Source of the DNA: Glycomyces algeriensis
GTDB taxonomy: Bacteria > Actinomycetota > Actinomycetes > Mycobacteriales > Micromonosporaceae
DNA length: 64,000 nucleotides
Direction: 5' to 3'
Assembly (NCBI RefSeq): GCF_027622855.1
Contig: NZ_JAPZVR010000007.1
Span: 154,524 to 218,523 of the forward strand
Shown here: positions 1 to 64,000 of the stretch, one piece after another
How the letters are laid out: every line of letters begins with the position of its first letter
How positions within the stretch are numbered: position 1 is the stretch's first letter
The notes under the pieces: generated by a model
Database searches by the model: none
Seen by the model: only the letters and a program-made list of their open reading frames with translations
Told to the model about the DNA's origin: nothing
Program-made: the position numbers and the translations under genes

Positions 1-88
1 CCCCCCCGGGCCCGGGCCGCCCCCCCCCGCGCCCCCCCCCCCCCCCCCCCCCCGGGCCCCCCCCCCCCCCGTGGGGGGGGCCCGCGGC
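1..88. other. G/C homopolymer stretch at the window edge
   Basis: Almost the whole stretch is runs of C with short G runs and no A or T except one T. No gene or structured signal can be read. It resembles a low-quality contig end or a slipped homopolymer assembly rather than functional sequence; a real G/C-rich tract cannot be excluded. Confidence 0.6.
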
Positions 89-115
89 CCTGTTCGTTGC
101 ACGGGTTGCGGTGCG

Positions 116-349
116 TCAGGCGCTCATACGCTCCAGCTCTCGGACCGCACCTAGGGGAACGCATTCGGCGCATTCGTGGCGGCCCCGGAAGGAGGACTCG
201 ACGCGCCAGCCTTCCGCGTCGGCCGCCGAGCAGAGGACGTCCCAACTGAGGTAGGAGTCGTCGTTGCAGCGGAACACCGTCTGGCATCGGTCGCAGTGCA
301 GTTCGTACTCAAGGCCGCCGTTCATCCCGCGGAATGCCTTACCGCTCAT
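116..349 (-). CDS. Small putative zinc-binding protein, 77 aa
   Basis: The 77-residue product has a CDRC pair at residues 19-22 and a CAEC pair near residue 60, the usual spacing of a zinc-ribbon or treble-clef knuckle, plus single cysteines between. It has no signal peptide or membrane segment and is rich in charged residues. The family is not recognised and no function is claimed. The ATG at 349 is the only in-frame ATG near the N-terminus that keeps the cysteine module complete. It is transcribed away from the SDR/TetR module that begins at 717. The antisense frames over the same bases are low-complexity Arg/Ala/Pro and are taken as shadows. Confidence 0.55.
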   Translation of the reverse strand: MSGKAFRGMNGGLEYELHCDRCQTVFRCNDDSYLSWDVLCSAADAEGWRVESSFRGRHECAECVPLGAVRELERMSA

Positions 350-615
350 GTCAGGTCACCTCACCCGTATCGCTATGGACGGGCCGCCGGTCTCGTACCG
401 CATCCGGCGGCCCTGGAAGGGGGCAGGGGTTTCCCACGGGCGCGGCGCATTAAACCTGCAGGCCCGCAGATCACCAGTGGCGCAGGCGAAACGGAACGGA
501 TCGGCCCCCGCAGCCAGGCGGCCGCGCTCGCCGCCCGGCGATCCCGCCATTCGGGACCGCGCTTTCGCCTCGCAGGCCGGTTCGCGTCCCCGCAGGACGC
601 CTGAGGGCCATTTAT

Positions 616-632
616 GAGAGTACGACCATAAT
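616..632 (-). promoter_or_regulatory. Operator-like site A (TetR module)
   Basis: Read on the minus strand this is ATTATGGTCGTACTCTC. Near-identical or related sequences occur at 678-694 (ATTACGATCGTCCTACC, minus strand), 2372-2388 (ATTACGTTCGTACTACC) and 2433-2449 (ATTATGGTCGTACTCTT). All four lie in the promoter gaps of the two short-chain dehydrogenases and the TetR gene between them. Binding by that TetR is inferred. Confidence 0.6.
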
Positions 633-677
633 TTAATTTGCACCGAACCGTTGCCCCGGCCCGCTCCGGCGATCTAT

Positions 678-694
678 GGTAGGACGATCGTAAT
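678..694 (-). promoter_or_regulatory. Operator-like site B (TetR module)
   Basis: Minus-strand reading ATTACGATCGTCCTACC, second copy of the motif in the promoter of the dehydrogenase at 717. It lies just upstream of the ribosome binding site, where a bound repressor would block transcription. Function is inferred from repetition and position. Confidence 0.6.
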
Positions 695-716
695 CTAATT
701 TTGGAGGAGCAGGAAG

Positions 717-1532
717 ATGACACAGACCAAACCGGTGGCGCTCGTGACGGGCGCTTCCTCGGGCATCGGCAGGGACGCCGCTATGGCCCTCACCGCCGCG
801 GGCTTCCAGGTCGCCGGCACCAGCCGGAAGGCCTCCGGCCTCACCGAACGCGACGGGTTCACGCTCCTCGCCCTCGACGTTGCCGACGACGCCTCGGTCG
901 CCGCGGCGGTCGAGCAGGTCATCGAGCGCTTCGGGCGCATCGACGTCCTGGTCAACAACGCGGGCGTCGGCACCACGGGGGCCGCGGAGGAGCGTTCGAT
1001 CGCCGAGGACCAGGCGGTCTTCGACATCAACGTCTTCGGGGTCATGCGCATGACCAAGGCCGTCCTGCCGCACATGCGCGCCCAGCGCAGCGGGCGCATC
1101 ATCAACGTCTCGTCCGCGCTCGGGTTCGCGCCCGCGCCCTACCAGGCGATCTATGCCGCGTCGAAGCACGCCGTCGAGGGCTACACCGAGTCCCTGGACC
1201 ACGAGATCCGCGGATTCGGGGTCCGGGCGCTGCTCATCGAGCCCGCCCTCACCAACACCGCGTTCGAGGCGAACACGCTCCCGCCCGCGACCTCGATGGA
1301 GACCTATGCGAAGCAGCGGACGGCCCACGACGAGCTGCTCGCCGCCGGGCTGGCGAGCGGCGACGACCCGTCGATCGTCGCTGCGACGATCGTGGCCGCG
1401 GCCACCGACCGCAAGCCGAAGCTCCGCTACACGGCCGGTCCCATGGCCCGGCGGATGAGCCGCCTGCGCCGCTTCGCCCCGGCCAGTGCGTTCGACCAGG
1501 GCATTCGCAAGTTCAACGGCCTGCCCGCCTGA
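717..1532 (+). CDS. Short-chain dehydrogenase/reductase, 271 aa
   Basis: Classical SDR with the cofactor motif TGASSGIG at residues 11-18, NNAG at 80-83, catalytic Ser in NVSS at 132-133 and YAASK at 146-150. The absence of acidic residue but presence of SRK after the second strand suggests NADPH preference. Substrate is unknown. It is about the usual length for classical SDRs with an added C-terminal basic tail. It is a close paralogue of the convergently placed SDR at 1536-2351; the two share NNAGVGTTGAAEE and FDINVFGVMRMT blocks, so one arose by duplication. A strong GGAGG sits nine bases upstream of the ATG. Two operator-like sites in its promoter match two beside the TetR gene, so it is probably under that regulator. 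Confidence 0.9.
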   Translation: MTQTKPVALVTGASSGIGRDAAMALTAAGFQVAGTSRKASGLTERDGFTLLALDVADDASVAAAVEQVIERFGRIDVLVNNAGVGTTGAAEERSIAEDQAVFDINVFGVMRMTKAVLPHMRAQRSGRIINVSSALGFAPAPYQAIYAASKHAVEGYTESLDHEIRGFGVRALLIEPALTNTAFEANTLPPATSMETYAKQRTAHDELLAAGLASGDDPSIVAATIVAAATDRKPKLRYTAGPMARRMSRLRRFAPASAFDQGIRKFNGLPA

Positions 1533-1535
1533 GGG

Positions 1536-2351
1536 TCAGGCCGGCATCCGGTTGAAGCGGCGGATGATGCGGTCGAAGGTCCGGGCGGGAGCGACGCGGT
1601 GCACCGCGTTGATCCGCGCGGCCGTCGACCCGGCGGTCCGCCGCAGTTTCGGCTTGGTGTCAGTGGCCGCGGCGACGATCACCTGGGCCACGACGGCGGG
1701 GGCGTCGCCGCTGCTGGTGTTCTCCGCGAGCACCGCCTCGTAGTTGGCCCGGCCGGCCGCGTAGAGCGGCAGCGGCGTGTCGGCCTGCACGCTGTGGTCC
1801 CCGAACGGGGTGTTGATCGGGCCGGGCTCGACGAGCAGGACCCGGACGCCGTACTGGCGGACCTCGTGGTCCACCGATTGCGAGTAGCCCTCGACCGCGT
1901 GCTTGGTCGCGACGTAGAGCGCCATGAACGGGCTGGGCACGAACCCGCTGAGGGACGAGACGTTGATGATCCGCCCGCTCCGCTGCGCGCGCATGTGCGG
2001 CAGGACCGCGGTCGTCATCCGCATGACGCCGAAGACGTTGATGTCGAAGACGTCCTGCGACTGGGCGGTCGAGAACTCCTCGGCCGCGCCGGTGGTGCCG
2101 ACGCCCGCGTTGTTGACCAGGACGTCGATGCGCCCGTACCGGTCGATGACCTGCTTGACCGCCGCGCTGACCGATTCGTCGCCGGTCACGTCGAGGTCGA
2201 GGTACGCCACTCCGGCGGGCGCGGTGAGCCCCGCGGTCTTGCGGCCGGTGCCGATCACTTGGAAGCCTGCGGCGGCGAATGCGATCGCGGTCGCCTTCCC
2301 GATGCCTGAGGACGCGCCCGTCACGAGCGCGACCTGCTGATTCGCCGTCAT
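1536..2351 (-). CDS. Short-chain dehydrogenase/reductase, 271 aa (paralogue)
   Basis: Second classical SDR with TGASSGIG, NNAGVGTTGAAEE, NVSS and YVATK motifs and the same 271-residue length as its convergent neighbour at 717-1532. The ATG at 2351 is preferred over a GTG one codon upstream because a GGAGGA lies at 2357-2362 and because it matches the paralogue's start. The two stop codons are only a few bases apart, so the genes converge tightly. Its promoter faces the divergent TetR gene across a 130-base gap with two operator-like sites. Substrate unknown; role likely in reduction of small carbonyl compounds, inferred from family only. Confidence 0.9.
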   Translation of the reverse strand: MTANQQVALVTGASSGIGKATAIAFAAAGFQVIGTGRKTAGLTAPAGVAYLDLDVTGDESVSAAVKQVIDRYGRIDVLVNNAGVGTTGAAEEFSTAQSQDVFDINVFGVMRMTTAVLPHMRAQRSGRIINVSSLSGFVPSPFMALYVATKHAVEGYSQSVDHEVRQYGVRVLLVEPGPINTPFGDHSVQADTPLPLYAAGRANYEAVLAENTSSGDAPAVVAQVIVAAATDTKPKLRRTAGSTAARINAVHRVAPARTFDRIIRRFNRMPA

Positions 2352-2371
2352 CACAATCCTCCGAATTTTGT

Positions 2372-2388
2372 ATTACGTTCGTACTACC
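2372..2388 (+). promoter_or_regulatory. Operator-like site C (TetR module)
   Basis: ATTACGTTCGTACTACC, third copy of the shared motif, directly upstream of the dehydrogenase start at 2351 (minus strand). Overlaps the expected promoter of that gene. Confidence 0.6.
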
Positions 2389-2432
2389 ATAAGTCTCCGG
2401 CGAGCTCGGGCGCAAGGATTTCGGAAATTTAT

Positions 2433-2449
2433 ATTATGGTCGTACTCTT
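2433..2449 (+). promoter_or_regulatory. Operator-like site D (TetR module)
   Basis: ATTATGGTCGTACTCTT, fourth copy, about 35 bases before the preferred TetR start. It matches site A at 616-632 in all but the last base, which suggests autoregulation together with control of both dehydrogenases. Confidence 0.6.
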
Positions 2450-2484
2450 TATGGGTACGGAGTGGAACGGCAGAGGGGCGTGCG

Positions 2485-3081
2485 ATGCGGTACGGCAAGG
2501 AGCACAAGCAGGCGACGCGGCAGCGGATCATCGAGGCCGCCGGCCGCCGGCTCAAGACCGACGGCATCGACGGCTCGGGGGTGTCCACCCTGATGACGGA
2601 CGCGGGCCTGACCAACGGCGCGTTCTACGCCCACTTCGAATCCAAGGACGACCTGGTCGCCACGGCCGTGGCCCATGAACTCCGCGCGCAGCGCGAGGCC
2701 CTGGGCGAGCTGCCGCCCGGCCGCGTCGGCGTCGAGCACCTCATCCGCGAGTACCTCTCGGTCGGGCACCGCGACAACCCCGGGCTCGGCTGCCCGTCCG
2801 CGGCCCTGCTCGACGAGATCGGCCGCGCCGCGGCCGCCACCAAGACGGCCTACACCGAGGGCGTGCTGGCGTTCATCGAGGAGTTCGCCGCCCGCCTGGC
2901 GCCGGACGACCCGCAGTCGGCGCACGCGAAGGTCCTCAGCATCTACGCCGGCATGATCGGCACGCTGCAGCTCTCCCGCGCCCTCGCCGACCGCGAACTC
3001 GCCGACGAGGTCCTCGAGCAGGGGATCGCGAACGCCCTCGCCCTCGTGAACGCGGAAAGCGCGCCCGACGCGGTCAGGTGA
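2485..3081 (+). CDS. TetR/AcrR-family regulator, 198 aa
   Basis: The N-terminal helix-turn-helix is clear: KEHKQATRQRIIEAAGRRL, then GVSTLMTDAGLTNGAFYAHFESKDDLVATAV, the canonical TetR recognition helix. The C-terminal domain resembles TetR proteins with a conserved LGCPSAALL stretch, as in regulators of short-chain dehydrogenase genes. The ATG at 2485 is chosen because an upstream extension to 2368 would cover the operator sites and encode an unrelated basic leader; a GTG at 2436 is also possible. Two paralogous SDR genes flank it and share its operator-like motif. It overlaps the convergent RibD-type gene by eight bases. Likely a repressor responding to an SDR substrate, by inference. Confidence 0.9.
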   Translation: MRYGKEHKQATRQRIIEAAGRRLKTDGIDGSGVSTLMTDAGLTNGAFYAHFESKDDLVATAVAHELRAQREALGELPPGRVGVEHLIREYLSVGHRDNPGLGCPSAALLDEIGRAAAATKTAYTEGVLAFIEEFAARLAPDDPQSAHAKVLSIYAGMIGTLQLSRALADRELADEVLEQGIANALALVNAESAPDAVR

Positions 3082-3640
3082 CGACCCGGTACCGCAGGTG
3101 GACGGCCCGTTCGGAGTCGACGGTCTCGATGCGCTCCAAGGCGATCGGCCCGCCCACATGGGCGAAGAGCGAGGTGCCGTCGCCGAGGATCACCGGGGCG
3201 ACGTGCAGGTGCAGCTCGTCGATCACGCCCGCGTTCAGACCCTGCTGGATGATGCTCGCACCGCCCATCACGTGCACCGTCCGCTCCCCGGCCGCGCGCC
3301 TCGCCTGCGCGACGGCCGCTTCGACACCTTCGGTGACGAAGGTGAAGGTGGTGTCCCCCTTGGCGATAGGGGCTTCGGCGCGGTGGGTCACGACGAAGAC
3401 CGGCATGCCGTAGAAGCCGGTCTCGCCCCAGCCGTTCGTGTCCTCGTAGACCTTCCGGCTGGTGACGACCGCGCCCGCCGGGTCGAAGAGGTTCCAGGCC
3501 ATGGCCTTGGCGGCGTCGTCGGCCCAGATCCAGTCGTGCAGGACCTCGCCGCCCCTGCCGAGCCCGGGGTGGGTATTGATGTCGGGCCCGGTGACGAAGC
3601 CGTCGAGCGACATCGAGATGTTCGCCTGTACTGGTGCCAT
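3074..3640 (-). CDS. Dihydrofolate reductase/RibD C-terminal family protein, 188 aa
   Basis: Begins MAPVQANISMSLDGFVTG, the hallmark first strand of the RibD_C/DHFR-like fold, followed by VVTSRKVYEDTNGWGE and HVMGGASIIQQGLNAGVIDELHLHVAPVILGDG, the conserved glycine-rich cofactor loop and C-terminal strand. Most stand-alone members are uncharacterised NADPH reductases. The start at 3640 gives the full fold; upstream in-frame sequence is the unrelated shadow of the next gene. A second member of the same length is at 55593-56159. It lies 86 bases downstream of the ene-reductase gene and may be cotranscribed with it. Substrate unknown. Confidence 0.85.
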   Translation of the reverse strand: MAPVQANISMSLDGFVTGPDINTHPGLGRGGEVLHDWIWADDAAKAMAWNLFDPAGAVVTSRKVYEDTNGWGETGFYGMPVFVVTHRAEAPIAKGDTTFTFVTEGVEAAVAQARRAAGERTVHVMGGASIIQQGLNAGVIDELHLHVAPVILGDGTSLFAHVGGPIALERIETVDSERAVHLRYRVVT

Positions 3641-3726
3641 GGGTGCCTGCTTCCGGATCGGTGGAGGCTCTCCCCGTGGAGACGAGGTCCGGCGCCCGGA
3701 TTCATCGCGGGCGCCGGACCACCGGT

Positions 3727-4851
3727 CTAGTGCAGCGCGCCCAGGAGCTCGGCGCTGAAGGGGTTGGTCTTCTCGCCCTTGGTGATCCGGCTGGGCCACT
3801 CGGGGTCGGCGATGAGGCTGCGGCCCACGGCGATCATGTCGAACTCGTCGTCCTCCATGCGGTCGAGGAGCTTCTCGATGCCGGTGGTGCCGGGCTGGAA
3901 CGCCATGCCCTCGGGGCCCATGAACTCCTTGTCGAGGCCGACCGAGCCGACGGAGATGACGGGCTTCCCGGTGAGCTTCTTGGTCCATCCGGCGAGGTTG
4001 AGGTCGCTGCCGTCGAACTCGGGCAGCCAGTAGCGGCGGGTGGAGGCGTGGAAGGCGTCGACGCCGGCCGCGGCGAGCGGCGCGAGGACCTGCTCGAGCT
4101 CGCCCGGGGTCTCGGCGAGGCGGGCGTCGTAGGCGCCGCCCTTCCACTGCGAGAACCGGAAGGTCACCGGGAAGTCGGGGGAGACCGCCGCGCGGACGGC
4201 CGCGACGACCTCGGCGGCGAAGCGGGTGCGCGAGGCCAGGTCGCCGCCGTACGCGTCGGTGCGGCGGTTGGTGCTCGCCCACAGGAACTCGTCGATGAGG
4301 TAGCCGTGGGCGCCGTGGAGTTCGACGCCGTCGAAGCCGAGCCGCTCGGCGGCGGCGGCGCTCTCGGCGAAGGCCGCGACCACCGCGTCGATGTCGTCCT
4401 GGGTCATGGCCCGGCCCTTCGGCGAGCCGTCGAGGCCCAGGCCCGAAGGGCTGAGCACGTCCGCATCGGGGACGGGACCGGTGCCGGGGTCGCGCGCGGC
4501 GCCGACGTGCCACAGCTGCGGGAGGATCGTGCCGCCCGCGGCGTGGACGGCCTCGGCGACCCGCTGCCAGCCGGCGAGCTGCTCGTCACCGTGGAAGCGC
4601 GGGACGTTGTCGCTCGCCCAGGTCGACTCGTGGCCGACGTAGGTGCCCTCGGTGACGATGAGGCCGACGCCGCCCGCGGCACGGCGGGCGTAGTAGGCCG
4701 CGACGTCCGCGGTCGGTACCCCGCCGGGCGAGAACTCCCTGGTCATCGGGGCCATGACCACGCGGTTGCGGAGGTCGAGGCCGTTGATCGCGTAGGGGCG
4801 GGCGAGCAGCTGGGCGGCTCGTTCCGCGGTGGCGGTGCGGCTGTCGTTCAC
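3727..4851 (-). CDS. Old Yellow Enzyme family NADH:flavin oxidoreductase, 374 aa
   Basis: An FMN-dependent alkene reductase-type TIM barrel. Features visible are LRNRVVMAPMTRE near residue 30, PQLWHVGA near 115, ELHGAHGYLIDEFLWASTN near 180 carrying the His/His pair that binds the substrate, and IAVGRSLIADPEW near the C-terminus for FMN phosphate binding. Length is normal. The start is a GTG at 4851 preceded by GGAGATGA. It is divergent from a TetR gene with a long palindrome in the gap, so that regulator probably controls it. Natural substrate unknown; the family reduces activated double bonds or nitro groups in the cytoplasm. Confidence 0.9.
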   Translation of the reverse strand: MNDSRTATAERAAQLLARPYAINGLDLRNRVVMAPMTREFSPGGVPTADVAAYYARRAAGGVGLIVTEGTYVGHESTWASDNVPRFHGDEQLAGWQRVAEAVHAAGGTILPQLWHVGAARDPGTGPVPDADVLSPSGLGLDGSPKGRAMTQDDIDAVVAAFAESAAAAERLGFDGVELHGAHGYLIDEFLWASTNRRTDAYGGDLASRTRFAAEVVAAVRAAVSPDFPVTFRFSQWKGGAYDARLAETPGELEQVLAPLAAAGVDAFHASTRRYWLPEFDGSDLNLAGWTKKLTGKPVISVGSVGLDKEFMGPEGMAFQPGTTGIEKLLDRMEDDEFDMIAVGRSLIADPEWPSRITKGEKTNPFSAELLGALH

Positions 4852-4864
4852 GGGTCATCTCCTT

Positions 4865-4897
4865 GTGTACGGCGTATCCCTTAGATACAACGTACAC
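4865..4897. promoter_or_regulatory. Inverted-repeat operator between ene-reductase and TetR
   Basis: Arms GTGTACGGCGTATC (4865-4878) and GATACAACGTACAC (4884-4897) pair at 12 of 14 positions around a five-base centre. A further half-site GATACGGCGT follows at 4902-4911. Location immediately before the minus-strand gene start and ahead of the plus-strand TetR is typical of an autoregulated TetR operator. Confidence 0.75.
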
Positions 4898-4956
4898 TGA
4901 AGATACGGCGTCCACCAACACTGCTACGGTATGAAGCGGATTGAGGAGGCGAGGGC

Positions 4957-5691
4957 ATGGCCGACAAGGCGAACGAGGACGGACCGGTCACGCTCTGGGA
5001 GCGGCTCGAGCGCCCTGCCCGCACGCCCCGGCAGCGCCTCACCGGCGCGCGCATCGCCGCGAAGGCGGTCCAGATCGCCGATGAGAAGGGCCTCTGCGCC
5101 GTCACCATGCGCACGCTCGCGACGGAGCTCGACGCCGCGCCGATGGCCGCCTACCGGTTCGTCGACGGCAAGGACGACCTGTTCGCGCTCATGGTCAACG
5201 AGGTCTACGCCGAAATCGCGATCCCCGAGGGCCCCTGGCGGGAGGTCCTGCGCGAGTACGCCGTGCAGACCCGCGACATGATGCACCGCCACCGCTGGCT
5301 GGCCGAACTCCCGCCGCACGTGACGATGACCCCCACCCCCAACCGGCTCGCGGCGATCGACCGCGCGCTGGCCTCCCTCGACGGGCTCGGCCTCGACATC
5401 GAGGCGATGATGACGGCGACCCGCACGGTCGCGGCGTTCGTGCACGGCACGGTCGGCGACGAGGTCGCCCTGGCCGAGCTGCACCAGGTCAGCGGGGCGC
5501 ACACCCCCGAAGAGGTCCGCGAGGCGCTGGGCCCGCAGCTGCAGTGGATGCTCGCGACCGGGCGGTTCCCGGTGTACGAGCGGCACCTCTACGAGTCCGG
5601 CTGCGCCGAGGAGCCGCAGGCGCACTTCGACGCCGGTCTCGAACTGATCCTGGACGGCATCGCCGCCCGCATCGAGCGCGCGAAACCCTAA
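4957..5691 (+). CDS. TetR-family regulator, 244 aa
   Basis: The helix-turn-helix is QRLTGARIAAKAVQIADEKGLCAVTMRTLATELDAAPMAAYRFVDGKDDLFALMV near residues 25-80, followed by a long TetR_C domain of the TetR/ActR type that binds a small ligand. The ATG at 4957 has a GAGGAGGCGAGGG purine-rich leader. It is divergent from the Old Yellow Enzyme gene and the shared gap contains a strong palindrome, so repression of that gene and itself is the likely role. Confidence 0.9.
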   Translation: MADKANEDGPVTLWERLERPARTPRQRLTGARIAAKAVQIADEKGLCAVTMRTLATELDAAPMAAYRFVDGKDDLFALMVNEVYAEIAIPEGPWREVLREYAVQTRDMMHRHRWLAELPPHVTMTPTPNRLAAIDRALASLDGLGLDIEAMMTATRTVAAFVHGTVGDEVALAELHQVSGAHTPEEVREALGPQLQWMLATGRFPVYERHLYESGCAEEPQAHFDAGLELILDGIAARIERAKP

Positions 5692-5740
5692 AGGCCGTTG
5701 CGGCCCAAGGGGATCCTAGAAACGGCTGCGTCCCAACGGT

Positions 5741-6352
5741 CTACGCCTGCCGGGATTCGACGAGCGCGCCGATGCCGCTCGCGAAGAGCTCGGCCGCGGC
5801 GATGCTGGCCTCGTCGTCCCGGGTGGTGAGCCAGGCGTCGGTGAGCCCTTCGATGCCCGCGAGGATCACGACCGCCAGCGACTCCAGTTCACCCTCGGGG
5901 AGGTCGAGCTTCCAGCGCCGCAGCTGTTCCATGACGAGGTCGGCGTACTGGCGGTGCTCCCATCGGCTGAGCTCGAGCAGGTCGGGGTCGGTGCGGGCGG
6001 CCACGGTCAGCTCGGCGAGCACGAGGTAGGGGCCGGGCACCGCCCGGACCCGGGCGAGCTGGGCCTGGACCGCCTTCCCCAGGCCCACGGTGAAGGTGTC
6101 GCCGGCGGGGTCGAGCTGCCACGCCACGGCCATGGCGCTCTCGCATTCGCGTTCGAGCAGGTCGTGCAGGAGCGCGCGCTTGGAGTCGAAGCAGTAGTGG
6201 AACATGCCCTGCGGCACCCCGGCGGCCTCGGTGATCGCCCTCGTCGTGGTGGCGGCGACCCCGCGTTCGCTCATGACCTCGAGCGCCGCGTCGAGGAGCT
6301 GCTGCCGCCGCTCGTTGAGGCTGCGGCGCGCGGTGGCGGGTTCGGTGCTCAT
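5741..6352 (-). CDS. TetR-family regulator of the SMR efflux pair, 203 aa
   Basis: Helix-turn-helix RRQQLLDAALEVMSERGVAATTTRAITEAAGVPQGMFHYCFDSKRALLHDLL occupies residues 13-65. The C-terminal half is all-helical as expected for TetR proteins of the BetI/QacR kind. It is divergent from two small multidrug resistance genes with a perfect 16-base palindrome between them, so it is very likely their repressor and releases on binding a cationic or lipophilic compound. The start ATG at 6352 gives the normal N-terminal arm length. Confidence 0.9.
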   Translation of the reverse strand: MSTEPATARRSLNERRQQLLDAALEVMSERGVAATTTRAITEAAGVPQGMFHYCFDSKRALLHDLLERECESAMAVAWQLDPAGDTFTVGLGKAVQAQLARVRAVPGPYLVLAELTVAARTDPDLLELSRWEHRQYADLVMEQLRRWKLDLPEGELESLAVVILAGIEGLTDAWLTTRDDEASIAAAELFASGIGALVESRQA

Positions 6353-6383
6353 CCGCCCATGCTAGCAGTGTTGAGCGATTGAC

Positions 6384-6412
6384 TTGGTCAAGAGACTTGG
6401 TCATATGACCAA
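6384..6412. promoter_or_regulatory. TetR operator: perfect 16-base palindrome with an extra half-site
   Basis: TTGGTCATATGACCAA at 6397-6412 is a perfect palindrome. A further TTGGTCA half-site lies at 6384-6390, 13 bases upstream in direct orientation. The cluster sits midway between the TetR start (6352) and the first SMR gene (6469). Confidence 0.8.
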
Positions 6413-6468
6413 CTCTCGTGTAGCGTCGTTTCCGGCCGCACATCGCGGTTCGAGACGGAGGAGACCGA

Positions 6469-6825
6469 ATGAAGAGATGGACACTGCTCGCGGTCGCGAT
6501 CGCGGCGGAGGTGGCGGCGGCGCTGTCCCTGCGGGCCGCGATCGACGAACCCTGGTGGGCGGCGCTCGCCGTGGCCGGCTACCTCGGCGCGTTCGTCGCG
6601 CTCGCCGCACTGCTGCGCATGGGCGCGCCGATCGGCGTGGTCTACGGCATCTGGGCCGCCGCGGGCGTCGCCCTGACCGCGGTGTTCGGCACGGTGCTCT
6701 TCGGCGAGCCGTTCACACTGCTCATCGGGATCGGCATCGCCTTCGTGATCGCCGGTGTGGTGCTGGTCGAGACCGGCGGCCACAGCGAGCGGTCCGAGCC
6801 GGCAGTGGCGGAGGCGGCGCGATGA
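6469..6825 (+). CDS. SMR-family multidrug efflux subunit, 118 aa
   Basis: Four predicted membrane helices with the conserved proton/substrate-binding Glu at residue 14 (AIAAEVAAALSLRAA), GxxYGIWAAAGVALTA in helix 3 and GIAFVIAGVVLVE in helix 4. SMR proteins act as dual-topology dimers in the inner membrane exchanging protons for cations. A GGAGGA lies six to ten bases upstream. The stop overlaps the start of a second SMR gene by four bases (ATGA), typical of paired heterodimeric SMR systems such as EbrAB/YkkCD. The C-terminal tail carries extra basic and acidic residues. Confidence 0.9.
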   Translation: MKRWTLLAVAIAAEVAAALSLRAAIDEPWWAALAVAGYLGAFVALAALLRMGAPIGVVYGIWAAAGVALTAVFGTVLFGEPFTLLIGIGIAFVIAGVVLVETGGHSERSEPAVAEAAR

Positions 6826-7145
6826 CCTGGCTACTGCTCGCCGGAGCGATCATCACCGAGGTCATCGCGACCCTCTCGCTGCGCGCCTCAGAAGGCATGC
6901 AGCGCAAGCGGTGGATCCCCGCGGTCGTCGGCGGCTACGGCGCCGCGTTCGGACTGCTCACCCTCACACTGGCGCAAGGAATGCCGATCGGGATCGCGTA
7001 CGGCATCTGGGCCGCGTGCGGCGTCGCCCTCACCGCGATCGGCGCCCGCGTGTTCTTCAAGGACGGCCTCACCAAGCGCATGGGCGCGGGCATCGCGCTC
7101 ATCGCCGTGGGCGTGCTCCTCATCGAACTGGGCGCCGCGCACTAG
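6822..7145 (+). CDS. SMR-family multidrug efflux subunit, 107 aa
   Basis: Second SMR protein with the essential Glu at residue 13 (AIITEVIATLSLRAS), AYGIWAACGVALTAIGARVFF in helix 3 and a fourth helix ending LIELGAAH. It starts inside the stop of the first gene (ATGA, 6822-6825), so translation is coupled and equal production of the two subunits is expected. Unlike its partner it has a short C-terminus. The stop codon shares the CTAG tetranucleotide with the convergent AHSA1 gene. Confidence 0.9.
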   Translation: MTWLLLAGAIITEVIATLSLRASEGMQRKRWIPAVVGGYGAAFGLLTLTLAQGMPIGIAYGIWAACGVALTAIGARVFFKDGLTKRMGAGIALIAVGVLLIELGAAH

Positions 7146-7627
7146 CGCGGTTCGGCCTCGGCCAAAGCGGCGAGCTGGGAGGTGACGGTGCCCCAGCCGT
7201 CGGCGAAGCCGAGCTGCTCGTGCAGGTCGCGCGCGGCCTTGTCGCCGTGGCGTACGCGGATGCGGTAGTCGGTGCCTTCGGGCGCGTCGGCGAACACGAC
7301 CTCGGCCGTCATCGCCACGGGCGCGGGATTCGAAGGGCGCCAGTCGCTGTCGAGCCCGTTGGTGAAGACGAGCCGCGACCGGTCCTCGACGACGAGGAAG
7401 CAGCCGTCGAGGTGCGGTGTGAAGACCTCGCCGTCCCCGCTCATGCGGGTGACGAGCGCGCCGCCGGGCCGGGCCTCGAGGCGGTCGACGCGGCATTGGA
7501 GCGGCGCCGGGATCCACCACTGCGCGAAGCGGTCCGGGTCGGTCCAGGCGCGCCAGACCCGGTCGCGCGGGGCGCGGATGACGCGTTCGAGGCCCAGGTC
7601 CAAGGTGGGATCGAGTTCGGGATTCAT
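7142..7627 (-). CDS. SRPBCC/AHSA1-domain protein, 161 aa
   Basis: The sequence starts LDLGLERVIRAPRDRVWRAWTDPDRFAQWWIP, the classic opening of Activator of Hsp90 ATPase homologue 1-like proteins, and ends with LGFADGWGTVTSQLAALAEAEPR, the usual family terminus. These START-fold proteins bind hydrophobic ligands; the bacterial members paired with ArsR regulators have no settled function. The gene start overlaps the stop of the upstream ArsR gene by four bases, so the two form one operon. Confidence 0.9.
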   Translation of the reverse strand: MNPELDPTLDLGLERVIRAPRDRVWRAWTDPDRFAQWWIPAPLQCRVDRLEARPGGALVTRMSGDGEVFTPHLDGCFLVVEDRSRLVFTNGLDSDWRPSNPAPVAMTAEVVFADAPEGTDYRIRVRHGDKAARDLHEQLGFADGWGTVTSQLAALAEAEPR

Positions 7628-7959
7628 TGCTGCTCCTCCGGTTCGGCGACGAGGCGTTCGAGCCTGTCGGTGCGGTCTTCCCAGATCCGGCGCTGCTCGG
7701 CGAGCCAGCCGTCCACGAGGGCGAGCCGCTCGCGCCGGAGCGCGCAGGTGCGCACCCGACCGGACTTGGTGGTGCGGATGAGGCCGTTGGCCTCGAGTGT
7801 GCGCACGTGCTTCATGAACGACGGAAGGGTGATCGGGAAGGCGCTGGCGAGGTCGCCGACGCTCTGGGGCCCGCGGCCGAGGCGTCGCACGACCTCGCGC
7901 CGGGTGGGGTCGGCGAGGGCGACGAAGAGTCCGTCGAGCTCCTCCGAATACTGTGCCAT
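7624..7959 (-). CDS. ArsR-family winged-helix regulator, 111 aa
   Basis: The core is LDGLFVALADPTRREVVRRLGRGPQSVGDLASAFPITLPSFMKHVRTLEANGLIRTTKSGRVRTCAL, a standard ArsR winged helix without the metal-binding cysteines, so it probably senses something other than a thiophilic metal. The ATG at 7959 gives the usual short N-terminus; an upstream ATG at 7986 would place nine residues across the operator. It is the first gene of a two-gene operon with an AHSA1 protein, an arrangement that is common in actinomycetes, and an inverted repeat upstream suggests autoregulation. Confidence 0.9.
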   Translation of the reverse strand: MAQYSEELDGLFVALADPTRREVVRRLGRGPQSVGDLASAFPITLPSFMKHVRTLEANGLIRTTKSGRVRTCALRRERLALVDGWLAEQRRIWEDRTDRLERLVAEPEEQQ

Positions 7960-7963
7960 ATGG

Positions 7964-8006
7964 CTAAGTATGACGCGGAAAAACACTTAGCGCAAGGGCT
8001 AAGTGT
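7964..8006. promoter_or_regulatory. ArsR operator: inverted repeat plus extra half-site
   Basis: ACACTTAG (7983-7990) and CTAAGTGT (7999-8006) are perfect complements around eight bases; a third CTAAGTA copy lies at 7964-7970. The set directly precedes the ArsR start at 7959 and is markedly AT-rich for this genome. Confidence 0.75.
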
Positions 8007-8068
8007 CTCCCGTTCTGCTCAGGGCGAAACGTCCTGGCCCGGCGGGCCCCGCGGACTTACGATGAGGC

Positions 8069-8416
8069 ATGGCCGAGACTGCTGCACCGGATCCCGCGAA
8101 CCAGCCCGCCCCGACCCCGGACGGCGAACCGCTGTGGCGCGACGCCCTCGGCGAGAGTCTCCGCGCCCTGCGCCACGACCGCGGCGAGAAGCTCACCGAC
8201 ACCGCCGGCCGCGCCGGCATCTCACCCCAGTACCTCTCCGAGATCGAACGCGGCATGAAGGACCCCTCGAGCGAGATGATCGCCGCCGTCGCCGGGGCCC
8301 TCGAACTCACGCTCACCGACCTGACGGTGGCCGTCGCCGAGCGCCTGCAGGCCGTCCAGTTCTCCGCGTCCGTCGCCGCCTACGTGCACGACTCCGCGTA
8401 CGCCCTGGCCGCCTAG
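8069..8416 (+). CDS. popR: XRE-family regulator, PopR/ClgR-like, 115 aa
   Basis: A single helix-turn-helix ALGESLRALRHDRGEKLTDTAGRAGISPQYLSEIERGMKDPSSEMIAAVAGAL at residues 27-80 matches the ClgR/PopR group of actinomycete clp regulators. The protein ends ALAA. In Streptomyces PopR is reported to activate the clpP3-clpP4 operon and to be degraded by ClpP1P2 through a C-terminal Ala-Ala, so the LAA end fits a self-limiting activator. The gene is convergent with, and overlaps by four bases, a two-gene clpP operon. In Streptomyces the regulator gene also lies beside that operon. The assignment rests on family resemblance and context. Confidence 0.75.
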   Translation: MAETAAPDPANQPAPTPDGEPLWRDALGESLRALRHDRGEKLTDTAGRAGISPQYLSEIERGMKDPSSEMIAAVAGALELTLTDLTVAVAERLQAVQFSASVAAYVHDSAYALAA

Positions 8417-9000
8417 CGCTCCTCCATCACGTGGTCGATCAGGCCGTAGTCCTTCGCGGCCCCGGCCGTGAAGACCCGGTCCCGGTCGGTGTCCGCGCGC
8501 AGCGCCTCGGCGCTCTGCCCGGTGTGGCGCGAGAGGATCGCCTCGATGTCCGCCCGCACCCGCACGATCTCGTCCGCGGCCAGGATGAGGTCCGGGATCG
8601 TCCCGCGCCCCTGCGCGGCGGGCTGGTGGAGCACGACGCGCGCGTGCGGCAGCGCCGCCCGCATCCCCTCGGCACCGGCCGCGAGCAGCACCGCGCCGAC
8701 CGCGACGGCCTGGCCGACGCACGTGGTCGCGACCTTCGCCTTGATGTACCGCATCGTGTCGTAGATGGCGAGCATCGCGCTCGGGTCGCCGCCCTCGCAG
8801 TTGATGAACAGGTTGATGGTGCGCTCGGAGTTCTCCGCGTCGAGGTGGAGGAGCTGCGCGACGAGCGCGTTCGCCACCCCCGCGTCGATGCCGGTGCCCA
8901 GGTAGATGATCCGCTCGGACAAGAGGTACGAGTAGACGTCCATGATCCGCTCGCCGCGGTCGTTCTTCGTGATCACATTGGGGATCGAGTACGTGCTCAT
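8413..9000 (-). CDS. ClpP-like subunit lacking the catalytic serine, 195 aa
   Basis: A full-length ClpP fold: YLLSERIIYLGTGID near residue 24, FINCEGGDP near 65, then CVGQAVAVGAVLLAAG, PHARVVLHQP and TDRDRVFTAGAAKDYGLIDHV. The nucleophile position in active ClpP (GxAxSxG) is alanine here at residue 100, codon GCG at 8701-8703; His125 and Asp174 remain. It should therefore be proteolytically dead, like ClpR subunits, and probably forms mixed rings with the active subunit encoded just upstream, whose stop it overlaps by four bases. The ATG at 9000 is fixed by that overlap. The usual SPGG loop is EGG here. Confidence 0.85.
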   Translation of the reverse strand: MSTYSIPNVITKNDRGERIMDVYSYLLSERIIYLGTGIDAGVANALVAQLLHLDAENSERTINLFINCEGGDPSAMLAIYDTMRYIKAKVATTCVGQAVAVGAVLLAAGAEGMRAALPHARVVLHQPAAQGRGTIPDLILAADEIVRVRADIEAILSRHTGQSAEALRADTDRDRVFTAGAAKDYGLIDHVMEER

Positions 9001-9626
9001 GCGGAGGCTCCTTCGCGGTTGATGCCGAGGCCGATGCCGCGGCGGGCGTGCGGGGCGATCTCGTCGAACGCGGTCACGACGGCGTCGATGAACCCGTAGT
9101 CGAGCGCCTCGGGCGCCGTGTACCAGCGGTCGTGGAGCGAGTCCTCGAAGATCCGCTCGACGCTCTGGCCCGTGTCCTCGGCGATGAGGCCGAGCACGGT
9201 GTCGCGGGTGTGGCGCAGGTCGTTGGCCTGCAGTTCGATGTCGACGGCGGCGCCGGCGATCCCGGCCGAGCCCTGGTGCATCAGGACGCGCGCGTGCGGC
9301 AGCGCCCGGCGCTTGCCCTTCGTGCCCGAGGAGAGCAGGAACTGGCCCGCGCTGCACGCCAAGCCCAGCGCCAATGTGGACACATCACAGGGGATGAGCC
9401 GCATGACGTCCCGGATCGCCAGCATCGACGGCACCGACCCGCCCGGGGAGTGGATCCACAATGCGATGTCGGCGTTGGCGTTCTCGCCTGCGAGGGAGAG
9501 CATCTGCGTGGCCAGCAGGGTCCCGTTGTCGTCGTCCAGCGCGCCGTCGAGGACGAGCACGCGCTGCTGGTACAGCTCGCGCCTGGCCCGGTCGTCGAAC
9601 AGCGGCGGTTTCCCGTTTTCACTCAT
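8997..9626 (-). CDS. clpP: ATP-dependent Clp protease proteolytic subunit, 209 aa
   Basis: All ClpP hallmarks are present: YQQRVLVLDGALDDD, WIHSPGGSV, the nucleophile Ser92 in GLACSAGQFLL, His117 in HARVLMHQ and Asp166 in LHDRWYTAPEALDYGFID. It should assemble a heptameric or tetradecameric chamber with a Clp ATPase in the cytoplasm. The order ClpP-active then ClpP-inactive next to a PopR-like regulator matches the stress-induced second clpP operon of Streptomyces (clpP3-clpP4). ATG at 9626 is the first that yields the standard N-terminus; upstream in-frame sequence is Arg-rich and implausible. Translationally coupled to the following subunit. Confidence 0.9.
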   Translation of the reverse strand: MSENGKPPLFDDRARRELYQQRVLVLDGALDDDNGTLLATQMLSLAGENANADIALWIHSPGGSVPSMLAIRDVMRLIPCDVSTLALGLACSAGQFLLSSGTKGKRRALPHARVLMHQGSAGIAGAAVDIELQANDLRHTRDTVLGLIAEDTGQSVERIFEDSLHDRWYTAPEALDYGFIDAVVTAFDEIAPHARRGIGLGINREGASA

Positions 9627-9745
9627 GACTCCACGATGCGTGCGCCCGCGCCTGGGCCGCAACCGAATCTGCCCCCGGCGGATCTGCTCTGAGCAGCGCG
9701 GCCGAAATCCCGCGGGCCGGGCACCGCGCTGCCTAGGCTCCACGC

Positions 9746-10291
9746 ATGACCAGATGGATACGACACCAGCGCGCGTGCGCCGCCGCCGCGGCCGCGTTCG
9801 CCCTGCTCGGGGCCGCCGCGTGCGGCGACTCCGACGGCGGCGACTCAAACTCGGGCTACGGCACCGACCCGACCACTGCGGACAGCTCCGAGTCGGCCTC
9901 GCCTTCGGAGGCGCCCTCCGCCGCGGACACCGCCTCGCTCGCCACCGCCACCGACGACGACCACGGCGAGTTCCTCGTCGACAACGACGGCTTCGCCCTC
10001 TACCTGTTCACCACGGACACGCCCGACACGCCGACCTGCTACGACACGTGCGCGACCGCCTGGCCGCCGCTGCTCACCGACACCGCCGACGTGACCGCGG
10101 GCGGCGCGGTGGACGCCGCGCTCATCGGCACCGCCGAGCGCACCGACGGCACCATGCAAGTCACCTACAACGGCTGGCCGCTCTACTACTACACCGAGGA
10201 CGACGAGCCTGGCGAGACGGAAGGCCAAGGCGTGCAGAGCGTCTGGTACCTGGTGGCGCCCAACGGCGACGCCAACACCACCGACAACTAG
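9746..10291 (+). CDS. Secreted lipoprotein with two PF03640-type repeats, 181 aa
   Basis: Signal peptide with a lipobox (LLGAAACG, Cys26 as the lipidated residue) followed by a Ser/Ala/Asp linker. Two repeats follow: GFALYLFTTDTPDTPTCYDTCATAWPPL and GWPLYYYTEDDEPGETEGQGVQSVWYLVAPNG, the Yx(F/W/Y)xxD pattern of the COG4315 lipoprotein family. The cysteine pair in the first repeat is also typical of the family. Function is unknown; some members are proposed to be cell-surface redox proteins. The gene stands alone between the clp operon and the two-component system. Confidence 0.85.
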   Translation: MTRWIRHQRACAAAAAAFALLGAAACGDSDGGDSNSGYGTDPTTADSSESASPSEAPSAADTASLATATDDDHGEFLVDNDGFALYLFTTDTPDTPTCYDTCATAWPPLLTDTADVTAGGAVDAALIGTAERTDGTMQVTYNGWPLYYYTEDDEPGETEGQGVQSVWYLVAPNGDANTTDN

Positions 10292-10977
10292 GGCTGCGGG
10301 CCGTCCGCGCGGCGCCAGCGGTAGCGGCGCTCCGGGCGGCCCCGCCCCGCGTACTTCAACGCGACCTCCGCCCGGCCGGTCTCGGCCAGCTGCTCCAGGT
10401 AGCGGCGGGCGCTCACCCGCGACACCCCGATCCGCTCGGCGCACTCGGCCGCCGAAAGCGAACTCGCCGCCTCCCGCAGCGCCCCCTCCACCAGCTTCGC
10501 GGTCTCGCTGCTGAACCCCTTGGGCAGCAACGCGATCGGCCCCGTCGCGGGTCGGTCGAACGCCCGGTCGACATCGGCCTGGTCGTGCACCGCCGCAGCG
10601 GCCAGCCCCGCCCGCCGGTTCGCGTACTGCTCGAGGCGCTCGGCGAAGTCGTCGTAACTGAAGGGCTTGAGCAGGTAGGAGACCACCCCGAGGCGCACGG
10701 CCGCGCGCACCGCCTCCGCCTCGCGGGCCGCCGAGATCACCATGACATCGCACTCGTGGCCTTCCGCGCGCATGCGCGGCAGCAGGTCGAGCCCGAACAC
10801 GTCCGGCAGGTACAGGTCCAGGAGCACCAGGTCGGGGCGGTGCTCACTGATCGCCGCGAGGGCCTCCTCGCCGCTGCGGGCGCTGGCGACGGCGCGGAAG
10901 CCGGGGGTGCGCTCGACGAAGCCCCGGTGGATGTTGACCAGCCGGAAGTCGTCGTCGACGACCAGCACATCGATCAT
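10288..10977 (-). CDS. CitB/DcuR-type response regulator, 229 aa
   Basis: A receiver domain begins MIDVLVVDDDFRLVNIH with phospho-acceptor Asp54 in LVLLDLYLPD and the lysine in YLLKPF near residue 104, followed by a C-terminal winged helix (LSAAECAERIGVSRVSARRYLEQLAETGRAEVALKYAGRGRPERRYRW), the CitB-type DNA-binding end. It lies 11 bases after the matching histidine kinase and is encoded divergently from the tctCBA transport operon, the expected arrangement for regulation of tricarboxylate uptake. It overlaps the stop of the upstream convergent lipoprotein gene by four bases. Confidence 0.9.
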   Translation of the reverse strand: MIDVLVVDDDFRLVNIHRGFVERTPGFRAVASARSGEEALAAISEHRPDLVLLDLYLPDVFGLDLLPRMRAEGHECDVMVISAAREAEAVRAAVRLGVVSYLLKPFSYDDFAERLEQYANRRAGLAAAAVHDQADVDRAFDRPATGPIALLPKGFSSETAKLVEGALREAASSLSAAECAERIGVSRVSARRYLEQLAETGRAEVALKYAGRGRPERRYRWRRADGPQP

Positions 10978-10988
10978 GTCGGGTTCCT

Positions 10989-12665
10989 TCAGCGGGCGGA
11001 CGGGGTCGGAGCGGGTTCGTGGAGGAGCGGCAGGACCGCGGTGAAGCGGGCGCCCTGCTCGGTGTGCTCCAGGGCCACCGAGCCGCCGTGATGCTCGCAC
11101 ACGAGCTTCGTGAGCGCAAGTCCGATGCCGTGCTCGCCAGCTGCGGCTTTGGTCGTATAGCCGTGCTCGAAGACCTCCCCGGCGGTCTCGGGCGGGACGC
11201 CGGGGCCGGAGTCGTGCACGGAGATCCGCACGGCCCCATCACTCTCGACGATGGCGACCGCCACCCAGGCATCGGTGTCGCTGCGGCGGGGCAGCGGCGC
11301 GTCGCGGGCGTGCCCGGCGGCGGCCTCGACGGCGTTGTCGACGAGGTTGCCCAGGACGGTGCCGACGTCGGCGGAGTCCTCGGGATCGAGCGGCGCGAGC
11401 GCGCTCTCGGCGACGATGTCGAGCCGCACCCGCCGCTCGGCCGCCTGCGCGGACTTGGCCATGAGGAGCGCGGCGATCGCCTTGTCGCGGATAGGTTCGG
11501 CGATGTGCAGTTCGAGGGACTGGCGGTGCCGGTTGAGGGCGTCGATGTAGGCCACGACCTCGTCCTGCTCGCCGATCTGGATGAGCCCGGAGATGGTGTG
11601 GAGCTTGTTGTCGAACTCGTGGGCCTGCGCGCGCAGGGCCTCGGCGGTGGACCGGAACGAGCCGAGGTCGCGTTCGAGCTGGGCGAGCTCGGTGCGGTCG
11701 CGCAGGGTGGCGACCGAGCCGAGGGAGCGGCCGTCCTTGGCGACGGGCATGCGGTTGACGACGAGCACGCGGTTGCCCTGCAGGACGACCTGGTCGGCGC
11801 CCGCGGCGGTGCCGGTGAGCACGTCCCGCAGCCGCGCGGTGAGGCCGAGCTCGTCGACGAGGGCGCCGACGGCGGTCTCGGGCAGGTCGAGGAGGCGGCG
11901 GGCCACGTCGTTGACGAGCGTGACCCGGTGCTGCGGGTCGAGGGCGACGACCCCTTCGGCGATGCCGTAGAGCATCGCTTCGCGGTGCTCGGCTAGCCCT
12001 GCGATCTCGCGCGGCTCCATGCCGAACGTCTGGCGCTTGATGCGGCGGGCGAGTAGCCAGGACCCGGCGATGCCCAGTGCGGAGGCGATCCCGAGGTAGA
12101 GCAGCAGGTCGGGGCTGTCTCCGGCGAGCAGCGCGGCCGGGGAGGGGACCTCCTGGCCGACGACGGCGACGCCGAGCTGCACGATCGGGCCGTCGTCCCC
12201 GTCCGCGGGGCCGAGCACGGGGGCCTGGCCGACGAGCTCGGTGCGGCCGCCGATCTCGATCTCGCCCCGCCAGCCGCGCCCGTCGAGCACGCCCGGACCG
12301 AGCGGCAGTTCGGTGCCGATGAGCAGCGGGTTCGTGGACGCCACGACCTCACCGGCCGCGTCGGCGATCGTCACCGAGGACACCAGCCACCGCTCGAGGC
12401 TCGACTGGATCTCCGGCGCGAGGGTCTGCGCGGGCGCCGGCGCGGGGAGCCGGCTGCGCACCAGGTCGGAGGAGGCGAGGCTCTCGGCGAGCTGCGTGAC
12501 CCGGCGGCCCTGCTCGATCGCGAACACCGCCTGCGACTGCGCGAGCGAGACGCCGGCGACGGCCGCGAGCACGAGGAGGATCACCGTCAGCTGGGAGGCG
12601 AGCAGCTGGCCGGCGAGCGTTGGGCGCTTCCTGAACACAATGAACTCAATGATCGTTACGGACAC
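10989..12665 (-). CDS. CitA/DcuS-type sensor histidine kinase, 558 aa
   Basis: Membrane helix near residues 18-40, an extracytoplasmic sensor domain to about 185, a second helix near 187-206, a PAS domain near 230-325 and the SpoOB_a-type dimerisation region with phospho-acceptor His349 in AQAHEFDNKLHTISGLIQIG, then an HATPase domain with DNAVEAA and SGPGVPPE...TTKAAAGEHGIGLALTKLV. The HEFxNKLH signature is the CitA/DcuS group, which senses di- or tricarboxylates in the periplasmic PAS-like domain. The start is a GTG at 12665 or a later GTG at 12638. It pairs with the response regulator immediately downstream and is divergent from the tct transporter, which is the likely target. Confidence 0.9.
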   Translation of the reverse strand: MSVTIIEFIVFRKRPTLAGQLLASQLTVILLVLAAVAGVSLAQSQAVFAIEQGRRVTQLAESLASSDLVRSRLPAPAPAQTLAPEIQSSLERWLVSSVTIADAAGEVVASTNPLLIGTELPLGPGVLDGRGWRGEIEIGGRTELVGQAPVLGPADGDDGPIVQLGVAVVGQEVPSPAALLAGDSPDLLLYLGIASALGIAGSWLLARRIKRQTFGMEPREIAGLAEHREAMLYGIAEGVVALDPQHRVTLVNDVARRLLDLPETAVGALVDELGLTARLRDVLTGTAAGADQVVLQGNRVLVVNRMPVAKDGRSLGSVATLRDRTELAQLERDLGSFRSTAEALRAQAHEFDNKLHTISGLIQIGEQDEVVAYIDALNRHRQSLELHIAEPIRDKAIAALLMAKSAQAAERRVRLDIVAESALAPLDPEDSADVGTVLGNLVDNAVEAAAGHARDAPLPRRSDTDAWVAVAIVESDGAVRISVHDSGPGVPPETAGEVFEHGYTTKAAAGEHGIGLALTKLVCEHHGGSVALEHTEQGARFTAVLPLLHEPAPTPSAR

Positions 12666-12738
12666 AAGGCTGACGCCGGGGCCGCGTCGGGGTGACCATC
12701 GTCTCTCACACCACCCTCGAAATGAAAGAGCAACGACG

Positions 12739-13737
12739 ATGAAATTTCACCGGAGGGCCTTCCTCAGCGCCGCGGCGGCCGTCCCCCTCGCTGCCACGGC
12801 TTCGGCTTGCGGCATGACCGCCGAAGACGGCGGGAGCGACGGGGGACCCCTCACCGGTCTGCGGATCATGGTGCCCAACAGCCCCGGCGGCGGCTACGAC
12901 ACGACCGCCCGCTCCATCGCCAGGATCATGGAGGACGAGGAGATCGCCAAGGCCGTCGAGGTGTTCAACCTCGAGGGCGCGGGCGGCACGGTGGGCCTCC
13001 AGCGGGTCGTGGGCGAGGAGGGCAACGGCGAGCTCGCCATGCAGATGGGCCTGGGCGTCGTGGGCGCCTCGTACACCCAGAACTCCGAGGCGAAGCTGAC
13101 CGGCACCACTCCGATCGCGAAGATCGTCGAGGAGTCCGGCGCCATCGTCGTGCCCGTCAACTCGCCGTTCCAGACCATCGACGACCTGGTGGCGGCCTGG
13201 TCGGCCGACCTCAAGGGCGTCACCGCGGGCGGCGGCTCCTCCCCCGGCGGGCCCGACCACCTGCTGCCGATGCAGCTCGCGAAGGCCGTCGGCATCGACC
13301 CGACGCAGGTCAACTACGTCTCGTACGACGGCGGCGGGGAGCTCCTGCCCGCGCTGCTGGGCGAGAAGATCAGCTTCGGCGCGAGCGGCGTGGGCGAGTT
13401 CATCGACCAGATCGAGGCCGGCCAGCTGCGGGTCCTCGCGGTCTCCGGCGCCGAGCGGGTGGCGCTCGTGCCCGACGCGCCCTCGTTCGCCGAGTCCGGC
13501 ATCGACCTCGAGTTCACGAACTGGCGCGGCTGGGTGGCCCCGCCCGGGATCGCGGACGCCGACCGCGACAAGTGGATCGACGCGCTCACCGCCATGCACG
13601 ACTCCGCCGCCTGGCAGGAGGAGCTCGAGAAGCAGGGCTGGACCGACGCGTTCATCACCGGCGACGACTTCGGCGCCTTCCTCACCGAGCAGGACGCGAC
13701 GGTGGCGGCGACGCTCCAGGAACTGGGCCTGGCATGA
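12739..13737 (+). CDS. tctC: Tripartite tricarboxylate transporter substrate-binding protein, 332 aa
   Basis: The N-terminus MKFHRRAFLSAAAAVPLAATASACG carries an RR pair, a hydrophobic core and a lipobox, so it is probably a Tat or Sec lipoprotein. The body has the Bug/TctC pattern: LRIMVPNSPGGGYDTTARSIARIM, VFNLEGAGGTVGLQRV, and VSYDGGGELLPALLGEKISFGASGVGEFIDQIEAGQLRVLAVSGAER. These proteins deliver citrate or a related carboxylate to the TctAB membrane complex. It starts 73 bases after the divergent histidine kinase and overlaps the next gene by four bases. Confidence 0.9.
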   Translation: MKFHRRAFLSAAAAVPLAATASACGMTAEDGGSDGGPLTGLRIMVPNSPGGGYDTTARSIARIMEDEEIAKAVEVFNLEGAGGTVGLQRVVGEEGNGELAMQMGLGVVGASYTQNSEAKLTGTTPIAKIVEESGAIVVPVNSPFQTIDDLVAAWSADLKGVTAGGGSSPGGPDHLLPMQLAKAVGIDPTQVNYVSYDGGGELLPALLGEKISFGASGVGEFIDQIEAGQLRVLAVSGAERVALVPDAPSFAESGIDLEFTNWRGWVAPPGIADADRDKWIDALTAMHDSAAWQEELEKQGWTDAFITGDDFGAFLTEQDATVAATLQELGLA

Positions 13738-14348
13738 CCCCCGGCAACGACACCGGCAGTCACACCAGCGTCGACTCCGACCGTGACAGCGGCGTTGACA
13801 GCGTTCTCGAGAGCGGCCTCGAGGGCAGCCTTGCGAGCACAGCCGAGCCGGCGGAGTCCGAGGCTCCCGCGCCGAAGCGCGACCTCGCGCAGCTGTGGGT
13901 GTGCGGGTTCCTCGCAGTGCTCGGCGTCCTCGTGGTCGTCGACGCCGCCCGCCTCGGCGGGTTCTCCGCGTCGAACGACCCGATCGGCCCCAAGCCGGTG
14001 CCGATCATCCTCGGCGTGCTGCTCGTCGCCGTCGCGGTCTTCTACGCGCTCGACGCCGTGCGCGGCGGGCACGGCGAGGACGAGGGCGCGAACGCGGGCG
14101 ACCGGTACGACTGGAAGACGATCGGCCTGCTCTGCGCCGTGTTCATCGCGAACGTGCTGCTCATCGACTGGCTCGGCTGGGTGATCTCCGGGTCGCTCCT
14201 GTTCTGGGGCTGCGCGATCGTGCTGGGCTCGCGCCGGTACTTCCTGACGCTGGCCGCGGCGGTCGTGCTCGGCCTGGCCACGTTCTACGGGTTCGCGATC
14301 GGCCTGGGCCTCGGCCTGCCGGCCGGCGTGCTCCAGGGCATTCTGTAG
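13734..14348 (+). CDS. tctB: TctB-like small membrane subunit, 204 aa
   Basis: An acidic, disordered 55-residue N-terminal tail (Asp/Ser/Glu-rich) precedes four predicted helices (near residues 60-80, 92-112, 130-150 and 165-200), the standard topology of TctB. The ATG overlaps the tctC stop (ATGA at 13734-13737), fixing the start. The long tail is unusual compared with bare bacterial TctB proteins and might be protruding at the cytoplasmic side, which is inference. It sits between tctC and tctA in one operon. Confidence 0.85.
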   Translation: MTPGNDTGSHTSVDSDRDSGVDSVLESGLEGSLASTAEPAESEAPAPKRDLAQLWVCGFLAVLGVLVVVDAARLGGFSASNDPIGPKPVPIILGVLLVAVAVFYALDAVRGGHGEDEGANAGDRYDWKTIGLLCAVFIANVLLIDWLGWVISGSLLFWGCAIVLGSRRYFLTLAAAVVLGLATFYGFAIGLGLGLPAGVLQGIL

Positions 14349-14357
14349 GGGGCGGGC

Positions 14358-15866
14358 ATGGAGAACCTCAACGCCCTCATCGACGGCTTCGGCGCGATCC
14401 TGACGCCGGGGAACCTGCTCATCGCCCTCATCGGCGTCACCATCGGCACGGCCGTGGGGATGCTGCCGGGCCTCGGCACCGCGATGGCGATCGCGCTGCT
14501 GCTGCCGATCACGTACGGCATGGAGCCGACCCAGGCGTTCATCATGTTCGGCGGGATCTTCTATGGCGGCATGTACGGCGGCTCGACCACCGCGATCCTG
14601 CTGAACACGCCCGGCCAATCGTCCTCAGTGGTCACCGTGCTCGAGGGCTACAAGATGGCCCGCAACGGACGCGGCGGCCAGGCCCTCGCGACCGCGGCCA
14701 TCGGCTCGTTCGTGGCCGGCACGATCGCCACGATCGCGCTCGTGTTCGTCACGCCGATCACCGTGGAGTTCGCGATCGGCCTCGGTGCACCCGAGTACTT
14801 CGCGATCATGATGCTCGCGCTCATCGCGACGGCCTCCGTGCTCGGCTCCTCGCGCATCCGCGGCTTCGCTTCGCTCCTGATGGGCCTGGTCATCGGCACC
14901 ATCGGCATCGACGCGGTGACCGGCCAGCAGCGCCTCACGTACGGCGTCCCGGAACTGGCGAACGGCATCGACATCGTCGTGGTCGCGGTCGGCGCGTTCG
15001 CGGTCGGCGAAGCACTGTGGACGGCGGCCCGCCGCCGCAACGGCAAGGACGAGATCGTCCCGGTCGGCCGGGTCTGGATGGGCCGCAGCGACTGGCGGCG
15101 CTCCTGGGGCCCGTGGCTGCGCGGCTCAGCGCTGGGCTTCCCGTTCGGCGCCGTCCCCGCCGGTGGCGCCGAGGTGCCCACGTTCCTGTCCTATGTGACG
15201 GAACGACGGCTCTCAAAGCACAAGGACGAGTTCGGGAACGGCGCGATCGAAGGCGTCGCGGGCCCGGAGGCCGCCAACAACGCCTCCGCGGCGGGCACGC
15301 TCGTGCCGATGCTCGCACTCGGCCTGCCGTGCAACGCGACCGCAGCGGTCATGCTGGCCGCGTTCCAGACCTACGGCATCCAGCCGGGGCCGCTCCTGTT
15401 CGAGAAGGAGTCGGCGCTGGTGTGGACGCTCATCGCGGGCCTGTTCGTGGGCAACGCGATGCTGCTGGTGCTGAACATGCCGCTCATCCCGATGTGGGTG
15501 AAGCTGCTGCGCATCCCGAAGCCGTACCTGTTCGCGGGCATCCTGTTCTTCGCGTCGATGGGCGCGTATGCGACGAGCGGCCAGGCGTTCGAGCTGTACA
15601 TCCTGCTGGCGCTCGGTCTGATCGGACTCGCCATGCGGCGCTTCGGGATTCCAATGCTGCCGATGATCGTGGGCGTGATCCTCGGCCCGATGGCCGAGCG
15701 GCAGGCGCGCATGTCGCTGCAGCTCTCGGGCGGTGACCTCTCGGGCCTGATCGGCGGTCCGGTGGCATGGACCGTGTACGCGGTGGTGGCCGTGATCGCC
15801 CTGTGGCCGCTGGTGTCGCTGGCCCGCCGCCGGGCGGCGAAGGGCCGCGAGGCCGTCGCAGCTTAG
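14358..15866 (+). CDS. tctA: TctA-like large membrane subunit, 502 aa
   Basis: About twelve hydrophobic segments with the family motifs [51 protein letters not shown] and the internal repeat-related [62 protein letters not shown], all typical of TctA. It is the transport pore of the tripartite tricarboxylate uptake system. It follows tctB by nine bases with a GGGG leader and is the last gene before a strong terminator. Confidence 0.9.
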
Positions 15867-15876
15867 TTGGAGGGGG

Positions 15877-15908
15877 AGGTGCGGGCCGGTGGCAACCGGC
15901 CCGCACCT
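15877..15908 (+). terminator. Rho-independent-like terminator of the tctCBA operon
   Basis: A 14-base perfect stem AGGTGCGGGCCGGT (15877-15890) and ACCGGCCCGCACCT (15895-15908) with a GGCA loop, followed by GTTTCTGTTT. It lies ten bases after the tctA stop and also near the end of the convergent membrane-protein gene, so it may stop both. Confidence 0.85.
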
Positions 15909-15931
15909 GTTTCTGTTTCCCAGCAGGGCTC

Positions 15932-17095
15932 TTAACGGAGTACGGCTTTCTGCAGCATCTCGGCGGGGCCGGTGCTGAAGCGGCGCAACCAGAGGCGGGA
16001 ACCGATGAGCAGGATCGCGCTGATCGAGGCCCAGAGCACGAGCACGAACCAGGGGTTCGAGTCGAACCGCGCGGCAAGACCGAGGCCCCAGCCGTAGCAG
16101 ATCACCGAGGCCAGCAGGTTCTGCAAGATGTAGCCGCTCAAGGCGGTGCGGCCCAGGCTCTCGAAGGCGCCCATGACGATCCCGCGGCGCATCTTCTCGA
16201 CGATCAGACCGACCATGCCGATGTAACCGAGCATGACCACCGGCGCGGCCACGTACCGCTCCATGAAGAACAGCTGCTCGGGCCCGGCCATCAGCGCGAG
16301 GTTCAGCGGCAGCCCGATCCCGAGGCCCCACACGAGGAGGCGGCGCCGGATGCGGCCGCCCGCGGCGTCGGCACCGAAGGCCCCGGCACGGAACAGCTTG
16401 ACGCCCAGCATGAACAGGAACACCAGGAGCGGGAAGGTGACGATCGGCTCGATGCGGAAGGCGAGGGCGTTGTCGAGCCGGAACTGCACCTGCTCCCACC
16501 AGGAGCCGGTGGCGTACAGCGCTTCGACCTTCGCGAGGTCGCGCTGGTCGACGCCGGTGCCGGTGCCGGCGGACAGCGACGCGGTGATGAGGCCGATGAA
16601 GGCCAGGTGCAGGCCGAGCGCGGTCCACATCACGGCGTTCTGCGCCCGCTGCGAGCGCTTGAGCATCCAGGCCACGACGATCGCGGTGACGGCGTATCCC
16701 ATGAGCACGTCCCACGCGAAGACGAGCACGAAGTGGATCGTGCCTTCGGCGAAGAGGAACAGCGCCCGCCAGTGGTAGCGGCCGGGCCAGCGGCGACCGC
16801 GCTTCTCGCTGGAGCGGAACTGGATCGCGAGTCCGACACCGAAGAGGACGGTGAGCATCGACAGGAACTTGCCGTTGGTGAGCAGTTCGAAGAGGCCGCC
16901 GATGAACGAGTCGTCGGTGGTGGCCCCGGCGCTGCCGATCAGCGGTCCCGCCTCGCCGCCGGCTGAGGCGAAGATCCAGATGTTCGTGCCGAGTGTGCCG
17001 AGGATCGCGACGCCGCGCAGCACGTCGAGCAGCGGCAGCCGCTTCGCCGTGGGCGCGGTCTCGACGGCGTCGGCCGTCGCGGTGGAGGTGTGCAT
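15932..17095 (-). CDS. DUF418-type membrane protein, 387 aa
   Basis: Roughly eight to ten hydrophobic helices. The opening LPLLDVLRGVAILGTLGTNIWIF, the loop LTNGKFLSMLTVLFGVGLAIQF and the C-terminal ESLGRTALSGYILQNLLASVICYGWGLGL are diagnostic of DUF418/YeiB membrane proteins, which have no established function. The ATG at 17095 is preferred over 17143 because the intervening residues are a charged leader. It follows another membrane protein gene on the same strand. Confidence 0.85.
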   Translation of the reverse strand: MHTSTATADAVETAPTAKRLPLLDVLRGVAILGTLGTNIWIFASAGGEAGPLIGSAGATTDDSFIGGLFELLTNGKFLSMLTVLFGVGLAIQFRSSEKRGRRWPGRYHWRALFLFAEGTIHFVLVFAWDVLMGYAVTAIVVAWMLKRSQRAQNAVMWTALGLHLAFIGLITASLSAGTGTGVDQRDLAKVEALYATGSWWEQVQFRLDNALAFRIEPIVTFPLLVFLFMLGVKLFRAGAFGADAAGGRIRRRLLVWGLGIGLPLNLALMAGPEQLFFMERYVAAPVVMLGYIGMVGLIVEKMRRGIVMGAFESLGRTALSGYILQNLLASVICYGWGLGLAARFDSNPWFVLVLWASISAILLIGSRLWLRRFSTGPAEMLQKAVLR

Positions 17096-17206
17096 GTACT
17101 CAGGTTCGCGCGCCGCGGAGCGGAAAGAATCCTTCCCGGGCATGGACTTTCACGCGTGGACGGGGCGACCGGGGGTGCAGGTCCGGCCGCCCCGAAAGTC
17201 GCAAGC

Positions 17207-17980
17207 TCAGGCGCCGACTGCGACTTTGGTGGCAGACGCGGTGGGTCCGGCGCCCGGTTTCCGGGGGCGCTTGGGCTTCCGGTCGAGCCACCACTGGGCG
17301 ATCATGAGGTTGACGATCCAGCTCGTCCAGATCGAGGCGACGGCCGCGTCCTCGATGAGCGCGTCCATGTCGCCGCTGTAGTACCCGTCCAGGAACGGCA
17401 TGAGGCACACCAGGAACAGCACTAGCCAAATCCGGTTGACCACAATGGATGTGCACAGCGCGAAACTGCGGATCATCCAGCGGCGGTGCTCCTGGAAGCG
17501 GCGGCGCCGGGCCGCGATGAGCCCGGCGAAGGTGACGCCGAACCACAGGATCGAGAGGATCACGTTCCCGATCTTCCCGGCCGGGCCGATCACGGACACG
17601 ATGCTCACGACCAAAGCGAACAAGCCTGCGGGCACGACCCCCGCGAACACGTAGAGGCGACCCGAGATCCGGTGGACCCGCGGGTGGTGCTGGCGCAGCC
17701 ACGGCCAGACCTGCATGGAGCAGGTGATGATCGCGATCGAGCCGAACAGGATGTGCCCGCTGAGCATCAGATAGTGCGTCTCAGGGAAGGCCCCTTGGAG
17801 CTCGACGAGCGAGTCGCCGGTGTCGAAGGTGAGGTAGCTGGGGAGCCGCGCGGCCACGAACAGGCCCACGATGAGGAACAGCGGGAGGATCCAGGGGCGG
17901 CGGTACCACTTCGGTCTCGCCTTGGCGGGTGGGGATCCGGGGGTCTCGGGTGCTTCGGCGAGGAGGGTGGGCTCGGCCAT
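17207..17980 (-). CDS. DUF2306-type membrane protein, 257 aa
   Basis: Seven predicted helices with HILFGSIAIITCSMQVWPWLRQHHPRVHRISGRLYVFAGVVPAG, the histidine-rich signature of DUF2306 (possibly heme or metal binding, unproven). The ATG at 17980 follows GGAGACCCC; a GTG at 17995 is possible. It is divergent from a TetR gene across a long palindrome and is probably its target. The last 40 residues are a basic cytoplasmic tail. Confidence 0.85.
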   Translation of the reverse strand: MAEPTLLAEAPETPGSPPAKARPKWYRRPWILPLFLIVGLFVAARLPSYLTFDTGDSLVELQGAFPETHYLMLSGHILFGSIAIITCSMQVWPWLRQHHPRVHRISGRLYVFAGVVPAGLFALVVSIVSVIGPAGKIGNVILSILWFGVTFAGLIAARRRRFQEHRRWMIRSFALCTSIVVNRIWLVLFLVCLMPFLDGYYSGDMDALIEDAAVASIWTSWIVNLMIAQWWLDRKPKRPRKPGAGPTASATKVAVGA

Positions 17981-18011
17981 GGGGTCTCCGATCACGCGGC
18001 CTGAACTGCGA

Positions 18012-18049
18012 TGCGTATGCGATACGCTAATTAGCGTATCTCATACGCA
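18012..18049. promoter_or_regulatory. 38-base near-perfect palindromic operator
   Basis: The inner 20 bases at 18021-18040 (GATACGCTAATTAGCGTATC) are a perfect palindrome. It extends outward to 18012-18049 with one mismatch, adding GCGTATG/CATACGC arms. It lies between the DUF2306 gene start and the TetR gene start. It is the longest operator-like palindrome in the window. Confidence 0.85.
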
Positions 18050-18124
18050 CGACCGATGCGTGCCGCTGCATCCGGCCGCGACGTAGGCTGCGGTGCACGA
18101 GGCGAGAGCGGAAGGGGCGCACCA

Positions 18125-18814
18125 GTGGGCACAGGCGACTACGAACTGCTCTGGGGCGAGGTGTCCCGTCCCAGCCGGGGACGGCCTGCGGGACTCAGCC
18201 GGGAACGCATCGTCGCCGAAGCTAGGGCCATCGCCGATGCCGAAGGGCTGCAGAAGGTCTCCATGAAGCACCTGGCGGAGAGGCTCGGCAGCGGGGTCAT
18301 GTCCCTCTACCGGCATGTGCCGGGCAAGGACGAGCTCGTCCTCCTCATGTACGACTCGCTCATGACCGGGCCGCCCCCGATCCCGGAGGCCGACCACTGG
18401 CGCGAGATTTTGCGCGGCTGGGGGCAAGGCGTGCGGGGGCTCTTCAATACGCATCCGTGGGCGCTGAGCGTGGCGACGTCCGAGCGGTCGATGGGGCCGG
18501 GAGAGGCGACCTGGGTGGACGCCGTAATCGGGCGACTCACGGCCGTCGGCATGCCCATTGAGCTCGCCCTCATCTCAGTGCTCACCGTCGACTGCTTCGT
18601 CATGGGCGCCGTCCGCCCCGAACTGGCCGGCGACAGCGGCGAAGCCGAGTTCTTCCAGTTCCTCGCCGACCCGGCAATGCGCGCGCGGTTCCCCAACCTC
18701 GCACTCCTCACCCAACCCGGTGCCGCCACCGACGTCGCCATGGGGGACCACTTCGAGTTCGGCCTCGAACGCGTCCTCGACGGCCTCGAACGCCACATCG
18801 AAACCAGCGCATAG
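18125..18814 (+). CDS. TetR-family regulator, 229 aa
   Basis: Helix-turn-helix is LSRERIVAEARAIADAEGLQKVSMKHLAERLGSGVMSLYRHVPGKDELVLLMYD near residues 20-75, with a TetR_C_1-type ligand domain as in TetR and tetracycline-like sensors. The GTG at 18125 is preferred; an ATG-like start at 18056 would put the protein across the palindrome. It is divergent from a DUF2306 membrane protein and probably represses it and itself through the 38-base palindrome. The ligand is unknown. Confidence 0.85.
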   Translation: MGTGDYELLWGEVSRPSRGRPAGLSRERIVAEARAIADAEGLQKVSMKHLAERLGSGVMSLYRHVPGKDELVLLMYDSLMTGPPPIPEADHWREILRGWGQGVRGLFNTHPWALSVATSERSMGPGEATWVDAVIGRLTAVGMPIELALISVLTVDCFVMGAVRPELAGDSGEAEFFQFLADPAMRARFPNLALLTQPGAATDVAMGDHFEFGLERVLDGLERHIETSA

Positions 18815-18834
18815 CAACACCGAGAGCACAGAAA

Positions 18835-18865
18835 CGGGGACCGGCCCAGTGCGGACCGGTCCCCG
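18835..18865 (+). terminator. Terminator of the TetR gene
   Basis: CGGGGACCGG (18835-18844) pairs with CCGGTCCCCG (18856-18865) around 11 bases, followed by ATCTTTC, 20 bases after the TetR stop. Confidence 0.75.
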
Positions 18866-18894
18866 ATCTTTCAGGAGAGAACAAAGCCTCAAAA

Positions 18895-18983
18895 ATCCTA
18901 TAGGATATATCCTATATGCTCGGGCCAGATCCTATAGGATATATCCTATCGGGTCGCGCGGAATCCTATAGGATATATCCTAT
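18895..18983. repeat. Three copies of a 19-base palindromic repeat at exact 34-base spacing
   Basis: ATCCTATAGGATATATCCT followed by AT begins at 18895, 18929 and 18963, exactly 34 bases apart. It contains the palindromes TCCTATAGGA and AGGATATATCCT overlapping by five bases. Spacers between copies are GC-rich and unrelated. It lies in the gap between a TetR terminator and the 3' end of the dicarboxylate symporter gene, five bases before that gene's stop. A second triplet of the same element is at 35370-35477. Confidence 0.9.
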
Positions 18984-18987
18984 GGCG

Positions 18988-20355
18988 TTAAGCGGGTTGC
19001 AGCGCGGGCTCGCCCTTACGGGGCGCCTCGTCAACGTCGTCCGCCTCCTCAGCGTCACCACCGAACGCCGCCTCGGCGTCCAGCGGCACCGGAGCCGAGT
19101 CGTACACCTCGCGGTCGAGGATCTTCTCCGACTTCGCCACGATCACCGGCACCACCATCTGCCCGGTCACGTTGGTGGCCGTGCGGATCATGTCCATGAT
19201 CGGGTCGATCGCGAGCAGCAGGCCCACACCTTCAAGCGGCAGGCCGAGCGTCGAGAGCGTCAGGGTCAGCATCACCGTCGCGCCGGTCAGGCCCGCGGTC
19301 GCCGCCGAGCCGATCACCGAGACGAACGCGATGAGCAGGTAGTCCTGGATGCCCAGCGGCACGTCGTACACCTGCGCCACGAAGATCGCGGCGATCGCCG
19401 GGTAGATCGCGGCGCAACCGTCCATCTTCGTCGTCGCCCCGAACGGCGACGCGAACGACGCGTAGTCGCGCGCCACGCCGAGCCGCTCGGTCACGATCCG
19501 CTGCGCCAGCGGCAGCGTGCCCACCGACGAGCGCGACACGAACGCGAACTGGATCGCCGGCCATGCCTTGCGGAAGAACTGCACCGGCGAGACCTTCGCG
19601 ACCAGCCGCAGCAGCACCGGGTAGACCACGAGCATCACGATGAGCGCGCCCACGTAGATGTCGATGCTGAACACCGCGAGCGGCTCCAGCAGGTCCCAGC
19701 CGTACGCGAACACCGAGTTGCCGATGAGCGCCGCGGTGCCGATGGGCGCCAAGCGGATCACCCACCACAGGGCCTTCTGGATCAGCGCCAGCGCCGACTC
19801 GTTGAACTTCAGGAACGGCTCGGCTTTGGCGCCGAGCTTCGCGGCGGCCGCGCCCACAATGATCGCGATGAACACGATCTGCAGCACGTTCACGTTCACG
19901 AACGCGTCGACCACGTTGGTGGGGATGATCCCGGTCAGGAAGTCCGTCCAGGAACCGGTGGTCTCCGGCGCCGCGGCGGGACTAGTGAGGGTCACGCCCT
20001 CGCCGGGGTTCGTGGTCAGGCCGATGGCGAGGCCGATCGCGACGGCGATGGCCGAGGTCAGCGCGAACCAGCCGAGGGTCTTGGCGACCAGGCGGCCCGC
20101 GTTCGCGAGGTTGCGCAGGTTGGCGATCGAGGCGACGATCGCGGTGAACACCAGGAACGGGACGATGAGGAACAGGAGCTGCACGAACAGCGTCCCGATC
20201 GTCTCGAGGGTGGTGCCGAGCCACGCGACGGACCATTCGCGGGCGACGTAGCCGAGGACGAGGCCGAGCGCGAGGCCGATCAGGAGCTGCCACGCGAACG
20301 GGATCTTGAAGCGCTTGCGCTGCTTGGAGTCGTTTGCTGCCGCGGTTGCGGACAT
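18988..20355 (-). CDS. Dicarboxylate/amino acid:cation symporter (DAACS family), 455 aa
   Basis: About eight helices and two re-entrant loops. Signatures present are SRSSVGTLPL in the HP1 loop, FGATTKMDGCAAIYPAIAAIFVAQ in TM7 (the NMDGT-like motif), and GATVMLTLTLSTLGLPLEGVGLLLAIDPIMDMIRTATNVTGQMV. Family members carry glutamate, aspartate or C4-dicarboxylates with Na+ or H+. The start at 20355 gives the usual N-terminus; upstream frame is implausible. The C-terminal 40 residues are acidic. The three palindromic repeats touch its 3' end. Confidence 0.9.
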   Translation of the reverse strand: MSATAAANDSKQRKRFKIPFAWQLLIGLALGLVLGYVAREWSVAWLGTTLETIGTLFVQLLFLIVPFLVFTAIVASIANLRNLANAGRLVAKTLGWFALTSAIAVAIGLAIGLTTNPGEGVTLTSPAAAPETTGSWTDFLTGIIPTNVVDAFVNVNVLQIVFIAIIVGAAAAKLGAKAEPFLKFNESALALIQKALWWVIRLAPIGTAALIGNSVFAYGWDLLEPLAVFSIDIYVGALIVMLVVYPVLLRLVAKVSPVQFFRKAWPAIQFAFVSRSSVGTLPLAQRIVTERLGVARDYASFASPFGATTKMDGCAAIYPAIAAIFVAQVYDVPLGIQDYLLIAFVSVIGSAATAGLTGATVMLTLTLSTLGLPLEGVGLLLAIDPIMDMIRTATNVTGQMVVPVIVAKSEKILDREVYDSAPVPLDAEAAFGGDAEEADDVDEAPRKGEPALQPA

Positions 20356-20674
20356 GGTGAACCTCTTGGATTCTGGGCAGACAGCAGGGCACGGCCCGGC
20401 TGCGGTTTTCTGGGGAACGCTGGGGTGGCTCAAGGCCAGCGTGAAAAGGGGAGTCTTCGGCGAGCCCGCCGGTGAAGAGGTTCGGTGCTAACGACAGAGC
20501 ACGGTGGACACGCGGCAGAAGTCGAGGTGACGCCTGCGTGTCAGGTGCTGGTTCGTGATCGTGTAGCGCATCGCGTACCAACGTTAGCGGCACTCGCATA
20601 TCGGGCGCAAGGGGCAGTGAGAGACCGCATACGGCCCGGCTCGCGGGAATATCCGCGGCGGCTAGATTCGTGGC
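20356..20674. other. Intergenic region between the symporter and fluoride-channel genes
   Basis: No gene is supported; open frames are Arg-rich shadows. It holds the symporter promoter region on the minus strand and the leader of crcB on the plus strand. No palindrome or terminator is convincing; no crcB (fluoride) riboswitch motif is recognised here. Confidence 0.35.
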
Positions 20675-21265
20675 GTGCCCGACACGAGCCGCCCACCGAT
20701 GGACCGCGAGCCCCAGCGCCGCAGGCCACAGCGACGCCCGCCGACGAACCGTCGACCGAAGCGCCGCGAACCCCAGCACCATCCGGATCTGGACCAGAAA
20801 CCCCAGCCCCGCCCGCCATTGGATCGCGAATCTCAGGGCCGCCCGCCCCTGCGCCAAGCGCTGCGCTCCGTCTCAGTTCCTGCCCTGGCCGCAGTCGCCG
20901 CCGGCGGCGCGATCGGCGCGCTCGCCAGGTACGGCCTGACCGTCGCCTTCCCCGCTGCCCCGGGCGCGTTCCCGGTGGCCACGTTCACCGCGAACACCGT
21001 GGGCGGCCTGCTCATCGGCGCGCTCATGATCACCGTCACCGAGGTCGCTCCGGGCCTCGGCCGCATCCGCCCCTTCGTCGGCGTCGGCATCCTCGGCGGC
21101 TTCACCACCTTCTCCACCTACATCCTCGACATCGGCCGCACCGCGAGCGCCGGGGCGACCGCGCTCGCGGTCGTCTACGCCTTCACGACGATCGCCGCGG
21201 CACTCCTCGCCGCCGCGGTCGCCATGTACGCGACCCGCAGGCTTCTCGTCCGGCGCCGCGCATGA
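20675..21265 (+). CDS. crcB: Fluoride channel subunit (Fluc/CrcB), 196 aa
   Basis: The first 65 residues are a basic Arg/Pro/Gln tail with no homology. The channel part begins at SVPALAAVAAGGAIGALARYGL and carries FTANTVGGLLIGALM and GVGILGGFTTFSTYILDIGRT, the asparagine and phenylalanine-track motifs of Fluc. Four membrane helices. Fluc is a dual-topology dimeric channel that removes cytoplasmic fluoride; actinomycetes often encode two subunits forming a heterodimer. The start is a GTG at 20675. It is followed by a second crcB with a small ORF between. The extended N-terminus is atypical. Confidence 0.85.
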   Translation: MPDTSRPPMDREPQRRRPQRRPPTNRRPKRREPQHHPDLDQKPQPRPPLDRESQGRPPLRQALRSVSVPALAAVAAGGAIGALARYGLTVAFPAAPGAFPVATFTANTVGGLLIGALMITVTEVAPGLGRIRPFVGVGILGGFTTFSTYILDIGRTASAGATALAVVYAFTTIAAALLAAAVAMYATRRLLVRRRA

Positions 21266-21432
21266 CGCCCTCCTTCACTACCGCAACGCCGGCAGCGCTC
21301 GCAGCGCCCGCAGCGCCGACAGCGCCGACAGCGCCGACAGCCAAGTATGTCTGTATGACGAGACCCGCCGCGCGCCTCGCCGCGACTCCCAGGCACACGT
21401 CCACGAAGCGCCGGCTCCGGCGGCGCGCATGA
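21262..21432 (+). CDS. Small ORF between the two crcB genes, 56 aa, uncertain
   Basis: An ORF from ATG 21262 (overlapping the crcB-1 stop) to TGA 21432 (overlapping the crcB-2 ATG at 21429), so ATGA coupling exists at both ends. Its product is Ala/Pro/Thr-rich (TAPTAPTA repeats) then Arg-rich and is not recognised. Both junctions fall inside a duplicated 20-base sequence (about 21250 and 21418), which suggests that the stretch was inserted or duplicated between two originally directly coupled genes. It may be translated only as a bridge. Confidence 0.3.
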   Translation: MTPSFTTATPAALAAPAAPTAPTAPTAKYVCMTRPAARLAATPRHTSTKRRLRRRA

Positions 21433-21791
21433 CGCTCCTCCTCGTAGCCGCCGGCGCCGCGATCGGCGCGCCCGCCCGCTTCCTCACCGATCTCGTCGTC
21501 GCCCACTACGCGGGCCGCTACCTGCCGTGGGGCACGCTGATCGTCAACGTCGTCGGCTCCGGCCTTGCCGTGTTCCTCGTCGTCACCGTGACCAACGCCG
21601 ACTGGACGGCACTGCTCGTCACCGGCTTCTGCGGCGCACTCACCACCTACTCGACACTCTCGTACGAGACCCTGATGCTCGTCGAGACCGGACGCTGGCG
21701 CCACGCGCTCTGGAACGTGTCCGCAAACCTCGCGGGCGGCCTCGGCGCAGGCCTCCTCGGCTTCGCGCTCGCGCACCTCGTCACCGGCTGA
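21429..21791 (+). CDS. crcB: Fluoride channel subunit (Fluc/CrcB), 120 aa
   Basis: Second Fluc subunit with GAAIGAPARFLTDLVV, GTLIVNVVGSGLAVFL and TGFCGALTTYSTLSYE, the signature asparagine and Thr/Ser/Tyr stretch, and four predicted helices. Length is the family norm. The pairing with the first crcB suggests a heterodimeric channel. The gene start overlaps the small ORF stop. A cluster of tandem repeats follows 30 bases after the stop. Confidence 0.9.
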   Translation: MTLLLVAAGAAIGAPARFLTDLVVAHYAGRYLPWGTLIVNVVGSGLAVFLVVTVTNADWTALLVTGFCGALTTYSTLSYETLMLVETGRWRHALWNVSANLAGGLGAGLLGFALAHLVTG

Positions 21792-21821
21792 CCGAACCCC
21801 GTACCGGGACCCCGCAACCGG

Positions 21822-21925
21822 GAGCCCCCGAGCCCCCGAGCCCCCGAGCCCCCGAGCCCCCGAGCCCCCGAGCCCCCGAGCCCCCGAGCCCCCGAGCCCC
21901 CGAGCCCCCGAGCCCCCGAGCCCCC
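21822..21925. repeat. (GAGCCCCC)13 perfect octanucleotide tandem repeat
   Basis: Thirteen exact copies of an 8-base unit directly 3' of the second crcB gene. The minus strand reads GGGGGCTC repeated, with G5 tracts every eight bases, capable of G-quadruplex formation. The unit length of eight means each gain or loss shifts reading frame, but no gene is supported across it. Confidence 0.95.
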
Positions 21926-22115
21926 GAGTGACATCATGCCCGTGAACTGCGACGACGCCCAAATGTCGGACCCATATGGGAGTGTGATCCTTTTCGGTTG
22001 GTCGGAGGCGGATGCGGGTGGGAAGGGGCACGCCCTACGTGCCGCCCGGACTGTCCCGAGCGCGGACCGAATTTCCCCACTCCGAGAGGACGGCCCCGCG
22101 CCTCCCAAACTCCAA

Positions 22116-22165
<50 letters not shown>

Positions 22166-22337
22166 TCAACCATCTTGCAGGCTGACGCCTGACTCGCCCC
22201 CGATCCCGACACGCTGTTGCGGCAAATGCGCGGTTCGGGCGCCGCCATGCCCCACGATCGAGGTCCTGCCATAGCTGCCGGTCGGGGCCCCGGACGTTCG
22301 GTGCGCCCCGGCCGGCACGACTCGAAAGGGACCCCTG

Positions 22338-24872
22338 ATGCCGGGCTCGCGCCGCACTGCCTTCCACCGCTTCGCAGGTCGACCGACCGCGTTCCGCATT
22401 CGCACGACCGCCGTGGTCGCCGCAGCCCTCTCGCTGCCGCTGCTGGCCTCCTCATCCATTGCGGCCCAGGCGAACCCTGAAGTAGGCGCGCCCCGGGTCT
22501 GGCTGGTCGAACTGGCCCCCGGCGCGGGCGCATCGGCCCTCGACGCGGCTGCTCACGACCTGGACTACAAGGTCCGCCACGACTTCTCGCGCGTCTGGAA
22601 CGGCGTCTCCGTCGAGACCGACCCGGCCACTGCTCACCAACTCCAACAACTCGACCTCGTCGAGCGGGTCTGGTCGGACGTCCTCCTCATGGGCCCCGGC
22701 CGCGTCGACGACCAGGCCGCGCCCGAGGAGGCGCAACCCGAACTGGCCCAAGCGATCCAGACGACCCGCGCGGCGGACGCGCACGACCGCGGCATCACCG
22801 GCAGCGGCGTCAAGGTCGGCATCATCGACACCGGCATCGACTACACCCACCCCGACCTCGGCGGCTGCTTCGGCGACGACTGCCGGGTCGCCTACGGCGC
22901 CGACTTCGTCGGCGACGACTTCGACTCCGACGACCCCGCGAACGCCGAGCCCGTGCCCGACGCCGACCCGGCCGACTGCGGCGGCCACGGCACGCACGTG
23001 GCGGGCATCGTGGGCGCGAACGGCAAGGTCACCGGCGTCGCCCCCGACGTCGAGTTCGGGGCCTACAGGGTGTTCGGCTGCGACGGTTCCACCAGCTCCG
23101 AGGTCATCATGCAAGCGCTCGAAGCGGCGCTCGTCGACGGCATGGACGTCGTGAACCTCTCGCTCGGCCAGTCCTTCCAGTGGCCCGGCTACCCGACCGC
23201 GGAAGCCGCGGACAAGCTCGTCGAGGAGGGCGTCTCGGTCGTCGCCTCCATGGGCAACGACGGTGAAGCGGGCATCTACTCCGGCTCATCGCCGAGCCTC
23301 GGCTCCGACGTGATCGCGGTGGCCTCCACGGACAACCCGAAGCAGCGCATGGACGCCGCCTACGTTCCGGCCCTGGACCGCAACATCGGCTACCGCCAGA
23401 TCGACGACACCCCCGAACCCAGCGCACCCACGGACCCGCTCGTGTGGCTCGGCCGCGCCTGCCCCGAGGACGCCTCCGAAGGGGACGTGGCAGGCAAGGC
23501 CGCGCTCATCGTGCGCGGCACCTGCACGTTCGCCCAGAAGTACGAGCGCGCGGTCGCCGAGGGCGCTACGAGCGTCGTCATCTACAACGACCGTTCGGGT
23601 CCCTTCGGCGGCGGCGGCATCGGGGACGGTCCCGTTCCGGCCCTTGCCATCACGGACACCGATGGCGCGGACCTGCACGACCTTGCGACGATCGGCAAGG
23701 CCCCGGTCCTGGAGTTCCCCGCAGACGAGACGGTGCTGGTCGACCTTCCGCGCGGCGGCTTCGCATCTTCGTTCACCGCTTACGGTCCCTCGCCGGACCT
23801 CTCGTTCAAACCCGACCTGACCGCCCCCGGCGGCGGCATCTGGTCCACGATCCCGGTGGAAGACGGCTCCTACGCGTCCCTCTCGGGCACCTCGATGTCC
23901 TCCCCGCACGTAGCCGGCGCCGCCGCGCTGCTGCTCGACGACGACTCGAGTCTGAAGCCGCGAGACGTGCGCACCCGCCTTGCCAACTCCGCCAAGCCCG
24001 TCACCTGGGGCGAGAACCCGGACATCGGCGAACTCGAAGCGGCCCACCGGCAAGGGACCGGCGTCATCGACGTGATCGACGCCCTCGACGCCGAGGCCTG
24101 CCTCTACCCCACGGGCATCAACACCGGCGACGGCACGGGCCCGCGCACCTTCGAGCTCCAGCTCACCTCGCACGACACGAAAACCCGCACCTACGAACTC
24201 ACCCACCGCTCCACGATCGCCACCACCGGGGACACCCGGGCGCCGGGCTTCGTTGCAGCCGACCCGAACGTGACCTTCGAACCGAAGACCCTCGACCTCT
24301 ACCCGGGCCAGACGGCCACGGTCGAGGTCACGGTCGAACCCAGTGCGGACCTGCCTGCGGGCTCCGTCTTCGGAGGCCGCATCACCGCCCGCCCGGACTC
24401 CGGCGAATCACTGACCGCCGCCTACTCGGGCTACCAGGGCGACTACCTCGCCATTCCCGTCCTCGACCACCCGGAGTTCCCGCGCCTCGCGGCAATCGTC
24501 GGCCAAGACCCGGAAACCCACCAATTCGACTACCGCGACCTGGAAGAGTCCGAGACCTTCAGCCTCGCCGAAGGCCCCGACCTCGCCGCCCTCATCTACC
24601 TGGGCCACCAGGTCTCCGCCATGGAGGTCAGCGCCGTCAACACGACCACCGGCGAAGTCGTCACCTGGGAGCCCGAGCAATACCTCCCACGCTCCCCTGG
24701 CCCCGACGACGCCATGAGCATCCACCTGGAGGACCTCACTGATTTCCGCCCCAACGCCCTGCAACCCGGCCAATGGACCCTCGAAGTAAAGGTCCTGAAA
24801 GCCCTAGGCGACAAGGCGAATTCGGCCCACTGGGAACAGTGGACCTCGCCTGCCTTCACACTCACCGAGTAG
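22338..24872 (+). CDS. Secreted subtilisin-type serine protease with PA domain, 844 aa
   Basis: A signal peptide with hydrophobic core near residues 24-44 ends around AAQA. A propeptide-like stretch to about 145 precedes the S8 domain with the catalytic triad: Asp164 in IIDTGIDYTHPDLGG, His217 in GGHGTHVAGIVG and Ser519 in LSGTSMSSPHVAGAAALL; the oxyanion Asn lies in SMGNDGEA. A protease-associated domain sits between His and Ser (about 375-470: ACPEDAS...GKAALIVRGTCTFAQKYERAVAEGATSVVIYND). The C-terminal 250 residues are beta-rich, perhaps a Fn3-like domain. It should be an extracellular protease acting on proteins or peptides; no partner is nearby. Ends in a strong terminator. Confidence 0.95.
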   Translation: MPGSRRTAFHRFAGRPTAFRIRTTAVVAAALSLPLLASSSIAAQANPEVGAPRVWLVELAPGAGASALDAAAHDLDYKVRHDFSRVWNGVSVETDPATAHQLQQLDLVERVWSDVLLMGPGRVDDQAAPEEAQPELAQAIQTTRAADAHDRGITGSGVKVGIIDTGIDYTHPDLGGCFGDDCRVAYGADFVGDDFDSDDPANAEPVPDADPADCGGHGTHVAGIVGANGKVTGVAPDVEFGAYRVFGCDGSTSSEVIMQALEAALVDGMDVVNLSLGQSFQWPGYPTAEAADKLVEEGVSVVASMGNDGEAGIYSGSSPSLGSDVIAVASTDNPKQRMDAAYVPALDRNIGYRQIDDTPEPSAPTDPLVWLGRACPEDASEGDVAGKAALIVRGTCTFAQKYERAVAEGATSVVIYNDRSGPFGGGGIGDGPVPALAITDTDGADLHDLATIGKAPVLEFPADETVLVDLPRGGFASSFTAYGPSPDLSFKPDLTAPGGGIWSTIPVEDGSYASLSGTSMSSPHVAGAAALLLDDDSSLKPRDVRTRLANSAKPVTWGENPDIGELEAAHRQGTGVIDVIDALDAEACLYPTGINTGDGTGPRTFELQLTSHDTKTRTYELTHRSTIATTGDTRAPGFVAADPNVTFEPKTLDLYPGQTATVEVTVEPSADLPAGSVFGGRITARPDSGESLTAAYSGYQGDYLAIPVLDHPEFPRLAAIVGQDPETHQFDYRDLEESETFSLAEGPDLAALIYLGHQVSAMEVSAVNTTTGEVVTWEPEQYLPRSPGPDDAMSIHLEDLTDFRPNALQPGQWTLEVKVLKALGDKANSAHWEQWTSPAFTLTE

Positions 24873-24896
24873 CGCCACCGAAGAAGCACTTACGCG

Positions 24897-24926
24897 AGAG
24901 GCCGGGTCCGTATGGACCCGGCCTCT
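24897..24926 (+). terminator. Terminator after the subtilisin gene
   Basis: Thirteen-base perfect stem AGAGGCCGGGTCC (24897-24909) and GGACCCGGCCTCT (24914-24926) with a GTAT loop, followed by TTCC. Confidence 0.85.
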
Positions 24927-25027
24927 TCCACGCTCGCAGCCTAAGAACTGGTTTCGAGTTTTCCTGTGCGCTTAGGTCCTGTGGCTCGGCGGGAGAACGA
25001 AGCCAAGCGGTCGATACCCTGGCTCGC

Positions 25028-25483
25028 ATGAAGCGAGTGTTTCGCGATGCGTTGCGGCTGACGCGGAGCTACGACCCTCAGAGCCAAGTAGACGGCCTTC
25101 ACATGTTGCTGCCGGTGGCGGGGAGAGAATGTCGATGCGCTCGTCGAGGAGCTTCAGTCCGAGCGCGAGGACCTCGGGCTGCGGTGCTGGCTGTCGGAGT
25201 TGATTGGCGAAGCGCGATCGGACAAGGCGGTGCAGGTGCTGGCGGATCAGCTCGACTCGCCGGATGCTGAGCTCCGGGGCTCGGCCGAGCGCGGGCTTCG
25301 CTTGCACGATAGCAAGGAGGCCAGACCTCACCGAACCTTTCTCAACTTGGGCGAGTTCCGTTGCATGGCATGGAAGAAGCTCTTGGTGCAACAGCGAAGG
25401 CATTCGAGGGACGGCGGCAGACCACCGTCTACGGTGCCGAGGTGCGGGCCCTGATCCTCCAGGCCATCGCAGCCCTCGGCTGA
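25028..25483 (+). pseudogene. Frameshifted HEAT-like repeat protein
   Basis: From ATG 25028 the frame reads MKRVFRDALRLTRSYDPQ...DGLHMLLPVAGR, then the G4 run at 25120-25123 breaks it. Removing one G continues as GENVDALVEELQSEREDLGLRCWLSELIGEARSDKAV and LRGSAERGLRLHDSKEA, a HEAT-like repeat pattern. A second shift between about 25320 and 25361 returns to the first frame, which reads GMEEALGATAKAFEGRRQTT and ILQAIAALG to a stop at 25483. Two shifts in 450 bases suggest a decayed gene, though the G-run slip could be a base-calling error. No function is claimed. The rest of the gap to 25688 (about 205 bases) holds nothing recognisable. Confidence 0.6.
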
Positions 25484-25688
25484 TGGAGAGGGCGCTGCGT
25501 CTGTCGCTCATTCGAATCCAGCCGATAGGCAACCTGCGGGAATGGAGGCGCTACAGACGGCGACAGGTGCAGGCACGCGTCCCCACAGCAATTCCGAGAG
25601 GCGCTAACATTTATCCTCAGTCGCTCGACCATGCACACGAGATGCGATTCGAGCCCACCCTTGATTTCAGAACAATGAGGACATTCTG

Positions 25689-26177
25689 GTGCTTAAGAAA
25701 ACGCTTATGGTCGTCGGCCTGGCCGTCGCCACCCTCGTTGCCACCGCGACACCGGCCTCCGCCACGGAGTACTCGTCGGCCCTCAAAATCCAAGGAGTCC
25801 AGTACAACGCGCCCGGCTCCGACGACAACCGCTGCGTGGGAGGGAACACCTCCCAGGAGTACCTGACCATCAAGAACTACTCCAAGACTGCGACGGTCAA
25901 CCTCCGGGGCTACCTGGTGAAGGACGCTGTCGGCAACAGCTTCAAGTTCACCGCCGACCACCACCTCCAGCCCGGCGACTACGTCCGGCTTCGCGGCGGC
26001 AACGGCAACGATTCGGACGGGAACAACGTCGTCTACCGGGACAACTGCAACTTCATCTGGAACAACACCGGCGACTCCATCTATCTCTACAAGCCGTCGG
26101 GCGCGGGCGCGGACTCCCACTCCTACAAACCGGCGCGCGATGACGCCGACGGCAACGGCTACGTCACCTTCCACTGA
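25689..26177 (+). CDS. Secreted lamin-tail-domain protein, 162 aa
   Basis: A signal peptide (KKTLMVVGLAVATLVATATPASA) is followed by a single lamin-tail/LTD fold with EYLTIKNYSKTATVNLRGYLVKDAVGNSFKF and PGDYVRLRGGNGNDS...NFIWNNTGDSIYLYKPSG. LTD domains in bacteria are extracellular and often occur with nucleases or adhesins; here the domain stands alone. The start is a GTG at 25689. The gene is AT-richer than the core, and its neighbours are WXG100-type genes and a pseudogene, so it belongs to an accessory segment. Confidence 0.75.
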   Translation: MLKKTLMVVGLAVATLVATATPASATEYSSALKIQGVQYNAPGSDDNRCVGGNTSQEYLTIKNYSKTATVNLRGYLVKDAVGNSFKFTADHHLQPGDYVRLRGGNGNDSDGNNVVYRDNCNFIWNNTGDSIYLYKPSGAGADSHSYKPARDDADGNGYVTFH

Positions 26178-26370
26178 CTCTGCAGCGCGCAGTGCTCAGA
26201 ACTAGTTTCAAGTTCATCGACGAAGGTTAGACGTCCTAACCCCTGCCGTGTTCGTTGAGCGACCAGCGACGGAGAGGTTCTTGGCCTGCAAGTCGAGGGC
26301 GGAATCGTCGGTCGATCTCAGTGTGAAGGCCGAGGCGACGCAGCTGGGATCAACCTCAAGCCGGGTCATC

Positions 26371-27093
26371 TCAGATCAGTCCGTCGTAGGAATCCGGTGA
26401 GTCGAAGTGGATGGGCCCTGTGGCGGCTTGCGTGCCGACGAAGGGATCGATGGCAACGGCCTGGTCGGTAGGGATGCCGTCGGGGAAGTATTCGCCGACG
26501 ACATCTCCCTCGCCGCCGGGCTCGACGCCTCCGGCTGGGGAAATGTACTCGATATCGCTGCTGTCGCTAACGGGAACACAGCCGGACTGAACGGTCAAAG
26601 CGGCAAGGCCCCAAACGGAATACCACAGGTGGATCCCGTCTTCACGATCCGCACTGAGATCCCGATCGACTCGGCCGTTCGACAGTTCATCACTCTTGTC
26701 GAGGGTGATCTCATAGCCGAGCGCAGTCCAGTGCTCACGGAGCACATCTACGTACTGCTTCCGGACGAGGTCCGATTCCGAGTTCTGGGGGGAAAACTCG
26801 TAGACGATCTCAATATTGGTGTAATCCGGATCATCAACGCCATTGTGGCTGCAAACCAATTCACGCCAGAGACGTCGTTCGAAGCCGGGAAACTCGGGCA
26901 GGACGTCGATCGCGTCGGCGACCGCGGCTTCCATCGGCGCGTACGCCTCAGCTTGGGTGTATTCAGACTCGGGCGGGCTGTCCATGGCATCTCCTAGGGT
27001 GGTACAGCTGGTGGCAGCGAAAGCCGCGGCAACAGCAATCAGTAGCACGACCTCGCGTCGTGATGGCGGATCAGGTGCGAGTCGTTCGTTCAT
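26371..27093 (-). CDS. Putative lipoprotein in a WXG100-type operon, 240 aa
   Basis: A signal peptide with the lipobox AFAATSC (Cys30) follows a basic start. The mature part is acidic with a conserved-looking WRELVCSHNG and VLREHWTALGYEITLDKSDEL block, a pattern seen in lipoproteins that accompany DUF1023/WXG100 genes in actinomycetes, but the family is not named. It is the last gene of a three-gene operon with the DUF1023 hydrolase (4-base gap) and the WXG100-like protein. Possible role as surface partner or immunity factor is inference. Confidence 0.65.
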   Translation of the reverse strand: MNERLAPDPPSRREVVLLIAVAAAFAATSCTTLGDAMDSPPESEYTQAEAYAPMEAAVADAIDVLPEFPGFERRLWRELVCSHNGVDDPDYTNIEIVYEFSPQNSESDLVRKQYVDVLREHWTALGYEITLDKSDELSNGRVDRDLSADREDGIHLWYSVWGLAALTVQSGCVPVSDSSDIEYISPAGGVEPGGEGDVVGEYFPDGIPTDQAVAIDPFVGTQAATGPIHFDSPDSYDGLI

Positions 27094-27097
27094 CCCG

Positions 27098-28942
27098 TTA
27101 GCCCTTCTGACCGGTCACGATGAGCCCCATAGTGCTTCGGCCCTCTTCTTCGTTGGCGTCGCCCCAGTAGACGCTGTGATTGGAAATGGGATTCCAGCCG
27201 ACAGGCTCACTGTAGAAGACATTCGCGCCGAATGCCTCTGAGGTCGGATCGGTCCCGTGAACGGCGGTGTACTGGATCATGTCCTCAGAGTTCGTAGTGG
27301 CCCAGACGTTCTCTGCACCAACGCCGAGCGCATCCGCCGTGTCGACGCTTGTTCCCGGTGATGCCACCAGAATCAGGTTGTCCGCGTCGACACCTTCGGT
27401 AGCAGCGGCGGTGCCGATGACGGTAGTGCCATATGAATGCCCGGTAAGCGTCAACTCTGCCGGCTCGTTCTCTGCGGTGGCCCTGATTCCCTGCGTGAAC
27501 GATGAAAGGTCTTCGGCGGCGTCCTCTGCCTGACTTGAATGCATAGCTTCGACGTCCAGGCCGGCACCGTTCTGGAACGGCATGGCGTTGTCCGGTGCGT
27601 CATACCCCATCCACAGAACCGTCGCCGTTTGATGCTCCGGATCCTTGCGGTAAGCGTCATAGGCCATGGTCTCGGTACGATTCATGAGGCCGCCGTCTAC
27701 CTCGCCGAGATTTGCCCCAGTCCCCGGAACATAGGCGTTGACATAGGCGGCGGTGTCAGGGTTGCCGATCGAGACGATCGCCTGCCCCTCACCCTCCGAA
27801 TCGAACCCGAGCAGATAGTAAGGCTGACCTGTCTCTCCGTAGATCGCTGGTTTCCCGTCGTCGGTGACTTGATTCCGGAGGTCCCCAAGAAGTCCGCGGT
27901 CTTCCCGAAGCTCAACGAGTTCGGCTTGAAGCTCTGTGTAGGACTTGCCGCCGTAGGCCCCGTCCCCGGATCCATACGCCTCCATATGCGCCATCTGGGA
28001 CTCGATCGCAGCGATCCTGTCATCCATGCCTTCGATCTCGTTGTCGAGAGCAGTCCGGTTGGCGGTATCCCTGACATCTGTAGGGATACCGTCCGTAGGA
28101 CCGACCCATTCGGGGTGTTCGGATACCAGGGCTTCTTGCTCGGCGTCGCTCAGGCCCTCCCACCACCGGTTGACCTGTTCCGGCGACATGCCGGACTCGC
28201 CGTTGGCGATCGCCTCCATCTCGGCGGCGATCTCCTCGCTCAGCTCGGTCTTGTAGTCGTCGATCAAGTCGTCGTAGGTCGCACCCAGCTCGGGAGGCAG
28301 TTCGGGAGGGTTCTCTCGCATGGCTGCAAGAGCGGCAGCTGCATCGTCGTCGGCATCGTGCGCACGAGACATGATGGAACGCAACCAGTCCTGGTACTGC
28401 TCGCCGAGTTCCTTCGCCGATTCGTGGAACTTGTCGAGATTGACCATCACCTCGGATTCGCTGAGGAGGTCGTACCAGGCCGAGGGCTTCTCGATGCCCA
28501 CGCGTTCGCAGAGCCACTGGGGTGGGTCAAGGTGCAGGTAGATCGAGCGGTGCAACTTCCCGCTCGGATTCACCTCGTAGTTGCTCTTGTCCCCCTCGAT
28601 CTCGTACCAGCGATCCTCGATGAGCCCGGTTACTTCCAGAAGCTCATCCTGTTCGGCCTTCAGCGCTTCGGCGGCTTCGAGCAGCGCCGTGGAGACCCGC
28701 ACATGTGCGTAGTCGTTGAGGTCGTCTTCGAACCGACCGGTGAACAGGTCTATCTGGTCACGAACGAGGTCAGCGGTTTCGGACTCAAAATTCTCGGTGC
28801 TCAGATGGCCTGCGATGACGTCGTTTCGCAAACGCTCCGTCTGCTCGGTCATCTTTGGCACGTAGCCGCTCCAGTGCACTCCGATGGTCTGAATCGCGCC
28901 GCAGTCAAGGTCGCGGAGGTCCTTCCAAGACATCTCACTCAT
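27098..28942 (-). CDS. DUF1023-type alpha/beta hydrolase with helical N-terminus, 614 aa
   Basis: The C-terminal 270 residues match DUF1023: YYLLGFDSEGEGQAIVSIGNPDTAAYVNAYVPGTGANL, then LTGHSYGTTVIGTAA with nucleophile Ser503, and VASPGTS. The N-terminal 340 residues are acidic and helical with coiled-coil potential (ELSEEIAAEMEAIA), like WXG100-fused toxins or effectors. No signal peptide. In actinomycetes such proteins are often linked to type VII (ESX) export. It follows a WXG100-like gene by ten bases and precedes the lipoprotein, one operon. Substrate is unknown. Confidence 0.8.
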   Translation of the reverse strand: MSEMSWKDLRDLDCGAIQTIGVHWSGYVPKMTEQTERLRNDVIAGHLSTENFESETADLVRDQIDLFTGRFEDDLNDYAHVRVSTALLEAAEALKAEQDELLEVTGLIEDRWYEIEGDKSNYEVNPSGKLHRSIYLHLDPPQWLCERVGIEKPSAWYDLLSESEVMVNLDKFHESAKELGEQYQDWLRSIMSRAHDADDDAAAALAAMRENPPELPPELGATYDDLIDDYKTELSEEIAAEMEAIANGESGMSPEQVNRWWEGLSDAEQEALVSEHPEWVGPTDGIPTDVRDTANRTALDNEIEGMDDRIAAIESQMAHMEAYGSGDGAYGGKSYTELQAELVELREDRGLLGDLRNQVTDDGKPAIYGETGQPYYLLGFDSEGEGQAIVSIGNPDTAAYVNAYVPGTGANLGEVDGGLMNRTETMAYDAYRKDPEHQTATVLWMGYDAPDNAMPFQNGAGLDVEAMHSSQAEDAAEDLSSFTQGIRATAENEPAELTLTGHSYGTTVIGTAAATEGVDADNLILVASPGTSVDTADALGVGAENVWATTNSEDMIQYTAVHGTDPTSEAFGANVFYSEPVGWNPISNHSVYWGDANEEEGRSTMGLIVTGQKG

Positions 28943-28951
28943 GGCTGCGTC

Positions 28952-29326
28952 CTACCAGTCGGGGCGGGCCGAGGCGCTCTCGTTGGCCCGGCCGGGGTAG
29001 CGGTCATGGTCGGCGAGGGAGGCGAAGTCGCCGGCATTGAACTCGTCGACTTCGACGGCTTCCTCGGCGCAGACCGCGAGGTACTCGCCAGTGTTGCCGC
29101 ACAGTCGCGAGAATCCTCCCGCACGGAAGAGCTGCCACCACTCCGCAGCCTCAGCCAGCGCCGGGCCAAGGGCGGTGTCAGAGTCCTTGAGTTGCTGCGC
29201 GAGTTCGGTGGTGCTGTCGATCAGCGTCACGGTTTGCGCATCGACCTCGGCTTCGACATCGAAGAGGATCTCCACCGACTTGTGGACCTCTTCGGGCTCC
29301 ATCGTGAAGACGTCGGCGCCAGCCAT
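28952..29326 (-). CDS. WXG100-like small protein, 124 aa
   Basis: Short, acidic and helical, with WWQLFRAGGFSRL near residue 63 in place of the classical WXG turn. Two helices are likely around it. It is the first gene of the minus-strand operon and faces the plus-strand WXG100-like group across a 540-base gap. The likely role is as a partner or targeting factor for the DUF1023 protein. The WXG assignment is tentative. Confidence 0.6.
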   Translation of the reverse strand: MAGADVFTMEPEEVHKSVEILFDVEAEVDAQTVTLIDSTTELAQQLKDSDTALGPALAEAAEWWQLFRAGGFSRLCGNTGEYLAVCAEEAVEVDEFNAGDFASLADHDRYPGRANESASARPDW

Positions 29327-29866
29327 GAGCGGCCTCCGGTGCCCTGCATCGGAAAGGGTTTGAACGCGAGGATGGGAGGGACAGGAGATGTGTAACCAAT
29401 TGTCGTCTCCGTGGGGATTGGAGGTGAGTCGGGAGCAGTGATTACTCTAGCCGCGGAGGCGATTACGTGGGGTACATGAAACTCAGGGGAAGCAGGAGGC
29501 TTCTAGATGCCTTGCGCAGGGGTGCGCCGCTGACTCCCGCGGAACGCGCGCAAACCAACCCGGGCCCGATCGCCAAGCTGCGCATACCGATCCTGGTGCG
29601 CCGCCTCAACACCGGTAAAGCGGGCCTTCGGGTCTCGGCACCGCTAAGTGTCGAATGGGACGTCGACCATCACGAGTCGATCGTCCGCCACGCCGGCGCA
29701 CCTGGGTCGAGACCAGCAACGAACGCGACGGGTGAACACCCTGACCGGGGCGGCGATCCGAGAACGATCGCGGCTCCGTGAACCGCGGATCGACTGGATC
29801 CGTAGTAACCTCGTCACCAGCGCAGCGCCTCGCAAACCCCACCAAAGACGACGGAGCACTATCCTC
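29327..29866. other. Promoter region between divergent WXG100-like operons
   Basis: No strong gene. An ORF from GTG 29467 to 29781 (104 codons) opens with a basic MKLRGSRRLLDALRRG but turns into low-complexity sequence; it is not accepted. The region should hold two divergent promoters; no obvious palindrome was found. Confidence 0.4.
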
Positions 29867-30307
29867 ATGCCCGATTCATACGGCGAAGGCAGTCAGTTCG
29901 CCGCCGATCTCGGCGAGCTATACGAGGTCGCCACCAAAGGGCTTCGGCCCCTCTCCAATGAATACAGCCGGTTCTCTTCCAAAATCGAGGAGGCAACCCA
30001 GTACGACCTCGACCAGCCGCCCACGGGTGGTGCGGTGAGCCGCGGCCAGAGCGCGCTCCAGTCCGGACGGGCATTGACCTCCCTCCGGGACGACATCCAG
30101 TTCGCCTTCGCAAGGAGCTGCGAGAACGTCGAATCAGCAGCTGTGACCCTCATCGAGGTCGCGAACACCTACGCCGCAGTGGACGAGGAGACTCAGTCGG
30201 ACTTCGACGCCTACCTCGCAGACAACGAGCTCGCAGGCCCGATGATGGCGCCGCCGAAGGCCCCGGTCTATCCCGACAGTCGAAACCAGGTCCGGCCGCA
30301 GGCCTGA
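29867..30307 (+). CDS. WXG100-superfamily-like helical protein, 146 aa
   Basis: Acidic, entirely helical protein with GGAVSRGQSALQSGRALTSLRDDIQFAFARSCENVESAAVTLIEVANTYAAVDEETQSDF, the shape of ESX-1/EspC-like secreted proteins (long helix, then AxxYxxxDxE-like end: ANTYAAVDEE). That YxxxD/E pattern is the type VII export signal. It lies 34 bases before the next gene of the same group. The ATG at 29867 has an adequate leader. Confidence 0.65.
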   Translation: MPDSYGEGSQFAADLGELYEVATKGLRPLSNEYSRFSSKIEEATQYDLDQPPTGGAVSRGQSALQSGRALTSLRDDIQFAFARSCENVESAAVTLIEVANTYAAVDEETQSDFDAYLADNELAGPMMAPPKAPVYPDSRNQVRPQA

Positions 30308-30341
30308 ACCCCCGTGCCACTGCAAGTAGAGGAGAACGGCC

Positions 30342-31295
30342 ATGCCTGAGGACTACTCACTGCAAGCCCTGGACAGTGACCTGTACACGCTTGCACTCAA
30401 GATGAACGAGATCGACAATCTCGAGCAGACCGTCGACCAGTTCTGGGCTGCGGCGGCCGTCCAGGCGATCCCGATCGCGGGTACAGCGTTCTGGCAGCTG
30501 TACAGCGCGATCCAGGCGCAGAACGAAGCACGCGTCATAAGCGCGGACTCCGAGTTGCTGGGCTCGCTCCCCGACCGCTGTCGCCGTATCGTCGGTATCG
30601 ACCCCCTTCAGTTCGAGGGCGCGAAGGAGCATTTCGAGTCGGTCGCTTACGGCATGGTCGATCTCCAGGGCGCGCCGGGAAACGTGCTGAGCAATATCGG
30701 TAGCTGGAATGGGACGGCTGCTGAAGCCTTCGAAACCTACTTCACCGGATACGAACCGGCGCAGTCACGGCAGGCGGCATTGCTCGCCGCTGAGATCAAC
30801 GCATGCATCTCGCTGACGGCGCTCGTAGGGGATTCGAAAATAGCTGTCAAGAGCTTGCTCGAATCGTCGATCAAACTCGCCGATGAGATGATCGAAACAT
30901 ACAAGGAAACGTTGAAGGCGCTCACAGTCGGCCTCGTCGCAGCAGTGGTCACCATCGCGGCGGCTGGATTCGCCGCCGTCGCGGCGACAGGTGCCACGGC
31001 GGCGTTGGCGGTCACTGGTACCGGGGCAGGCGCAGTCGGATCCCTGATTTCGAGCGTCTACGGGTTCGAGCAGGCGTACGGGCAAATCGAAGGGAAGAAT
31101 CGAGAAGAATTGCTTTCGAGCATTTCGGATAATCTTCGCCGCCTTGAAGAGACTGTCAGCACAGCCGACCAAGAGATCTTCGATGATCTCGAAACCATTT
31201 GCGCCCAATGGAATATCGGTCAGATTGCAATTCCGGCCCCGCCCGGTGGCGATGAGATCTCAGGAGACAGTTTCTACCATGAATCCGCCTACTAG
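30342..31295 (+). CDS. WXG100-like protein with glycine-rich membrane segment, 317 aa
   Basis: Residues 120-130 hold SWNGTAAEAFETYF, a real WXG turn, followed by a long helix. A hydrophobic stretch near 190-240 (VGLVAAVVTIAAAGFAAVAATGATAALAV) is a glycine/alanine-rich transmembrane or zipper region. C-terminal helices end near TAD-QEIFDDLE. The architecture matches putative ESX-secreted toxins or effectors with a membrane-inserting segment. GAGGAGA lies just upstream of ATG 30342. It overlaps the next gene by 17 bases. Confidence 0.7.
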   Translation: MPEDYSLQALDSDLYTLALKMNEIDNLEQTVDQFWAAAAVQAIPIAGTAFWQLYSAIQAQNEARVISADSELLGSLPDRCRRIVGIDPLQFEGAKEHFESVAYGMVDLQGAPGNVLSNIGSWNGTAAEAFETYFTGYEPAQSRQAALLAAEINACISLTALVGDSKIAVKSLLESSIKLADEMIETYKETLKALTVGLVAAVVTIAAAGFAAVAATGATAALAVTGTGAGAVGSLISSVYGFEQAYGQIEGKNREELLSSISDNLRRLEETVSTADQEIFDDLETICAQWNIGQIAIPAPPGGDEISGDSFYHESAY

Positions 31296-31899
31296 TCAGA
31301 ACCGAACGCGGTTGAATAGACGCAGTCGAAATCGACTGATCTTGCTGATATCGATATCGGCGGCAATTGCGGTTGTGGCGGTTGTCATCATCTTGGCGCG
31401 ACCGCTCCCTTACCGGAATCAGCTTCCTGCGGCATGGGGGGACGACTGCCTCGGGGACCCTGCAGTCATTAGCGATGTTTTCTCGCCTGCTGCGTTCTCG
31501 CAGGCCAGGATCGATCACGGACGGTTCCTTGATGATCCCTGGTACGAGTGCAGTTGGACGTGGAATCCCGGAGGCGGCAGCGCTGAACATCAATCCATCA
31601 GCCTCGAAGTCAAGGTCCTCGCCGACGATGAATTCGAAGACTATTCAGGTCTGATCGAGACGATACGTTCCAGTGACTTCGAACAGATCGACGCAGAATC
31701 GATCGCGGGGTTCGACTCCGGGTACTGCTCTTCGAGCATCGGCGGCACATCGCAGTTCGTCTGCCGCGGGGCCGCCGGCAACCTGCAAGTGGGGATCGTG
31801 GCGACAGGCGGCAATGACGAGGTCGGCGATTCCGGCATCACGGTGGAGGACTACCTCGTCGAGGTCGGTGCCTTTGTCCGGGAACAACTCGCGCGGTGA
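31279..31899 (+). CDS. Membrane-anchored extracytoplasmic protein, 206 aa
   Basis: A basic 20-residue N-terminus precedes a single membrane helix near residues 22-41; no lipobox follows, so an uncleaved anchor is likely. The outside part has four cysteines in CLGDP...YECSWTW...YCSSSIG...FVCRG, and resembles DUF3558-like lipoproteins of actinomycetes, though the family is uncertain. It starts inside the previous gene (17-base overlap), so the two are coupled and it may be the partner or protector of that protein. This parallels the minus-strand lipoprotein at 26371. Confidence 0.65.
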   Translation: MNPPTSQNRTRLNRRSRNRLILLISISAAIAVVAVVIILARPLPYRNQLPAAWGDDCLGDPAVISDVFSPAAFSQARIDHGRFLDDPWYECSWTWNPGGGSAEHQSISLEVKVLADDEFEDYSGLIETIRSSDFEQIDAESIAGFDSGYCSSSIGGTSQFVCRGAAGNLQVGIVATGGNDEVGDSGITVEDYLVEVGAFVREQLAR

Positions 31900-31930
31900 G
31901 ACTCTGCACAGCGAGCTGAAAGCTGGGCGT

Positions 31931-32006
31931 GGGGGGTGGGGGCCCCCCCCCCCCCCCGGCGCACCCCACCCCAGGTCTGGGATGAGGGGGGGGGGGCGGG
32001 GGGGGG
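31931..32006. other. G/C homopolymer hairpin region between convergent genes
   Basis: Runs of G6-G5, C17, then G11 and G10 tracts occupy the convergent gap between the WXG100-type group and the SDR gene. C17 and G10-11 could fold together. Homopolymers of this length are prone to assembly slippage, so the base counts are not trustworthy. Confidence 0.6.
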
Positions 32007-32009
32007 CTG

Positions 32010-32765
32010 CTACTGGTTGCGGCGGTGGACTTGTTGGGCCCCGGCCTGGTCGCGGGGTGTGATCGTGATCTGGTCGACGTTCACGTGGGCGGGGCGGGTG
32101 GCGACCCAGGTGATGGTTTCGGCGATGTCGTCGGCGGTGAGGGGGGTCATGCCGGCGTAGACGGCGTCGGCGCGGGCTTGGTCGCCTTCGAAGCGGACGA
32201 GGCTGAACTCGGTCTCGACCATGCCAGGGTCGATCTCGCAGACGCGGACGGGTTGGCCGAGGAGTTCAAGGCGCAGGACGCGGGTGACGGCCGCTTCCGC
32301 GTGCTTGGCCGCGTTGTAGCCGCCGCCGTTGGGGTACGGCTGGTGGGCCGCGATGGAGCCGATGACGACGACCTGGCCGTTGCCGGATTCGATGAGCTTC
32401 GGCAAGAGCGCCTTGGTGACGCGGATGGTGCCGAGGACGTTCACGTCGTACATCCGCTGCCACAGGTCGAGGTCGGCGTCGGCGATCGATTCGAGGCCGA
32501 GGGCGCCGCCCGCGTTGTTGACCAGGAGGTCGCACCGGTCGATCTGGCCTGCGAAGGCTTCGACCGAGGCGGCGTCGGTGACGTCGAGCGCGATGGCGCG
32601 GCCGCCGCCCCCGGCCTTTTCAATAGCTGCTGCGACTTCGGCGAGCCGGTCGACGCGGCGGGCGCCCAGGACCACGTCGAACCCGGCCTTGGCGAGGGAT
32701 CTCGCGGCGGCGGCCCCGATCCCGCTGCTCGCTCCAGTGACTACTGCTACAGGTCTGGTGCTCAT
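32010..32765 (-). CDS. Short-chain dehydrogenase/reductase, 251 aa
   Basis: Classical SDR with TGASSGIGAAAARSLAKAG at residues 10-28, DVTDAASV, LLVNNAGGALGL, VIGSIAAHQPYPNGGGYNAAKHA carrying Ser, Tyr and Lys, and a C-terminal ITWVATRPAHVNVDQITITPRDQA, the end found in the YdfG-type serine/3-hydroxy-acid dehydrogenases. It should be cytoplasmic and NADP-dependent, possibly acting on hydroxy acids; the substrate is inferred by resemblance. ATG at 32765 gives the correct N-terminus. It stands alone, divergent from the riboswitch-controlled metE. Confidence 0.9.
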   Translation of the reverse strand: MSTRPVAVVTGASSGIGAAAARSLAKAGFDVVLGARRVDRLAEVAAAIEKAGGGGRAIALDVTDAASVEAFAGQIDRCDLLVNNAGGALGLESIADADLDLWQRMYDVNVLGTIRVTKALLPKLIESGNGQVVVIGSIAAHQPYPNGGGYNAAKHAEAAVTRVLRLELLGQPVRVCEIDPGMVETEFSLVRFEGDQARADAVYAGMTPLTADDIAETITWVATRPAHVNVDQITITPRDQAGAQQVHRRNQ

Positions 32766-32861
32766 GAGCCCCGAGCCTACCCATGCGCCGAAGGGATCGA
32801 ACCGCGCTCGTCCCACAGTGCGGCCTTGTTCGAGGCGCAAATCGGTGTGCGGCCGTACCAT

Positions 32862-33040
32862 CGGTTCCGACGCTGGTTCCGGAGCGGTGCACACCGCCCC
32901 GGCTAAGAGGGAATCTGGTGCGAATCCAGGACTGCCCCGCAGCGGTGAGAGGGAACGAAACCCGCCATGAGCACTGGGCCCGGAACCTGGGAAGCGGTGG
33001 GGAGTAGGAAAACCAGAGCCCTCGAGTCCGAATACCTGCC
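32862..33040 (+). promoter_or_regulatory. Cobalamin riboswitch
   Basis: Conserved blocks appear in the expected order: GGTTCCG...GGCTAAGAGGGAA, GGTGCGAATCCAGGACTGCC, CCGCAGCGGTGAG, CACTGGG...CCTGGGAAG and the B12-box end GAGTCCGAATACCTGCC at 33024-33040. It lies on the plus strand 60-240 bases before metE. Downstream an ACCGCGCGC/GCGCGCGGT hairpin (33046-33067) precedes the ribosome binding site and is the likely expression platform. B12 should switch off the B12-independent synthase. Confidence 0.95.
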
Positions 33041-33045
33041 CGCGT

Positions 33046-33067
33046 ACCGCGCGCGACCGCGCGCGGT
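33046..33067 (+). terminator. Hairpin in the metE riboswitch expression platform
   Basis: Nine-base stem ACCGCGCGC (33046-33054) with GCGCGCGGT (33059-33067), loop GACC, followed by a weak pyrimidine stretch and then the GAGGGA ribosome binding site at 33085-33090. It may act as terminator or as a decoy structure; which one is not visible. Confidence 0.5.
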
Positions 33068-33098
33068 CCCGTTGTCGCAAGTTCGAGGGAACTGACAC

Positions 33099-35342
33099 AT
33101 GAACGCACCTACCAGCGTGCCCGCAAACACGCAGGCCACCGCACTCGGCTACCCGCGCATCGGCCCGAACCGCGAGCTCAAGCGCGCGCTCGAGGCCCAC
33201 TGGTCCGGCCGGCTCGACGCCGCCGGACTCGAAGCCGCCGCCGCTTCCGTCCGCTCCGGGATGCTCGACGATCTCGCCGTGCTCGACACGGTCCCCACCG
33301 GGACGTTCTCGCTCTACGACCACGTGCTCGACACCATCGTGGCCGTCGATGCGCTGGCGCCCCGGCACCGCCGCGAGGGCGAGCTCGCCTCCTACTTCGC
33401 GGCTGCGCGGGGTGATGAGGAGGCCGTGCCGCTCGAGATGACGAAGTGGTTCGACACGAACTACCACTATCTGGTTCCGGAGATCGGGCCTGAGACGGTG
33501 TTCGCGGCCAAGCCTGGCAAGGCGGTCGCCGAGTTCCTGGAGGCGAAGGCGCGCGGCCTGGACGCGCGGCCTGTGCTGCTCGGACCGGTCTCGCTACTTT
33601 TGCTCGCCAAGCCGAGCGAGGACGCGCCCGCCGATTTCGCGCCGTTCGACCGGCTCGACGACCTTGTCGAGGTGTACGTGGAGCTGCTTGCGGCCCTGCG
33701 TGACGCGGGGGCGGAGCTCGTCCAGATCGACGAACCCGCGCTCTGCGCGGACCGGTCCGAGGTTGAGCTCGCGGCTGTCGCCGCGACGTACCGCCAGCTG
33801 GTCGCCCGCTCTGCGATCGTCGTCGCAGGCGGATACGGGCCCTTCGGCGAGGCACTGCCGGTGCTCTTGGAGGCTGGGGTCGAAGGTGTCGCACTGGATC
33901 TCGTGCGTGGCCGCAGTGACCTGGAAGCACTTGAGGCACTGAATGTTTCACGTGAAACACTTTTGCTCGCGGGTGTGGTCGACGGCCGCAACATCTGGCG
34001 CACCGACCTCGCTCAGGCTGGCGCCGATATCTCACGGCTGCAACGCATCAGCGATCGCGTCGCGGTCTCCTCGTCCTCGTCGCTGCTGCACGTGCCCGTC
34101 GATCTGGATGCTGAGCACGAGCTGCCCGACGCGCTGATCGAACGGCTCGCGTTCGCGCGACAGAAGCTCCGCGAGATCACCGCCCTCGCCGACCCGGAGG
34201 GTTCGCGGGCGGCGCGTCCGGACGCTCCTGACGCCTGGCGCGACGAGGCCGTGCGCTCGCGGCTCGCCGAACTGGGCGCCGATGCCGACCGGCGCATTCC
34301 TTACGCCGAACGCCAAGCGGCCCAAGCCGAACGCGTGCCGCTGCCGTTGCTGCCGACCACGACCATCGGCTCGTTCCCGCAGACCGCGGAGCTGCGCAAC
34401 GCCCGCGCCGCGCACCGCCGCGGCCTCATGATCGACGCCGATTACAAGGCCCGCATGAAGGCCGAGGTCGCCATCGTCATCGCCGAGCAGGAGAAGCTCG
34501 GACTGGACGTGCTCGTCCACGGCGAGCCGGAACGCAACGACATGGTGCAGTACTTCGCGGAGCAGCTCACCGGTTTCGCGACCACCGCCGCGGGCTGGGT
34601 CCAGTCCTACGGTTCACGCTGCGTCCGCCCGCCCGTGCTCTACGGGGACGTCGCGCGGACGGCGCCCATGACCGTCGAGTGGACCTCGTACGCGCAGTCG
34701 CTCACCGAGAAGCCCGTGAAGGGCATGCTCACCGGGCCGGTGACGATCCTGGCCTGGTCGTTCGTGCGCGACGACCAGCCGCTGGCGGAGACGGCCGACC
34801 AGGTCGCGCTCGCGCTGCGCGACGAGGTGGCCGACCTCGAGGCCGCCGGGACGGCGATCATCCAGGTCGACGAGCCCGCGCTGCGCGAGCTGCTGCCGGT
34901 GCGGGCCGCTTCCCGTGCGGCTTACCGGGACTGGGCGACGCGCTCGTTCCGGATCGCCACCGCGGGCGTGCGGCCGGAAACCTCGATCCACACTCACCTC
35001 TGCTACTCGGAGTTCGGTGAGGTCATCGACGCGATCGCCGCGCTGGACGCAGACGTGACCTCGATCGAGGCCTCGCGCTCGAAGATGGAGGTCCTCGCCG
35101 ACCTCGACCGCGCGAACTACCGCAGCGCGGTCGGCCCGGGCGTGTGGGACATCCACTCGCCGCGCGTCCCCGCCGCCGACGACATGGCCGAAGCGCTGCG
35201 CCTCGCGGTGGCCGCGCTCGGCCCGGAGCGGGTGTGGGCGAACCCGGACTGCGGCCTGAAGACCCGCCGCTACGAGGAGGTCCGGCCGTCGCTGGAAGGC
35301 CTCGTCGCAGCGGCCCGCACGGTGCGCGAACAGCTCGCGTAA
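33099..35342 (+). CDS. metE: 5-methyltetrahydropteroyltriglutamate-homocysteine methyltransferase, 747 aa
   Basis: Cobalamin-independent methionine synthase. The N-terminal TIM barrel starts ATALGYPRIGPNRELKRALEAHWSG and the C-terminal barrel starts LLPTTTIGSFPQTAELRNARAAHRRG. Zinc ligands are visible as His and Cys in SIHTHLCYSEFG, Glu in VTSIEASRSKMEV and Cys in VWANPDCGLKTR. It transfers the methyl group from methyltetrahydrofolate-polyglutamate to homocysteine in the cytoplasm. Length matches the family. A cobalamin riboswitch controls it, implying a B12-dependent MetH elsewhere in the genome. The 19-base palindromic repeats begin 28 bases after its stop. Confidence 0.97.
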   Translation: MNAPTSVPANTQATALGYPRIGPNRELKRALEAHWSGRLDAAGLEAAAASVRSGMLDDLAVLDTVPTGTFSLYDHVLDTIVAVDALAPRHRREGELASYFAAARGDEEAVPLEMTKWFDTNYHYLVPEIGPETVFAAKPGKAVAEFLEAKARGLDARPVLLGPVSLLLLAKPSEDAPADFAPFDRLDDLVEVYVELLAALRDAGAELVQIDEPALCADRSEVELAAVAATYRQLVARSAIVVAGGYGPFGEALPVLLEAGVEGVALDLVRGRSDLEALEALNVSRETLLLAGVVDGRNIWRTDLAQAGADISRLQRISDRVAVSSSSSLLHVPVDLDAEHELPDALIERLAFARQKLREITALADPEGSRAARPDAPDAWRDEAVRSRLAELGADADRRIPYAERQAAQAERVPLPLLPTTTIGSFPQTAELRNARAAHRRGLMIDADYKARMKAEVAIVIAEQEKLGLDVLVHGEPERNDMVQYFAEQLTGFATTAAGWVQSYGSRCVRPPVLYGDVARTAPMTVEWTSYAQSLTEKPVKGMLTGPVTILAWSFVRDDQPLAETADQVALALRDEVADLEAAGTAIIQVDEPALRELLPVRAASRAAYRDWATRSFRIATAGVRPETSIHTHLCYSEFGEVIDAIAALDADVTSIEASRSKMEVLADLDRANYRSAVGPGVWDIHSPRVPAADDMAEALRLAVAALGPERVWANPDCGLKTRRYEEVRPSLEGLVAAARTVREQLA

Positions 35343-35369
35343 GGCCGCTGCCCCGCCCCCGGATCGCAC

Positions 35370-35477
35370 ATCCTATAGGATATATCCTGCAGGATCTGGG
35401 GGCGGGGCAGCGAATCCTATAGGATATATCCTGCAAGATCCGGGAGTTGGCGATGGATCCTATAGGATATATCCTGC
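35370..35477. repeat. Three copies of the 19-base palindromic repeat at 44/43-base spacing
   Basis: ATCCTATAGGATATATCCT followed by GC starts at 35370, 35414 and 35457. Copies 1 and 3 continue into AGGAT, making a second palindrome TCCTGCAGGA; copy 2 has one change there. The core is identical to the three copies at 18895-18983. They lie between the metE stop and the alr start. The spacing here is about one helical turn longer than in the first locus. Confidence 0.9.
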
Positions 35478-35538
35478 AGGATTTTGGCCGGAGCGCTGCT
35501 GTCCGGGCCCTCGGCGGCGGGCACGTACCCTTGCATAT

Positions 35539-36726
35539 GTGGCGATCGACAACTTCCGCGTCCTGACCGAGCCCGAGTTCGGGACCATGTCCGGCCTGGC
35601 GAAGGCCAGTGCCGACTGGCGGCGCTTGGCGCACAACGTCGAGGCGCTGGCGGCCGTCGCCAGGGTGCCGATGATGGCGATGGTGAAGGCCGACGGGTAC
35701 GGGCACGGCATGGTCCCGACCGGGCGGGTCGCGATCGAAGCCGGGGCCGCGAGCCTCGGGGTCGTGACCCTCAGGGAGGCATGGCAGCTCAAGCGCCTGC
35801 CCGACCTCGCGGACACGACCGTGATGGCCTTCTTCTTCGCCCCCGACCAGCCCGGCCTGACCGAGGTCGTGGGCGCGGGGATCGAACTCGGGGTCTCCTC
35901 GCTGGCGCAGCTCGACGCGGTCGCCGCGGCGGCCGACCGGGCCGGGCGTCCCGCCCGCATCCACCTCAAGGGCGACACCGGCATGTCGCGCGGCGGCGTC
36001 GCCGAGCACGAATGGGCGTTCGTCGCCGAAGCCGCGGCGAAGCACCAGGCGGCCGGTTCACTGGTCGTCGTGGGCGCGTGGAGCCACATGGCGTGCGCCG
36101 ACGAGATCGGCCACCCGGCGAACGCCGAGCAGAAGGCGGCGTTCGAGCGGTTCCTGGAGACCGTGGCCGCGTCGGGACTGGAGCCTGAAGTGCGGCATCT
36201 CGCGAACTCGGCGGCGCTCATCGCCGACCCGCAGACCCGCTATGACATGGTGCGACCCGGCATCGCCCTGTACGGCTACAACCCGGTGCCGCAGTTCGCG
36301 GTCGACCTGCAGCCGGTGATCGAGGTGCGGTCGGTCGTGATGTCGGTGAAGCGGATTCCGGAGGGCACCGGCATCTCCTACGGCCACACCGTGCATCTGG
36401 AGCGGGACACGAACGTGGCGCTCGTGCCGCTCGGGTACGCCGATGGTGTGCCGAGGGCCGCTTCGGGGAAAGCTGAGGTGTACCTGGCGGGCAGGCGCCG
36501 CCGGGTGCTGGGCCGGATCTGCATGGACCAGTTCATGGTCGACTGCGGCGACGACGCGGTGAAACCCGGTGAGCCGGTGGTGCTCATCGGCGCGGGCGCG
36601 CAGCACCCCGACGCGGACGACTGGTCGGCATGGGCCGGGACGATCCCGAACGACGTGCTGACGGGGCTCGGGTCGCGGGTGCCGCGGTTGTGGAACCGGG
36701 GCCTGGCGCCCCTCGGGGGCGCCTGA
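35539..36726 (+). CDS. alr: Alanine racemase, 395 aa
   Basis: PLP-dependent fold-III enzyme that makes D-alanine for peptidoglycan. The PLP lysine is Lys50 in MAMVKADGYGHGM, the second catalytic base is Tyr in GTGISYGHTVHLERD, and the C-terminal domain has RRVLGRICMDQFMVDCGDDAVKPGEPVVLIG. It begins with a GTG at 35539; about 16 extra residues precede the usual start, and an internal ATG at 35587 is possible. It heads the alr-hydrolase-tsaE-tsaB-rimI-tsaD string typical of actinomycetes. The repeats at 35370-35477 lie in its promoter area. Confidence 0.95.
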   Translation: MAIDNFRVLTEPEFGTMSGLAKASADWRRLAHNVEALAAVARVPMMAMVKADGYGHGMVPTGRVAIEAGAASLGVVTLREAWQLKRLPDLADTTVMAFFFAPDQPGLTEVVGAGIELGVSSLAQLDAVAAAADRAGRPARIHLKGDTGMSRGGVAEHEWAFVAEAAAKHQAAGSLVVVGAWSHMACADEIGHPANAEQKAAFERFLETVAASGLEPEVRHLANSAALIADPQTRYDMVRPGIALYGYNPVPQFAVDLQPVIEVRSVVMSVKRIPEGTGISYGHTVHLERDTNVALVPLGYADGVPRAASGKAEVYLAGRRRRVLGRICMDQFMVDCGDDAVKPGEPVVLIGAGAQHPDADDWSAWAGTIPNDVLTGLGSRVPRLWNRGLAPLGGA

Positions 36727-36765
36727 GTACGGAACGCCGCGTCTGCTGCACTGCGGCGGTCCCGG

Positions 36766-36890
36766 CGGTGGACGGGACTCGGTGGGCGGGGCTCGTTGGA
36801 CGGGACCCAGTGGTGGACGGGACTCGTTGGACGGGACTCGGTGTTCGGAGAGCTGGTGTTCGGAGGGCTTGGTGTTCGAAGGCATTGCGA
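36766..36890. repeat. Imperfect 15-base tandem repeats before the hydrolase gene
   Basis: Several copies of GTTGGACGGGACTCG and then three of a GGTGTTCGGAG-type unit, both about 15 bases in period, fill the gap between alr and the hydrolase gene. It is G-rich on the plus strand. No operator symmetry is seen. Confidence 0.7.
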
Positions 36891-36896
36891 GGCCGC

Positions 36897-38099
36897 ATGA
36901 GTGAGAAGCAGTCCCGCCGGAGGCGCGGTCTGGCGGTCGCCGGAGGCGTGACCGGCGGTGTGGCGTTCGGCGCCGCCCTGGCTTGGGGCATCCCCCGGTA
37001 CCTGGCGCGGCGCACGCGGGCGTCGTCGATCGACCCGTACGCGCACGAGCCGTTCGAGCTGCCGCCGCAGCGTTCGGTGTTCACGGTGGAGTCGCGCGCC
37101 GGCGTGCCGATCCACGTGGAGACCGCGGGCCCCGAGGACGCCGACCTCACGGTGGTCTTCGTGCACGGCTACATGCAGGACATGGCCACGTTCTACTTCC
37201 AGCGCAAGGCGATCGCGGAGTTGAACCGGAGCGACGTGTCCCTGCGGGCGGTCCTGTACGACCAGCCCGGCCACGGGCGGTCCGGCCCGCTTCCCCGTAC
37301 GGAGTACGGGATCGAGGACCTGGCCGAGGTGCTGCACGACGTGCTGGCGGCCGTGGCCCCGCGCGGGCCGCTGGTGCTGGTCGGGCATTCCATGGGCGGC
37401 ATGACGATCCAGGTGTACGCGCGCCTCTATGAAGCTGACTTTCGCGAGCGCGCGAAGGGCGTCGCGTTCCTCTCCAGCAGCGCGGCCGGCCTCGACACCG
37501 TGGAGACGAAGCCGATGCGCGCGCTGCGGCGGCTGCGGCGCACCGTGCTGCCGATGCTGCAGCAGGTCGCGGGCTGGACGCCGGACCTGATCGACCGGTC
37601 CCGGCTCCTCGCCGGCGACCTCGGGTGGCTGCTCACCCGCAAGGCCGCCTTCGGGCACATCGACCCGCCCGCGTCCCTGGTCACGCTGGTCGAGCAGATG
37701 AACCGGCGGACTTCGATGCAGAGCATCGTGGGCTACGCGCGCGCTATCCTCGATCACGACGAGACGGCGACGCTGCCGCTCTTCAAGGGGCTTCCGGCGC
37801 TGGTCGTGGTCGGTGACGAGGACCTGCTGACACCGCCGGAGCATTCGCGAAGGCTGGCGGAGGCGCTCGGAGGGTCGCGATTCGTGCTCATAGCCGAGGC
37901 GGCTCACTCACCGCAGCTGGAGTATCCTGGTGAGATCTCACAACTCTTGTTGGAGATGATCGACAAAGTCGTGGCTGAGATCGGCAGGGGTTCCGCCGTG
38001 TCCGCCGCACCGGAGGCGACGCCGTTCGAGCGCGATCCGGGGCGGCACCGCAGGTGGTCGCCGTTCTCCCGTCACCACGGGCACCGTCTCGAACCGTGA
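36897..38099 (+). CDS. Alpha/beta hydrolase with N-terminal membrane anchor, 400 aa
   Basis: A basic stretch RRRR precedes one hydrophobic segment (residues 11-33), then FVHGYMQDMATFYFQRKAIAEL, DQPGHGRSG, nucleophile in LVGHSMGGMTIQ near residue 163 and a C-terminal AAHSPQLEYP with the catalytic histidine. The C-terminal 40 residues are basic. Membrane-bound hydrolases of this type are standard between alr and tsaE in actinomycetes, but no substrate is established. The ATG at 36897 retains the anchor. GGAG upstream is weak. Confidence 0.85.
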   Translation: MSEKQSRRRRGLAVAGGVTGGVAFGAALAWGIPRYLARRTRASSIDPYAHEPFELPPQRSVFTVESRAGVPIHVETAGPEDADLTVVFVHGYMQDMATFYFQRKAIAELNRSDVSLRAVLYDQPGHGRSGPLPRTEYGIEDLAEVLHDVLAAVAPRGPLVLVGHSMGGMTIQVYARLYEADFRERAKGVAFLSSSAAGLDTVETKPMRALRRLRRTVLPMLQQVAGWTPDLIDRSRLLAGDLGWLLTRKAAFGHIDPPASLVTLVEQMNRRTSMQSIVGYARAILDHDETATLPLFKGLPALVVVGDEDLLTPPEHSRRLAEALGGSRFVLIAEAAHSPQLEYPGEISQLLLEMIDKVVAEIGRGSAVSAAPEATPFERDPGRHRRWSPFSRHHGHRLEP

Positions 38100-38172
38100 C
38101 GCGGTTCGGGAGGCAAGACAGCGCCGCGCCGACACGACGCGGCCCATCGACATGCACTTGGAGGAGTGAAAC

Positions 38173-38682
38173 GTGAGGCTCCAGCTCCAGACGGCCGACG
38201 ACACCCACGAGTTCGGGGTGCGCCTGGCCGCGGTCCTTCGCGCGGGCGACCTCGTGATCCTCACCGGCCCGCTGGGCGCCGGGAAGACGGCTCTCACCCA
38301 GGGCATCGGCGCCGGTCTCGGCGTTGAGGGGCGGATCACCAGCCCCACCTTCGTGATCGCGCGCTCGCACCGCGCGGGCACCGCGGGCGTGCCGCTGGTG
38401 CACGTCGACGCGTACCGGCTGGAGACCCTCGACGAGCTCGACGACCTCGACCTCGACACTGACGTGGACACGGCCGTCACGGTCGTGGAGTGGGGCGCGG
38501 GCCTGGCCGAGCGCCTCGCCGAGTCGCACCTGGAGATCGCGATCGAACGCCGGGCCGACGAGGTCCGCGAGGTCGTGCTCCATGGCCGCGGCGGCGACTG
38601 GGCCGAGCGCCTGGCGTCGGGTCTCGGCGATGCTCGCGAGCCGTCGATCGGTGCCGCGTCGCCCGTGGGCGCCGTCGCATGA
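38173..38682 (+). CDS. tsaE: tRNA t6A biosynthesis ATPase TsaE, 169 aa
   Basis: Walker A is GPLGAGKT at residues 32-39, followed by TSPTFVIARSH and HVDAYRL, the TsaE pattern. TsaE is the ATPase that resets the TsaB-TsaD complex in N6-threonylcarbamoyladenosine formation at tRNA position 37. The start is a GTG at 38173 with GGAGGAG upstream. Its stop overlaps the tsaB start by four bases. Confidence 0.95.
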   Translation: MRLQLQTADDTHEFGVRLAAVLRAGDLVILTGPLGAGKTALTQGIGAGLGVEGRITSPTFVIARSHRAGTAGVPLVHVDAYRLETLDELDDLDLDTDVDTAVTVVEWGAGLAERLAESHLEIAIERRADEVREVVLHGRGGDWAERLASGLGDAREPSIGAASPVGAVA

Positions 38683-39329
38683 GGGTCCTCGCACTCGACA
38701 CGTCCACTGCCGCAGTGCAGGCCGCGCTCGTCGACCTCGATGACGACGAGTTGTTCCTGACCTCGTTCCGCCGCGAGATCGACGCGCGCGGGCATGTGGA
38801 GAAGCTCGCCCCGTTCATCGAAGGCTGCCTGGCGGATGCCGGTCGCACCGTCAAGGACGTCGACGCGGTCGTCTCCGGGGTCGGCCCCGGGCCGTTCACC
38901 GGCCTGCGCGTCGGCATGGTCACCGCCGCCGCGTTCGCCGACGGCGCGGGCATCCCCGTCTACGGCGTCTGCTCGCTCGACGGCATCGGCGCCAACACGA
39001 GGGGCCGCGCGCTCGCGGCCACGGACGCGCGCCGCAAGGAGATCTACTGGGCCGTCTACGAAGACGGCGTGCGCGAGGGCGAACCGCAGGTCTGCAAGCC
39101 GAGCGAGCTGCCGGACACCCGCGCCGACTACGCGATCGGCGAAGGCGCGAGCAAGTACGCCGACGAGCTCCCGATGGACGCCGAGGCCACCGCGATCTAC
39201 CCTGACCTGGTGAAACTCGTCGAACTCGCCTCGCCGCGCCTGCTCGCGGGCGCCCCGAGCGAGCAGCTCACCCCGCTGTACCTGCGCCGCCCGGACGCGC
39301 AACCGTCCAAGCCCGCGCCGTCGGCCTGA
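38679..39329 (+). CDS. tsaB: tRNA t6A biosynthesis protein TsaB, 216 aa
   Basis: ASKHA-fold protein beginning MRVLALDTSTAAVQAALVD with VVSGVGPGPFTGLRVGMVTAAAFADGAGIPVYGVCSLDG. Lacks the metal-binding histidines of TsaD and acts as its scaffold. It is coupled to tsaE by ATGA and is followed closely by rimI. Length is normal. Confidence 0.95.
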   Translation: MRVLALDTSTAAVQAALVDLDDDELFLTSFRREIDARGHVEKLAPFIEGCLADAGRTVKDVDAVVSGVGPGPFTGLRVGMVTAAAFADGAGIPVYGVCSLDGIGANTRGRALAATDARRKEIYWAVYEDGVREGEPQVCKPSELPDTRADYAIGEGASKYADELPMDAEATAIYPDLVKLVELASPRLLAGAPSEQLTPLYLRRPDAQPSKPAPSA

Positions 39330-39356
39330 CCGCTCCGCGTGGTACAGCTTGATGCG

Positions 39357-39800
39357 ATGAACGACTTGCGGATCGACCGGCTGCGCTGGTGGCACCTGCC
39401 CGCCGTCGCCGAGATGGAGACCGCGATCTTCGGGCCCGAGGCCTGGAGCGAGGGCCTGCTCTGGACCGAGCTCTCCGCCGGGAACGACTACCGCGCGGTG
39501 TTCGACGGCGAGCGCATCCTCGGCTACGCGGGGACCGCGCTCAACGGCGATGAGCTGTGGCTCAACAACATCGCCGTGAGCGCCGAGGCCCGCCGCCGCG
39601 GTGTCGCGCGGATGCTCATGGACGATTTGATCGCCAGAGGCCGGGGGCACGGTGTGAAGTCGGTGTACCTGGAGGTCGCCGTCGACAACGTCCCGGCCCA
39701 GCGCCTGTACGACGGGTACGGTTTCTACGGCATCGGGTTGCGCAAGAACTACTACCAGCACACCGGCACGGATGCCGCGGTGATGAGGATGGACCTGTGA
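39357..39800 (+). CDS. rimI: Ribosomal protein alanine N-acetyltransferase RimI, 147 aa
   Basis: GNAT protein starting [32 protein letters not shown] with the acetyl-CoA loop [22 protein letters not shown] and a C-terminal [30 protein letters not shown]. Known members acetylate the N-terminus of S18. The ATG at 39357 matches the family start; a GTG at 39339 is less likely. It overlaps tsaD by four bases (GTGA). The tsaB-rimI-tsaD order is characteristic of actinomycetes. Confidence 0.93.
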
Positions 39801-40855
39801 AGAACAACCCTGTGGTGATGGGCATCGAGACCTCGTGCGACGAGACCGGTGTCGGGATCGTGCGCGGCCACGAGCTGCTGGCCGACGCCGTGGCCTCTTC
39901 GGTCGACGAGCACGCCCGCTTCGGCGGGGTCGTGCCCGAGGTCGCCAGCCGCGCGCACCTCGAGGCGATGGTGCCCACGGTGCAGCGGGCCCTGGACGAC
40001 GCCGGGCTCACCCTCGCCGACCTCGACGGCATCGCCGTCACCGCCGGTCCCGGCCTCGCCGGGGCGCTCATGGTCGGTGTCGGCGCGGCGAAGGCCTACT
40101 CGCTCGCCACCGGCGTTCCGCTCTACGGCGTCAACCACTTGAGCGCGCACATCGCGGTCGACACCCTCGAGAACGGCCCGATCCCGGAGCCGGCGATCGG
40201 CCTGCTCGTCTCGGGCGGCCACTCGTCGATCATGATGGTCGAGGACCTCGCCGGGAAGGTCACGCAGCTGGGCGCGAGCATCGACGACGCCGCCGGTGAG
40301 GCGTTCGACAAGGTCGCGCGCCTGCTCGGCCTGCCGTTCCCCGGCGGGCCCTACATCGACAAGGCCGCCAAGGAAGGCGACCGGGCGTTCGTGCGCTTCC
40401 CGCGCGGCCTCACCGCCGCGAAGGACATGGAGCGCCACCGCTACGACTTCTCGTTCTCCGGGCTGAAGACCGCCGTGGCCCGCTGGATCGAAGCCCAACG
40501 GGCCGAAGGCAACAACGTGCCGGTGAACGACGTGGCCGCGGCCTTCCAGGAGGCCGTCTGCGACGTGCTCACCCAGAAGGCGATCCTCGCGGCGAAGGAG
40601 CACGGCGTCGGGACGATCCTCCTCGGCGGCGGCGTCGCCGCGAACTCGCGGCTGCGCACCCTCGCGGTCGAACGCGCCGAGGACGCCGGGATCACGCTGC
40701 GCTACCCGAGGCCGAAGCTGTGCACCGACAACGGCGCCATGGTCGCCGCCCTCGGCTCGCACCTCGTCTCGGCCGGCGTCGCGCCGTCCGTGATCGACTT
40801 CCCCGCGAACTCGTCGATGGATATCGAGATCGTGAGCCTCGCCAACCGGATCTAG
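39797..40855 (+). CDS. tsaD: tRNA N6-adenosine threonylcarbamoyltransferase TsaD, 352 aa
   Basis: Catalytic subunit of t6A synthesis. It starts [18 protein letters not shown], has [11 protein letters not shown], the metal-binding HLSAHIAVD pair near residue 117, [32 protein letters not shown] and the C-terminal [13 protein letters not shown] aspartate. Length is normal. It begins with GTG overlapping the rimI stop. Its TAG shares CTAG with the convergent neighbour. Confidence 0.97.
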
Positions 40856-41262
40856 ACCGCTTGGGCGACTGCGGGTTCGGCCGCGGTCCGGCTCGCGCGG
40901 CGGACGCCGGCGAGGTAGAGGACCGCGCCGACCACGCCCGCGATCCACGGCGACGGCAGCAGGATCACCATGTTCACCAGCGCCCAGGCGAGCAGGATCC
41001 AGCCGAGGAACGCGGGCGGCACCAGGCCGCGCCGGTCGATCCAGAGGATCGCGAGGCCGAGCACCAGCAGCGGCACCCCGAAGCTGGCGAAGGTGAACCA
41101 GTACGCGCCCATGGTCGGGTTCATCTCGAGGAATCCCCCTTCGGGGCGCCAGAGTTCGGCGCCGAACCAGGCGGGGGCGCGTTTGACGGCGGTCAGCGCG
41201 AGGCCGAGAACCGTGTGCGCGGTGCCGAGGACGGCGAAGATCCATCCGGCCGATCTGATCAT
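40852..41262 (-). CDS. Four-helix membrane protein (DUF6463-like), 136 aa
   Basis: Begins [38 protein letters not shown] and has three further hydrophobic helices with an aromatic FWYFxFASFG loop. It resembles small actinomycete membrane proteins of the DUF6463 type; no function is known. ATG at 41262 fits the palindromic operator upstream. It is divergent from a TetR gene and is probably its target. Confidence 0.75.
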
Positions 41263-41274
41263 GACGACTCCTAA

Positions 41275-41312
41275 ATACGGAACTACTAGTTTCAATACTC
41301 TTGGTTCCGTAT
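41275..41312. promoter_or_regulatory. Inverted-repeat operator upstream of TetR
   Basis: ATACGGAAC (41275-41283) and GTTCCGTAT (41304-41312) are perfect complements separated by 20 bases, in the 60-base gap between the divergent membrane protein and TetR genes. The two halves may bind one dimer each rather than one molecule. Confidence 0.7.
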
Positions 41313-41321
41313 CCTAGGTCC

Positions 41322-41912
41322 ATGCCGGAACCGAAGCAACCCGTGGGCCGCCCCCGCGACAGCCAGATCGATCACGCCATCACCACCGCGACAAGGGCAC
41401 TGCTGGCCGAACGCGGGTACGCGAAGCTCACCGTGGACGCGGTCGCGTCCCGGGCCGGGATCGGCAAGGCCGCGATCTACCGGCGGTTCGCGACCAAGCA
41501 GGAGATGATCTTCGCGGCCACCGTGCACGACATGGAGGAGCAGCCGCCGCCCGACTCGGGCTCGCTGCGCGGCGACCTGCAGGCCATCGGCGAGGTCATC
41601 GCCGCGCAGCTCTCAACTGCGCCTCCCGATGTGCTGCACGGACTCCTGGCCGACATCCACGGCGACAAGACCCTCGGGGCCCGCTTCACGGGGACGTTCA
41701 TCGAGCGCGAGCGGTTCGTGATCGACACAGTCCTCGCGCGCGCGGTCGAGCGCGGCGAACTGGCCGCGATGCCGGACGCCGCGATCGTCCACGCCCTGCT
41801 GCTCGGCCCGATCTTCTACTGGCTGCTCATCCTCATCGGCGACCGCGGCTCCCTGCCCGAACTGGTGCGAACCGCGGTCGGCGCGGTCGCCGACACACTG
41901 ACCGCTACCTGA
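41322..41912 (+). CDS. TetR-family regulator, 196 aa
   Basis: Helix-turn-helix IDHAITTATRALLAERGYAKLTVDAVASRAGIGKAAIYRRFATKQEMIFAATV spans residues 13-65, with a TetR_C-type ligand region carrying an LADIHGDKTLGARFTGTFIERERF stretch common in this subgroup. ATG at 41322 is chosen for the arm length. It is divergent from the small membrane protein and convergent (eight-base overlap) with an MFS transporter gene. Confidence 0.88.
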   Translation: MPEPKQPVGRPRDSQIDHAITTATRALLAERGYAKLTVDAVASRAGIGKAAIYRRFATKQEMIFAATVHDMEEQPPPDSGSLRGDLQAIGEVIAAQLSTAPPDVLHGLLADIHGDKTLGARFTGTFIERERFVIDTVLARAVERGELAAMPDAAIVHALLLGPIFYWLLILIGDRGSLPELVRTAVGAVADTLTAT

Positions 41913-43044
41913 GTGCGAACACGCGCCGTCCAGGTACCGCGATGAGCAGCGCCGCGGCGACGAGGACCGCGGCGGCCCACAACGGCCCGGCCGGACCGGC
42001 GCCCAGCGCGAGCGCGGCGATGACGGGCCCGCTCGCGGCGCCGACGTTGAGCGCGGCGGTGGCGTAGGAGCCCGCCATAGTCGGCGCGTCCGCCGCTTCG
42101 TGGAGGACGCGGGCGATGAGGGTGCTGCCCACCGCGAACGCCAACGCGCCCTGCGTGAACGCGAGCAGGAGCAGCGCCGCGGGGTGCGCGGCCAGGAGGC
42201 CGAGCGCGCACCAGCCGATGAGCAGGAGCGGGCCCGCGACGGCGATGACCCGGCCGGGCCGACGGTCCGAGAGACGCCCGGCGACCGTGACGCCGGTGAA
42301 CGATCCGGCGCCGAAGAGCACCAGCACGACGGGGACCCACAGTGCGTCGAGTCCGGCGGTCCCGGTGACGACCGGCGCGATGTACGTGAACGCGCCGAAC
42401 GTCGCCGCGTTCACGAGCGCGCCCAGACCCATGACGAGGAGCAGCCGGGGCCCGCGCAGTGCGGCCAGCTCGGTGCGCAGGCGCGGACCGTCCCCCTCGC
42501 GGGTGTCGGGGAGTCCCCGAATGAGACCGAGGGCGGCGGGCAGGCAGAGGAACGCGACCGCCCAGAAGGTCGCGCGCCAGCCGAGAAGCGTGCCGAGGAG
42601 CGCGCCGCCGGGGACGCCCGCGATGGTGGCGATGGTGATGCCGCCCAAGAGAACGGCGAGGGCCCGGCCCTTCCGGTCGGGTGCAGCGAGCGCAGCGGTC
42701 GCGGTGAGGGCGACGGCGAGGAACCCGGCGTTCGCGAACGCCGCGACGACGCGGGTGGCGAGCAGAACCGCGAACTGGTCCGTGACCGCGCCGACGACGT
42801 GCGCGGCCGAGAACAGGCCGAGGAACGCGAGGAGGGTCGCGCGCGGGGGCCGGCGTCGGGCGAGGGCGGCGGTGAGCGGGGCGCCTACGGCCATGCCGGC
42901 GGCGAAAGCGGTGGTGAGGAGGCCCGCGGTGGCGACGGTGACGCCGAGATCGGCGGCGAGGTCCGGCAGAAGGCCGGCGAGCATGAATTCGGACGTGCCC
43001 ATGGCGAAGACGGCCAAGGCGAGCAGGTATACGGGAAGCGGCAT
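41905..43044 (-). CDS. MFS exporter of the Cmx/arabinose-efflux type, 379 aa
   Basis: Twelve predicted helices. It starts LPVYLLALAVFAMGTSEFMLAGLLPDLAADLGVTVATAGLLTTAFAAGMAVGAPLTA, an opening shared with the chloramphenicol and multidrug DHA1 exporters, and has LLATRVVAAFANAGFLAVALTATAAL in helix 5. A proton antiporter for drugs or metabolites is the likely role; the substrate is not inferable. It ends inside the stop of the convergent TetR gene. Confidence 0.88.
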   Translation of the reverse strand: MPLPVYLLALAVFAMGTSEFMLAGLLPDLAADLGVTVATAGLLTTAFAAGMAVGAPLTAALARRRPPRATLLAFLGLFSAAHVVGAVTDQFAVLLATRVVAAFANAGFLAVALTATAALAAPDRKGRALAVLLGGITIATIAGVPGGALLGTLLGWRATFWAVAFLCLPAALGLIRGLPDTREGDGPRLRTELAALRGPRLLLVMGLGALVNAATFGAFTYIAPVVTGTAGLDALWVPVVLVLFGAGSFTGVTVAGRLSDRRPGRVIAVAGPLLLIGWCALGLLAAHPAALLLLAFTQGALAFAVGSTLIARVLHEAADAPTMAGSYATAALNVGAASGPVIAALALGAGPAGPLWAAAVLVAAALLIAVPGRRVFALR

Positions 43045-43257
43045 CGGAAGGCTCCGTGGTGTCGAGCGGTCTGTGTGGACGTCTCGTCACCGCGGCCAGC
43101 GGCCCCGGGTCGCGCGGGTGCTAGGGGGCTGGCGGGTGACCGGCAGCCCCTGCCGTGTCCGATTCCGGATTCACCATGTGCGCGACCCTATGCGGGCGGA
43201 CGGCACGGACGCAACGCATTTCGCCCGGATGTCGGACGTGCGGTCTACGGTGGCGGG

Positions 43258-43836
43258 ATGAGTGAAGACGAATGCTGGTGGGAGCCGCCGCTGGCGGGCA
43301 CCGAGGAGGCGCACCTCCTGGGGGCGCTGGACCGACTGCGGGCCACGTTCCGCTGGAAGGCCGACGACCTGGACGCGGCGGGACTGAACGCGCGGGTCGG
43401 CGCGTCGGCGCTCACGCTGGGCGGGCTGCTGAAGCACCTTGCGCGCGCTGAGGACGTGACGTTCAACTGGAAGCTGCGGGGGCGTGCGCCGGGCCCGGAC
43501 TGGGACGAGAGCCTGATCGACGAATCCGACCAGTGGGAGTTCACGTCGGCAGCCGAGGACTCGCCGGAGTTCCTCTACGACCTGTGGGACCGGGCGGTGG
43601 CGCGCTCGCGCGAGCGACTCGCATCGATCCTCGCGGAGGGCGGTCTCGATCAGCCCGCGCATCTGGAGTGGCCGGGGGTGGGGCACCTGAGCGTGCGCCG
43701 CGTCGTGTTCGACATGGTGGAGGAGTACGGCCGCCACACCGGCCACGCCGATCTGCTGCGGGAGGCCGTGGACGGCCGCGTGGGCGAGGACCCGCCGGCG
43801 GGCTGGCGCCCGGTGAGCGGAACGGGCGGCGCCTGA
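43258..43836 (+). CDS. DinB/DUF664-family protein, 192 aa
   Basis: A four-helix bundle with LLGALDRLRATFRWKADDLDAAGLN, LTLGGLLKHLARAEDVTFNWKLRG carrying the first metal-binding His, and FDMVEEYGRHTGHADLLREAVDGRVGE with the His-His pair. This is the metal site of DinB-like proteins, some of which are thiol-S-transferases (mycothiol or bacillithiol dependent) in actinomycetes. ATG at 43258. Convincing at family level; substrate unknown. Confidence 0.88.
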   Translation: MSEDECWWEPPLAGTEEAHLLGALDRLRATFRWKADDLDAAGLNARVGASALTLGGLLKHLARAEDVTFNWKLRGRAPGPDWDESLIDESDQWEFTSAAEDSPEFLYDLWDRAVARSRERLASILAEGGLDQPAHLEWPGVGHLSVRRVVFDMVEEYGRHTGHADLLREAVDGRVGEDPPAGWRPVSGTGGA

Positions 43837-44083
43837 CCGCCCGAGAACCTTACGGCCCTTCGCCTTGCGCGAACGGGACCCGGCAGCCCGTAGTGGGCGC
43901 ACCGGCGACCTGACGCCTGGGCGGCTCTCGGGTTCAGCCGGCCGGGAGCTTCGCCGCCCTTCGCAATGCGAATGAGGGACCGACCGATCGGCGCGCCCAC
44001 AGTTCGCTCGTCCAGTTCCGTGATCCGCCGAACCGGCCGCTTAATCCCTTGCCCACTACTGTCCCCTCGGGAATGCTGACGGC

Positions 44084-45031
44084 ATGAGCGGCAACCCTTC
44101 CTGGCCGAACGGCGAGCTCCGGCTCGACCTGCCGGTCTTCCTCGCCCGCTTCGGCCTCGAAGCCCGTGGTGCGGCCGAGCCGCTGCTGGGCGGCGAGGAC
44201 AACATCAACGCGCGGGTCGCCACCGACCGCGGCGACGTGGTCGTGCGCGAGTACGTGCGCTCCGAACCGGCGAAGGTCCGGGCCGAACTCGCGCTCGTCG
44301 CGCACCTTGCGGGCGGCGGATTCCCGACGCCCGCACCGTACACCGCCGACAACGGCGAATCGTTCGCGCTGGTCGCGGGGAAGCCGATCGCGGTGTTCCC
44401 CTTCGCCTCCGGGGAGGTCCCGCCCGCGATGACACCGGACCTGGCCGAGCAGCCCGGGGCTCTGCTGGCCCGGATGCACACGGCCACAACGGGTTGGGTT
44501 GACGTCCGCATTCCCGTCACCGACCGCGTCGGCCTGCTCGAGACCGCGGCTGCAAGCGATGTCGAGCTCACTGGGGCCGACCAGTGGCGCGGTGCGGTCC
44601 GCGACTTCCTCGACCGGCACGCCGATGCCCTGGCGCTCCTCGGCGAGCAGCCGGCGGGACCGCTTCACCACGACCTCCACCGTCAGAACCTCCTAGTCGA
44701 AGACGGCCAGGTCACCGCCGTGCTCGACTTCGACGAGCTCAATCACGGGCCCTTGATCATCGATCTCGCGAGGGTCCTGCAGTACGCGGCGCTGGAGCAG
44801 CCGGACCGGCGGCTCCCGGCCGCCATCGCGGAGGCCGCGCTCGAGGGCTACCAGAACGTCCGGCCCCTCACTCCGACCGAACTGGAGCTCCTCCCGGTCG
44901 CCCTCGATCTCGCGGGGATGTGCGACGCGGCCGGATTCATCATGTGGGCGGCCCCTCACCTGGGGGTCGAGCATGTCGAGGAGTGTCACAGCTGGCTCGG
45001 GTACCTCGCCAACCGGGACGCACTGCGCTGA
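44084..45031 (+). CDS. Phosphotransferase of the APH/homoserine kinase II type, 315 aa
   Basis: Kinase fold with DVVVREYVRSEPAKVRAELALVAHLAGGGFPTPAPY, catalytic loop HHDLHRQNLLVEDG near residue 201 and metal-binding DFDELNHGPLIIDLAR. HxD-x4-N identifies the catalytic motif. Likely phosphorylates a small hydroxylated metabolite or aminoglycoside; the ligand is not inferable. One of three APH-fold kinases in this window (also 49378 and 53311). ATG 44084 follows TGACGGC without a strong Shine-Dalgarno. Confidence 0.85.
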   Translation: MSGNPSWPNGELRLDLPVFLARFGLEARGAAEPLLGGEDNINARVATDRGDVVVREYVRSEPAKVRAELALVAHLAGGGFPTPAPYTADNGESFALVAGKPIAVFPFASGEVPPAMTPDLAEQPGALLARMHTATTGWVDVRIPVTDRVGLLETAAASDVELTGADQWRGAVRDFLDRHADALALLGEQPAGPLHHDLHRQNLLVEDGQVTAVLDFDELNHGPLIIDLARVLQYAALEQPDRRLPAAIAEAALEGYQNVRPLTPTELELLPVALDLAGMCDAAGFIMWAAPHLGVEHVEECHSWLGYLANRDALR

Positions 45032-45109
45032 GCACCCGTGACTTTCGGCAGGGGTGGTTCCGGACTTTCGGCAGCGGGCAGCGCTCTCGAAAATCCATAG
45101 CCTCGATAT

Positions 45110-46573
45110 ATGCACCCGATCGAACCGAGACACCGAACCAGATCCCGCCTCGCCAAAGGCGTCGCCGCCTCCGCGATCGCCTTGGCCGCCTTGACGCTCA
45201 CGGCCCCGGCGGCCTCCGCCGCCCCCGCGGCCGAGCTCACCCCCGAGGCGATCGACGCGTACATGACGGACCTCCACGAGGCCTCCGGCGTGCCCGGCCT
45301 CTCGGTCGTCGTGACCCACGACGACGAGATCGTCCACGCCGCCGGGTACGGCCACGACTCGGACGGCGACGCGATCACCGCGGACAGCCCGTTCCGCGTC
45401 GCCTCCGTCTCGAAGTCCTTCACCGCCATGGCCGTCATGATCCTCGCCGAGGAGGGCGCGATCGCCCTTGACGAGCCCGTCGCCGACCAGCTCCCCGGCT
45501 TCACCATGGCCGACGAGCGGGCGGACGAGATCACCGTCCGCCACCTCCTCAACCAGACCTCCGGCTTCTCCGACACCACGATCGACGTCGTCGAACTCCA
45601 GGACGCGACCTCCCTGGAGGACTACGTCGCCCGCCTCGCCGACGACGCGCTCGCTACCGACCCCGGCACCGACTGGGAGTACGCCAACCCGAACTTCAAC
45701 GTCGCCGCCCGCCTCGTCGAGGTCGCCAGCGGGCAGACCTTCGAGGCGTTCATGGAGGAGCGCGTGTTCGCGCCGCTGGGCATGGAGCACAGCGCCACCC
45801 GCGACGAGACCATCGACCCGGGGCTCGGCTACAACAACCTCTTCGGCCTCTGGATGCCCCGCGGCGCGGGCGTCGACGGGATGCTCGACGACTCCGGCTC
45901 GGGCGGGATCATCACCAGCGCCGCCGACATGGGCCGGTGGCTCATCACCCAGCAGGGCCAAGGACCCCAACTGGTCTCCGCGGCGGGCCTCGCCGAGATG
46001 CACACGCCCTCGCCGGTCCAGGACTACGGCATGGGCTGGGGCGTCGAACCCGACGGCACGTTCGTGCACTCCGGGAACCTCATGACCTTCAACTCGGTCG
46101 AATGGATCGACCCTGAGAGCGGCTACGGCATCGCGGTCCTCACCAACGGCGCCGGGATGGCCGATGTGACCTACACGGCGATGGAAGCCCTGGCCGCCAT
46201 GGCGAACGGCGAGACGCCCGACGAACCGAAGGGCGACACGCTTGCGCAGATCGCCCTCGCCGCCGTCACCCTGGCCGCGATCGCCCTCGGCGTCATCGGC
46301 GTCGTCCGGTCCCGCCGCTGGGCCGAGAAGCGCCGGGGCCGCCCGGCCTGGCGCATCGGGCTCCGCTTCATCCCGGTCCTCCTGCCCGCGGTGCTGTTCC
46401 TCTCCTACCCGGCCCTGGTCTCGCTCATCTCGAACGGCCGCACGGTCACCTGGCCCTCGGTCTTCTACTTCGCGCTGCCGCTCACGCTCGCGCTGCTCGT
46501 CGCGGGCGCGGCCGGCACGGCGACGGCGATCGCGCGGCTGCTCCGGATCCGATCGGTAGGCTCGGCCGCATGA
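45110..46573 (+). CDS. Beta-lactamase/penicillin-binding type serine hydrolase with C-terminal membrane helices, 487 aa
   Basis: Signal peptide (ASAIALAALTLTAPAASA), then class-C type motifs: Ser99-x-x-Lys102 in RVASVSKSFTAM, Tyr191-x-Asn193 in EYANPNFN and HSGNLMTFNSVEWIDPES with the third motif. Three predicted C-terminal helices follow (near 375-395, 415-440 and 455-480), so the catalytic domain is outside and anchored. It acts on D-Ala peptides or similar esters, unknown in detail. It overlaps the following histidine kinase gene by four bases, suggesting one operon and perhaps cell-wall sensing. Confidence 0.88.
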   Translation: MHPIEPRHRTRSRLAKGVAASAIALAALTLTAPAASAAPAAELTPEAIDAYMTDLHEASGVPGLSVVVTHDDEIVHAAGYGHDSDGDAITADSPFRVASVSKSFTAMAVMILAEEGAIALDEPVADQLPGFTMADERADEITVRHLLNQTSGFSDTTIDVVELQDATSLEDYVARLADDALATDPGTDWEYANPNFNVAARLVEVASGQTFEAFMEERVFAPLGMEHSATRDETIDPGLGYNNLFGLWMPRGAGVDGMLDDSGSGGIITSAADMGRWLITQQGQGPQLVSAAGLAEMHTPSPVQDYGMGWGVEPDGTFVHSGNLMTFNSVEWIDPESGYGIAVLTNGAGMADVTYTAMEALAAMANGETPDEPKGDTLAQIALAAVTLAAIALGVIGVVRSRRWAEKRRGRPAWRIGLRFIPVLLPAVLFLSYPALVSLISNGRTVTWPSVFYFALPLTLALLVAGAAGTATAIARLLRIRSVGSAA

Positions 46574-47556
46574 GAAACGGGGCACTGCTGGCGGTCATCG
46601 CGCTGGCCGGACTGGTCGACGGGGTGGCGACGTTCGCGGTGCCGATGTCGCGGCAGGCGCTCCTGGTCCTGGTGGCCGCCGCGGCGTACCTCCACGGCTG
46701 GCGGTTGACCGTGCGCTACGGCTGGTGGATCTTGGGGTCGGTCGCGGCCCTGGGAGCCCTGCTCGGGATCGCCACCGACCGGGACCCGTTCACGATCCTG
46801 CTCACCTTCGGCTCCTTCGTGGTGCTGCCTTGGCTGATCGGGCGCTTCCGGCGCCAGCAGGCGGACCTGATCGCCGCCACGGCGGATCGGCTCACCCGGC
46901 TCGAACGCGAACGCGAACTCGTCGCGGGCCGCGCCCGCGCCCAGGAGCGGGCCCGGATCGCGACCGACATGCACGACTCACTCGGCCACGAACTCGCACT
47001 CATCGCACTCCGCGCGGGCGCCTTGGAACTCACTCCGGACCTCTCCGAAGAGAACCGCGAAGCGGCGGCGGCCTTGCGGCGCAACGCGGTCGACGCCACC
47101 GACCGGCTCCGACAGACCATCGGGATCCTCCGCGACGGACCGGCCCCGGAGGCCCCGCTCGACGAATCGCTCGAAGCCCTGGTCGAACGCGCGGCCGAAG
47201 CCGGCATGCGCATCACCTTGGAGTCCGACGCGGCCCCGCTGCCGCCGCTGGCGGCGAAGACCGTGCACCGGGTGGTGCAGGAAGCGCTGACGAACGCCGC
47301 GAGGTACGCGCCTGGCGCGGAGGTGACCGTCGCCGTCGCTGTGGCCGATGCGGTCGCCACCGTGTCAGTGCGCAACAGCGGCAGGCACGCCGAGATCCCC
47401 TCGGGGAAAGGCAGCGGACTGGTCGGGCTGGAGCAGCGGGTCCGACTCCTGGGCGGGGCCTTCAGTGCAGGGCCGGTGGACGGCGGCTTCGAAGTGCGCG
47501 CCGAGGTGCCGCTGGACCAGACCAAGATCGATGTGACATGGCAGGGGAACCGATGA
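46570..47556 (+). CDS. NarL/DesK-type sensor histidine kinase, 328 aa
   Basis: Four predicted membrane helices in the first 105 residues, then HisKA_3 with phospho-His in RARIATDMHDSLGHELALIALRAGALEL and an HATPase with VVQEALTNAARYAPGA and SGKGSGLVGLEQRVRLLGGAFSAGP. No extracytoplasmic sensor domain beyond loops, so it may sense membrane or envelope state. The start overlaps the hydrolase stop (ATGA), and its stop overlaps the response regulator start. Gene order supports an envelope-linked circuit. Confidence 0.9.
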   Translation: MRNGALLAVIALAGLVDGVATFAVPMSRQALLVLVAAAAYLHGWRLTVRYGWWILGSVAALGALLGIATDRDPFTILLTFGSFVVLPWLIGRFRRQQADLIAATADRLTRLERERELVAGRARAQERARIATDMHDSLGHELALIALRAGALELTPDLSEENREAAAALRRNAVDATDRLRQTIGILRDGPAPEAPLDESLEALVERAAEAGMRITLESDAAPLPPLAAKTVHRVVQEALTNAARYAPGAEVTVAVAVADAVATVSVRNSGRHAEIPSGKGSGLVGLEQRVRLLGGAFSAGPVDGGFEVRAEVPLDQTKIDVTWQGNR

Positions 47557-48206
47557 TCCGCGTACTGCTCGCCGACGACGAGGCGATGATCCGGGCCGGA
47601 GTCGCGGCCATCCTCGCCACCGATCCGGGCGTCGAGATCGTGGCCGAAGCGGGCGACGGCGCCGAGGCGGTGGAGCTCGCCCGCGCCCACCGCCCCGACG
47701 TGGCGCTGCTGGACATCCGCATGCCGAAACTGGACGGCCTGGCCGCCGCCGCCGAACTCCGCAGGACCATGCCGGAGGTCGCGGTCGTCATGCTCACCAC
47801 CTTCGACGAGGACGCGTATGTGGCCCAAGCGCTCTCGCAGGGGGCGAGCGGGTTCATGCTGAAGGCCGCCGATCCGCGCGAACTCATCATCGGTGTGAAG
47901 GCCGTCGCGGACGGCGCGGCCTACCTCTCGCCGAGGATCGCCCAGCGGGTGATCGCGAGGCTGAACAGCGGCAGCCTCGAACGCGCCGCCCCGGCGAGGG
48001 AGCGCATCGACGCACTCACGCCGAGGGAGCGGGATGTGCTGACGCTCATCGGAAAGGGGGAGTCCAATCACGACATCGCCAAGCAGCTGCACCTGTCCAG
48101 CGGCACTGTGAAAAACCATGTGAGCACGATCCTCACCCGCCTCGGCGTCAAGAACCGGGTCCAAGCGGCGATCACGGCATACGAGGCGGGCCTGGTCGAC
48201 GACTAG
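47553..48206 (+). CDS. NarL-type response regulator, 217 aa
   Basis: Receiver domain with Asp54 in DVALLDIRMPK and a phospho-signalling lysine in FMLKAADPRE, then a LuxR helix-turn-helix LTPRERDVLTLIGKGESNHDIAKQLHLSSGTVKNHVSTILTRLGVKNRVQAAI. It partners the kinase with which it shares an ATGA overlap. Target genes are unknown, possibly the upstream hydrolase operon. Confidence 0.93.
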   Translation: MIRVLLADDEAMIRAGVAAILATDPGVEIVAEAGDGAEAVELARAHRPDVALLDIRMPKLDGLAAAAELRRTMPEVAVVMLTTFDEDAYVAQALSQGASGFMLKAADPRELIIGVKAVADGAAYLSPRIAQRVIARLNSGSLERAAPARERIDALTPRERDVLTLIGKGESNHDIAKQLHLSSGTVKNHVSTILTRLGVKNRVQAAITAYEAGLVDD

Positions 48207-48474
48207 GGGAGGGCCCGAACGTCTTCAGGTCCGTTCGAGCCGCGGGCGGTGCGGACGGAGACGCTTGTCGGGACGCTGATGCCTTCGGATGGTGCTGTTC
48301 GCAACTGAGGCGGTGCGAGCGAAACGCGCTCTGCGATGATGCGGACGAATGCACTGAAATCCGCCGATGTTGCTGCGGCGTTGCCGCATCGGTTTACGCC
48401 GCCGCAACGGGCGACGCGGTGAACTGTCCTTGTCGGGCCGAATCCCTATCGGCCGCAGTAAAGGATGAGACCTG

Positions 48475-48834
48475 ATGGACAAGTTCAAGAGGATCGCGAT
48501 GTGGACCGGAATCGTCCTCATCGGAGTGTGCGGCGTCATTCTGCTCGGCGGCGGCAAGATCGTGTCGGGGACGCTGCTGGTCACCACGGCTTTTCTGATG
48601 GCGCTGCCGTCCGGGCCGCGCAAGCTCCCTCTCTGGATCGGCATCCCAGTGCTCTGCGGCGTGTTCGCCCTGGTGGCCTGGAACATCTCCACCACCGAGC
48701 TTCCGGACACCTCGCACGGCATGGTCATGTGCGGCGATGAGATTTCCGATCTGTACTCGCCGACCGGAATCGAGTTCGTGGACCAGGTCATGTACATCTT
48801 CAGCGGATTCCTGGCCCAGGCGGCGCCCTCCTAG
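48475..48834 (+). CDS. Small membrane protein, 119 aa
   Basis: Three predicted helices (near 8-27, 34-50 and 53-70) followed by an extracytoplasmic acidic tail with CGDEISDLYSPTGIEFVDQVM. No family is recognised. GATGAGACCTG precedes the ATG at 48475. Codon use and hydrophobic pattern make it a plausible gene; it is not linked to its neighbours by overlap. The 268 bases upstream hold no recognised feature. Confidence 0.6.
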   Translation: MDKFKRIAMWTGIVLIGVCGVILLGGGKIVSGTLLVTTAFLMALPSGPRKLPLWIGIPVLCGVFALVAWNISTTELPDTSHGMVMCGDEISDLYSPTGIEFVDQVMYIFSGFLAQAAPS

Positions 48835-49372
48835 GGGCCGACCGGCATCGCCGGGGCTGAGGGCGTTCGCATCAGCGTCGGCAGGCGGTTCGAGAACGGC
48901 GGGCGCGGGGATGCGGGGGCGCGGGGGTGCTGGGGCGGAGCGGAGCAGGGGCGGAGCTGCGCAACGGCGCGGGGGCGCTGCGGCGCCCGGATGCTGGGGC
49001 GCTGGGGCGCTGGGGTGCGGGTGCGGGGTTGCTGGAGCGCGGGGTTGCTGGAGCGCGGGGATGCGGGGGCGCGGGGGTGAGCAGCGCAACGGCGCAGGGG
49101 CGCTGTGGCGCGCGGGGTTGCTGGGGGCGCTGGGGTGCGGGGATGCTGGAGCGCTGGGGTGAGCGGCGTGCAGGGCGAAGCGGCGCTGGAACGCTGGAGC
49201 GCAGGGGCGCTGCGGCGCCGGGATCCGGGGCGCTGGGGCGAGCAGCGCAACGGCGTAGGGACGCTGCGGCGTAGGGGCGCTGCGGCGCGGGGTTGCTGGG
49301 GCGCAACGGCGCAACGGCGCAACGGCGCAACGGCGCAACGGCGCAACGGCGCAACGGCGCAACGGCGCAACG
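48835..49372. repeat. G-rich minisatellite, ending in (GCGCAACG)9
   Basis: From about 48900 to 49300 the plus strand is built of imperfect 8-9-base blocks such as GGGGCGCTG, GGGGTGCGG and GTTGCTGGA. It finishes with nine perfect copies of GCGCAACG at 49301-49372. Open frames on both strands read as repeated Arg/Cys/Ala/Val/Pro peptides and are not genes. It lies between convergent genes, so it may act as a transcription-end region. Confidence 0.9.
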
Positions 49373-49377
49373 GCAGG

Positions 49378-50229
49378 CTAGCCCGCCTCGGCGAGGACGT
49401 TCGCGATCATGCGGTGGCCCTGCGCCTCATAGTCTTCCGCGCCGACCACGTGCGCCCAGCAGGCCGTGGCGATCGCCGCTCGGACGCGCTGGCGGAACCA
49501 GGCGTCGGGTTCGCGCGGGTCCGCTCCATAACCGGACAGGAACGCCGCCTCCGAGCCGGGATGCCACACGAACTCCTGCACCGCCAGTCGCTCGAAGTCC
49601 TCGGCCGCCGGGCGCAGTTCCGCGCGGCCGAAGTCGATCACCCGCAGCACGCCGTCGTCCTGCAGCCAGTTCCGCGTCTGCCAGTCGCCGTGCGTCGGCA
49701 CCCGGACGACCGTTGGCGCCGGCCAGAACCGGACGAGGGCCCGCAGCCGGTCGGCGGTCGCCGGTTCGACCCGGTTCGGGCCGTCGAGCCACGCCAGCGC
49801 CTTCGTGTTCATGCGCGCCTCGTAGTCGGTGTCCTCGACGGCCGACTGGGAGTGGAAGGCGCGCAACAGTTCGCCCGCCTGCACGTATAGGTCGAGGTCC
49901 GCTGCCGCCGGGGTGTCCCGGACCAGGGTGCCGGGGAGGTACTCGGTGACGAGGAGTCTCGCGTCGGCATCGGCGTGGAGCATCCTTGCGGCCCTGCCGA
50001 TCCGGGTCCACGGGCCGGTCCATTCGCGGTGGGCGCGGATCTCCCGCTCAATGTGGTGGTCGCCTGGCCCGCCCGCCTTAACCACTACGAGCCGTCCCTC
50101 CGCCTTGGCCCGCAGGACCGTGGTGGCGACCAGGTCCCAGCTCATGTCGGACTCGACGGCGAAGTCGGGGAGCCAGGTTCCGAGGAGTTCGCGCTGGCGC
50201 TGGTCGAGGGCGTCGAGTGGGTCGATCAT
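49378..50229 (-). CDS. APH-family phosphotransferase, 283 aa
   Basis: Kinase-like: VVVKAGGPGDHHIEREIRAHREWTGPW for the phosphate-binding strand and helix, VLVTEYLPGTLVRD, VPTHGDWQTRNWLQDDGVLRVIDFGRAELRPAAEDFERL with the HGDWQxRN catalytic loop and DFG motif. Aminoglycoside phosphotransferase superfamily. Substrate unknown. The ATG at 50229 is the first in frame with a plausible leader. The minisatellite begins right after its stop. Confidence 0.88.
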   Translation of the reverse strand: MIDPLDALDQRQRELLGTWLPDFAVESDMSWDLVATTVLRAKAEGRLVVVKAGGPGDHHIEREIRAHREWTGPWTRIGRAARMLHADADARLLVTEYLPGTLVRDTPAAADLDLYVQAGELLRAFHSQSAVEDTDYEARMNTKALAWLDGPNRVEPATADRLRALVRFWPAPTVVRVPTHGDWQTRNWLQDDGVLRVIDFGRAELRPAAEDFERLAVQEFVWHPGSEAAFLSGYGADPREPDAWFRQRVRAAIATACWAHVVGAEDYEAQGHRMIANVLAEAG

Positions 50230-50710
50230 CGATGCGAGCTTAAGGCTTGCGCAGGCCTGGGAGGCGCCATGGTCGCTGCGGTGGGTTCGTGAGTGTCGCG
50301 GATTGCTTGGGGCGCACGGGCCGCCGCAACCTGGTCGATGTTCGGCGGAGCGTGCGAGCGTTGAGTCCGAGCGGCGGCCGCCGTCTTGCGGCCGCGCCGC
50401 CTACGTCGATGCGGTCGCTACGGTCGCCTTCGGGTTCGGGTTCGGGTTCGGGTTCGGGTTCGGGTTCGGGTTCGGGTTCGGGTTCGGGTTCGGGTTCGGG
50501 TTCGGGTTCGGGTTCGGGTTCGGGTTCGGGTTCGGGTTCGGGTCGATTATCTGCAATGCAACGTCTAGCGGCCGAGCGGCGAACCTCGAGGAGATCGAGC
50601 GCGTCACCTGGTGAAATCCGCGGCGCGGACCGAGGTCGCACTGCGCTGCTAGCATCGCCGGGATCGCGGGAGGCCTCGCGAAGCCGGTCGACCCCCTGCA
50701 AGGAGGACCT
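50230..50710. other. Repeat-bearing intergenic region before the SUKH gene
   Basis: Apart from a (TTCGGG)19 array (50429-50542), no feature is recognised. Open frames through the repeats translate to Gly-Ser or Gly-Phe dipeptides and are rejected. A good AAGGAGG Shine-Dalgarno lies just before the GTG at 50711. Confidence 0.5.
50429..50542. repeat. (TTCGGG)19 perfect hexanucleotide tandem repeat
   Basis: Nineteen exact copies of TTCGGG, giving a G3 tract every six bases on the plus strand, capable of G-quadruplex formation and resembling telomere-type repeats in composition. The array is 114 bases long and keeps frame. It lies between a convergent-divergent gene boundary, upstream of the SUKH-like gene. 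Confidence 0.97.
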
Positions 50711-51217
50711 GTGAGCGACGCCTATTCGCCTGTGCCGGAACTGAATCTGCTCAAGGCGTTCGCCGACCGGCTCGGTCCGGTCTGGTACTCGGACGGGTTC
50801 GAGCTGCGCGAGTACGGGGCGGACGCGGGCCTCGAGACCTGGTCGGAGGAGCCCGAGTTCCTGGGCCGGCTCGTCCCGTTCGCGAATGCCAACGGCTCCG
50901 GCTCGAACTACGCGTTCTGGCGGTGCGACGACCGATCCGACCTGTCCGGGCTGCCGATCGCGTTCATCGGCGACGAGGGCGACCTCTACATCGTCGCGCG
51001 GAATCTACTGGAGTTGTTCCAGCTCCTCGCGATCGACGACGAGGCGCTGGAACCGGAGTTCGTCGAGCGGCACAGCGAGGCCCACGAGGAGTACGTCGCC
51101 TGGCTGGAGCAGACCTACGGCCTGCGGCCCCCGGTGGACCGCGAAGCGCTCCGCGCCGCGGTGAAGCCGGACGACGATCGGTTTCAGGCTTGGCTCGCGC
51201 AGATGGGCATCGGCTGA
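50711..51217 (+). CDS. SUKH/SMI1-like protein, 168 aa
   Basis: The middle reads [53 protein letters not shown], close in pattern to SMI1/KNR4 (SUKH) domains, which include immunity proteins to polymorphic toxins. No toxin gene is adjacent, so an orphan immunity-like or regulatory role is possible; this is inference. AAGGAGG precedes the GTG start. GC content is normal. Confidence 0.75.
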
Positions 51218-51239
51218 CCGGTCGGTACGGGTCCGGTCT

Positions 51240-52154
51240 TCATAGGCTCGCAGGCAGTCCCTCCCGGATCGAGGGGATCGCGGGCGCCCAGGCGAGCTCG
51301 CGTTTGGCCTTGGCGTTGGAGAGCCGGATGCGGGTGTCGACCATCAGCGAGTGGAGGTACGGCAGGGCCCTGAGCGCGGCGGTGGGAAGGGTGCGCGGGG
51401 TCGGTGCGCCGGCGACCCGCGCGATGGTGCGGAGGTAGTCGTCGAAGTCGACCGGTTCGTCGTCGGCGATGTTGTACGCCTGTCCCGCGCGGCCGCGTTC
51501 GAGTGCGGCGACGACCGCTGAGGCGGCGTCGTGGAGGTGGATCGGCGCGATGGTGCCCGCGCCGCGGATCGCCGGCAGTCGGCGCCGGCGGGCCAGCGCG
51601 AACAGCTTGCGGGTCGCGGGTTCGGGCCCGTAGAACATGCCGTACCGCAGGGCGATGCCGCCGCGGCCGAGGACCTGTTCCTCGTTGGCGCGCATCGCCC
51701 GCATGTGCCGGTCGATGCCGCGGTGCCCGGTGGGTTCAGCGAAGGGCCGGTCTTCGGTGACCGGTTCGGCGCCGTGGTCGCGGTAGCCGTAGCCGAGGAA
51801 GAACGACTGGGTGACGACGCGCCGCGCCCCGGTCTCGGCGGCGGCGCGCAGCAGATTCGCGGTGCCGTGCTCGCGCAGGTCGTCGGTGGCGTACAGGGAC
51901 CGGTGGAAGAGCGGCGTGCCGGTGATCGCGGTGGCCTGGTGGACCACTGCGTCGGTGCGTACGCCGTCGAGGGCGCGGAGCAGGGCGTCCGCGTCCATAA
52001 GGTCGGCGAGGACGGGCTGTATGCCGTTGGCGGCCAGTCGTTCCGCTCCGGCGGTTGAGCGGGTCAGGCCGAGCACGTCGTGCCCGGCCGCGTGGAGTTG
52101 CGTCACGAGGGCGGTGCCGATGGCGCCGGTCGCTCCGGCGACGAGGACCTTCAT
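51240..52154 (-). CDS. NAD(P)-dependent epimerase/atypical SDR, 304 aa
   Basis: Extended SDR starting KVLVAGATGAIGTALVTQLHAAGHDVLGLTRS with the GxxGxxG motif, HQATAITGTPLFHRSLY, and a late QAYNIADDEPVDFDDYLRTIARV. Active-site Tyr/Lys are not in the usual YxxxK, so it may be a sugar-nucleotide epimerase relative or a redox sensor type. It is in a two-gene operon with a small membrane protein, starting inside that gene's stop (4 bases). Probably controlled by the TetR with operators at 52561-52634. Confidence 0.82.
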   Translation of the reverse strand: MKVLVAGATGAIGTALVTQLHAAGHDVLGLTRSTAGAERLAANGIQPVLADLMDADALLRALDGVRTDAVVHQATAITGTPLFHRSLYATDDLREHGTANLLRAAAETGARRVVTQSFFLGYGYRDHGAEPVTEDRPFAEPTGHRGIDRHMRAMRANEEQVLGRGGIALRYGMFYGPEPATRKLFALARRRRLPAIRGAGTIAPIHLHDAASAVVAALERGRAGQAYNIADDEPVDFDDYLRTIARVAGAPTPRTLPTAALRALPYLHSLMVDTRIRLSNAKAKRELAWAPAIPSIREGLPASL

Positions 52155-52546
52155 TTCGCGGCCTTGGCGGCCGGGCGGCGCCGCAGTGCGCGGAGCCTGA
52201 TCACGAGGCCGACCGCGCCGACCGCCGAGAGCGCCAACAGCATCCACGGGTCCGAGGCGTTGCCGCCCATGTGCAGGTCGATGGCGTGGTTGAGGGCGTG
52301 GAAGGTGTTGGTGAAGACGAAGCCCGCCAGCACGACGGCGACGGCGTCGCGCCACAGCAGCGTCCAGAGCATCATCAGGCCGATGCCCATCTGGAACGTG
52401 CCCGCGTCGTGCAGGAAGTGGATGTGGTTGGGCCAGTTCGCCCATGCGGCGAAGCCCGCCGGGTCGAACCAGGCCCAGACGCCGGTGGCCAGCATGGACA
52501 GTGCGGCGATTACCACGGCGGTGTTGATGGCGAGTCGGGTGCTCAT
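52151..52546 (-). CDS. Small membrane protein (DoxX-like size), 131 aa
   Basis: Four predicted helices beginning STRLAINTAVVIAALSMLATGVWAWFDPAGFAAWANWPNHIHFLHDAGTFQMGIGLMMLWTLLWRDAVAVVLAGFVF. Histidines around HIHFLHDAG are striking. The family is not certain, resembling DUF4345/DoxX-type membrane proteins. It is first in the operon with the epimerase. Divergent TetR gene and operators lie upstream. Confidence 0.75.
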   Translation of the reverse strand: MSTRLAINTAVVIAALSMLATGVWAWFDPAGFAAWANWPNHIHFLHDAGTFQMGIGLMMLWTLLWRDAVAVVLAGFVFTNTFHALNHAIDLHMGGNASDPWMLLALSAVGAVGLVIRLRALRRRPAAKAAK

Positions 52547-52560
52547 GGTCTTCCTCCTTA

Positions 52561-52634
52561 GGGAGACGAACCGTATCGTGTCATCAACTTACGCCGGGAA
52601 TTCCGATCCGTCAACACGAACCGGTTCGTCTCCC
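52561..52634. promoter_or_regulatory. TetR operator pair with perfect palindrome
   Basis: GGGAGACGAACCG (52561-52573) and CGGTTCGTCTCCC (52622-52634) are perfect inverted copies 48 bases apart. The second lies within the perfect palindrome ACGAACCGGTTCGT at 52616-52629. Both sites flank the start region between the small membrane protein and the TetR gene. Confidence 0.8.
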
Positions 52635-52654
52635 CGTGGGATAGGCTGGCGCCC

Positions 52655-53254
52655 ATGCCCGCACAGCGAACCCCCGATCCGAACCGGCGCAATCCGGAGT
52701 CGACCAAGGCGATCCTCGAAGCCGCGCTCACGCTCGCCCGCGACCAGGGCTGGTCCAAGGTCAGCATCGAGGGCATCGCCGCGCAGGCCGGCGTCGGCAA
52801 GCGGACGATCTACCGCTGGTGGCCCTCGAAGGGCGCGGTCGTCCTCGACGCCTACGCCGCCCGGCTCCAGGACCGGCCCTATATGAGCGCGGGCGAGGCC
52901 CAGGACGGGGAGCTGCGCGAGGACCTCGTGCGCGTGCTCGGGGAGACCTGGGACATGGTCAGCGACTCGCTCCCGCTGCTCGCCTCGCTCATCGGCGAGG
53001 CCCAGCACGACCCGGACCTGGGCGAGCGGCTCTGGGAGCGGCTCATCGGGCCCTCCAGCCTGCCCGTGCAGGCCAGGATCGAACGCGCGCAGGCGAACGG
53101 CGAGATCGCGGGCGGCGCCGACCCGTTCCGCGCCGCCGAGCTCATCTACGGCCAGATCTACCTGCGCCTGCTCGTCACCCCGAAACCGATCGACGCGGCC
53201 TTCCTCGAGAACTGCGTCGACCTGGCGCTGCACGGATTGCGCAGCCGCGCCTGA
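52655..53254 (+). CDS. TetR-family regulator, 199 aa
   Basis: Helix-turn-helix STKAILEAALTLARDQGWSKVSIEGIAAQAGVGKRTIYRWWPSKGAVVLDAYAA near residues 14-65, with a TetR_C-type ligand domain. GGATAGG precedes the ATG at 52655. Divergent from the membrane protein/epimerase operon with strong palindromes between, so likely its repressor. Confidence 0.9.
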   Translation: MPAQRTPDPNRRNPESTKAILEAALTLARDQGWSKVSIEGIAAQAGVGKRTIYRWWPSKGAVVLDAYAARLQDRPYMSAGEAQDGELREDLVRVLGETWDMVSDSLPLLASLIGEAQHDPDLGERLWERLIGPSSLPVQARIERAQANGEIAGGADPFRAAELIYGQIYLRLLVTPKPIDAAFLENCVDLALHGLRSRA

Positions 53255-53310
53255 TCCGCGGTACCGCAATCCGGTTGCCCTGGGAGGGGACGCGGTCATA
53301 GCCTGCGGTG

Positions 53311-54234
53311 ATGTGGAAACCGAAGATCGAAGCCGCGCTCGTGCGGGAGCAGGTGGCCGCCCTGATCGGTCCGGTCACGGCGTGGGAGGCCATCACCGAG
53401 GGCGAGAACTCGCAGGCTTACGGCGTCACCGCCGGCGGCCGTGAGCTGGTCGTCCGCGTGAACCTCCGCCGCGAGGGCTTCGACCTGGACGCGTGGGCGG
53501 GCGGACTCCGCCTCGGCCAGGGCGTCGCGGTACCCGAGGTGATCGCGATCGAAGCGATCGATGACGCATGGTGCTGCGCGAGCACTCGGCTGCCGGGCAC
53601 CCGGCTCAGCGACCTCGACATGCCGGCGGCTGAAGCCGCAGCTCCGGCCGTTGCCGATGCGCTGCACCGCATCAGCGACACGCCGCTCGGTGGCGCGGAA
53701 GGCTACGGCAGCATCGATCCCGCGACGGGCAACGGCAGCAGCCCTTCCTGGGCGAGGGCCGTCGCGTGGGGCGTGCCGGAATCCTGGGCCGCACTCGACG
53801 GAGCCGAACGCGAATTCCTGGAGGGCCTGGCGGCGGCGACGCTCGCCGAGGTCGAGGCGCTGCCGGACTTCGCGCACCTCGTGCACGGCGATTCGAGCGC
53901 GGACAATCTGGTCGTCGCCGAGGACGGCACCATCGGCGTGATCGACTGGGAGGGCGCGATGATCGGCGACCCGCTCTGGGACACGGCCTACCAGCTGTTC
54001 TGGAGCCGCGCCTGGCCGGTCATGCGCCCGCAGGCCCGCGCGGCCACCGCGGCCGAGTTCGCGCCCGACGCCCTGCAACGCCTGCGCTGCTACATGCTCG
54101 TCACCGGCCTGCGGTCGGCGTCGTTCTACCTCACCGGCGCACGCGGGCCCGCACTCGACCTGATGATCGACCAGCTCCGGGCGATTCCCGAAGCGCCCCA
54201 ATCGATCGCGGAACTCCTGCCCGCAGAACGCTAA
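53311..54234 (+). CDS. APH-family phosphotransferase, 307 aa
   Basis: Kinase-like with GENSQAYGVTAGGRELVVRVNLRREGFDLDAWAGG, HLVHGDSSADNLVVAEDGTIGVIDWEGAMIGDPLWDTAYQLFW containing the HGD catalytic loop and DWEG metal site. Third APH-fold protein of the window. The ATG at 53311 follows a GTG at 53308. Substrate unknown; no neighbouring pathway genes. Confidence 0.88.
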   Translation: MWKPKIEAALVREQVAALIGPVTAWEAITEGENSQAYGVTAGGRELVVRVNLRREGFDLDAWAGGLRLGQGVAVPEVIAIEAIDDAWCCASTRLPGTRLSDLDMPAAEAAAPAVADALHRISDTPLGGAEGYGSIDPATGNGSSPSWARAVAWGVPESWAALDGAEREFLEGLAAATLAEVEALPDFAHLVHGDSSADNLVVAEDGTIGVIDWEGAMIGDPLWDTAYQLFWSRAWPVMRPQARAATAAEFAPDALQRLRCYMLVTGLRSASFYLTGARGPALDLMIDQLRAIPEAPQSIAELLPAER

Positions 54235-54465
54235 CAGCGGCTCCCGCTCGGTGCCCCGGTGATCGCCCACGCCCGGCAGGTCGGGTTCGTCTGCGGGCCC
54301 GGGGGTCTCGTCGAAGCACCGGTCCGGAAGGCCGCTGCGGTACGGGCGGTCGCCGCGGGGCCATCGTGCGGCCACTCGTCTTTCGGCAGCTCGGGCTCGC
54401 CCGCGAGGTGCTGCACACCGGCAGGTCGCGAACCAGGTGGACAAGGGACAGTACGCTTCCGGCGC

Positions 54466-55497
54466 ATGAGCGACACCACCGTGACCTTGCAGCACGCCGA
54501 CCGCGAGGACGCCCCCGCGCAGCGGCGGCCCTGGTACCGGCGGCGGTGGCTGCGGGTCCTGTCGTGGCTCGGCACCGCTGGCGTGGTCGCGTACGCGGCG
54601 GTCCGCCTCTTCGGTCTCGAGAGCGGCTTCCTGCTGGTCACGACCGTGGCGTTCGTGCCCTACTTCGTGATCGCCGCCCTCGTCGGCACCGGGATCCAAG
54701 CGGCCGTGCGCCACTGGCTCGCCGCGGGCGTCACCGCGGCCATGGCCGTCGCGCTCGCGATCGTGCTGGTGCCCAGGGCCGTCAGTGACGACCAGCCCGC
54801 CGCGAGCGGCGCCGAGCTCACCGTCATGTCCGTCAACCTGTACGTGGGCAACGCGAACTTCGACTACATCATGGAACTGGTCGAGGAGCACCAGCCCGAC
54901 CTGCTCAGCGTCCAGGAGCTGACCCCCGGCTCCCCCGACGCGTTCACTGAGCGCGGCCTCGACGAGCTCATGCCGTACTCGATCCTCGAACCGGACGGCC
55001 TCGCGGTCGGCACCGGCCTGTACTCGCGGTACCCGCTCGAGCGCATCGACACCGTCGGGCGCGACGCGATCTTCTACCAGATCGCCGCCGAGGTCGACCT
55101 GCCCGAAGGCACCGACATCCGCTTCATGGCCGCCCACCCCGCCGCGCCCGCCTCCGCCGAGCGCATCCCCCTGTGGGAAGAGGACTACGAGCAGCTGCCG
55201 CGCCCTGACGGCGGCCTGCCGTGGGTGCTCGCCGGGGACTTCAACGCCACCCTCGACCACCAGAACATGCGCGAACTCCTCGACTCCGGGTACACCGACG
55301 CCGCCGAGGCCACTGGGGAAGGGCTCGACACGACCTGGCAGCCCACCGGCGGCTACCTCAACGGCCTCATCAAGATCCCGGCCGTCACCCTCGATCACGT
55401 CATCGCCGAGGAGGGCATCGAGGTGCTCGACTGGGAGGTCCTGGAGAAGGCCGGCAGCGACCACGCCCCCGTGGTCGCCCGCCTGCGGCTCCCCTGA
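54466..55497 (+). CDS. Endonuclease/exonuclease/phosphatase family protein with N-terminal membrane helices, 343 aa
   Basis: Two or three predicted helices in residues 30-110, then an EEP domain on the outside: LTVMSVNLYVGNANFDYIMELVEEHQPDLLSVQELTPGS, WVLAGDFNATLDHQNMRELLDSGYTDAAEA and DHVIAEEGIEVLDWEVLEKAGSDHAPVVARLRLP with the terminal Asp-His pair. Could cleave phosphodiesters or phospholipids. The ATG at 54466 is chosen because upstream in-frame sequence is Cys/Gly-rich and implausible. It stands alone. Confidence 0.85.
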   Translation: MSDTTVTLQHADREDAPAQRRPWYRRRWLRVLSWLGTAGVVAYAAVRLFGLESGFLLVTTVAFVPYFVIAALVGTGIQAAVRHWLAAGVTAAMAVALAIVLVPRAVSDDQPAASGAELTVMSVNLYVGNANFDYIMELVEEHQPDLLSVQELTPGSPDAFTERGLDELMPYSILEPDGLAVGTGLYSRYPLERIDTVGRDAIFYQIAAEVDLPEGTDIRFMAAHPAAPASAERIPLWEEDYEQLPRPDGGLPWVLAGDFNATLDHQNMRELLDSGYTDAAEATGEGLDTTWQPTGGYLNGLIKIPAVTLDHVIAEEGIEVLDWEVLEKAGSDHAPVVARLRLP

Positions 55498-55592
55498 CCC
55501 GAAGTCTTTTTCGCGCTTGCGATGAATCCCGGCGGGCCGCCTCGTCATAGTGGTTGGAAGCAACAAGCGTTCACTACTGAAAGGGCGGCAAC

Positions 55593-56159
55593 ATGCGCCA
55601 GCTCATCGTCACCGCGTTCGTCTCCCTCGACGGCGTCATGGAAGCCCCCGGCGGCGAGGCCGGCTACCGCAACAGCGGCTGGACCTTCAAGGACATCGAG
55701 TTCCTGCCCGAGGCCTACGAGCTCAAGGAGCGCGAGCAGGCGGAGGCCGGGGCGCTGCTCCTGGGCCGGAAGTCGTACGAGGCGTTCGCGCCCGTGTGGC
55801 CGACCATGGTCGAGGAGTTCGCCGGCTACAACGCGATGCCCCGGTACGTCGTGTCCACGACCCTGCAGGAGCAGGACGAGCGCTGGCCCGCCACGATCCT
55901 CCGCTCGCTCGACGACGTGGCCGCGCTGAAGGAGACCGAAGGCGGCCCGATCTCGGTGCACGGCAGCGCCACTCTCGGGCAGAACCTGGCCGACGCCGGG
56001 CTGGTCGACCGCTACCACCTGCTGGTCTTCCCCAAGCTCCTCGGCGCGGGCAAGCGCCTGTTCAGCGAGACGGACAAGGACGCCCAGGTCCTCGACCTGG
56101 TCGAGCACGAGGTGTACAAGAACGGCATCCAGAAGCAGGTCTTCGACGTCGTCAAGTAG
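55593..56159 (+). CDS. Dihydrofolate reductase/RibD C-terminal family protein, 188 aa
   Basis: Opens RQLIVTAFVSLDGVMEAPGGEAGYRNSGWTF with LLGRKSYEAFAPVWPTM and HGSATLGQNLADAGLVDRYHLLVFPKLLGAGKRLF, matching the RibD_C fold. Same length as the paralogue at 3074-3640, though low identity is expected. NADPH-dependent reductase of unknown substrate. AAGGGCGGC lies before the ATG at 55593. Confidence 0.85.
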   Translation: MRQLIVTAFVSLDGVMEAPGGEAGYRNSGWTFKDIEFLPEAYELKEREQAEAGALLLGRKSYEAFAPVWPTMVEEFAGYNAMPRYVVSTTLQEQDERWPATILRSLDDVAALKETEGGPISVHGSATLGQNLADAGLVDRYHLLVFPKLLGAGKRLFSETDKDAQVLDLVEHEVYKNGIQKQVFDVVK

Positions 56160-56231
56160 GGCGCTGTGAAGTAGCTCCGCAGCGTCGCGCATCGGGCCGG
56201 AAGCGATTCCGGCCCGCAATGCTGCCCGGGG

Positions 56232-56771
56232 TCAGTCGTCGATGCGGTGGTCCTTCGGGAGCGTCAACCGCGCGCTCGGCAGGGCGGCGCCGCTGATCTC
56301 CGCGGTGCGGCGCTCACCGTCGGGGACGAAGCCGTACCGCGTGTAGAAGCGGCGGCTCCGGTCGTTGCCCTCCAACTCCCACACCCGGATCGGCAGGAGC
56401 CCCTGCTCGGTGAGCCAGCGTTCGCCCTCGCGCAGGAGGGCGCGGCCCGCGCCGCGGCTCCAGTGGTCCGGGTGGACGTAGATCATCTTCACCTCGCCGG
56501 GGACGCCGGGTTCGGCGTCCTCCTCGGTCGCTTCGGTTCGGTCCCAGGTGAAGACGGCGAAGCCAATGACGTACGGGCCCTTCTCGGCCACGAGCGTCAG
56601 TTCGAGGTCGGGATGCTCGGCGAGGTGGCGCACGTAGCGTTCGGAGGCCTCTTCAGGGAGCCCAGCGAGCACTGCGGCGTCGACCAGACCGGCGTAGGCC
56701 GCGCGCCATGCGGCGGTGCGGATTTGAACCATCTCATCGGCGTCTGCGGGGGTTGCCGTTCGGATCCTCAT
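56232..56771 (-). CDS. GNAT-family N-acetyltransferase, 179 aa
   Basis: Starts MRIRTATPADADEMVQIRTAAWRAAYAGLVDA, an opening shared with bacterial GNATs, and has VKMIYVHPDHWSRGAGRALLREGERWLTEQG with the acetyl-CoA loop and ELEGNDRSRRFYTRYGFVPDG. ATG at 56771 gives the standard start. Substrate unknown. Confidence 0.88.
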   Translation of the reverse strand: MRIRTATPADADEMVQIRTAAWRAAYAGLVDAAVLAGLPEEASERYVRHLAEHPDLELTLVAEKGPYVIGFAVFTWDRTEATEEDAEPGVPGEVKMIYVHPDHWSRGAGRALLREGERWLTEQGLLPIRVWELEGNDRSRRFYTRYGFVPDGERRTAEISGAALPSARLTLPKDHRIDD

Positions 56772-56858
56772 GTCTACCAACCGTGCCCGAAGGTCCACAA
56801 GAAAGCAACCATTGACGCGCGGTGAATTGCCGGAGCAACCCGTCTGTGCAAGAAGTGT

Positions 56859-57839
56859 CTAGTCGACCGGTGACTCCAGGAGCCGCAGAGTGCGCGCGGT
56901 GGCGTCGACCTCGGCCAGCGTGCCGATCGGCATGGGCAGGTTCGGACCGGTGTGTCCGAAGTCGACTCGCCCGAGGATCGGGAAGTCGTAGTCGCCCAAG
57001 ACGTCGAGTACGACGTCTTTCACCGTGACCGGTCCGAACGGCGCCTCGGCGGGGAGCTCCACGTCGAGGGGGATGCCGACGACCATCGCGCCGACCCGGT
57101 CGAAGACGCCCTGCATGCGCAGCACGTGGAGCTGGTTCCAGACATGGCCCAGGTTGCGGCCCACGTCCTCCCAGAAGAACAGCGCGCCGTCCCAGGTCGC
57201 CGGGTCGAGCGCGTACGGCGAGGCCTGGACGTTGATGAGGCGGTCGAGCAGGCCCCCGACGAGGCGGCCTGTCGCCCGGCCCGGCTTCCATGTCTCCCAG
57301 GGGTTGTCGGCCGGAAAGTCGGTCTCGGCGAGTCCGCCGGTGAGGAGGCCGCGGTAGAGGTCCCGCAGCGCCGTGCGCCGGGCGGGGGCCGCGTCCTGCC
57401 AGGACCCGCCGAGCCCGGGCCCGAGGAGGTCCGCGTGGAACCCGATGAGGCCGGTCTGCGAGTGCAGCGCCAGGTGCAGGGCGGTGATGTCGCTGTACCC
57501 GAGCAGCGGCTTGGGGTCGCGGCGGACCGCCTCGTAGTCGATCCGGTCGAGGTAGCTCGAGGTGGCGTTCCCGCCGGTGAACGCGATGATCGCCCGCACC
57601 TCCGGGTCGCGCAGGAGGACGTTGAGCTCGGCGGCCAGCACGTCGGACGGGGCGGCCCGCCAGAAGTGGTGCCGCCCGGACTCGACCAGTTCGCTGCGGC
57701 GGACGCGGAACCCCATGCCCTCGAGCTCGGCGACGCCCGCTTCGAGCTGCTGCCGACGCTCAGGAAGCACCGGTCCGGACAGGGCCGCGATCGCGACGGT
57801 GTCGCCGGGCTGCAGGCGCTTGGGGCGCAAGGGTTCCAT
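56859..57839 (-). CDS. S66-family LD-carboxypeptidase/MccF-like, 326 aa
   Basis: Contains KRLQPGDTVAIAALSGPV, the nucleophile in LLGYSDITALHLALHSQTG and the C-terminal RVDFGHTGPNLPMPIGTLAEVDATARTLRL with the catalytic histidine. LD-carboxypeptidase cleaves tetrapeptides of peptidoglycan; MccF relatives inactivate microcin-type compounds. No signal peptide is seen, as expected for the cytoplasmic enzyme. ATG 57839 fits the family N-terminus. Confidence 0.9.
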   Translation of the reverse strand: MEPLRPKRLQPGDTVAIAALSGPVLPERRQQLEAGVAELEGMGFRVRRSELVESGRHHFWRAAPSDVLAAELNVLLRDPEVRAIIAFTGGNATSSYLDRIDYEAVRRDPKPLLGYSDITALHLALHSQTGLIGFHADLLGPGLGGSWQDAAPARRTALRDLYRGLLTGGLAETDFPADNPWETWKPGRATGRLVGGLLDRLINVQASPYALDPATWDGALFFWEDVGRNLGHVWNQLHVLRMQGVFDRVGAMVVGIPLDVELPAEAPFGPVTVKDVVLDVLGDYDFPILGRVDFGHTGPNLPMPIGTLAEVDATARTLRLLESPVD

Positions 57840-57923
57840 GTGGTCACCTTCGTGGGGACGGGAGCGGGGCCGCTCACAGCCTACGGCTGGGGCGGCCCCG
57901 GTGCAAATACCTGGGTGCAAGCG

Positions 57924-59066
57924 CTATCGGAGCGCGAGCTCGGGCTCCGGGACTGCCTCGATGCTCGCAGCGGCCGGGGCCGCGCTGCGGGCCTTCCGGA
58001 CCGTGAGGGCGATCCCGGCGGTCGCGACGAGGATCGAGGCCGCGAAACCGGCGAGCGTCGCCGCGTCAGGTGCGATGAACGACTGGCCGCGCACCGCCTG
58101 CACCACCGTCGTGACGAAGATTCCCAGGTAGCCGAGCGAGAGCCAGCGGACGATCGCGGCGCGGACCCGCTCGTCGCGCATCCAGGCGCGGCGGACGGCC
58201 ATGAAGCCGAGAAGCATCGCGACGCCGATGAGGACCTGGATGCCGTGCAGGCCGATGAAGTGGGGGACGCGCATGTCGCCGCCCGTGGTGGACCAGCCGG
58301 TGAGGAACATGCCGTTGCCGTCGAGGTCGCCCACGCCGTGGCCGGCGTTGAGCACGACCTCGTCGCCGTTGGCGTCCACCGCGGTGCGCTCGCCCTGGCC
58401 GCCCACGGTGACGATGAAGAACGCGGCGAACATGCCCAGGCTCGACAGGAGCAGGCCCCAGCGGACGACCGCCGTGACGGCCTTGTCGCCGATGCGCTGG
58501 AACAGCACGATCACCGCGATCACCAGGTTCGCCAGGAACATGACCGGCACGAACTGGAACGCGAGCTGCACGACCTGGTTGAACGGGTCCTCGGAGGCGT
58601 TGAAGTGGCTGTAGGTGCCCGCGGCGGCGGCCGCGACGATCACGCCGACCTCGGCCGCGCTGATCACGGCGAAGAGGGTGCCGAAGGCCCAGCCGGTGCG
58701 GCGCAGCTTCGTCATGTGGGAGAGCAGCCAGGCGAGGCTCAGGCAGTAGGTGAAGAAGGAGAAGCCGAACTTGAAGGCCTTGAGCCACACGCTCTCGCCC
58801 TGGATCGTGCGGTCGTCGAACGGGATCGCGAGCAGGGAGGCGAGGGCGATGACGCCGCACGCGATGCCGAGGACGACGAGCGGGCGGTGCCAGCGGCGCC
58901 CGCCTTCGGTGAGGGCGAGACCGGACGCGGCGGCCGTCGCGGTGACGCCGTCGATGGTGCTTCCAACGACAGAGCTGCGAACGGCAGTGCCGCGGTCGTT
59001 CGCGGCGGCGGAGCGGCGGTGGCGGGCGGCGGGGCGGGGCGGCGTGGCCAGCGGGGTCTGGTTCAT
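57924..59066 (-). CDS. Multispan membrane protein, 380 aa
   Basis: About nine predicted helices with long hydrophobic stretches starting around residue 60 (HRPLVVLGIACGVIALASLLAIPF), WLKAFKFGFSFFTYCLSLAWLL and MRVPHFIGLHGIQVLIGVAMLL, plus a hydrophilic loop with GQGERTAVDANGDEVVLNAGHGVGDLDGNGMF between helices. No family is recognised. The first 55 residues are Arg/Ala-rich and probably cytoplasmic. ATG at 59066. It stands alone. Confidence 0.75.
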   Translation of the reverse strand: MNQTPLATPPRPAARHRRSAAANDRGTAVRSSVVGSTIDGVTATAAASGLALTEGGRRWHRPLVVLGIACGVIALASLLAIPFDDRTIQGESVWLKAFKFGFSFFTYCLSLAWLLSHMTKLRRTGWAFGTLFAVISAAEVGVIVAAAAAGTYSHFNASEDPFNQVVQLAFQFVPVMFLANLVIAVIVLFQRIGDKAVTAVVRWGLLLSSLGMFAAFFIVTVGGQGERTAVDANGDEVVLNAGHGVGDLDGNGMFLTGWSTTGGDMRVPHFIGLHGIQVLIGVAMLLGFMAVRRAWMRDERVRAAIVRWLSLGYLGIFVTTVVQAVRGQSFIAPDAATLAGFAASILVATAGIALTVRKARSAAPAAASIEAVPEPELALR

Positions 59067-59162
59067 GCCTACGACGCTATTGCGGTTCGCGTTGCCGCAC
59101 ATTGCCGTTGACCGCCCAATAAAGGGTGGGGCCTGCCTTACCCCCGCCGCTACGCTGCGGCG

Positions 59163-59756
59163 ATGGGAATCGTGTACGTAGTGCAGCACGGCGAGAAGGA
59201 GCGGGCCCCGGGTGATCCGGGCTTGACGGCGCGGGGTCGGGAGCAGGCGGCGCTGGCGGCCGAGTGGCTGCGGGGCAAGGGGTTGCGGGCGGTGTACGCG
59301 AGTCCGCTGCTGCGGGCGCGGCAGACCGCCGAGGCGGTCGCGGCGGTTGCGGGCCTGCCGGTGCGCATCGACGCGCGGGTGGCGGAGCGGATGAACTGGG
59401 ACGGGAGTGTGCCGTTCGAACGGTTCGCGGCGGACTGGGCGCGGGCGAGCGCGGACCGGGACTTCGTTCCGGCCGTGGGCGATTCGTCGCGGGCGGCCGG
59501 GGCGCGATTCGTTGAGTTCTTGGAGGAGATCGGTCGGGACGGGGGCGGATCGGCCGGGCCGGTTGCGGTGGCCTGCCATGGCGGCGTCACGGTGGATCTG
59601 CTGCGGACGCTGATCGGGGACGAGGCGGTGCCGGAAATGATCATGTCGGACGGGGTGCCTTCGGGGGCGATCACGACGCTCGACGGGCTGCGGCCGATCG
59701 CGATCACCGAGACAGGGCATCTGGCGGGCCTGGAGACCGGACACCGGCCGGGGTGA
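59163..59756 (+). CDS. Histidine phosphatase superfamily protein, 197 aa, atypical QHG motif
   Basis: Resembles phosphoglycerate mutase-like phosphatases: VYVVQHGEKERAPGDPGLTARGREQAALAAEWLRGKGLRAVYASPLLRARQTAEAV and GPVAVACHGGVTVDLLRTLIG. The usual RHG signature is QHG here (residues 8-10); the second His in CHGGV and the RxRQT arginine are present. Loss of the first arginine suggests altered substrate or reduced activity. A GGCG leader precedes ATG 59163. Function not inferable beyond phosphoesterase-like. Confidence 0.8.
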   Translation: MGIVYVVQHGEKERAPGDPGLTARGREQAALAAEWLRGKGLRAVYASPLLRARQTAEAVAAVAGLPVRIDARVAERMNWDGSVPFERFAADWARASADRDFVPAVGDSSRAAGARFVEFLEEIGRDGGGSAGPVAVACHGGVTVDLLRTLIGDEAVPEMIMSDGVPSGAITTLDGLRPIAITETGHLAGLETGHRPG

Positions 59757-59913
59757 GGGCGGTTCGCCGGTGCTTTGCCGGTGCCGGCGTCAGACCATCC
59801 ACTAGCCCCCACCCACCACTAGAGGGGAAGAAAAGGTCAGGCCTCGATCGTGGCGGTCGGGTCCGACAAGAATCGGGCCGATTCCGGCCCCGCGCTCGAA
59901 ATGTCACCCGATA

Positions 59914-60000
59914 GGCGGAGCCGGGGCGAAGTCGTTTCGCAATCGGCGAGGCCGGACCGAGGTCGCTTCGAAATCAGCGAGGCCGGGGCGTTTTGCGCAT
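59914..60000. repeat. 31-base tandem repeat, about 2.6 copies
   Basis: Copy 1 at 59914-59944 and copy 2 at 59945-59975 are the same length and share most bases (GGCG-AG-CCGG--CGA-GTCG-TTCG-AATC); a partial copy follows. It is a real tandem structure ahead of the glycoside hydrolase operon. Confidence 0.75.
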
Positions 60001-60132
60001 GCGAGACAAGAGGAGAGCGCGGTTCGCGACAGGCGAGTCCGCCGGGGCGGAACGGCATTTCCGGGGCTCACGGAGTGTCCACTGCGATCATGTTTCGCCT
60101 CCCGCAGCAGGGAATGCTAGACGAAGTGCGCG

Positions 60133-60150
60133 TGAACGCTTGCGCGTTCA
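60133..60150. promoter_or_regulatory. LacI-like palindrome upstream of the GH92 gene
   Basis: TGAACGCTTGCGCGTTCA: arms TGAACGC (60133-60139) and GCGTTCA (60144-60150) around four bases. Shape and position 25 bases before the gene start are typical of LacI-type sugar operators; no LacI gene is in the window. Confidence 0.6.
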
Positions 60151-60175
60151 TCAAGCTGTAACGAGGATGTGACGC

Positions 60176-62458
60176 ATGAGCTCTAACCTCAGTCGCATAT
60201 TGGACTCAGTGGATCCGTTCATCGGCACCGAACCGGCCGATCTGCCCGCGGCGCAGGGACTGGCCGCCAGTTGGTGGTGGCCGAAGGCCCAGGTCGGGAA
60301 CACCCACCCGGGCGCGTGCCATCCGCTCGGCATGGTCTCCGCCTGCGCCTGCTCCGGCGCCTACCCCACCGGATACGGCCGCTACGGCATGTCCACCGAG
60401 GGAGCCCCCGCCCCGCTCTACGACGACTACCTCGCCAGCGGCTTCACCCACTTCCAGCAGTCCGGAACGGGCGCGATCCGCAAGTACTACAACTACTTCC
60501 GCGTCACCCCGATGATCGAGCCGCTCGACGCCCTCGGCACCCGCTGGAAGCTCCAGGACGAGTCGGCCGAGCCCGGCTACTACGCCGCGACCCTTGAGAA
60601 CGGGATCCGCTGCGAGCTCACGGTGGGCGAGAAGACCGCCGTGCACCGGTACACGTTCCCCGAGGCGTCCTCGGCCCGCGTCGTCCTCGACTTCTCTTAC
60701 GGCGGCCTCGCGATCGAGCACGGCACGACGGTGCCGCTGCGGGCCGGTCTCGAGAGCCTCGGGCAAGGGGCCGCGCAGGGGACCGTGGTCATGGAGGGCA
60801 TCCCGCTCTCGGTCTACATCGACTCGGACACGCCCAAGTCGTGGCGCCAGCTGGTCTGGTACGACCGCCGCCGCGTGGACGGCGGCACCCGCCTGGACTT
60901 CGACTACATCCGCCGCACCACGCTGCGCCCCTTCGGCCTCATGTTCATGGGCCCGGCCCGGGCCGGCACCACGATCGAGATCCGCATGGGCTTCTCGATG
61001 CGCGGCACCGGGCAGGCCCGGAGCAACCTCGAGCAGGCCCTGCCCGGCGGCTTCGAGCACGGCTTCGACCGCGTTCGCGCGCAGACCCACGACGCCTGGA
61101 GCGGGTACGCCTCGCAGGTCGAGGTGGACGGCGGCACGCCCGAGCGGCGGACCGTGTTCGCCACCAGCGTCTACCACTCGCTGATCAAGCCGTGCTTCGC
61201 CGAGGACGAGAGCCCGTTCTGGCCTTCCAAGGGGCCCTTCGTGTTCGACATCGCGACGATGTGGGACATGTACAAGACGCAGTTCCCGCTGCTCACCGCC
61301 CTCGACCCGGCGAAGGGCGCGCTGATGCTCGAGTCGCTCGTGCGCATCGCCGAGGAGGAGGGGAACCTCCCGATCGGGTACCGGATGGCGCGCGGCTCGG
61401 ACCGGTTCTTCCGCCAGGCCTCGGCCCTCGCCCACACCGTGCTCGCCGACGGCTACCAGCTGGGACTCGAAGGCCTGGAATGGGACTGGGCGCTCGTCCA
61501 CATGCAGGACGACCTGCGGCGCGGCTACGGCGAGGACTTCGCCGACCGCGGCATCGCGCACCCGGTGAGCCATACGCTCGACCTCGCGACCGGGTACTGG
61601 TGCACGGCGATCGTCGCGCGGGGCCTCGGCGACCACCGGCTCGCGGACGAGCTCGAGGCGAAGTCCCGGGCGTGGACGAACGCGTTCGGCGGCGACGGGC
61701 TCCTGCGCGACTCGAGCTTCTACGAGGGCGGGCGCTGGAACTACTCGTTCCGGCTCCTGCACGACATGGCCGCCCGGATCAAGCTCGCGGGCGGCGACAA
61801 GGAGTTCACGGCCGTCCTCGACCGGTTCTTCGGGTACGGCGCCGGACCGGTGACGCAGCTGGGGGTGCCGCCGTTCGGCCCGGAGTTCGCGATCGGCCAG
61901 GACCTCAACCGCTTCGAGGGCCTCAACAACGAGCCGGACATGGAGGCCCCCTGGGCCTACCACTACGCCGGGCGGCCCGACCGGACCGCCGAGATCGTGC
62001 ACGCCGCGCTCTCGTACCAGTTCGGGACCGGCCGCGGCGGCCTCCCGGGCAACGACGACTCCGGGGCGCTCTCGTCCTGGTACGTGTGGGCCTCGCTGGG
62101 GCTGTTCCCGGTCGCGGGCCAGAACCTGTTCCTGGTCAACGCGCCCGCGTTCGGGGGCGCGAGCCTCCGCTTCGGCGGCAACGACTTCGAGCTCGTGACC
62201 ACCGGTCACGTCGAGTCCGGCATCGGCGAGGACGCCGCCGGCTCCTCGGTGCAGTACGTCCAGGCGGCCCGCTTCAACGGGAAACCGCTGGACTACGGGT
62301 TCCTCACCGGCAACCAGCTGCACGGCGGCGGGCGGCTGGAGATCGAGCTCGGGCCCGAACCTTCCGACTGGGCGACGAAGACGCGCCCGCCGTCCGCCTC
62401 CGACCGGCCCGACCCCGCTCGGGGCGGCGGGGCCCGACTCCAGGAGTTCTCACCGTGA
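60176..62458 (+). CDS. GH92-family alpha-mannosidase-type glycoside hydrolase, 760 aa
   Basis: Starts LDSVDPFIGTEPADLP and continues QVGNTHPGACHPLGMVS and YLASGFTHFQQSGTGAIRKYYNYFRVTP, the GH92 N-terminal beta-sandwich. The catalytic domain ends GLPGNDDSGALSSWYVWASLGLFPVAGQNLFLVNAPAFGGASLRFGGNDFELVTTG. GH92 enzymes are calcium-dependent exo-acting alpha-mannosidases. No signal peptide is visible, so it would act in the cytoplasm, unlike most secreted GH92. It is coupled by a GTGA overlap to a GT4 gene, suggesting a combined mannose-glycan or glycoside pathway. Confidence 0.9.
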   Translation: MSSNLSRILDSVDPFIGTEPADLPAAQGLAASWWWPKAQVGNTHPGACHPLGMVSACACSGAYPTGYGRYGMSTEGAPAPLYDDYLASGFTHFQQSGTGAIRKYYNYFRVTPMIEPLDALGTRWKLQDESAEPGYYAATLENGIRCELTVGEKTAVHRYTFPEASSARVVLDFSYGGLAIEHGTTVPLRAGLESLGQGAAQGTVVMEGIPLSVYIDSDTPKSWRQLVWYDRRRVDGGTRLDFDYIRRTTLRPFGLMFMGPARAGTTIEIRMGFSMRGTGQARSNLEQALPGGFEHGFDRVRAQTHDAWSGYASQVEVDGGTPERRTVFATSVYHSLIKPCFAEDESPFWPSKGPFVFDIATMWDMYKTQFPLLTALDPAKGALMLESLVRIAEEEGNLPIGYRMARGSDRFFRQASALAHTVLADGYQLGLEGLEWDWALVHMQDDLRRGYGEDFADRGIAHPVSHTLDLATGYWCTAIVARGLGDHRLADELEAKSRAWTNAFGGDGLLRDSSFYEGGRWNYSFRLLHDMAARIKLAGGDKEFTAVLDRFFGYGAGPVTQLGVPPFGPEFAIGQDLNRFEGLNNEPDMEAPWAYHYAGRPDRTAEIVHAALSYQFGTGRGGLPGNDDSGALSSWYVWASLGLFPVAGQNLFLVNAPAFGGASLRFGGNDFELVTTGHVESGIGEDAAGSSVQYVQAARFNGKPLDYGFLTGNQLHGGGRLEIELGPEPSDWATKTRPPSASDRPDPARGGGARLQEFSP

Positions 62459-63825
62459 TCCAGCAGCCCCGCGGCCCGCAGCACGGCCGGACCGACCAGT
62501 TCCCGCGCGACGACCACTCCATGCCGGAGGACCGGCCGCGGCGGCGCCTGGTCATCGTGGTCCGCGCCGACCCGGTCATCTGCGGCCACGCCACCGAGGC
62601 GCGCGGCCTCGCCGAGGTCGCCCTCACCCGCGGCTTCGACGACGTGCGCATCGTGACGTGGCCGATCGAGGCGCTGCAGGCGGCGGGGCTGCCGCTGAAA
62701 CCGCTCGACGAACTCCTGCCGTACTCGCCGGGGATCACCGTGGAGCGGCCCGGGCCCGTGGGGGACTACCGGGTCCCGACCGGCCGGCACCTGCTCGGCC
62801 TGGCCGGGCGGCTGTTCGAGCTGTTCACCGACGGGGTGCCGACGGTGTGCATGTCGATGTACCTGACGCCGCATGCGAACGCGGTCGCCGAGGCGCTGCG
62901 GTCGGTGCGCGCCTCGGGGCTGGACGCGGACGTCACGACGATCGCGGAGGCCGTGGGCTCGGACATCACGAACGTAGTCCGCTCCTGCATCAGCGAGGGC
63001 GCGGTCGGGGCGGCGGCGTCCCTGTTCACGGCCTACCTGGCGCACGACCGGGTCGTGGCCGTCTCGGCGTACACGCGCGACCTCATCCTCGAGTCGGCCG
63101 CGCAGGTCGACCTGGCGTGCGGGACCCGGTTCGCCGAGGAAGTGACTGCACGCGTGGAGGTCTCGTACCCGGCGATCGACGCGAGCGCGTACCTCGACCT
63201 CGACCGGTCCGCTGTGGACGAAGCTTTGGCGGCGCGCGGCCTGGCCCGCAACGGCTATCTGCTCTTCCTCTCCCGCGTTGCCGCCGCGAAGGGCGCGGAC
63301 GACCTCATCGCCGCCTACCGGGCGTCGGCGGCGTCCCGCACGCACCGGCTCGTCATCGCCGGGAACGGCCCCGCGCACGCCGAGACCCGGGCGCTCGCGG
63401 GGGACGACCCGCGCATCCTCTTCCTCACCGACGTCGCGGACGAGGAGAAGCCGCTGCTCATGAACGGCTGCGCCGCTTACGCACTGCCGTCGAAGCCGCG
63501 CCCGGAGTTCGTCGAGACCTTCGGCATCGCGCTCGTGGAGAAGATGCTCGCCGGCGGCGGGCCCGTGATCACCACCCGCACCGGCGGCATCCCGGAAGCG
63601 GTGGGGGACACCGCGATCGAGGTCCCGCACTCGGACCCGGCGGCGCTCGCGGCCGCGATCGACCGGGCGCTCGCCATGAGCCCGGCCGAACGGGAGGCCG
63701 CGGCCGAGCGGGCCCGGGCGTACGCGATGCGCTTCGACCGCACGGCGGTCTTCGACAACCTCTTCGCCGGGCTTCTCGACGACCCGGCGTCCCTGCCGGT
63801 CGAAGCCCACGTCACCATCAGCTAA
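62455..63825 (+). CDS. GT4-family glycosyltransferase, 456 aa
   Basis: C-terminal GT-B half: YLLFLSRVAAAKGADDLIAAYRAS, LVIAGNGPAHAETRALAGDDPRILFLTDVADEEKPLLMNGCAAYALPSKPRPEFVETFGIALVEKMLAGGGPVITTRTGGIPEAVGD with the E-x7-E donor-binding motif. The N-terminal half starts near residue 27. Start is GTG 62455 overlapping the GH92 stop; an ATG at 62521 is possible. It is tightly coupled to GH92, so the pair may rework one mannose-containing product. The donor is inferred to be a nucleotide sugar. Confidence 0.9.
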   Translation: MIQQPRGPQHGRTDQFPRDDHSMPEDRPRRRLVIVVRADPVICGHATEARGLAEVALTRGFDDVRIVTWPIEALQAAGLPLKPLDELLPYSPGITVERPGPVGDYRVPTGRHLLGLAGRLFELFTDGVPTVCMSMYLTPHANAVAEALRSVRASGLDADVTTIAEAVGSDITNVVRSCISEGAVGAAASLFTAYLAHDRVVAVSAYTRDLILESAAQVDLACGTRFAEEVTARVEVSYPAIDASAYLDLDRSAVDEALAARGLARNGYLLFLSRVAAAKGADDLIAAYRASAASRTHRLVIAGNGPAHAETRALAGDDPRILFLTDVADEEKPLLMNGCAAYALPSKPRPEFVETFGIALVEKMLAGGGPVITTRTGGIPEAVGDTAIEVPHSDPAALAAAIDRALAMSPAEREAAAERARAYAMRFDRTAVFDNLFAGLLDDPASLPVEAHVTIS

Positions 63826-63972
63826 CCCTTGACCTGCGATAACGCCGCCGTCCCGAAGTTTCGCAAAAAATCTTCGGAACCGGGGCAACCTTCGGGGCGC
63901 CCGCGGCAACCTCATGACGGTGCGGCAACCCGGCTCCGTCGCACCCACTAACCACAACCAGGGGAGGGCGCC

Positions 63973-64000
63973 ATGTCCTCACCGCATAGCAAGCAGCGCA
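63973..64000 (+). CDS. Start of a gene cut by the window edge
   Basis: ATG at 63973 with a good GGGAGG at 63962-63967 opens an ORF reading MSSPHSKQR to the end of the window. Too short to identify. Its closeness to the GH92/GT4 pair could mean the same operon or a transporter, but nothing can be seen. Confidence 0.4.

Follow-up and report, generated by a model that had tools for sequence, protein, structure and literature searches.

The window analysed here, a stretch of 64,000 nucleotides from the soil actinobacterium Glycomyces algeriensis with a G+C content of 70%, contains two arrays of a palindromic unit of 24 bp that stands out against this base composition. One array is located between metE and alr, at the 3' end of metE and also 57 bp upstream of alr, and has exact matches to ATCCTATAGGAT at positions 35370, 35414 and 35457 (steps of 44 and 43 bp). 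The other array has exact ATCCTATAGGAT matches at 18895, 18929 and 18963 (steps of 34 and 34 bp). An initial sequence-only reading had described a 19-base core occurring three times between metE and alr at 44 and 43 bp, and had named a spacing of 34 bp for the copies at another site, which is the array near 18.9 kb. Both descriptions are correct, and the core, ATCCTATAGGATATATCCT, has the same letters in all six copies in the window. The reading had also proposed that the core between metE and alr continues into a further palindrome; this applies to copies 1 and 3, which carry the extension TCCTGCAGGA, but not to copy 2, which has TCCTGCAAGA. With up to two mismatches allowed, 10 matches were detectable in the window, compared to a mean of 0.23 in shuffled sequences (10 matches being reached in none of 100 shuffles). 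The features of the two loci are the following.

18125..18814, forward strand: gene for a TetR-type regulator, to the left of the 34-bp array and pointing at it
18896..18919, no strand assigned: 34-bp array, copy 1
18930..18953, no strand assigned: 34-bp array, copy 2
18964..18987, no strand assigned: 34-bp array, copy 3, ending at the stop codon of the convergent gene
18988..20355, reverse strand: gene right of the 34-bp array and pointing at it; by eye its product looks like a dicarboxylate/amino-acid:cation symporter
33099..35342, forward strand: metE, methionine synthase, upstream neighbour of the array (TIGR01371, above cut-off)
35346..35412, forward strand: GC-rich hairpin behind metE with copy 1 in its loop (arms 35346-35360 and 35398-35412)
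35371..35394, no strand assigned: metE-alr array, copy 1, TCCTATAGGATATATCCTGCAGGA
35415..35438, no strand assigned: metE-alr array, copy 2, TCCTATAGGATATATCCTGCAAGA
35458..35481, no strand assigned: metE-alr array, copy 3, TCCTATAGGATATATCCTGCAGGA
35539..36726, forward strand: alr, alanine racemase, downstream neighbour of the array (TIGR00492, above cut-off)

The 24-bp unit consists of two dyads of the TCCTATAGGA-TATA-TCCTGCAGGA type, the centres of which are 14 bp apart. The first dyad is TCCTATAGGA; the second one varies (TCCTGCAGGA, TCCTATATGC and others). By eye, the units run in 7-base steps (TCC-TATA-GGA-TATA), and a 14-bp step was found for 79 of the 101 gaps inside units, a count from which the overlap between loci has not been removed. 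This step is a firmer regularity than the phasing of the arrays. It had been suggested that the spacing would place the copies on the same face of the helix. Taking one spacing for each of six arrays in the G. algeriensis genome (34, 34, 44, 43, 44 and 67 bp), we obtained an R of 0.87 at 10.5 bp (p-value of 0.005), with a better fit at 11 bp (R of 0.91), and it should be noted that two of these six arrays had themselves suggested the helical idea. Seven arrays of other species showed no such phasing (R of 0.36, p-value of 0.42). Same-face spacing, for which the signal in G. algeriensis is weak, is thus at most a feature of this one genome.

Distribution and position of the repeat

The genome-wide search that the sequence-only reading had called for was carried out on the 5.59-Mb draft genome of G. 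algeriensis (G000). It yielded 62 matches to TCCTATAGGATATATCC at no more than two mismatches (33 forward, 29 reverse) and 38 exact TCCTATAGGA dyads, with 0 matches in the control in either case. The element family occupies 33 distinct places, four of which (L033, L047, L049 and L056) have no exact dyad. The flanks of the copies mostly differ, so that the copies are not merely parts of longer sequence repeats. Two loci on different contigs (L277 and L279, on C13 and C31) are identical over 2917 bp and have one dyad each, located between divergent genes; the identity reflects either a recent duplication or redundancy of the assembly.

Numbers of exact TCCTATAGGA dyads similar to the 38 of G. 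algeriensis were found in G. artemisiae (G011, 37 dyads) and G. buryatensis (G010, 35 dyads). Five further Glycomyces genomes have 21, 16, 14, 10 and 9 dyads, and the remaining fourteen have 1-7 each. Other genera of the same family, 15 in all, have 0-5 dyads, and the 24 genomes sampled from other families have 0 or 1. The reversed-motif control gave 0 or 1 matches in every genome of the comparison. When named genomes were scanned for exact matches to 18 bases of the unit, 32 stretches were obtained, 31 of them from Glycomyces. The only named match outside this genus, in Aquincola tertiaricarbonis (L094:2031-2048), lies upstream of an aminotransferase-like gene and may be due to chance. Our text search of the literature retrieved no work that names TATAGGATATATCC, and found the TCCTATAGGA string only under unrelated titles; the combination of Glycomyces with repeat and palindrome terms gave no match.

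The copies resemble each other over more than the first dyad. Information above background reaches about 3 bases past each unit end, and 29 of the 37 anchored dyads have a second dyad 14 bp away, compared to 1.5% at control offsets. In total, the copies share about 44 bits, whereas about 18 bits would be enough to mark 38 sites. This excess, together with the frequent second dyad, favours an origin of the sites by copying. Alternatively, the excess could indicate that two dimers are needed for binding.

Position relative to genes was assessed with a crude codon-usage gene caller of our own. The count for six Glycomyces genomes covers all 33 places of G. algeriensis and, for the other genomes, those places that had been retrieved (18 for G. 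buryatensis and 11 for G. artemisiae), with identical contexts merged, L277 and L279 thus being counted once. It comprises 30 places in convergent gaps, 34 in tandem gaps, 13 in divergent gaps and 1 inside a called gene, and 31 of the 34 tandem places are closer to the stop codon of the upstream gene. The 14 places in other genera are distributed differently (1 convergent, 6 tandem, of which 3 nearer the stop codon, and 7 divergent). For G. algeriensis itself, 15 of 32 places are in convergent gaps, which make up 13% of the sampled intergenic bases (p-value of 4e-6), and half of the places with a 3' distance (n = 28) are no more than 18 bp from the stop codon. The sequence-only reading had offered a small mobile repeat as one possible role, and this guess is borne out in so far as the distribution is a dispersed one at gene 3' ends. 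Tandem GC-rich short repeats adjoin some copies (L035 from 2725, L053 before 2988, L048 before 2994).

A putative operator of a GntR/FCD regulator

One copy in G. algeriensis is situated in the divergent gap before a regulator gene whose product has GntR and FCD domains. This gene is flanked on one side by genes like those for aldo/keto reductase, fuconolactonase and 2,4-didehydro-3-deoxy-rhamnonate hydrolase, and on the other side by LutA/LutB-like genes; the LutB model scored above its cut-off and the sugar-pathway models below theirs. The regulator is present in 21 of 22 Glycomyces genomes (E ≤ 1e-40; G014 lacks it), and each of these 21 loci has an exact TCCTATAGGA no more than 170 bp upstream of the regulator gene. 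Among eight regulator loci in other genera, three have the exact dyad, two a dyad with one mismatch and one a dyad with two mismatches, and two have no site. The dyad also precedes a GH95 glycosidase gene in G000 and G006, and GH95 includes alpha-L-fucosidases. In the other genera, dyads are further found before genes for sugar-binding proteins (G030 and G031), before the pair of aldo/keto reductase and regulator genes, and before an enolase-like gene and genes with a CCG domain.

This conservation before the regulator and its regulon genes is comparative evidence that TCCTATAGGA is a fucose-type operator. More precisely, (A)TCCTATAGGA(T) appears to be the operator of the GntR/FCD repressor of an L-fucose/L-rhamnose-type regulon, and the earlier suggestion of a regulator site is thereby upheld in part. 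Two properties of an operator were found, namely a dyad conserved before the regulator gene and dyads before regulon genes in other genomes. A promoter position was not found for the metE-alr array, the 18.9-kb array and most Glycomyces copies, all of which are at 3' ends. On the regulator tree, the backbone of which is without resolution, three changes are needed for the eight genomes whose operator is a double dyad, and this form of operator may be of single origin.

A Lys-rich C-terminal tail of the regulator (L041:3054-3764) is present in most Glycomyces, missing in G001, G003, G013, G016 (G. arizonensis) and G020, and absent from other genera. Such a tail, along with dozens of near-identical palindromes, would suit a site for chromosome architecture of the matS or Noc kind, to which a nucleoid protein, or the regulator in its place, would bind; a nucleoid-protein site had also been among the roles offered by the sequence-only reading. 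We nevertheless regard this as very unlikely, as a range from 1 to 38 dyads within one genus is unlike an essential site, and in G001 and G003, despite their 16 and 21 dyads, respectively, the regulator has no such tail.

Symmetry, gain and loss of the copies

The palindrome might also act as a hairpin in the transcript, either as a terminator or as a stabiliser of mRNA 3' ends. Every unit is able to fold, and the hairpin behind metE, with copy 1 in its loop, has a GC stem of 15 bp (MFE of -53.3 kcal/mol, z of -6.9); GC arms are present at a few other copies (L046, L050, L276, L284). However, no T-run follows the metE hairpin, and a terminator scan returned 0 for the metE array. Separately, nine weak matches to Rfam families in 35200-35700 were discarded, every one being far under its gathering score. 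Pairing between the flanks was no better than that of re-paired flanks: among 71 of the 79 contexts (arrays left out), 222 of 2000 re-paired shuffles scored at least as high, as did 168 of 200 in another run on the 23 non-array sites of G. algeriensis. Moreover, compensated double changes kept the local dyad in 13 cases and the long hairpin in 4. When dyads change they thus keep their local symmetry, which favours a DNA-binding dyad, although 8 of the 13 compensated local changes represent one TG-CA change that may have been inherited. Since the unit sequence is, in addition, that of a DNA operator, we consider a role as RNA element improbable.

To follow gain and loss, 14 gene ends that carry a copy in G. 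algeriensis were compared with those of six relatives. The nadC-coaX gap measures 42 bp in G. algeriensis, 2-4 bp in five of the six relatives and 132 bp in G. arizonensis; the nuoB-nuoC gap measures 51 bp, as opposed to an overlap in three relatives (-4 in two of them). At fadA (no row for G. buryatensis) and leuS, the copy is part of additional sequence that the closest gene ends lack. The absence of the copy from relatives with a shorter gap indicates that the copies at some of these genes are insertions. Other species may have a different AT-rich palindrome at gene ends that carry a copy in G. algeriensis. A similar element is present in G. artemisiae behind 4 of the 14 genes (3 with an exact dyad) as opposed to 0 of 14 control genes (p-value of 0.049), a pattern more in keeping with retention or selection than with neutral turnover. 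No excess was observed for the AT-rich islands of G. arizonensis (4 of 14 genes versus 2 of 13 controls, the row for one control gene being missing). Such TATANNN-like islands, mostly without an exact dyad, stand behind many G. arizonensis genes (L196, L200, L288, L314, L328). The 7-base pattern is lengthened to seven steps behind ahcY in G. artemisiae and is blurred in G. arizonensis.

These data bear on a further possibility, namely that the repressor bound behind genes serves as a functional roadblock or insulator against read-through from one convergent gene into the other. The strong bias towards 3' ends and convergent gaps, the many sites at 0-20 bp from stop codons, the sharing of the element by G. 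algeriensis and G. artemisiae at four gene ends, and the dyads that stay symmetric on change would all be in line with such a function. On the other hand, copies occur within the gene runs nuoB-nuoC and nadC-coaX, where a block would be polar, a GC hairpin is already present beside several copies, most relatives have the same genes without the site, and the recurrent TG-CA change lowers the weight of the compensated changes. We therefore judge a roadblock unlikely, yet the foremost of the alternatives. Somewhat less probable still is that a local sugar repressor was recruited in one actinobacterial genus as a genome-wide 3'-end binding protein, its operator having been copied behind dozens of genes; the bound repressor would then mark transcription boundaries or make them sugar-responsive.

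As for the way in which copies spread, long flank matches between species, besides the regulator's own site, are limited to three pairs among 79 contexts. Two pairs in G. algeriensis have 60 and 97 bp of flank in common, one of them with the ahcY end. The latter match (L049 around 3047, L047 around 2958) comprises an ahcY end plus element with 94% identity over 97 bp and stops within the ahcY hairpin. At the ahcY 3' end, a segment of about 31 bp that takes in the region of the stop codon is duplicated in tandem in G016 and G012, and partly in G010 (L143, L139, L142). Target-site duplications showed no excess over 28 loci; by eye, 7-8 bp repeats are present at the edges of the nuoB copies of G000 and G009. 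No candidate enzyme for the spread was found. A classical REP or REPIN element, moved by a RAYT (Y1) transposase, shares with our unit the form of a short extragenic palindrome, single or clustered, and Y1 matches are present in the copy-bearing genomes G001, G003, G009, G013 and G016. Indeed, the unit is extragenic, palindromic, 20-40 bp long and dispersed. However, PF01797 has 0 matches in G. algeriensis, G. buryatensis and G. artemisiae, the genomes with the highest copy numbers, and in G. paridis (G004), and neither the consensus nor the flanks contain a GTAG or CGTC tag, a feature of REP elements according to PMC3733652. In the absence of both the tag and a cognate Y1, this assignment is the least probable of all those considered.

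Proposed origin and comparison with known systems

The explanation that we put first, with intermediate confidence, is that a small dispersed repeat specific to Glycomyces lineages contains the operator dyad of the GntR/FCD repressor once or twice. The repeat would have arisen from the operator and spread by some copying process. Its copies would persist chiefly downstream of genes, since promoters and reading frames would be harmed by a site for the repressor. The direction from operator to repeat is favoured, since the dyad in front of the regulator is older than the genus and the 3'-end copies are not. The repressor probably binds the 3'-end copies, which would then represent a sink of decoys rather than local switches. 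It should be noted that a repeat is at odds with the lack of systematic target-site duplication, with the four of 33 places in G. algeriensis that lack an exact dyad, and with the islands of G. arizonensis that mostly lack it.

Operators are normally few and located at promoters. An operator that has seemingly turned into a dispersed repeat would be a natural case of operator titration on a large scale, and would make it possible to study how dozens of additional sites for one repressor are tolerated in a genome. Should the 3'-end sites act, a repressor would be used there in a new way. With 1 to 38 dyads per genome, Glycomyces provides a ready set for comparison.

Intrinsic terminators built on a repeated motif, such as the uptake-sequence terminators of Neisseria and Haemophilus, are likewise conserved palindromes behind genes. 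The present unit differs from them in that flank pairing is not above chance, a T-run is missing at the metE site, and its identity is that of a DNA operator. With the REP, BIME and REPIN elements, as portrayed in PMC3733652, the unit has in common that they are lineage-specific extragenic palindromes of 20-40 bp, single or in small arrays; here, the GTAG/CGTC tag and, in high-copy genomes, Y1 are lacking, and the unit corresponds to a repressor operator. The unit also resembles the operators of GntR/FCD sugar-acid repressors (FadR subfamily), where a short dyad centred on A/T likewise lies upstream of the gene for an FCD regulator and of its catabolic genes. Both have a further half-site or dyad next to the first, as described for GntR sites at large in PMC4494728, whereas the core TCC-TATA-GGA departs from the subfamily consensus TKGT/ACMA given there. 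What sets the Glycomyces dyad apart from these operators is that about 30 more copies stand behind unrelated genes.
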